IMG/VR virus record: IMGVR_UViG_3300008012_000240 | Location: 1 to 21,176 of that record | Strand: one strand, 5' to 3' | Origin: a virus | DNA length: 21,176 nt | In this document: positions 1 through 21,176 of the stretch, piece after piece | Layout of the letters: each line of letters opens with the position of its first letter | Numbering within the stretch: position 1 is the first letter of the stretch | Program-made: the position numbers and the translations under genes | Notes under the pieces: generated by a model | Told to the model about the DNA's origin: nothing | Seen by the model: only the letters and a program-made list of their open reading frames with translations | Databases searched by the model: none

Positions 1-172
1 TGATAGACACAGACAAACCTGTATCCGCAAAACTTGTCGTAGAATTTGATACCGCAGTAGTAAGTCTGCCCTCAACAACCTGCAACACAGATCCACTAGG
101 AAGCTGAAGGTTAGGCGCACTGATCTTACTCTGGAGATTCGGGGCGATGTTGTCTACATAGAGTGTTGTCAT
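1..172 (-). CDS. Tail-fibre-like protein, partial (C-terminus off the left edge)
   Basis: This frame opens with ATG at 172 and stays open to the window edge, giving the first 57 residues (MTTLYVDNIAPNLQSK...). The ATG overlaps the stop codon of the upstream gene (169-711) in an ATGA arrangement, so the two are translationally coupled. Residues 25-57 (SGSVLQVV... through TGLSVSI) align by eye with residues 38-70 of the 169-711 product (AGTVLQVF... through GLTVDI), so the two are tandem paralogues. The SG-VLQV/ST-rich style is common in marine phage fibre and appendage proteins, so a virion surface role is inferred. No catalytic motif or membrane segment is visible. It is the most distal gene of the leftward late operon that can be seen here. 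Confidence 0.7.
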   Translation of the reverse strand, partial: MTTLYVDNIAPNLQSKISAPNLQLPSGSVLQVVEGRLTTAVSNSTTSFADTGLSVSI

Positions 173-711
173 CCTGCGATCTCCATTGCACAAATTGATG
201 ATGCCGCACCATTTACCTGCGCTCTTACTACGTCATTGTTACTTGAAGCTTTAAACTCTACATAATATGTACACTGGCTTGTTGTAGAAGGTGAATCATA
301 ATAGGTAAACCCTGTGCCTCCAATGCCGATTGAAGATGTGTTCGCCGTATACAAAGCCCCATCTGTAAACTTATCTAAATCAACAACTGTCCCACCAATG
401 TCTCTTACTAAAAACGATTGCATATATACGTCGCTTGTTTGTTTTAACAGTCCGTTGTGATTGACAATTATCAATATTTTATTAGAAGTAGAGCTAGGAG
501 TAATATCAACAGTCAACCCAGATGCAATTCGTGTTGTGCTACTGCGATCCACTTGCGTGTCGTAAATCTGATGAAATACCTGCAACACCGTACCCGCAGG
601 AGGAGTCCACGCATCAATGTCCAACGTCTGCCCAGACGGGATAATCACCTTGTTCGCATTGGCCCCGCTAGTTGGCCCTTTGAGTGTTTGTACTATGAGT
701 TCACTTGCCAT
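169..711 (-). CDS. Tail-fibre/appendage-like structural protein
   Basis: This 180-residue protein is rich in Ser, Thr, Gly and Val and begins MASELIVQTLKGPTSGANAN. It has an N-terminal IIPSGQTLDI segment, a PAGTVLQV motif and a GLTVDITPSSTSNKILI motif. That combination is known from many marine phage tail-fibre or decoration proteins and usually forms a beta-rich knob. The ATG at 711 lies 1 nt after the stop of the 713-901 gene, and its own stop overlaps the ATG of the next paralogue, so the whole set is one polycistronic fibre cluster. I infer a receptor-binding or appendage role from context. The exact structural role is not determined, and a minor capsid decoration protein is an alternative. 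Confidence 0.65.
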   Translation of the reverse strand: MASELIVQTLKGPTSGANANKVIIPSGQTLDIDAWTPPAGTVLQVFHQIYDTQVDRSSTTRIASGLTVDITPSSTSNKILIIVNHNGLLKQTSDVYMQSFLVRDIGGTVVDLDKFTDGALYTANTSSIGIGGTGFTYYDSPSTTSQCTYYVEFKASSNNDVVRAQVNGAASSICAMEIAG

Positions 712-712
712 A

Positions 713-901
713 TCAGAGTACCGTCAGAGTCCCGTTTACTGTGATTGTTTGATTGACCGTCACAGGCCCGACAATAGCCGCATTGTCGCCGCTAGGGATT
801 GTAATGGCTGTGTCAACGCTGTTGTCATTAGAGAAGTAACCTAGTTCCATTTTATTGTCTGGAGCTTGAATACCTGTCGTACCGTTAATCGTTACTGCCA
901 T
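713..901 (-). CDS. Small fibre-module protein (62 aa)
   Basis: I chose the ATG at 901 (MAVTINGTTGIQAPDNK...) because it sits 1 nt after the stop of the long fibre gene. The upstream in-frame ATG at 976 would lie entirely inside that gene. The N-terminus (AVTINGTTGI) resembles the opening of many phage fibre proteins. The C-terminus (TAITIPSGDNAAIVGPVTV...NGTLTVL) matches by eye the C-terminus of the 903-2081 product (YTITSGNNMVSAGPITI...SRWVVV). It therefore looks like a free-standing copy of the C-terminal module of the long fibre. A role as an accessory fibre or tip subunit is inferred. No enzymatic motif is seen. It could instead be a decayed fragment, but the clean start and stop and the 1-nt spacing favour a real gene. 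Confidence 0.6.
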   Translation of the reverse strand: MAVTINGTTGIQAPDNKMELGYFSNDNSVDTAITIPSGDNAAIVGPVTVNQTITVNGTLTVL

Positions 902-902
902 C

Positions 903-2081
903 TTACACCACCACCCATCTTGATCCTGTTGGTACTGTGACTGTGTAGCCTGTATCAATCGTGATTGGCCCTGCACTTACCATGTTGTTACCTGAAGTTA
1001 TTGTGTAGTTTTCTGCTACTGTAACTTGATTCTCCCAACCTACAACGGCTGTGTTGCCACCTGCTGTACCCGGCTCAAACGATGATGTGCCTGAGTTGTA
1101 CACGATGGTCTGACCGTTAGTAATGCCAGAGGTTGATACGTCTGTAAGGTCATTGAGAGCCGCTACAGTAGATGCATCAGCAAACGACAGTGTACCTGCG
1201 CCGTTAGTTGTCAGTACCTGACCGTTAGTACCATCAGTTACATTGATCTCTGTGATACCTACAGAGTTAGCGGCAATAGATGTGAGATAAGACTGGAGGT
1301 CACTAATCTGGCTCTCTGTGATCGACAGTGCCGCCTGATGTTGTGTAACAGAAGACTGTGTGATGTTAGCGTCTGGTACGTTAGCCCAAGTGACCGCTGT
1401 TGATAAATCGTTAGTCTCTGTGAAGCTAGTCAGATAGCCTGCTGTACTGTGATCGCCCCAACCGTATGCTGTGTCCCACTGTGTTTGTTTTGCAGTAGTA
1501 GGAATTGCATAGCCTGTGTCGTATGCAAACGCAAGAGTACCTGATGATGTAATAGGGCTACCGCTTATTGTAAGGCCCGTAGGGACGGTTGCGGCTACAC
1601 TGGTTACCGTACCACTACCTGTACCATCAGCACCTCTTAGATCGCCTGTAACAAAGCCTAAGCCATCATCTGATGTAAATGTAACAACACCAGTGGATGC
1701 ATTGTAACTACCGCCTGTAAAGCCATCACCTTGTGGCCCTTGTGGGCCTGTAGCTCCAGTGGCTCCTGTGGCTCCGGTAGCACCTGTGGCTCCAGTAGCT
1801 CCGGTAGCTCCAGTGGCTCCTGTAGGGATTCCAAAAGCAATAGAAGGATCGCCACTAACGTAAGTGACTGTTGCACTGGCCCCTTCTGCAAGGTCAGTTG
1901 CGGATACTGTGAGAGTGTTGCCAAAGTCTAGTGTAGCATCTCTGGCGGCTTCTGCGGCGGCTTGGGCGGCTTCTGCTTCATCTGCTGAAGCGGCGGCGGC
2001 TACGGCCTGTGCTGTTACTTCAGTAACCGTAGCGTCAGTTGTAGAATCACCTGCACCACCAATACCACGAAAGATAGCCAT
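903..2081 (-). CDS. Collagen-like phage tail fibre
   Basis: This 392-residue protein starts at ATG 2081, preceded by GGAGAG. Residues about 20-50 are Ala/Glu-rich (AQAVAAAASADEAEAAQAAAE) and predicted helical or coiled coil. Residues about 86-118 form an uninterrupted collagen-like Gly-Ala-Thr run ending GPQGPQGDG, which usually trimerises fibres. Then come a TETNDLSTAVTWANVPDANI segment, SITESQISDLQSYL, and LNDLTDVST, all standard repeats of phage side-tail fibres. The C-terminus ends in a beta-type TVTVPTGSRWVVV module that is repeated in the next gene. It lies directly downstream of the capsid terminator and is read with three smaller fibre-like genes. It most likely forms a trimeric host-recognition fibre, with the N-terminus anchoring to the tail. 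Confidence 0.8.
   Translation of the reverse strand: MAIFRGIGGAGDSTTDATVTEVTAQAVAAAASADEAEAAQAAAEAARDATLDFGNTLTVSATDLAEGASATVTYVSGDPSIAFGIPTGATGATGATGATGATGATGATGATGPQGPQGDGFTGGSYNASTGVVTFTSDDGLGFVTGDLRGADGTGSGTVTSVAATVPTGLTISGSPITSSGTLAFAYDTGYAIPTTAKQTQWDTAYGWGDHSTAGYLTSFTETNDLSTAVTWANVPDANITQSSVTQHQAALSITESQISDLQSYLTSIAANSVGITEINVTDGTNGQVLTTNGAGTLSFADASTVAALNDLTDVSTSGITNGQTIVYNSGTSSFEPGTAGGNTAVVGWENQVTVAENYTITSGNNMVSAGPITIDTGYTVTVPTGSRWVVV
1750..1821 (+). repeat. 9-bp tandem repeat coding the collagen-like run
   Basis: Eight consecutive 9-nt units of the form GTRGCWCCN (for example GTAGCTCCA, GTGGCTCCT) are read on the minus strand as Gly-Ala-Thr triplets. The units are near-identical at the DNA level, beyond what the amino-acid repeat requires. 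That would allow slippage to change fibre length. Confidence 0.85.
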
Positions 2082-2096
2082 TACACTCTCCAGTTA

Positions 2097-2127
2097 GAAA
2101 TAAGAAAGGGGGTCATTGCGACCCCCT
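2097..2127 (-). terminator. Rho-independent terminator after the capsid gene
   Basis: On the minus strand, 7 nt past the capsid stop codon, an 8-bp perfect stem (AGGGGGTC / GACCCCCT, positions 2107-2127) with a 5-nt loop is followed by the T-rich run TTCTTATTTC. This is a classical intrinsic terminator for leftward transcripts. The fibre genes start just beyond it, so termination is probably partial and sets a high ratio of capsid to fibre mRNA. Confidence 0.8.
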
Positions 2128-2134
2128 AGATTGC

Positions 2135-3073
2135 TTAGGCGTTGAAGATCAAAGCTAAAGCAGACTCAGGACGTAACACCTTGACACCGTAGAGAGTGTC
2201 TGCAGTGAACAAGTCACCAAGGTATTCTTGCTTGTACTGAGTTTGAGTACGCACACCCATTTGCTCTGCAAATACCGCAAAGTCTTTATGACCCAGGATA
2301 CCTGCTTTCAAGTCACCACCGGCGGCGTTGTTAGCCGCAGTTTCAATGACAGGGCAGTTTGTAGAAACATAAATTTGGATACCGTAAAGGCTACCAATGT
2401 TTCCGTTAACTGTAGGTGTACCAGACACAAAGTCTGAAGAGTTGTAACGAGTGATACCACGAATGGTTTCAACAACTGATGGAGGAACAACAAGGAAGCG
2501 TCCGTCCATAGGAACGTCAGCATCATCAAGTTCTTTGATTGCGGCACGGAAGCCATCATCAGAGAATACATCAGCCGCCGCTACAGTGTCAACAGCATAA
2601 GCTGTTAAGTCTGTAGATGCATCCATGTAGTATGCATTGCTGTGAACCCAGTCTGCACCATCAGAGTCACCCAAAGACTTACCCAATGCAAACAGATCAG
2701 TATCAACCTGCTTTGCAAGAGCATAGCCTGCATCTTGAGTGTAGAACTGACGCAGTGAGGCAAGAGCCTGTACGTCTGTAATGTCTTCAATGAGACGTGA
2801 GTATTCGTAGTGTTGATCTACGCTTACTTGTACTTCTGACTCAGTAGCCGCAATCAGTGTTACCTGAGTTTCAGCAGACTTAGCAGATGCACTGCCACGA
2901 GTAGGCTTAGGGATGTGAATAGTATCACCCTTCTTGCCCGTCATTGGCATACGGTTTACAAGATTAGCAAGTACGAGTGAGTTCTCGTATGCCGCGATAA
3001 TTTCATCAGACCAGATTTCTGGGATGAAAGTTGCACCAGTAGTATTGGTGACATGGTTAGTACCAAGTGCCAT
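2135..3073 (-). CDS. Major capsid protein
   Basis: This 312-residue protein begins MALGTNHVTNTTGATFIPEIWSDE. The N-terminus (FIPEIWSDEI...YENSLVLANLVNR), the DTIHIPKPTRGSASAKSA segment and the central helix-rich region (QHYEYSRLIEDITDVQA, then RQFYTQDAGYALAKQVD) match the pattern of major capsid proteins of podovirus-like phages, which adopt the HK97 fold. It follows the scaffold gene, with AAGGAG 8-9 nt before its ATG, and is followed by a strong terminator, as is usual for the most abundant virion protein. There is no cleavage-site signature or protease domain, so assembly through the separate scaffold protein is likely. The assignment rests on family resemblance and on position between scaffold and fibres. 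Confidence 0.87.
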   Translation of the reverse strand: MALGTNHVTNTTGATFIPEIWSDEIIAAYENSLVLANLVNRMPMTGKKGDTIHIPKPTRGSASAKSAETQVTLIAATESEVQVSVDQHYEYSRLIEDITDVQALASLRQFYTQDAGYALAKQVDTDLFALGKSLGDSDGADWVHSNAYYMDASTDLTAYAVDTVAAADVFSDDGFRAAIKELDDADVPMDGRFLVVPPSVVETIRGITRYNSSDFVSGTPTVNGNIGSLYGIQIYVSTNCPVIETAANNAAGGDLKAGILGHKDFAVFAEQMGVRTQTQYKQEYLGDLFTADTLYGVKVLRPESALALIFNA

Positions 3074-3091
3074 GATTCTAGCTCCTTAACG

Positions 3092-3895
3092 CTATTTGAC
3101 ACGACCCTCTGCGTAAGCCGCCATAATTTCTGGCTGTAGCTGTTGATAACGCTTTGGATCATCTTTCATAAGTTTAATAATATCAGCACGACGATAGACT
3201 TTTCGACTAGGGGCTTCCCCGCTACCAGATGCACCGCCTGTTGAAGCCGCTTTCAGTTGACGCTTACGGTCTTCTTCCTGCACTTTAGCTGTTTCTACCA
3301 CCATGTTTTGACGTTCTTTCCACGTAGTGATTAGTTCGTCTGCGCTGTCAAAATCAAATTGTTTATCCGCACGTTCATATAATTCTGCACGTACCTTTGA
3401 TTTTCCTACCCAATCCTGGAACTTGTCGTCTTGGACGATTTGTATAAAGTCTGGGTGACTGCTTTGCAACTTGGCTAAGATTTGCTGTTGCTTCATAGCC
3501 ATTGTCGTTTCCTCTGCTTGTTTAAGCGTTGGATGATTTTCAATGGCTTTGGCTATTGCTTTTTCTGGTTCGGAGAAAAAGTCAATTTCTTCGTCTTGTT
3601 GTTGTTGTGGGCGACTGGCCGCTTCAATCTGTGACTTAACGAAATCATCGACAATCTTGCGTAGTTCACCTACTTCTGAGCTTTGACGGCCTAGTAGCTT
3701 TTCAGCTTCCTGATGCATCTGGACAATATCTTTTAATTCCTTGCCTCGATACTTTTCAGGTATGTCGTCTTCGACTTCAGGTTGTGGGGTTGGCTCTTCG
3801 GGAGCTTCCTCTACCTGTTCTTGTTGCTCATCTAAAGTAGCAAACTCTTCGCTTTCTTGTTGATCTTCGGGTACACGATCAATTAGTTGTGCCAT
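3092..3895 (-). CDS. Capsid assembly scaffolding protein
   Basis: This 267-residue protein is highly charged. It begins MAQLIDRVPEDQQESEEFAT and has an acidic, Glu/Gln/Pro-rich disordered N-terminus (about residues 8-45). The segment PEKYRGKELKDIVQMHQEAEKL, continuing into a predicted coiled coil, is typical of podovirus scaffolding proteins. The C-terminus is basic (RKVYRRADIIKLMKDDPKRY...EGRVK) and in known scaffolds such as P22 and T7 gp9 this end contacts the coat protein. It lies directly upstream of the capsid gene with 18 nt between. A GGAG ribosome site lies 9 nt before the ATG. It should direct procapsid formation and then leave the head. No protease motif is seen. Confidence 0.85.
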   Translation of the reverse strand: MAQLIDRVPEDQQESEEFATLDEQQEQVEEAPEEPTPQPEVEDDIPEKYRGKELKDIVQMHQEAEKLLGRQSSEVGELRKIVDDFVKSQIEAASRPQQQQDEEIDFFSEPEKAIAKAIENHPTLKQAEETTMAMKQQQILAKLQSSHPDFIQIVQDDKFQDWVGKSKVRAELYERADKQFDFDSADELITTWKERQNMVVETAKVQEEDRKRQLKAASTGGASGSGEAPSRKVYRRADIIKLMKDDPKRYQQLQPEIMAAYAEGRVK

Positions 3896-3933
3896 ATTCT
3901 TAAACTCCGTGCCGTAGCATTATGGATAAATTT

Positions 3934-4140
3934 TTACTTGGCGGCTCTCTCGTGATCCCTTGCCCACCGATCATCAGCATCGGGCCAACCCGTGCCAACA
4001 AAATGTGAAGATACACTTGAGATTATCCGCTGTGCGGTGTCCCCACATTCCGGACAAGTAGCAAACGCATCAGAGCTATCTACCCATTGTTCTTCAATGT
4101 GTGAACATTTTGTACACTTGAAATCAAAGCGTCTAATCAT
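3934..4140 (-). CDS. FmdB-like zinc-ribbon protein
   Basis: I chose the ATG at 4140 because GGAGG sits 6 nt upstream; an in-frame ATG at 4158 lacks such a site. The product is 68 residues. Cys9-x2-Cys12 (FKCTKC) and Cys29-x2-Cys32 (CPECGD) form a four-cysteine zinc ribbon, and the following AQRIISSVSSHF matches the FmdB/regulatory-protein zinc-ribbon pattern found in bacteria and some phages. The C-terminus is WARDHERAAK. It overlaps the end of the upstream gene by 8 nt and precedes the scaffold, so it is expressed with the head genes. The family has no proven biochemical function. A role in nucleic-acid binding or late regulation is inference. Confidence 0.72.
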   Translation of the reverse strand: MIRRFDFKCTKCSHIEEQWVDSSDAFATCPECGDTAQRIISSVSSHFVGTGWPDADDRWARDHERAAK

Positions 4141-4366
4141 CAGACGCCTCCATATCAAATGCGTTTTTTATTCCTGCTTCAAAGTGAACTACATTTAACA
4201 ATGTGTGTCTTCTACCTTGGAGAAGGAATAATTCTCTTTGATCTTTGATCTCATCAATGTTATGAGACTCTAAAGATTCTTTACTTTCTTGTACAAATTG
4301 TTTCCACCCTGGATGGAGAAACAAGTCAAGATAGTTTTCATAATACACTTCATCTTCTTTGGTCAA
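4133..4366 (-). CDS. Small phage protein of unknown function, TTG start
   Basis: This 77-residue acidic protein reads MTKEDEVYYENYLDLFLHPG at its start. The start codon is TTG at 4366, supported by AAGGAG 6 nt upstream; the nearby ATG in another frame hits a stop after two codons. The sequence LHPGWKQFVQE suggests a small helical phage protein of the kind often found between portal and scaffold genes, but I do not recognise a defined family. It is the first gene after the consensus promoter at 4406-4434. It is therefore transcribed with the zinc ribbon, scaffold and capsid genes, which implies a head-morphogenesis or late role. Confidence 0.7.
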   Translation of the reverse strand: MTKEDEVYYENYLDLFLHPGWKQFVQESKESLESHNIDEIKDQRELFLLQGRRHTLLNVVHFEAGIKNAFDMEASDD

Positions 4367-4405
4367 AGCATTCTCCTTATGTTCGGTGCTTTGAATATAC
4401 TAAAT

Positions 4406-4434
4406 ATTATAGCATACTTTTTAGAAAATGTCAA
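4406..4434 (-). promoter_or_regulatory. Consensus sigma70 promoter of the capsid sub-operon
   Basis: On the minus strand TTGACA (4434-4429) and TATAAT (4411-4406) are separated by exactly 17 bp. TGC precedes the -10 hexamer, making it an extended -10. The predicted start is near 4399, about 33 nt before the TTG start at 4366. The -35 box overlaps the TGA stop codon of the 48-residue gene. Confidence 0.85.
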
Positions 4435-4577
4435 GCCTCTGCAGGCTCTTTCGTTATTGTTTTCTTTGGTGTTGGCTTTGATCCTGCTTGTTCAAGCTTA
4501 GTTAGTCTCTCGTCCAACTTAGCAAGAATGGCATTCACTTGTGTTAGAATGTTATCCACGTCTTGTTTTGTTACCAT
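4431..4577 (-). CDS. Small coiled-coil protein downstream of portal (48 aa)
   Basis: The ATG at 4577 lies 1 nt after the portal stop, with GAGAGGA as ribosome site in the portal's last codons. The product begins MVTKQDVDNILTQVNAILAK. Residues 5-32 show a heptad pattern (VDNILTQVNAILAKLDERL), indicating a short coiled coil. The tail is basic then acidic (KPTPKKTITKEPAEA). Small coiled-coil genes in this place occur in other podovirus-like phages, but I know of no assigned function. It could be an oligomeric minor head or assembly factor. Its stop codon lies inside the -35 box of the next promoter. Confidence 0.7.
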   Translation of the reverse strand: MVTKQDVDNILTQVNAILAKLDERLTKLEQAGSKPTPKKTITKEPAEA

Positions 4578-4578
4578 A

Positions 4579-6504
4579 TTATCCTCTCATTTGCATTTCA
4601 ACAATGTCTTCTTTCGTTTCAATGTCGCGTTGCTTTAATGCTAGCTCTGCTAGTTTAGCTCTGCGTTCAAAGTCTTTTGTTTCTGCATCTGGCCCAATAT
4701 TCTTGAGCAATGCTTCTAGTCGTTTAGTTTCGCTATCCTCTGGTAGCAGTTGTGTCTCCACTTGATTCTGTTGTACACGAGAAACAATCTCTGCTGTTTG
4801 AGCTTGGATGTTCTCAACTGTAGCTTGCTTCTGAGCCATCTCCATTTCCATAGCCATCTGCTGTACTTGCTGTTGCTGTGGGTTAGGTTGATTAGCCTGA
4901 CGCAATCCTGCAATAACTTCTTCTCGATTGGACAAATTCATGTTATCAACAATAGATTCAATAAGCATTGGATACATTGGAGATTCAGGACTCATTGTTT
5001 GCAGAAGCTGTACAAGCTGTGTCACTTCATACTCACGAGCAATAATACCAAGTGAGCTTGAAGGTACAAACTTAAAGTCTTGTGCAGGGTAACGTTCTGG
5101 ATCAAACTGCATATAACGATGTGCAATCTTTGTTACCATCGGTAGTAGGAATGCTTCTTGGAAGTTAATCAAAGTACGTTTGTGACGTTTGATAATAGCA
5201 CCTAACGACATGCTAATACCTGCCGCCGTGCTGTCTCCGTTAATAGAACCTGGAATACCTGCGGCATCAATTGCCCCAGTAGCCATCTGTACCATTCGTT
5301 GCAACTCTGCACCTTGATTAAACGTGACAGCATCAAGCTTACCAAAGTTAAGAGGCTGTAAGATTTCTGCAGGATTACCATTAGTCAGAATTGTCTTACC
5401 TGCTCTTACTTCCATCTTAGCACCACGAGGAAGCCTAGAAGCGTCTACAGCCATCATTGGATGTACAGTAAGTGCTAAGGCATCAATGCGAGCACGTAGT
5501 TCTGTATCAAGAGCTTTCTGTGCGTTGTATCCTTTTTCACAGATACCACGTCCCCAGAACCTACCAGGTACAACATCCCACGGGAATGCAACAACTGGGC
5601 GATCCTGCATCATGTATGGATTCATTTCAGCTTTGAGAATCACGCTTTCATTTGCAATGACAACCATTGCTTCAACATACTCTGTTGTTGCTTCATCGTC
5701 TTCAGGTTCATCAGTGCGATGCTCATTAAACAAATGACGAGGAACTAATCCATAATACTTTGTTAGACGTACTTTGTCATCTGTGTACATTGTGAGTTCT
5801 TGATCAGGCTCTAGGTCACTATCAACAGCAAACGTTTCAACAGAAACATCAGCATTGTAGATTCCTGCCTCCTGTGCCATAGTAACTTGATGTAGTGGCA
5901 CATACTCATCAATCGCTACACCTAATGCATCTTCAATGTTTGTAGCCACAGGATCAATCAAAAAGTTTTGTGGCATTACAGGCCGTAGTTTAAATACTGT
6001 ACGAGGCTTTGCCATAACACCAACAGCCTGCATATCTCCGTCCATCACAGGCTGTGTAGCAGGAGTAAACTCAATCTGTTCTTCAGCAATAATCTCGCCA
6101 ATACCTGTACCAAAGATTGCAGAGTTAAGAATACATTCTGCAATAGACTTACGTGCTGAAACAAACTTTAAGTCTTGATCAAGGTTTTGTCTAATAAACT
6201 GGACATCGGCATTGTCTTGATCCATCACATCATCTTTGATGTCAAACCACTTTCCACGTCCAAATGTAGCTTCCTCAACTTCTGCTACAGCAGACTCAAC
6301 TGCTTGTTGGAGAGCAGGACTAATTAACTTTGATCGTTCGCTGTGACGCAGGCTATCTTCCTTAGCCCAAATACCACGCCATAGTCTGTAGTATTCATCA
6401 AAGTTTTCTTGGTAGTTGGATTCAAAGTGATCACGCCACTGTTGGCACTTGTTAACTACCCAAGACTCTAAGCCTTGTTCGTTTTTAAAATCTTCGTATT
6501 CCAT
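4579..6504 (-). CDS. Portal (head-tail connector) protein
   Basis: This 641-residue protein begins MEYEDFKNEQGLESWVVNKC. The N-terminus (YYRLWRGIWAKEDSLRHSERSKLISPALQQAVESAVAEVEE) and the central WDVVPGRFWGRGICEKGYNAQKALDTELRARID region are characteristic of podovirus-type portals. The motif GSINGDSTAAGISMSLGAIIKRHKRTLINF corresponds to the stem/tunnel-loop region. Residues about 530-641 are Gln-rich and strongly helical, matching the C-terminal barrel seen in P22-type portals. It is larger than T7 gp8 (about 536 aa). It lies 1 nt after the large terminase, the usual neighbour. Twelve copies should form the ring through which DNA is packaged and ejected. AGGA precedes the ATG by 7 nt. Confidence 0.9.
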   Translation of the reverse strand: MEYEDFKNEQGLESWVVNKCQQWRDHFESNYQENFDEYYRLWRGIWAKEDSLRHSERSKLISPALQQAVESAVAEVEEATFGRGKWFDIKDDVMDQDNADVQFIRQNLDQDLKFVSARKSIAECILNSAIFGTGIGEIIAEEQIEFTPATQPVMDGDMQAVGVMAKPRTVFKLRPVMPQNFLIDPVATNIEDALGVAIDEYVPLHQVTMAQEAGIYNADVSVETFAVDSDLEPDQELTMYTDDKVRLTKYYGLVPRHLFNEHRTDEPEDDEATTEYVEAMVVIANESVILKAEMNPYMMQDRPVVAFPWDVVPGRFWGRGICEKGYNAQKALDTELRARIDALALTVHPMMAVDASRLPRGAKMEVRAGKTILTNGNPAEILQPLNFGKLDAVTFNQGAELQRMVQMATGAIDAAGIPGSINGDSTAAGISMSLGAIIKRHKRTLINFQEAFLLPMVTKIAHRYMQFDPERYPAQDFKFVPSSSLGIIAREYEVTQLVQLLQTMSPESPMYPMLIESIVDNMNLSNREEVIAGLRQANQPNPQQQQVQQMAMEMEMAQKQATVENIQAQTAEIVSRVQQNQVETQLLPEDSETKRLEALLKNIGPDAETKDFERRAKLAELALKQRDIETKEDIVEMQMRG

Positions 6505-6505
6505 G

Positions 6506-7759
6506 TTAGTATCCTGCTACGGGGTCTAAAAATTCAAAGTCATCTTCTTCAAAGTCATAATGGTAAGCAACCTTAGCCATTTGATCTATGTACGCTAACG
6601 CATCAACTAAGTCATCATGCACCAACGTATTAGGGAATTGGAACAGTTCGTCTAAGAATTGTGCATTCCACGCTCCTTCATTTAAAACTATCTGTCCATG
6701 TTCAAAGCGTCCTTGCAATGCCCAAACAACACGATCAGTTTTCTTTTTATTACCGTGTGTAAGTTCTTCTACTCTGAAGAATCTTTGATTTGATTTCATA
6801 ATATCTGTTAAGTACGGAAGCACTGCATTCTTCAACGCTCCTTTTTCAATCCCAACAGCTACAGGTTTGTAGTGGGCAACAGCATCAAAGATTTTTCTTG
6901 CTGTCTTCTTAACATCCCAACGTCCATGTACAATGTCTGCAACCCACCATCCATCTTCATTGGCTTTGACAACAGCAATAGCCGTTTGGTCTAGTCCTTT
7001 ATTCTTAGACTTCGTTGCATGTTCAACATCCGCAAAGCCTGCCAAGTCCACTGCAATATAATAATCGCCAAACTCAGGCTCTTCATTATCAAACTGTACC
7101 CAGTCTTCTTTAAAAATTTCACTACCAGATGCTTCAAAGCTTGCAAGGAATTCCTGTCTGAACGCATAGCTCGACATGGATTTTTTAGCTGTATCAATCT
7201 CGTCTGGATCAAGAAGCGGATTGTCATAAGATGTGAAGTGCCATGCTTTATAGCTTTCATCATCTCCCATATCAGCGTATGTATATAGCTCATAGAAGTG
7301 GTTACGCCCCATTGGTGTTCCAATAAATAAGGCTTCACCCTTTTGGTCAGCAAGCGCAGGACGTAGGATAGTTTCCCAAACACTGGGCTTCATATCCGCA
7401 TACTCGTCCATAACAAGGAACTTCAGGGAGACACCACGCATTGTCTCTGGCCTGTCAGCACCTTTTAAACTAATTGTTGTACCATTAATCAAAGTAATTT
7501 GGAGATTGTTAATATGACTCCCTTTGATTACTGGATGTGCAATTTCTAACAAGGTGCTCCACATAATATCCCGTGCTTGTCCCTGGGTAGGGGCTACATA
7601 GAATACATGACCACGTTCTGTTTGCAGAGCATAGATTACTAACAACCAAGCCGCTAGCCTTGATTTACCTGTTCGTCGGCCTGCGGCTACAATTTTAAAT
7701 CGTGTTGGATCTGAGAATACTTCCTGTTGCCACGGAAGCAGTTGAACATTAAGCTCCAC
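6506..7759 (-). CDS. terL: Terminase large subunit (packaging ATPase/nuclease)
   Basis: This 417-residue protein has both functional halves of TerL. Walker A is AAGRRTGKS (residues 25-33), and Walker B is LVMDEYAD (Asp118, Glu119). The RNase H-like nuclease shows Asp238 in YIAVDLAGF, a Glu in VGIEKGALKN near 307 and a distal Asp cluster in HDDLVDALAYID near 385. It pumps DNA through the portal and cuts the concatemer. The start is GTG at 7759; no in-frame ATG exists before the ATPase domain. It overlaps the LysM gene by 11 nt, implying coupling. The portal follows by 1 nt. The small subunit is not adjacent: it lies about 1.2 kb upstream beyond two cell-wall genes. Confidence 0.93.
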   Translation of the reverse strand: MELNVQLLPWQQEVFSDPTRFKIVAAGRRTGKSRLAAWLLVIYALQTERGHVFYVAPTQGQARDIMWSTLLEIAHPVIKGSHINNLQITLINGTTISLKGADRPETMRGVSLKFLVMDEYADMKPSVWETILRPALADQKGEALFIGTPMGRNHFYELYTYADMGDDESYKAWHFTSYDNPLLDPDEIDTAKKSMSSYAFRQEFLASFEASGSEIFKEDWVQFDNEEPEFGDYYIAVDLAGFADVEHATKSKNKGLDQTAIAVVKANEDGWWVADIVHGRWDVKKTARKIFDAVAHYKPVAVGIEKGALKNAVLPYLTDIMKSNQRFFRVEELTHGNKKKTDRVVWALQGRFEHGQIVLNEGAWNAQFLDELFQFPNTLVHDDLVDALAYIDQMAKVAYHYDFEEDDFEFLDPVAGY

Positions 7760-8567
7760 CGAATAACTCTACATCACCTTGCAATAAATCTCTTGAGGCT
7801 ACCATTTGCTCTGGTTGTGTTGATGCTTTTGGAATCCGAATATACTCACCTGCTTTAATTTTATTAGCATTTGTAATATTATTAAAAGCCATCAACTCTT
7901 CTACACTAACACCTGTATCTTTAGAAATTTTAGACAGGGTATCGCCTCTTTTAATTTGACGACCTAACAGTTCATCTTTGTGGCCCATATATAAACGAAT
8001 AGTGTTGCCTGAGCTTTCATCTTCAGTTTCAGTCATTACTTTACCTGCAACTTTTCTAACATCACTATACAGGTCTGATCCTTTATTAGATCCACTTTTA
8101 GAAAAATTATATTTGTCTGTAAAGTAAACTTCGCCATCGTCTGTAATTTCAATTGAACCACGTCCAACAGATGTTGCCGCTACTAACTGTGGGTTAGCAG
8201 GAAGCATTTTAAAAAACTCTCCACCTTTGCGAGCTTCATCACTTCTAACAAACCTGCCAACGTCTGTTCCATCTTCTAGTGGTGCATAATCTTCGTACTC
8301 TGTTCCACGTCTTCCTTTCTTCAAAGCATTGACAACAGATGTTCTAATTGCATCAACAACAGGAGCTTCAAAGTCTTCATTTGTTTGAGTGAAATCTACA
8401 CCTGTCACAGTGTTTGCAAGACCTTTACCAAATTGTTCTACAGAATCTGTCCCTAAAAAATTTACAATTTCAGATAAACTTAGATTAGAAAACTCATCAT
8501 ACACTCTTGGTACAATATCAAGACCTTTTTTACCTAATGATAAATATTTATTAACTGTATCACCCAC
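7749..8567 (-). CDS. LysM-domain protein (peptidoglycan binding)
   Basis: This 272-residue protein starts with GTG at 8567, with GGAG 7 nt upstream. Residues about 203-250 (IKRGDTLSKISKDTG...EELMAFNNITNANKIKAGE then YIRIPKA) form a single canonical LysM fold, which binds peptidoglycan or chitin. The N-terminal 100 residues (VPRVYDEFSNLSLSEIVNFL...) have no domain I recognise. The middle (LPANPQLVAATSVGRG...DDGEVYFTDKYNF) reads like a beta-rich domain also seen in marine phage proteins. No signal peptide or catalytic hydrolase motif is visible. It is encoded directly after the lysozyme, overlapping by 8 nt. It may be a virion-associated wall-binding protein or a lysis accessory. Confidence 0.75.
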   Translation of the reverse strand: MGDTVNKYLSLGKKGLDIVPRVYDEFSNLSLSEIVNFLGTDSVEQFGKGLANTVTGVDFTQTNEDFEAPVVDAIRTSVVNALKKGRRGTEYEDYAPLEDGTDVGRFVRSDEARKGGEFFKMLPANPQLVAATSVGRGSIEITDDGEVYFTDKYNFSKSGSNKGSDLYSDVRKVAGKVMTETEDESSGNTIRLYMGHKDELLGRQIKRGDTLSKISKDTGVSVEELMAFNNITNANKIKAGEYIRIPKASTQPEQMVASRDLLQGDVELFGGA

Positions 8568-9000
8568 GCATTATCTCCACTAGCTCTTTACTACGCAGTC
8601 CTACCTGCAAGTACCACTTACTATCCATCATCTCTATAGCGGCTTTAGGATAGTTGCCCTCATTTACAGCAGTCGTCATGTTCTTAAACTTTGATAAACG
8701 ATTGCGTCCAAGATTAAACGCCATGTTTACTAACACACGTTTAACATGATCAGGATGAGATTCAAAGTTTAGAAACAACGCACAACAGTCTGTCACTGCA
8801 GTATCAAAGTCTGCTTCAAACCACTTATCTACCAGTGCTGATGGTAGTTCATCACCAACTTCATAGTTGTCTTCAGTGATAAGATGTCCAATACCACCCG
8901 TAGGTAGTCCTAAATGATCCAAGTACACTTCAAAGCGTATGCCTTCATGCTTCATCAAGTCTGTTTTGATTTGATTCTTTAGCTCTTCACTCAGAGACAT
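8560..9000 (-). CDS. T4-type lysozyme (GH24 endolysin)
   Basis: This 146-residue protein uses the ATG at 9000, chosen because CGGAG lies 7 nt upstream; an in-frame ATG at 9015 lies in the ribosome-site region. The catalytic triad of GH24 lysozymes is present with exact T4 spacing: Glu19 (KHEG), Asp28 (VYLD) and Thr34 (LPTGG), equivalent to T4 Glu11/Asp20/Thr26, followed by GIGHLIT. The later LVNMAFNLGRNRLSKFKNM and SKWYLQVGLRSKELVEIM segments match the C-terminal lobe. It cleaves the MurNAc-GlcNAc bond of peptidoglycan for release of progeny. No signal peptide is seen, so a holin is expected, but none is recognisable next to it. It overlaps the small terminase by 14 nt. Confidence 0.9.
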   Translation of the reverse strand: MSLSEELKNQIKTDLMKHEGIRFEVYLDHLGLPTGGIGHLITEDNYEVGDELPSALVDKWFEADFDTAVTDCCALFLNFESHPDHVKRVLVNMAFNLGRNRLSKFKNMTTAVNEGNYPKAAIEMMDSKWYLQVGLRSKELVEIMRG

Positions 9001-9373
9001 CAGTATACTCCGCATCTATTGGCTCTTCACTACCAACAATCGTAGTGTCACCGCCTACACCAGTGATTGTAATGGACACTTGCGAACGTCCACCGCCATT
9101 CTTATCCTTATCAAAGTAAGATAGAGGTAGTATTCTATCCATACACATCTTCAGTGCCGCCATCTGACCAGGATGCTCATCATTCTGAGCAATTTGTATC
9201 ACCTTGTTAATGACTTTGTCGCCAGAAGTAGCTAACAGTCGAGCTTTGAATTCATTAATCCTAGCGGCATCACCGGGTGGCCTACCTCTAACACCTCTAT
9301 TACCTTTCTTTTTAGCTTCAATGTCAGATTTCTTTGGGCGACCACGCTTTACAGGCGTAGTGTTGTCCGTCAT
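8987..9373 (-). CDS. terS: Terminase small subunit (probable)
   Basis: This 128-residue protein uses the ATG at 9373 (MTDNTTPVKRGRPKKSD...). In-frame ATGs at 9400 and 9412 are excluded because they fall on the -10 box of the promoter at 9403-9431; AGGA lies 9 nt before 9373. The N-terminus carries two AT-hook-like basic motifs (KRGRPKK and VRGRPPG), apt for minor-groove DNA binding. These are followed by an Ala/Lys-rich helical segment (RINEFKARLLATSGDKVINK) and a C-terminal acidic tail. This matches small terminases of podovirus-like phages. It is the first gene of the leftward operon. The assignment comes from sequence style and position; a different DNA-binding protein remains possible. 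Confidence 0.68.
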   Translation of the reverse strand: MTDNTTPVKRGRPKKSDIEAKKKGNRGVRGRPPGDAARINEFKARLLATSGDKVINKVIQIAQNDEHPGQMAALKMCMDRILPLSYFDKDKNGGGRSQVSITITGVGGDTTIVGSEEPIDAEYTDVSE

Positions 9374-9402
9374 ACTAGAAAATCCTACGTTAATTTCCAT
9401 AT

Positions 9403-9431
9403 AGTATAGCATAAAATGTAAGTAAAGTCAA
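9403..9431 (-). promoter_or_regulatory. Leftward late-operon promoter
   Basis: On the minus strand TTGACT (9431-9426) and TATACT (9408-9403) are separated by 17 bp, with TGC before the -10 (extended -10). The predicted start is near 9396, giving a 5' leader of about 23 nt before the small terminase ATG at 9373. Confidence 0.8.
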
Positions 9432-9491
9432 GTGTTGCTAACAGATTCCTTTTTAGATGTTACAATATAACGTTTTATTTAAAATGAAAGA

Positions 9492-9508
9492 TGTACAATT
9501 TCTGTACA
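9492..9508. repeat. Paired TGTACA palindromes
   Basis: The hexamer palindrome TGTACA occurs at 9492-9497 and 9503-9508, 11 bp start to start, or about one helical turn. This is a possible protein-binding site upstream of the leftward promoter. No known regulator is assigned. Confidence 0.4.
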
Positions 9509-9612
9509 GATATTAAATAGTTAGATAGTTTACACAGATCAAAGGATTGTCAAGACTTTTTAGTCAATTTAGTTCTTTTTTGTGTCTGTGTAGGTACTGT
9601 ATAGACTGCGAT

Positions 9613-9647
9613 GGCTCGGCAGCCCCCCGGTGGGGTGCTCTGTAGCC
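9613..9647. other. GC-rich imperfect hairpin
   Basis: In AT-rich surroundings, AGC-CCCC (9621-9627) pairs with GGGG-T-GCT (9632-9639) around a CGGT loop with one bulged T. An outer GGCT (9613-9616) pairs with AGCC (9644-9647) across an internal loop. Neither strand has a U-run after it, so it is not a simple terminator. Confidence 0.5.
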
Positions 9648-9689
9648 ACACCAGGTTGACTCAGATCTTTGAAGGAAAGTCAAGACTCA

Positions 9690-9922
9690 TTATACTTTGG
9701 TCTATATAGACTAAGGTAGCATTGAAGTGTGAGTGTCTATGTAGTACCCTATAGGGTTAAAAAGTTTAAGGCATACTACTAAAGTCTATACTACTAAGGT
9801 CTATTATACTTTAGTCTATTATACTAATGTCTAATACCCAGGTGAATCGAGACGTGGTAGTCAAGACTATTCATATGTTTTAGGTGATGATGTTATACTA
9901 AAGTCTATGATACCTATGTCTA
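9690..9922 (+). repeat. 15-bp iteron-like repeat array
   Basis: Copies of a 15-mer with consensus TTATACTWWRGTCTA lie at 9690-9704, 9774-9788, 9789-9803, 9804-9818, 9819-9833, 9893-9907 and 9908-9922. Four of them are perfectly head-to-tail with no spacer, and the last two are as well. An inverted copy at 9707-9721 forms a dyad with the first copy across a 2-bp gap. Every copy contains GTCTA (TAGAC when inverted). The arrangement fits iterons or operators for a phage-encoded DNA-binding protein. Confidence 0.75.
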
Positions 9923-10071
9923 ATACCATTGGTGCGTTGCACAATATACTATGGCAATTGTCGATAGAGACAAGCATTCAAACAGTGATGGATAAACACG
10001 AACAAACCCAAGTAGAATGCGAGTCAGTGAAACTCATTAGGCATAGAGTCAAAAAAGTTTTACATTAGGTA

Positions 10072-10099
10072 TTGACAATTGAATACGAACATGCATAAT
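10072..10099 (+). promoter_or_regulatory. Rightward early promoter
   Basis: TTGACA (10072-10077) and CATAAT (10094-10099) are separated by 16 bp, an 11/12 match to sigma70. The predicted start is near 10106, giving a leader of about 310 nt before the first rightward gene at 10420. Confidence 0.65.
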
Positions 10100-10114
10100 A
10101 GAATACAACAAGGC

Positions 10115-10155
10115 GCACAGTTTGGGTGTTGGCTACTACGAAGTGTAGACTGTGC
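10115..10155 (+). other. Leader stem-loop
   Basis: GCACAGT (10115-10121) pairs with ACTGTGC (10149-10155). The stem extends inward by three more pairs, two of them G-U, giving about 10 bp just after the predicted transcription start. An exact CTTGGCAAC direct repeat follows at about 10155 and 10187. Confidence 0.45.
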
Positions 10156-10356
10156 TTGGCAACATAGACAATAAAAGACCCACTTCTTGGCAACGTGCAG
10201 AAGTCAGTGACTGCCACCATTGTAAGCCGCATTCGTGCGCCTGTGGGCGTGGACACATAATAGTATGCATCCGAATCTGTCTAGTTAAATTGTCCTAGCT
10301 AGCAAGCAATTGGTACTACGGACTAGAAACTTTATCTCTCACATGTTGCATTGACA

Positions 10357-10394
10357 GTTGACATCAGCAAAATCCAGGTTTTGTTGGTGTCAGC
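10357..10394 (+). other. 16-bp RNA stem-loop before the first early gene
   Basis: Positions 10357-10372 and 10379-10394 pair over 16 bp with no mismatch when the plus strand is RNA (13 Watson-Crick and 3 G-U pairs), around a 6-nt TCCAGG loop. On the minus strand the three wobbles would be A-C mismatches. The structure is therefore plus-strand RNA specific, and it ends 25 nt before the start codon at 10420. Confidence 0.65.
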
Positions 10395-10419
10395 ACTCAA
10401 TGTAACAAAGGAGACTAAA

Positions 10420-10614
10420 ATGGATATTCAAGACAGCATAGACTTTGATGCACGTTGGGAATCTTCAGACGAGTACACAGTGTTCGTTGGTGGTACTGAA
10501 GTGATCAATTATTACACTTCAGAACGCCATGCAGAAAAGATTGCGAGTGTCTGGAAACAGGCAGGGTACGATGATGTCAAGGTAGTGAATACTTGGACAA
10601 TAGAAAACAGTTGA
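10420..10614 (+). CDS. Small early protein of unknown function (64 aa)
   Basis: The ATG at 10420 is preceded by AAAGGAG 6-8 nt upstream. A longer in-frame TTG start at 10351 would run through the leader stem-loop and has no ribosome site. The product begins MDIQDSIDFDARWESSDEYT and is acidic, with alternating strand-helix character (YTVFVGGTEVINYY, SERHAEKIASVWKQAG, VKVVNTWTI). This suggests a small alpha/beta fold similar in style to ribbon-type phage proteins that take up a residue-rich segment. No known family is recognised. It is the first rightward gene, so a host-takeover or regulatory role is possible but unproven. Confidence 0.7.
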   Translation: MDIQDSIDFDARWESSDEYTVFVGGTEVINYYTSERHAEKIASVWKQAGYDDVKVVNTWTIENS

Positions 10615-10621
10615 CTTGATA

Positions 10622-10666
10622 GATGACATTGGTTACAGTGTCATCACTCAAGACAATTAAGTCTTG
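10622..10666 (+). other. Pair of intergenic RNA stem-loops
   Basis: Hairpin 1 pairs GATGACATTG (10622-10631) with CAGTGTCATC (10636-10645) around GTTA, ten pairs with one G-U. Hairpin 2 pairs CAAGAC (10649-10654) with GTCTTG (10661-10666) around AATTAA. They fill the 82-nt gap between two early genes. No U-run follows, so processing or stability sites are more likely than terminators. Confidence 0.6.
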
Positions 10667-10696
10667 GTCTAGCTAAACAGTGAGAGGTTAATAGCT

Positions 10697-10918
10697 ATGA
10701 AAATTGCAACAGCAAAGTCTACATCATGGGTTCGTTGGTCAGCACTACGCACTGCAAAGTTACATGGACGCAAGTTCTTCAACATTGCAGGTGTTCGTGG
10801 ATTCGTTGCACTGCGTAAGTACAAGAGTCGTGGCGTTGGTATTCAAACATCACCACTCACAAAGCAGGTGCATCTTGGCCGGTTGACAATTGGTGTCGGC
10901 AAGTATAACTTTGCATAG
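10697..10918 (+). CDS. Small basic protein (73 aa), unknown
   Basis: The ATG at 10697 has AGAGG about 9 nt upstream. The product begins MKIATAKSTSWVRWSALRTA and is strongly basic (about 15 Lys/Arg, almost no acidic residues), with segments HGRKFFNIAGVRGF and ALRKYKSRG. Such composition suggests nucleic-acid binding, by inference. It lies between two gaps that both carry paired stem-loops. No family recognised. A second frame overlaps here but is shorter and lacks a ribosome site. Confidence 0.65.
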   Translation: MKIATAKSTSWVRWSALRTAKLHGRKFFNIAGVRGFVALRKYKSRGVGIQTSPLTKQVHLGRLTIGVGKYNFA

Positions 10919-10927
10919 TGTACTGCC

Positions 10928-10970
10928 ATAGGGCATTCGTGAGAGTGTCCTATATCGGTAACACTACCGA
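10928..10970 (+). other. Second pair of intergenic RNA stem-loops
   Basis: Hairpin 1 pairs ATAGGGCATTC (10928-10938) with GAGTGTCCTAT (10943-10953): 11 pairs, two of them G-U, capped by a GTGA (GNRA-type) tetraloop. Hairpin 2 pairs TCGGTA (10955-10960) with TACCGA (10965-10970) around ACAC. They lie in the 73-nt gap before the gene at 10992. Confidence 0.6.
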
Positions 10971-10991
10971 CTACATAGAGAGGTAAAGCAG

Positions 10992-11588
10992 ATGAGTAAA
11001 GAAAACATCTTGACAATCTTCAACCTGGCTACTCCAGAAGAGATTGAACATGGCATTACATGGTATGCTACTGCACACTGTGAATGTCTCTCTATCTCTG
11101 AAGACCTAGATATTCCACTCAACGTAGTGGTTGGTGTAGTTGCGGCACTGTCCCCAAATAACAAGTGGGACAGAAACATTGTAAATGCTCGTGACCTATG
11201 CACTGCATACATTGATGGTGCTAGCATGGAGTCGGTGAAGGTATCAACATACGGTAAGATGAAAGAGAAAGCATGGTCTATCTTGGAGTCTATGCCTAGC
11301 TATGATGATACAGTAAAGATCCTGAATGGTCAGAAGATTGTTTGTTTCTTTCAGAACATCATGGGTGAGAATACATGCACTGTTGATGGTCATGCATACA
11401 ACATCTATCATGCGAGTCGTCAAAGCTTGACTGGTAGCATATCAATCGGTAAGATAGAGTATCACCTGATACAGGATGCCTATCGTTCGGCAGGTAATTC
11501 GGTGCAGGTGCATGGCCGTGAATTGATGGCCTATGAAATGCAAGCCATCACATGGGTGACATGGCGTAGAATACATAACATCAAGTGA
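10992..11588 (+). CDS. DUF7178-like phage protein (possible HhH-GPD relative)
   Basis: This 198-residue protein begins MSKENILTIFNLATPEEIEH. The segments EHGITWYATAHCECLSIS, VGVVAALSPNNKWDRNIVNA, KVSTYGKMKEKAWSIL, and GQKIVCFFQNI followed by CTVDGHAYNIY match, as I recall it, the phage family DUF7178. The VDGHA block resembles the conserved VDxHV/VDRHA of HhH-GPD DNA glycosylases, but no Lys/Asp catalytic pair can be assigned with confidence. Its start has AGAGG upstream. It is followed by the methyltransferase-like gene after 7 nt. A role in base excision or DNA modification is inference only. Confidence 0.55.
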   Translation: MSKENILTIFNLATPEEIEHGITWYATAHCECLSISEDLDIPLNVVVGVVAALSPNNKWDRNIVNARDLCTAYIDGASMESVKVSTYGKMKEKAWSILESMPSYDDTVKILNGQKIVCFFQNIMGENTCTVDGHAYNIYHASRQSLTGSISIGKIEYHLIQDAYRSAGNSVQVHGRELMAYEMQAITWVTWRRIHNIK

Positions 11589-11595
11589 GGTAGTT

Positions 11596-12186
11596 ATGCG
11601 AGTGTTAGTGGCGTGTGAGTATAGTGGTAAAGTTCGTAGAGCATTTAGGAAACGTGGACATGATGCGTGGAGTTGTGATCTACTACCTGCTGATGATGGA
11701 AGTCAGTATCACATTCAAGGTGATGTGATGTACATCATCAACGAAGGGTGGGATCTACTGATCGGTCATCCTCCATGTACATACCTGTGTAACAGTGGTG
11801 TCTCATGGTTGCACAAACAGGAAGGTAGATGGGACAAGATGCGCGATGGTGCAGAGTTCTTCAGTCTCCTATGGCAATCGGACGTACCCAGGATTGCAAT
11901 TGAAAATCCAATCATGCATAAGTATGCCAAAGAAATTATTGGTGCTGAACAAACACAAACTGTTCAGCCGTGGATGTTTGGTCATGCTGAGAGTAAGGCT
12001 ACATGCTTGTGGTTGAAGGGACTCGATCCTTTGATTGAGACTAACAACGTCAAAGACGAGTGGAAGTCTCTGCCCAAGAAAGAAGCACAACGACTGCACA
12101 TGCTACCACCCAGTAAAGACAGGTGGAAACTACGCAGTGAGACATACCAAGGTATTGCTGATGCAATGGCAGAACAGTGGGGATAG
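11596..12186 (+). CDS. C5-methyltransferase-like protein
   Basis: This 196-residue protein begins MRVLVACEYSGKVRRAFRKR. Residues 3-11 correspond to the SAM-binding motif I, SCDLLP (26-31) to motif II and HIQGDV (39-44) to motif III. GHPPCT (57-62) is motif IV with the nucleophile-type Cys61, and IENP (102-105) stands for motif VI ENV. This is the short phage branch of the cytosine-5 methyltransferase superfamily. At 196 residues it lacks room for a normal target-recognition domain, so sequence specificity is unclear. It may protect phage DNA from restriction or modify a cytosine base. It lies next to the DUF7178-like gene and may work with it. Confidence 0.72.
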   Translation: MRVLVACEYSGKVRRAFRKRGHDAWSCDLLPADDGSQYHIQGDVMYIINEGWDLLIGHPPCTYLCNSGVSWLHKQEGRWDKMRDGAEFFSLLWQSDVPRIAIENPIMHKYAKEIIGAEQTQTVQPWMFGHAESKATCLWLKGLDPLIETNNVKDEWKSLPKKEAQRLHMLPPSKDRWKLRSETYQGIADAMAEQWG

Positions 12187-12189
12187 ACA

Positions 12190-12306
12190 ATGACATACCA
12201 AGAGATACGGGATCTGTACGACAGTAATCCAAACATGACACTCTACCAACTGAGTAGGTGGACAGGCAAGACAATTGCAGAGTTGAAACAAATACTCATG
12301 TCATAG
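12190..12306 (+). CDS. 38-aa HTH-like small protein
   Basis: The ATG at 12190 is preceded by GGGGA 6-7 nt upstream and lies 3 nt after the methyltransferase stop. The product begins MTYQEIRDLYDSNPNMTLYQ and continues LSRWTGKTIAELKQILMS. The pattern of two helices joined by a turn (TLYQLSRWTGKTIAELKQIL) reads like a minimal helix-turn-helix, as in small phage proteins. DNA binding is possible by inference, and no target is suggested. Confidence 0.7.
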   Translation: MTYQEIRDLYDSNPNMTLYQLSRWTGKTIAELKQILMS

Positions 12307-12313
12307 GGGATAG

Positions 12314-12535
12314 ATGATGGTAGAGTACAATCCACTCTACATCTTCTCAAAGATACCGAACACAGATGAAGGTAGAGAATTTGTAGATAGCATGCGTAAG
12401 CACTTGAATCGGAACAGATACAAGATGCGTGTCAGAGGAACTGGATTGGTTGATGGTGCTGATTGGAGACGACACCAGTATGGTGCTCCACTGAGTAAGT
12501 CAACACATCTTAGAGTGTACATTGAGGAGAAGTGA
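12314..12535 (+). CDS. Small protein of unknown function (73 aa)
   Basis: The start is ATG at 12314 or the next codon at 12317, with AGGGGA upstream at good spacing for either. The product includes IFSKIPNTDEGREFVDSMRK and RNRYKMRVRGTGLVDGADWR; the latter basic, Gly-containing stretch and YGAPLSKSTHLRVYI suggest a small beta-rich fold. No family recognised. It lies in a run of short genes and overlaps the next ATG by 1 nt. Confidence 0.65.
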   Translation: MMVEYNPLYIFSKIPNTDEGREFVDSMRKHLNRNRYKMRVRGTGLVDGADWRRHQYGAPLSKSTHLRVYIEEK

Positions 12536-12714
12536 TGAAGTACAAAGTGACGACAACAGCAACAGCAGTGTGGCACATCTATGTTGATGCTGATAGTGAG
12601 GAACAAGCCAAGAACAAAGTGTTTGAGGGTGAGTATGATGAGAAGTACGACAAGGTAGTGACGTACATCAATGAGGAAGTACATGAGGTACAGTGTGTAC
12701 CAACTGAGGAGTGA
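12535..12714 (+). CDS. Small phage protein, DpnD/PcfM-like pattern (59 aa)
   Basis: I chose the ATG at 12535 (TGATG overlap with the upstream stop) with GAGGAG about 6 nt upstream. The in-frame GTG one codon earlier is less likely. The product begins MKYKVTTTATAVWHIYVDAD and has the arrangement beta strand (KYKVTTTATAVWHIYVDA), helix (DSEEQAKNKVFEG), beta strands. This pattern is shared by short phage proteins and by the DpnD/PcfM-type fold. I recognise only the pattern, not a proven family or function. Confidence 0.65.
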   Translation: MKYKVTTTATAVWHIYVDADSEEQAKNKVFEGEYDEKYDKVVTYINEEVHEVQCVPTEE

Positions 12715-12716
12715 GC

Positions 12717-12911
12717 ATGACAGTAGATAGTCAAACAGGATGTGATGATCAGTACGATGAAGCTATCAAGTTTTGTATCAACGAAATCATTGAAGAGATT
12801 CATCGGATCAAAGAGCTAGACCACTACGCAGTAGGTGATGTCTACGAACTAATATTCAAACAGAACGTAGAATCCAGGTATCAAGAATACTTGGACAGTC
12901 TGAAGGTATAA
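12717..12911 (+). CDS. Small acidic helical protein (64 aa)
   Basis: The ATG at 12717 has GAGGAG 5 nt upstream and is 2 nt past the previous stop; an in-frame GTG at 12711 is inside that ribosome site. The product begins MTVDSQTGCDDQYDEAIKFC. It is acidic and nearly all helical (YDEAIKFCINEIIEEIHRIK, then VYELIFKQNVESRYQEYLD). No family recognised. It belongs to the run of short genes before the primase-helicase. Confidence 0.62.
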   Translation: MTVDSQTGCDDQYDEAIKFCINEIIEEIHRIKELDHYAVGDVYELIFKQNVESRYQEYLDSLKV

Positions 12912-12912
12912 C

Positions 12913-12999
12913 ATGGACGCAGTGACATTCGTAAAATTCTATGCTGTCGCCAGTGTGATGTTGTTTATTTACTACTACGTCAAGGAGCATAACAAATGA
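12913..12999 (+). CDS. 28-aa single-pass membrane microprotein
   Basis: The ATG at 12913 lies 1 nt after the preceding stop, with GAAGG 6 nt upstream. The product begins MDAVTFVKFYAVASVMLFIY and ends YYVKEHNK. Residues 4-22 are hydrophobic and aromatic, long enough for one membrane span, with a basic C-terminus on what would be the cytoplasmic side. Its TGA overlaps the ATG of the next gene. Function unknown. A role in the host membrane, such as superinfection exclusion or lysis timing, is possible but not shown. Confidence 0.6.
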   Translation: MDAVTFVKFYAVASVMLFIYYYVKEHNK

Positions 13000-13181
13000 G
13001 ATGTAAAGCATGTAACACAGAGTTGAATGCGTTTGAATCAACACGCAAAGGCTTTGAGTCTGGAGAGTATATTGACTTGTGTAATTCCTGCTTTAGTACA
13101 GTGGCAGAAGACTTCAATGTCACTGAACGTGAAGACCTGAAGCACATCAATGATGAAATAGTTATTGACAAATTAGACTGA
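12996..13181 (+). CDS. Small four-cysteine zinc-finger protein (61 aa)
   Basis: The ATG at 12996 overlaps the previous stop (ATGA), with AAGGAG 9 nt upstream. Cys3-x2-Cys6 (RCKAC) and LCNSC near residues 29-32 form a four-cysteine zinc finger of a type common in phages, with the bridge TRKGFESGEYIDL. The C-terminal half is acidic and helical. It likely binds zinc and perhaps nucleic acid or protein. Its coding end carries the -35 box of the next promoter. Confidence 0.7.
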   Translation: MRCKACNTELNAFESTRKGFESGEYIDLCNSCFSTVAEDFNVTEREDLKHINDEIVIDKLD

Positions 13182-13192
13182 TGTGGTATAAT
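13165..13192 (+). promoter_or_regulatory. Consensus sigma70 promoter
   Basis: TTGACA (13165-13170) and TATAAT (13187-13192) are both perfect, with a 16-bp spacer. The -35 box lies in the 3' end of the zinc-finger gene. The predicted start is near 13199, with a leader of about 100 nt before the GTG at 13301. Confidence 0.85.
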
Positions 13193-13206
13193 AACTATAT
13201 AGATAC

Positions 13207-13288
13207 ATAGCTAGATAGCTATAGAGCTTAATCAAAGTGTTTAATATATACTTTACTTTGATTACTAAATAGCTACATAGCTTTAGAG
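13207..13288 (+). promoter_or_regulatory. Repeated dyad operator-like region in the leader
   Basis: A 20-nt direct repeat (13207-13226 and 13269-13288, 18/20 identical) begins in each case with a dyad: ATAGCTA-GA-TAGCTAT, perfect, in copy 1, and ATAGCTA-CA-TAGCTTT in copy 2. Between them AATCAAAGT (13230-13238) and ACTTTGATT (13255-13263) form a 9-bp inverted repeat. The placement just downstream of the promoter suits repressor binding or a structured leader. Confidence 0.6.
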
Positions 13289-13300
13289 AAGGGGATAACA

Positions 13301-13402
13301 GTGAAAATTATTGGATGGATCACCATGTACGTTGATGGCTCTTCTGTTGGAGAGTGTAGCCCAGTGTACGATATGAAGGAGTGGCTCGATGGACTTGTTT
13401 GA
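13301..13402 (+). CDS. 33-aa small protein with GTG start
   Basis: GTG at 13301 is preceded by AAGGGG about 7 nt upstream, a near-ideal site. The product begins MKIIGWITMYVDGSSVGECS and ends MKEWLDGLV. No family recognised; a short beta-hairpin plus helix is plausible. It is the first gene after the promoter at 13165-13192 and overlaps the next gene by 14 nt. Confidence 0.58.
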   Translation: MKIIGWITMYVDGSSVGECSPVYDMKEWLDGLV

Positions 13403-13574
13403 GGTGGCTAGAGAACTACGTAAGCACGAATCTCTGACGTTCTGTTCGGACTACATCAGGGAGCATGGCTTGGAACAATTGTTGGATGCGTTGATGGACT
13501 ACAGTCCTCATCCTGCTATCCCACTACTCAAAGTACATGCGAAAGAATTAGACACATACGAATGGAGACAGTGA
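13389..13574 (+). CDS. Small helical protein (61 aa), unknown
   Basis: The ATG at 13389 has AAGGAG 8 nt upstream, inside the previous gene. The product begins MDLFEVARELRKHESLTFCS and is mostly helical (REHGLEQLLDALMDYS). It is not recognised as a known family. It overlaps the previous gene by 14 nt and precedes the next by 1 nt, so it is translated as part of the cluster. Confidence 0.65.
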   Translation: MDLFEVARELRKHESLTFCSDYIREHGLEQLLDALMDYSPHPAIPLLKVHAKELDTYEWRQ

Positions 13575-13575
13575 G

Positions 13576-13773
13576 ATGACAGATAAAAACATTTACACAT
13601 TGGAAGACTTCACCGAATACCTAGCTGAGTTGCCTCTTGGTACAGAGCATGTAAAGAAACTCACAGACTATGCTGAGTTGAAACAAAAACAATTAGAGTT
13701 TACACAATCTAGGCTTCATGTTGCAAGTCAAATCATTGGTGCTGATGTCATTACGGATTACATGAACGAATGA
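13576..13773 (+). CDS. Small helical protein (65 aa), unknown
   Basis: The ATG at 13576 is preceded by GGAGA about 7-8 nt upstream. The product begins MTDKNIYTLEDFTEYLAELP and is acidic/helical with a possible coiled-coil segment (VKKLTDYAELKQKQLEFTQS). It overlaps the next gene by an ATGA. No family recognised. Confidence 0.65.
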   Translation: MTDKNIYTLEDFTEYLAELPLGTEHVKKLTDYAELKQKQLEFTQSRLHVASQIIGADVITDYMNE

Positions 13774-14009
13774 GTATCTATCCAGAACTAGACAACATCT
13801 CCACCATCATCCTGGTGAGGGAACTTGACAGACGACTGTACGACTATCAGGTAGTACCAAAGACACGGGATGATTTCTTTGAGACAGTACATCAGCATGA
13901 GGACATCGACTGCATTGATCTTTTGAAAGTAACACTTGACAACCTACTGGGTGCATATGCTACAATAGTAGTGAATCGTGTAATCAACAGAGATGAGGAA
14001 AAAGAATGA
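13770..14009 (+). CDS. Small protein upstream of primase (79 aa), unknown
   Basis: The ATG at 13770 overlaps the preceding stop (ATGA), and its own stop overlaps the primase start in the same way. The product begins MSIYPELDNISTIILVRELD and is helical and acidic. No domain recognised. The tight coupling to the primase-helicase might suggest a replication role, but this is inference. A candidate extended -10 promoter (TTGACA at 13936, TACAAT at 13961, spacer 19) lies in its 3' half. Confidence 0.65.
   Translation: MSIYPELDNISTIILVRELDRRLYDYQVVPKTRDDFFETVHQHEDIDCIDLLKVTLDNLLGAYATIVVNRVINRDEEKE
13936..13966 (+). promoter_or_regulatory. Candidate extended -10 promoter before primase
   Basis: TTGACA (13936-13941) and TACAAT (13961-13966) have a long 19-bp spacer, but TGC directly precedes the -10. 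The predicted start is near 13973, 33 nt before the primase ATG. Confidence 0.4.
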
Positions 14010-15646
14010 CATGGGAAGCCACCCATCAGCCCTGCCCAAAGTGCGACAGCAGTGATGCATACTCTGTGAGTCGCAATGAAGCAGGAGAACTGTGGGGAAA
14101 ATGTTTTAGCTGTGATGCAAACGTGCCTGTAGAAACACACTCTCTAACGGGTAGTGACATGCAACACAATAGGGTAGTATCAATCAAGCAACGATCGTCC
14201 GATACAGGGCAGTACAGTGCGTCTGAGGGGCTATCCTACAGGGAAATGCCCAAGAGAAAACTCAACATCACCACACTAGAGAAGTATGGTGTTGGATTTA
14301 GGGGCAGAGATATTGTGTTCCCTTATGGCAACGACACTGCCGCAAAGGTACGCATCAACGGAGAGAAACAATTTAAAACAGAAGGGGAATGGAACGACAC
14401 ACCATTCCTGTTTGGCCAGGAACGATTCAATGCAGGAGGTAAACGTATCCTCGTGGTGGAGGGAGAGTTTGATGCACTGGCCGCATACCAAATGCTAGGC
14501 AACAAGTATCCTGTCGTCTCAGTACGCAATGGTGCTAGCTCTGCACTCAAAGACTGCAAGAATAATTATGAATGGCTTGACAGTTTTGAGTCTATCATTT
14601 TCAACTTTGATAACGATGATGCGGGACAGGAGGCACAGGCAAAGTGTGCAGAACTATTCGCACACAAGTCCAAGGTGATGACACCAATCAACGGACTCAA
14701 GGATGCATGCGACTACCTGCACGGACGTACCAAGGAGTACAACGATACCTACTGGGACTCACAGAAGTGGACACCACAGGGGATTGTTGCAGGCAGTAGT
14801 ATGTATGATGCAGTGATGAAGCCACTGGAGAAGGCAGACTGCATGTACCCGTATGAAGGCTTGAACAAGATGACATACGGACTACGCAAGGGAGAGATGG
14901 TGACAGTGACAGCAGGCAGTGGGCTAGGTAAGTCCCAGTTTCTGCGAGAGATTGTGTGGCATCTGCTGAATAACACAGAAGCCAATGTCGGCCTGATGTT
15001 TCTTGAGGAGAGTGTTCGTAAGACGGGCTTGTCACTCATGTCACTAGCCGCAAACAAACCACTACACCTGCCCGACTGCAACGCAACACAACAGGAGAAG
15101 GATGATGCCTTTACACAAACCTTGGGTACTGACAGGTTATATCTGTTTGACCACTTTGGTAGCAGTGATGTCGATAACATTGTTAATCGAGTCCGTTATC
15201 TCAGTAAAGCAGTTGGTTGTGATTACATTTTTGTGGATCACATCAGTATTATTGTGTCAGCACAGTCTAACGGGGATGAACGCAAAGCAATAGACGAGAT
15301 CATGACAAAGCTCCGTATGCTTGTACAGGAGACAGGCATTGCTTTGATTGTTGTGTCACACCTCAAACGTCCTGAATCAAAGGGACATGAAGAAGGTGCG
15401 GCCACTAGCCTGGCTCAACTCCGTGGCTCTGGATCTATCGCACAACTCAGCGATATGGTGATAGGCTTGGAACGTAATGGACAGGCTGACGATGAACGTG
15501 TACGCAACACAACACAGGTGAGGGTGTTAAAGAATAGATTCTGTGGAATCACTGGCCCTGCTTGTGACCTCCTCTACTCAATGAGGACAGGACGCATGAC
15601 AGAGGTTGATGATGAGCAGGACTTTGATGAGGACGTAGCACTATGA
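14006..15646 (+). CDS. T7-type DNA primase-helicase
   Basis: This 546-residue protein is close in size to T7 gp4A (566). Residues 10-36 hold a zinc ribbon (Cys10-x2-Cys13 ... Cys33-x2-Cys36) that reads the template. A TOPRIM primase domain follows, with VVEGEFDAL near residue 150 and NFDNDDAGQEAQ near 202. The RecA-like helicase has Walker A GSGLGKS (304-310), Walker B IFVDHIS near 407-413 and the RGSGSIAQLSDMVIGLERN region, as in DnaB/gp4. It unwinds the fork and lays down primers for the family A polymerase encoded downstream. It overlaps both neighbours by ATGA, so translation is coupled. All hallmark motifs are intact. Confidence 0.95.
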   Translation: MTWEATHQPCPKCDSSDAYSVSRNEAGELWGKCFSCDANVPVETHSLTGSDMQHNRVVSIKQRSSDTGQYSASEGLSYREMPKRKLNITTLEKYGVGFRGRDIVFPYGNDTAAKVRINGEKQFKTEGEWNDTPFLFGQERFNAGGKRILVVEGEFDALAAYQMLGNKYPVVSVRNGASSALKDCKNNYEWLDSFESIIFNFDNDDAGQEAQAKCAELFAHKSKVMTPINGLKDACDYLHGRTKEYNDTYWDSQKWTPQGIVAGSSMYDAVMKPLEKADCMYPYEGLNKMTYGLRKGEMVTVTAGSGLGKSQFLREIVWHLLNNTEANVGLMFLEESVRKTGLSLMSLAANKPLHLPDCNATQQEKDDAFTQTLGTDRLYLFDHFGSSDVDNIVNRVRYLSKAVGCDYIFVDHISIIVSAQSNGDERKAIDEIMTKLRMLVQETGIALIVVSHLKRPESKGHEEGAATSLAQLRGSGSIAQLSDMVIGLERNGQADDERVRNTTQVRVLKNRFCGITGPACDLLYSMRTGRMTEVDDEQDFDEDVAL

Positions 15647-15921
15647 CAATTCATGTAGAGCATAGAAAACAAAAACCTAAACGTGCTGACTTTAGATGGG
15701 AAGGGAAGAGATACTGGATATCTGCGTGTGACTACTGGTCTTTATGGGATGGAGAGTATGATGAGTTTGTCACATTCACAGTTAAAGACTACGAAACGGA
15801 TGAAGAATACTACGGCCCAGAAAATGATGACAAAAAATTTGAAGAATTTCAAGAGAAGTCTTATCGCGCAGGTCATCGGGTTTTACCAGTAGATCCTTAC
15901 AATTTTCCTAGCACATGGTGA
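15643..15921 (+). CDS. Unknown small protein (92 aa) after primase-helicase
   Basis: The ATG at 15643 overlaps the primase-helicase stop. The product begins MTIHVEHRKQKPKRADFRWE and is rich in aromatic and acidic residues (YWISACDYWSLWDGEYDEF and EEYYGPENDD). No domain recognised. Its place between helicase and an EndoVII-like nuclease puts it in the replication operon. Confidence 0.65.
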   Translation: MTIHVEHRKQKPKRADFRWEGKRYWISACDYWSLWDGEYDEFVTFTVKDYETDEEYYGPENDDKKFEEFQEKSYRAGHRVLPVDPYNFPSTW

Positions 15922-15925
15922 TACT

Positions 15926-16417
15926 ATGCAAATCACTTTATTTGAAGAAGATGATATTGTATCTGGTATTCCTGAAGGTATTGAGTGCAAGGACTGCGGA
16001 GTATTCCAACCTGTGTCACAGTTTCAGGTGATGCAGTCTGGAGAGATTAAAAGAAAGTGCAGGACATGCTCAAGGGATCAAGCACAAACTGTAGCCAGGT
16101 TGCGTAAGGAAAACCCATACCCTGATGAGCACTATGAGTGTCCGATCTGTACAAGAAAGATGCAAGAAATATCAAAGCATGGACAACAAAAACTACAGGT
16201 GTGGGTACTTGATCACTGCCATGATACGGAAACATTCAGAGGATGGGTGTGCTTTAATTGCAACACAGGGTTGGGTGGATTCAAAGATAACTTGACAATC
16301 ACTCAGAATGCTGTAGAATATTTAGCACAACATAAAATGAAGGTGAATAATGAAACGTCTAATACTGGACATCGAGACAAACCGGAGTCACAACACCATC
16401 TGGATAGTTGTAACTAA
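15926..16417 (+). CDS. EndoVII-like HNH nuclease
   Basis: This 163-residue protein has a double zinc-binding layout: CKDC and CRTC near residues 21-51, then CPIC near 72 and CFNCNTG near 110. The core VLDHCHDTETFRGWVCFNCN is the hallmark of the recombination endonuclease VII family (beta-beta-alpha-metal). T4 EndoVII resolves branched DNA; phage relatives either resolve junctions or act as homing nucleases. The usual EndoVII end (ITQNAVEYLAQHK) is followed by about 26 extra residues that overlap the polymerase gene by 68 nt. The first ATG has no strong ribosome site directly upstream. Confidence 0.82.
   Translation: MQITLFEEDDIVSGIPEGIECKDCGVFQPVSQFQVMQSGEIKRKCRTCSRDQAQTVARLRKENPYPDEHYECPICTRKMQEISKHGQQKLQVWVLDHCHDTETFRGWVCFNCNTGLGGFKDNLTITQNAVEYLAQHKMKVNNETSNTGHRDKPESQHHLDSCN
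16292..16319 (+). promoter_or_regulatory. Internal promoter before DNA polymerase
   Basis: TTGACA (16292-16297) and TAGAAT (16314-16319), spacer 16, an 11/12 match. It lies inside the EndoVII-like gene. The predicted start near 16326 is 24 nt before the polymerase ATG. Confidence 0.5.
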
Positions 16418-18005
16418 GGATGTTGATACAGGAGAGATAGTATGTCATACAGATCCATCAACCCTAGCTCCGTTGGTAAAGGAGTACGATCAAATCATCG
16501 GACACAACTTAATTGGTTTCGACGCGCCAGTGTTGCGGACAGTGTGGAACATTGGGATCAAGAAGTCGAGTGCGGTAGACACATTGATTCTTTCAAGACT
16601 TTTGAATCCACAGCTAGAAGGAGGACACAGCCTCAAGGCATGGGGCAGGAGACTATCTAACAACAAGATTGACTTTGACTTTGAGGACTTTGATAATGGC
16701 CTTACTCAAGAGATGCAAGACTATTGTATCCAAGACGTTAAGCTTACACGGGATTTGTATCTCCACCTTATGGGCGAGCTTGACCAATGGTCTGATGCCA
16801 CGCAGAGTATACTACTGGAGCACGACATCGCAGTGTTATGCAGACAGCAGGAACGCAACGGGTTTAAACTCAATGTACCTGCGGCTATCTCTCTACGCAA
16901 TGAGCTTACAGATCAGATGGATTATATTGAAGCTAACGTGCAGAGTGTATTTCCTCCGATTGTTGAAGAACGTTGGTCTGAGAAAACAGGCAAGCAACTG
17001 AAGGACAAGGTGACAGTGTTCAACCTAGCATCACGCAAGCAGATTGCTGATAGACTACAGACCCTAGGTTGGAAGCCATCAAAGCACACAGAGAAGGGAC
17101 AACCTATTGTAGATGAAGGCACACTGGAGAACATCGAGATACCAGAAGCACAGATGATTGCAGAGTATCTAATGATGCAGAAACGTGTCGGTTTGATCGA
17201 CTCATGGTTGAAACATGTCGATGAAAACACAGATCGTGTACATGGTGCGATCATTACTAACGGTGCTGTCACTGGACGTATGACACACCATAGTCCCAAC
17301 ATGGGACAGATACCTAGTGTTAACAAACCATATGGTGAACGTATTCGTAGCCTTTGGACTGTTGATCGTGGTCATGTTCTGGTGGGTACTGACTTAAGTG
17401 GGATCGAGCTACGATGTTTGGCTCACTACATGCAAGACCCTGAGTGGCAGGAGGAATTATTGAATGGAGATATCCATCAGAAGAACGCAGATGCCGCAGG
17501 CATTACGAGACCGCAGGCTAAGACTCTCATCTATGCAACCCTTTACGGCGCGGGAGCCGCAAAGATTGGTAGTATTGTCGGCGGAGGTGCGCGTGAAGGG
17601 CAAGAGGTCTTGTCGCGCTTTTATGCTAACACCCCTGCATTATCAAGACTTATGGAAAAAGTTAAGAAAGTGGCAAGCAAAGGGTACGTACCTGGGTTGG
17701 ATGGTAGAAGAATCATTGTTAGATCTGAGCATGCCGCACTCAACAGCCTCCTTCAAGGTTGTGGGGCTATTATTGCAAAGCAGTGGTGTATTGAAGCACA
17801 CAAACAATTCAAGCGACTTTGCGTACCTGTGCGGCAAGTTGCATTTGTACATGATGAAATTCAAATTGAAACAGAGGAGAAGTATGGTGAACAGGTTGCA
17901 CAAATCATATGCGAGTCTGCCTCACAAGCAGGGATTACCTTGGGCTTTCGTTGCCCAGTAGATGCCGAATCAAAAATAGGAAAAAATTGGTTTGACACAC
18001 ACTAA
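16350..18005 (+). CDS. Family A DNA polymerase (T7 gp5-like)
   Basis: This 551-residue protein has a 3'-5' exonuclease: ExoI with Asp7/Glu9 (ILDIETN), ExoII GHNLIGFDAP and ExoIII YCIQDVKLTRD. Polymerase motif A is VGTDLSGIELR (Asp348), motif B is AKTLIYATLYGAG (Lys391, Tyr395, Tyr399) and motif C is VHDE (Asp502). Tyr395 occupies the place of E. coli Pol I Phe762, as in T7 (Tyr526). It is about 150 residues shorter than T7 gp5, leaving little room for a T7-style thioredoxin-binding loop. AAGGTG precedes the ATG. It should be the replicative polymerase. It overlaps the EndoVII-like gene by 68 nt. Confidence 0.95.
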   Translation: MKRLILDIETNRSHNTIWIVVTKDVDTGEIVCHTDPSTLAPLVKEYDQIIGHNLIGFDAPVLRTVWNIGIKKSSAVDTLILSRLLNPQLEGGHSLKAWGRRLSNNKIDFDFEDFDNGLTQEMQDYCIQDVKLTRDLYLHLMGELDQWSDATQSILLEHDIAVLCRQQERNGFKLNVPAAISLRNELTDQMDYIEANVQSVFPPIVEERWSEKTGKQLKDKVTVFNLASRKQIADRLQTLGWKPSKHTEKGQPIVDEGTLENIEIPEAQMIAEYLMMQKRVGLIDSWLKHVDENTDRVHGAIITNGAVTGRMTHHSPNMGQIPSVNKPYGERIRSLWTVDRGHVLVGTDLSGIELRCLAHYMQDPEWQEELLNGDIHQKNADAAGITRPQAKTLIYATLYGAGAAKIGSIVGGGAREGQEVLSRFYANTPALSRLMEKVKKVASKGYVPGLDGRRIIVRSEHAALNSLLQGCGAIIAKQWCIEAHKQFKRLCVPVRQVAFVHDEIQIETEEKYGEQVAQIICESASQAGITLGFRCPVDAESKIGKNWFDTH

Positions 18006-18021
18006 ACTTGTGTGTTATAAT
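17992..18021 (+). promoter_or_regulatory. Promoter of the SSB operon with embedded dyad
   Basis: TTGACA (17992-17997) and TATAAT (18016-18021) are both consensus, with an 18-bp spacer. The spacer region contains a 7-bp inverted repeat (ACACACA, 17995-18001, and TGTGTGT, 18009-18015). The predicted start is near 18028, 26 nt before the SSB ATG. The dyad may be an operator or the tail of the polymerase mRNA. Confidence 0.8.
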
Positions 18022-18053
18022 ATATAGTATACCACCAACAAAAGGAGAATGGT

Positions 18054-18464
18054 ATGGAACAAACACAACGTGTAAAGATTAAAGCTGACGTAATGTGGGC
18101 TTACTTGGATCGTCAGAACGAGATGTCTGGCAAGTATCAGGTGGATCTTTGCAACCTGTCAGATGCGGCAGTGAATGCTCTGGAAGAGATGGGCCTCACT
18201 GTACGTCAGAAGGACGACAAGGGATACTTCATCACTTGTAAGTCTAACAACCCAATCAAAGCATTCGACAAGAATGGCGACATCATTGACGGTATTTCTA
18301 TCGGCAATGGTAGTAAAGCTGAAGCCCTTGTCGGGTTTTATGAATGGCGTTATCAGAAGAAGGAAGGTGTCTCTCCTTCTTTGAAGAAGCTTGTGATCAC
18401 AGAGATCCAAGCCTATGAGGATGCAGAGTCTGTGTCCGACATGGGCGACGACGAGGTACTGTAA
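18054..18464 (+). CDS. Single-stranded DNA-binding protein (gp2.5-like)
   Basis: This 136-residue protein begins MEQTQRVKIKADVMWAYLDR. The core resembles the OB-fold of T7 gp2.5: VKIKADVMWAYLD, GKYQVDLCNLSD, then GISIGNGSKAEALVGFYEW (compare gp2.5 GGGSKLKVKYSLVPYKW). The C-terminus is an acidic tail ending in DMGDDEVL, the feature through which gp2.5 contacts polymerase and helicase. AAGGAG lies 8 nt before the ATG. It has a dedicated consensus promoter, which fits the large amount of SSB needed. It lies beside polymerase and exonuclease genes. Confidence 0.83.
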   Translation: MEQTQRVKIKADVMWAYLDRQNEMSGKYQVDLCNLSDAAVNALEEMGLTVRQKDDKGYFITCKSNNPIKAFDKNGDIIDGISIGNGSKAEALVGFYEWRYQKKEGVSPSLKKLVITEIQAYEDAESVSDMGDDEVL

Positions 18465-18465
18465 C

Positions 18466-19137
18466 ATGAGCCATGCCCTTATAGATGCTGACATCCTGGT
18501 TTATCGCATTGGCTTTGCCACGAACGATGACTCAGAAACTATTGCATTACGGAAGATGGCAGGATTCTTGGAAGACATCCTGATGATCGAGCTACCTGAA
18601 ACTCAGACGTGGGAATTGTTTCTCACAGGTAAGAATAATTTCAGGAAGCAGGTGGCTGTCACTGCACCTTATAAGGGCAATCGCAAGTCAGAAAAGCCTA
18701 AGCACTACGGATTGTTACGTGACTACCTTCAGTATTCTTGGTCTGCACATATTACAGACGGGATCGAGGCAGATGACATGCTAGCAATCCGTGCTCAGGA
18801 ACTTGGAGACGATAGTGTAATGGTGACACTCGACAAGGACTTGGATCAAGTGGTTGGGTGGCACTACAACTTTGTTAAGAAGATCAAGTATTACATCACA
18901 AAGGATGAAGGACTGCTTAACTTTTACAAGCAGTTCTTGGTTGGTGATCGTACTGATAACATCATCGGTGCTCAAGGTATTGGTGATAAGAAGAGTCACA
19001 AACTGTTAGAGGGAAAGACAGAACCAGAGATGTGGAAGACAGTGGTAGAACACTTGGGGGAAGAACGAGCCATCGAGAATGGACACCTCTTGTACATGCT
19101 ACGCACTCCGACAGATCGTTTCACCCCGCCAGTATGA
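18466..19137 (+). CDS. 5'-3' exonuclease (T7 gp6-like / FEN family)
   Basis: This 223-residue protein uses the ATG at 18466 (MSHALIDADILVYR...), 1 nt after the SSB stop and preceded by GAGG. Acidic metal ligands are Asp7/Asp9 (LIDADIL), EADDMLA near residue 101, TLDKDLDQ near 122 and GDRTDNI near 160. The helix-hairpin-helix GIGDKKSHKLL follows. This order matches PIN-like 5' nucleases such as T7 gp6 and FEN. It removes RNA primers and degrades DNA 5' ends during replication and recombination. Its stop overlaps the ATG of the HNH gene. Confidence 0.9.
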   Translation: MSHALIDADILVYRIGFATNDDSETIALRKMAGFLEDILMIELPETQTWELFLTGKNNFRKQVAVTAPYKGNRKSEKPKHYGLLRDYLQYSWSAHITDGIEADDMLAIRAQELGDDSVMVTLDKDLDQVVGWHYNFVKKIKYYITKDEGLLNFYKQFLVGDRTDNIIGAQGIGDKKSHKLLEGKTEPEMWKTVVEHLGEERAIENGHLLYMLRTPTDRFTPPV

Positions 19138-19496
19138 CACGGGGAGTCAAGAACAAAGCAGGAAACACATGGACATCGGCACGATACTTTGGTTTCATTC
19201 GTTCGGCATTACGCAGAGCATGGACTAGGTATCCTGTCAGGTATCAGGTGATGGACGAGGCTAGAAAGCCATACACAGGTAAAGATAAACGCACCAAGTG
19301 GGTGTATCAATGCAAAGAATGCAAACAATTATTCAAGTCAACTGAGGTACAGGTAGATCACATCAAACCTGCCGGTACTCTCAAAGACTACAAAGACCTA
19401 CCTTCTTTTGTGAAGACGTTGTTCTGTGAAGCAGACAACTTACAAGTGTTATGTAAGGAATGTCACAAGAAGAAGACAATAGAGGAGAGAAAATGA
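19134..19496 (+). CDS. HNH endonuclease
   Basis: This 120-residue protein uses the ATG at 19134 (MTRGVKNKAGNTWT...), overlapping the exonuclease stop. Longer in-frame starts would run through that gene. The N-terminal 60 residues are basic (FIRSALRRAWTRYP). The HNH core has YQCKEC (first Cys pair), QVDHIKPAG (metal/catalytic His) and NLQVLCKECHKKKT (Asn plus second Cys pair), a classic zinc-bound HNH. It may nick DNA during replication or recombination, or act as a homing nuclease. Its stop overlaps the next gene by ATGA. Confidence 0.85.
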   Translation: MTRGVKNKAGNTWTSARYFGFIRSALRRAWTRYPVRYQVMDEARKPYTGKDKRTKWVYQCKECKQLFKSTEVQVDHIKPAGTLKDYKDLPSFVKTLFCEADNLQVLCKECHKKKTIEERK

Positions 19497-19723
19497 GCAG
19501 ACGATTTGATGATCTGATGGAGTACCAACACGGTGGTGATCACTACACAAGCAAAGACATACAACCCTGGGAAGCAATGTCCGCATGGATGACTGAAGAG
19601 CAGGTCAAAGGTTTTATGTTGGGTAATGTAATCAAATACATAGCACGGTTTCAAGACAAGGGTGGCAAGATTGATTTAGAGAAGGCCAAACATTATCTTG
19701 ACAAGTGCATTGAACTCTGGTAG
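19493..19723 (+). CDS. DUF3310 protein
   Basis: This 76-residue protein uses the ATG at 19493, with GAGGAG upstream. It begins MSRRFDDLMEYQHGGDHYTS and matches the DUF3310 pattern: GGDHY near the N-terminus, IQPWEAM, then MLGNVIKYIARFQDKGG and DLEKAKHYLDK. The family is widespread in phages and sometimes labelled a nucleotide kinase, but no kinase motif is visible here. Its place directly before the ribonucleotide reductase suggests a link to nucleotide metabolism, by inference. Confidence 0.8.
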   Translation: MSRRFDDLMEYQHGGDHYTSKDIQPWEAMSAWMTEEQVKGFMLGNVIKYIARFQDKGGKIDLEKAKHYLDKCIELW

Positions 19724-19726
19724 AAT
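19698..19726 (+). promoter_or_regulatory. Candidate promoter for the reductase genes
   Basis: TTGACA (19698-19703) and TAGAAT (19721-19726) with a 17-bp spacer, an 11/12 match. It lies across the end of the DUF3310 gene. The predicted start, near 19733, is only about 6 nt before the GTG at 19739, so it would mainly serve the reductase gene. Confidence 0.5.
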
Positions 19727-19738
19727 AGTAGGTTTTCC

Positions 19739-19915
19739 GTGCTCACACATGAAGAAATAAAAGAAAAGCTTAAACAACTCGATGAGATTACTTTAATGGA
19801 AACACTAGAGATATCATCTGAAGATATAGTGAACAGATTCGTAGACCGGATTGAAGAAAAACAAGACACACTGGAGAATGAATTAGATGACTCAACACCT
19901 TGGGATAACGATTGA
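19739..19915 (+). CDS. 58-aa acidic protein before ribonucleotide reductase, GTG start
   Basis: An open frame from GTG at 19739 to TGA at 19915, beginning MLTHEEIKEKLKQLDEITLM. It continues ETLEISSEDIVNRFVDRIEE and is very acidic and helical. The pattern (LTHEEI.EKLKQLDE, then LEISSEDIV) is familiar from small proteins next to phage nucleotide genes. No clear ribosome site precedes the GTG; an in-frame ATG at 19796 is an alternative but removes the conserved-looking N-terminus. It overlaps the start of the reductase by 29 nt. Function unknown. Confidence 0.6.
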   Translation: MLTHEEIKEKLKQLDEITLMETLEISSEDIVNRFVDRIEEKQDTLENELDDSTPWDND

Positions 19916-21176
19916 TTATGAAAGAGACTCTCGCCTCAGTGACCAAGCTATTAAACTCATGCAGGACTACTACATGCTTGACCATGAGCAGTCTCCTCAA
20001 GAAGCTTTTGCGAGGGCCGCAGTTGCTTACTGCTATGATGACCTCGATCTTGCTCAAAGGATTTACGACTATGCTAGTAAAGGTTGGTTTATGTTTGCGT
20101 CACCTGTGTTGTCGAACGCACCTGAACATGGCAGAAACAATCGGGGCTTGCCTATTAGTTGTTTCCTTACTTACGTGGGCGACAATCTTGATAGCCTTAT
20201 TGAACATAATGGTGAAGTAGCATGGCTTTCCGTAAAGGGCGGCGGTGTGGGTGGGCATTGGTCAGACGTGAGGGGGATCAGCGACAAAGCACCAGGCCCG
20301 ATCCCATTCATGAAAGTAGTGGACGCACAGATGACAGCCTACAAACAAGGGAAGACACGGAAAGGGTCTTACGCCGCGTACTTAGACGTAAGCCATCCTG
20401 ATATCGAGGAATTTATTTCCTTCAAAGTGGCGACAGGTGGAGACATCAATCGCAAGTGTTTTAATTTATTCAATGCTGTGAATATCACAGATGATTTTAT
20501 GGAGAAAGTAATCAATGATGGAGACTTCAATCTTACAGACCCGCACACAGGAATTGTCAGAGATACAGTCAAAGCTCGTAAACTTTGGCAACGAATCCTT
20601 GAAGCTAGGTTCCGAACTGGTAGCCCTTACCTTAACTTTATCGACACAGCCAGACGAGCTTTACCAGAAGCTCAAAGACGGCTTGGACTCAGCATTAATG
20701 GGAGCAACCTCTGCAACGAAATCCATCTCGCAACAAGTGAAGAACGCACAGCAGTCTGTTGCCTCTCCTCCGTTAACCTCGAATACTACGATGAATGGAA
20801 ATCAAGCGGCATGGTTGCAGATCTGGTCAGATTCTTGGACAACGTCCTTCAATTCTTTATTGACAACGCACCAGAAGAACTTGGAAAAGCTGTTTACTCA
20901 GCATACAGAGAACGTTCAATCGGTCTTGGAGCAATGGGCTTCCACGGATACCTCCAAAGCAAAGACATAGCGTGGGAGAGTTGGCAGGCGGCGAGTGAAA
21001 ACTATGCAATCTTCAAAGACATCAAAGCCCAGTCTGTTGAGGCCACATACTCACTCGCTGTGGAGCGTGGCGAATGTCCTGATGGAGTGGGTTATGGTGT
21101 TAGAAATATGCATCTGTTGGCTGTTGCTCCTAACGCTAATTCTAGTATCCTATGTGGGTGTTCTGCTAGCATTGAA
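19887..21176 (+). CDS. nrdA: Ribonucleotide reductase class I alpha subunit, partial (3' end off the edge)
   Basis: Open from ATG 19887 to the window end, 430 residues seen. It reduces ribonucleoside diphosphates to the deoxy forms. The first redox Cys is Cys92 (LPISCFLTYVGD), the active-site trio is Asn274-Cys276-Glu278 (SNLCNEI), and the partner Cys is in AVCCLSSVNL (291/292). SNLCxEI marks class I; class II enzymes carry NPCGE. The N-terminus starts inside the reductase core with no ATP-cone, so dATP feedback control is likely missing. The segment APNANSSILCGCSASIE at the edge is the substrate-pocket block. The beta subunit and the C-terminal swinging cysteines must lie beyond the window. 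The start overlaps the 58-residue gene. Confidence 0.93.
   Translation, partial: MTQHLGITIDYERDSRLSDQAIKLMQDYYMLDHEQSPQEAFARAAVAYCYDDLDLAQRIYDYASKGWFMFASPVLSNAPEHGRNNRGLPISCFLTYVGDNLDSLIEHNGEVAWLSVKGGGVGGHWSDVRGISDKAPGPIPFMKVVDAQMTAYKQGKTRKGSYAAYLDVSHPDIEEFISFKVATGGDINRKCFNLFNAVNITDDFMEKVINDGDFNLTDPHTGIVRDTVKARKLWQRILEARFRTGSPYLNFIDTARRALPEAQRRLGLSINGSNLCNEIHLATSEERTAVCCLSSVNLEYYDEWKSSGMVADLVRFLDNVLQFFIDNAPEELGKAVYSAYRERSIGLGAMGFHGYLQSKDIAWESWQAASENYAIFKDIKAQSVEATYSLAVERGECPDGVGYGVRNMHLLAVAPNANSSILCGCSASIE

Follow-up and report, generated by a model that had tools for sequence, protein, structure and literature searches.

Covarying two-helix RNA hairpins precede the first three early genes in a group of phages and resemble T7-type processing signals

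The first three early genes of the virus record analyzed here, an uncultured marine-type phage, are each preceded by a long RNA hairpin that has been evolutionarily kept in related phages. With moderate confidence, we read these hairpins as processing signals of the RNase III type by which the early mRNAs would be split and capped, as in T7. The window, meaning the whole stretch of DNA that was analyzed, comprises a virus record of 21,176 bases. Its minus strand encodes terminase, portal, and tail proteins, and after these late genes comes a plus-strand arm of small early genes, a primase-helicase, a DNA polymerase, and a ribonucleotide reductase (“early” being assigned from gene position). 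By DNA polymerase, its closest annotated phages are Pelagibacter phages HTVC103P and HTVC104P, and because this best identity is 45%, the phage group of the window has no close relative in the annotated collection searched. Gaps 1, 2, and 3 are the spacers upstream of genes 10420 (10420..10614, plus strand; 64 aa, no family), 10697 (10697..10918, plus strand; small and basic, 73 aa, in no Pfam or PHROG family), and 10992 (10992..11588, plus strand; DUF7178/phrog_3842). The 10697 protein is conserved across the clade of the window and is 36-46% identical in a sister clade.

All three hairpins fall inside the would-be transcript of a plus-strand promoter-like sequence, TTGACA-16-CATAAT (10072..10099), that matches 11 of 12 consensus positions. 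It occupies the same place, 250-300 nt upstream of the first hairpin, in relatives L002, L004, L005, and L186, and is altered in L188. The leader between it and the first hairpin (10106-10343) folds no better than shuffled sequence (z +0.8). Farther downstream, at 13165-13305, a perfect TTGACA-16-TATAAT promoter that is also kept in L002, L004, and L005 stands before a small gene, and the leader between them contains an imperfect hairpin (z -2.6) whose sequence is retained in L002, and not clearly in L004. The divergent intergenic region at 9690-9930 contains repeated YATACTAARGTCTA units. Between late genes, at 2082-2134 on the minus strand, a GGGGGTC...GACCCCC hairpin precedes a short T-rich stretch and is possibly a terminator.

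The gap 1 element (10344..10407, plus strand) is a single 64-nt hairpin of -35.8 kcal/mol (z -7.8; 0 of 200 shuffles as stable). Among plus-strand 70-nt folds of the window it is the most stable, despite a G+C content of just 40%. The initial annotation had placed a 16-bp stem here; the stem is present, with its size understated, as an outer helix of 11 bp (10344-10354/10397-10407) is joined through a 2x2 internal loop, CA/AC (10355-10356/10395-10396), to an inner helix of 17 bp (10357-10373/10378-10394) closed by a 4-nt loop (10374-10377). The end of the hairpin adjoins AAGGAGA, which is followed by the ATG at 10420. A coding reading of the gap through an upstream TTG (10351) was rejected, as the proteins of relatives align from MDIQDS at the ATG.

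Gaps 2 and 3 follow the same plan of outer helix, 2x2 internal loop, inner helix, and tetraloop, so that the shorter stems first listed there are parts of larger two-helix hairpins. Both elements begin at or beside the stop codon of the preceding gene and finish ahead of the ribosome-binding site of the following one. The gap 2 element (10615..10652, plus strand), which begins directly 3' of a TGA, has a 5-bp outer helix (CTTGA/TCAAG, 10615-10619/10648-10652), an internal loop TA/AC (10620-10621/10646-10647), and a 10-bp inner helix (10622-10631/10636-10645) with a GTTA loop. The stems of 10 and 6 bp originally reported in this gap were recovered as stems of 10 bp and 6-7 bp, in a fold with a z-score of -3.4 (2 of 200 shuffles as stable). 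Gap 3 (10916..10966, plus strand) overlaps a TAG stop codon and has an outer helix at 10916-10925/10956-10966 with a bulged A at 10960, an internal loop CC/AT (10926-10927/10954-10955), and an inner helix of 11 bp (10928-10938/10943-10953) with a GTGA loop. Folded as the 11-bp stem with its GTGA cap plus the 6-bp stem, both as proposed earlier, this gap gives z -4.3 (0 of 200 shuffles), and as one extended hairpin z -6.2. Two control stretches, 18006-18053 and 12907-12995, were indistinguishable from shuffled sequence (z +0.7 and +0.2).

The proposal that such hairpins occupy every spacer of the early operon holds only for the spacers before the first three genes; most later spacers are a few bases long or are replaced by gene overlaps. 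The accompanying claim of G-U pairs that work only in plus-strand RNA agrees with the reverse-strand z-scores of gaps 1 and 3 (-1.5 and -1.2), while in gap 2 the reverse strand reaches the same z-score (-3.4), with the plus strand 4.6 kcal/mol better. As had also been stated, the stems carry no terminator U-run, and a search of 9400-13600 found no terminator-like sites. At the hairpin positions, Rfam gave no covariance-model match with an E-value of 1 or below; its one hit, to mir-122 at another position, stayed under the threshold (27.9 bits, cut-off 70) and was judged to be chance. A tRNA reading was dismissed, with none found.

Relatives were gathered by searches with four proteins of the window and by a pattern scan, and the resulting contigs share the early gene order. 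Nine are distinct (L002, L004, L005, L122, L130, L133, L186, L188, and L201, with L004 and L005 close to each other), the others being near-identical copies. Hairpins of the same plan occupy the same places in about nine relatives, with differing helix sequences and inner-helix lengths, and they fall into two families. Family A, in gaps 1 and 2, has the form TTGAYAG...CACTCAA, and family B, in gap 3, has the form AGTGTACTGCC...ATCGG. The outer helices differ between the families, and neither covariance model finds the other family. A helix core of CAYU/AGUG, one wobble pair included, is nevertheless common to both families and lies 5 bp from the internal loop in A (inner helices of gaps 1 and 2) and 6 bp from it in B (10928-10953).

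Covariation was assessed on alignments of trimmed arms, with apical parts omitted and the register set by hand. In family A, 97.7% of the cells are paired, 10 of 20 pairs are changed on both sides, and 0 of 500 shuffles did as well on the covariation score; in family B, the corresponding values are 99.0%, 8 of 20, and 0 of 500. These counts are not probabilities, the rows being related and the structure having been read from the same rows. In slid registers, where the partner was moved by 1-3 columns, family A pairing was at most 46%. Given the slid controls and how many pairs changed on both sides, conservation of an RNA structure is hardly in doubt. Among 436 pair cells, 366 are Watson-Crick, 68 are G-U, none is A-C, and 2 are other; with 68 G-U pairs against no A-C pairs, it is plus-strand RNA, and not a DNA dyad, that is conserved. 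A preference for G-T over A-C mismatches is expected from pairing in plus-strand RNA and not from a dyad in DNA.

The family A covariance model finds the element in L201, which lies outside its training set, at 58.2 bits (E = 9e-13); as training members, the gap 1 and gap 3 elements score 67.4 and 71.1 bits with the models of their families. On the sense strand, the family A model scores 58-68 bits, against 21-38 bits on the opposite strand, as expected for a model built on the sense strand. In pattern scans of the viral collection, family A and folded family B were confined to the clade of the window; matches to the family B pattern in L199, L200, L202, and L204 lack the B fold and were judged to be chance, with L204 scoring 25.6 bits with the covariance model, though it was picked by the same sequence pattern. 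Neither family was found in Pelagibacter phage HTVC103P (25.7 kb) or Roseobacter phage CRP-207 (4.6 kb). When 49 distinct early regions from related phages were scanned, the sense strand yielded six family hairpins along with two that are AT-rich or repetitive, the opposite strand yielded two hairpins, and shuffled sequences yielded 0.2.

Gene 10697 lies between an A and a B hairpin in the clade members with both ends in the contig. L004, L005, L122, L133, and L186 lack gene 10420 at this location and have one A hairpin in place of two; this single hairpin has a long outer helix like that of gap 1 together with an alternative helix like that of gap 2, and looks as if the two A hairpins had recombined. 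The gene after B is the DUF7178 gene in the window, L002, L004, and L005, and apparently in L201, judging from its first residues, and is a different gene (MIKLSKPSKMPC...) in L122, L130, L133, and L188. In L186, the order is B, a small gene, a second B, and then the MIKLSKPSKMPC... gene; the extra small gene flanked by two B hairpins (L186 765-1136) looks like the outcome of inserting or duplicating a unit of hairpin and gene. The hairpins thus mark the borders of exchangeable early genes. Members of the sister clade carry a promoter-like box, AGACTAAAGTATAATA, repeated before early genes (L006 3543-3600 and 3872-3930; L007 4005; L008 4035; L009 5369; L010 4391), mostly followed by a small hairpin, TAGGCA...TGCCTA or, in others, TAAGCA...TGCTTA, just upstream of the ribosome-binding site. 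Some minus-strand repeats in the divergent region of the window resemble this box (AGACATTAGTATAATA at 9832) and are directed at the late genes.

A further conserved feature is a second hairpin that the outer helix excludes. Before gene 10697, in 10 of 10 elements, the outer-helix 3' arm has a second possible pairing partner downstream, through TCAAGAC/GTCTTGG in the window and through TCAAGGT/GCCTTGG, TCAATGC/GCATTGG, and others in relatives. In the window, this alternative hairpin is TCAAGAC-AATTAA-GTCTTGG (10648..10667, plus strand); it has 7-8 bp in each of the nine aligned elements as well as in L201, which was found independently. It takes the 3' arm of the gap 2 outer helix as its own 5' arm, so that the two structures exclude each other. 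The alternative helix is paired in 100% of cells, with 2 pairs changed on both sides and its score reached in 2 of 500 shuffles, so that the statistical support is modest. Before gene 10420, this helix is missing in 4 of 4 elements. In family B, the alternative hairpin TCGGTA-ACAC-TACCGA (10955..10970, plus strand) excludes the CGG part of the outer helix; it has 5-6 bp in 7 of 10 elements and 4 bp with a mismatch in 2, and is absent in 1. RNAs beginning at the 3' side of the internal loop, as predicted 5' products, fold at -6.5 to -12.9 kcal/mol with a hairpin at or near the 5' end, and in gap 1 at just -0.7 kcal/mol, where these energies include nearby downstream pairing.

Together, the intercistronic placement, strand specificity, long helix with an internal loop, lack of a U-run, and setting in an early operon make the T7 RNase III signal the nearest known kind. 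T7 R1.1 is a 60-nt RNase III signal between genes 1.0 and 1.1 with an asymmetric internal loop of 4/5 nt (PMC6121014). The elements described here likewise stand between early genes, with two helices around an internal loop and no terminator tail, but their loop is a symmetric 2x2. In further contrast with T7 signals, they form two sequence families with covariation, gaps 2 and 3 carry a mutually exclusive downstream hairpin, and their cleavage is inferred only. Structure, conservation, strand, and placement are supported by the analyses above; promoter use, the cut, its site, the enzyme, and the effect on stability are inferred. Transcription of the early operon would start at the promoter near 10072, and each spacer RNA would fold into the long two-part helix that folding and covariation support. 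A double-strand-specific nuclease, most likely host RNase III, would cut at or near the internal loop, leaving the inner hairpin at the 3' end of the upstream message. As the 3' arm of the outer helix can pair again downstream, such a cut would leave a 5'-terminal hairpin on the downstream mRNA: in gaps 2 and 3, the freed arm and its conserved complement would form a hairpin at the new 5' end. Gene 10697 would then be carried on a short mRNA with hairpins at both ends, with the first early genes expressed from separate messages of differing stability, much as in the T7 early region. More tentatively, and in view of the hairpins at or near the new 5' ends of the predicted products, processing and refolding may be coupled, such that a cut in the internal loop frees the 3' arm to form a pre-coded 5' hairpin, one element combines the cut with a protective 5' structure, and the mRNA of a small early gene is hairpinned at both ends. 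Such a product would resemble the ompA-type 5'-stabilizing leader hairpins of bacterial mRNAs, starting with a hairpin before the ribosome-binding site, except that the hairpin here is usable only after the outer helix opens or is cut.

Several observations sit uneasily with processing. The 5 + 10 bp helix of gap 2 is short for RNase III, and one alphaproteobacterial RNase III needs longer substrates (PMC6121014). The alternative hairpin shows few double changes and is missing at gap 1. The internal loop is symmetric and conserved in sequence beyond what RNase III should need, and another protein could therefore read the hairpins. If instead a phage or host protein bound these RNAs to regulate how the small early genes are translated, with the alternative hairpin as a regulatory switch, the conserved loop and the helix core common to A and B would be accounted for, but a candidate protein is lacking and the alternative helix leaves the ribosome-binding site uncovered; we regard this as improbable. 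Somewhat less improbable, though still unlikely, is that the hairpins remain uncut, as stable intercistronic or 5'-leader structures that slow decay and hold the ribosome-binding site open. That their very stable folds end just before free Shine-Dalgarno sequences agrees with such a role, and the promoter-like box and small hairpin of the sister clade fit a role at 5' ends; the conserved internal loop and the conserved mutually exclusive hairpin would go unexplained.

That the hairpins act in antitermination, altering RNA polymerase for the early operon like the put RNAs of HK022 (~70 nt, with two stem-loops, near early promoters; PMC9378689), is very unlikely. Common to both are a structured RNA of similar size (~40-75 nt here), a phage early operon, and a position near a promoter, but the present elements precede each of three genes rather than occurring once per promoter, and each is a single extended hairpin with a 2x2 loop. 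As for the paired stem-loops of put, gap 1, the first element, lacks a second stem, and gaps 2 and 3 can form one only by opening part of the outer helix. The 9400-13600 region yielded no terminators to read through. DNA-level elements, that is, operators or internal promoters with dyads that merely resemble RNA stems, are the least credible reading: a TTGACA-17-TACATT was seen by eye in some family B members, but its promoter-like spacing is not retained in gaps 1 and 3 of the window, and the G-U/A-C asymmetry largely refutes a dyad or operator. The observation of structured spacers made in the initial annotation is confirmed and strengthened; of its functional interpretation, which is plausible and partly supported, the RNA-level function is strongly supported by covariation, strand-specific G-U pairs, and conserved placement, for the first three spacers rather than for all.

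No description of such elements was found in the part of the literature covered, and we regard them as new families within a known type of element, unusual in one respect, the second hairpin that excludes the outer helix. Covarying processing-type hairpins in phages without a close isolate would extend the logic of T7 early mRNA to distant relatives of T7. The mutually exclusive 5' hairpin provides a concrete, testable idea for how a cut message protects its new end, and the two covariance models can serve as markers for this phage group.
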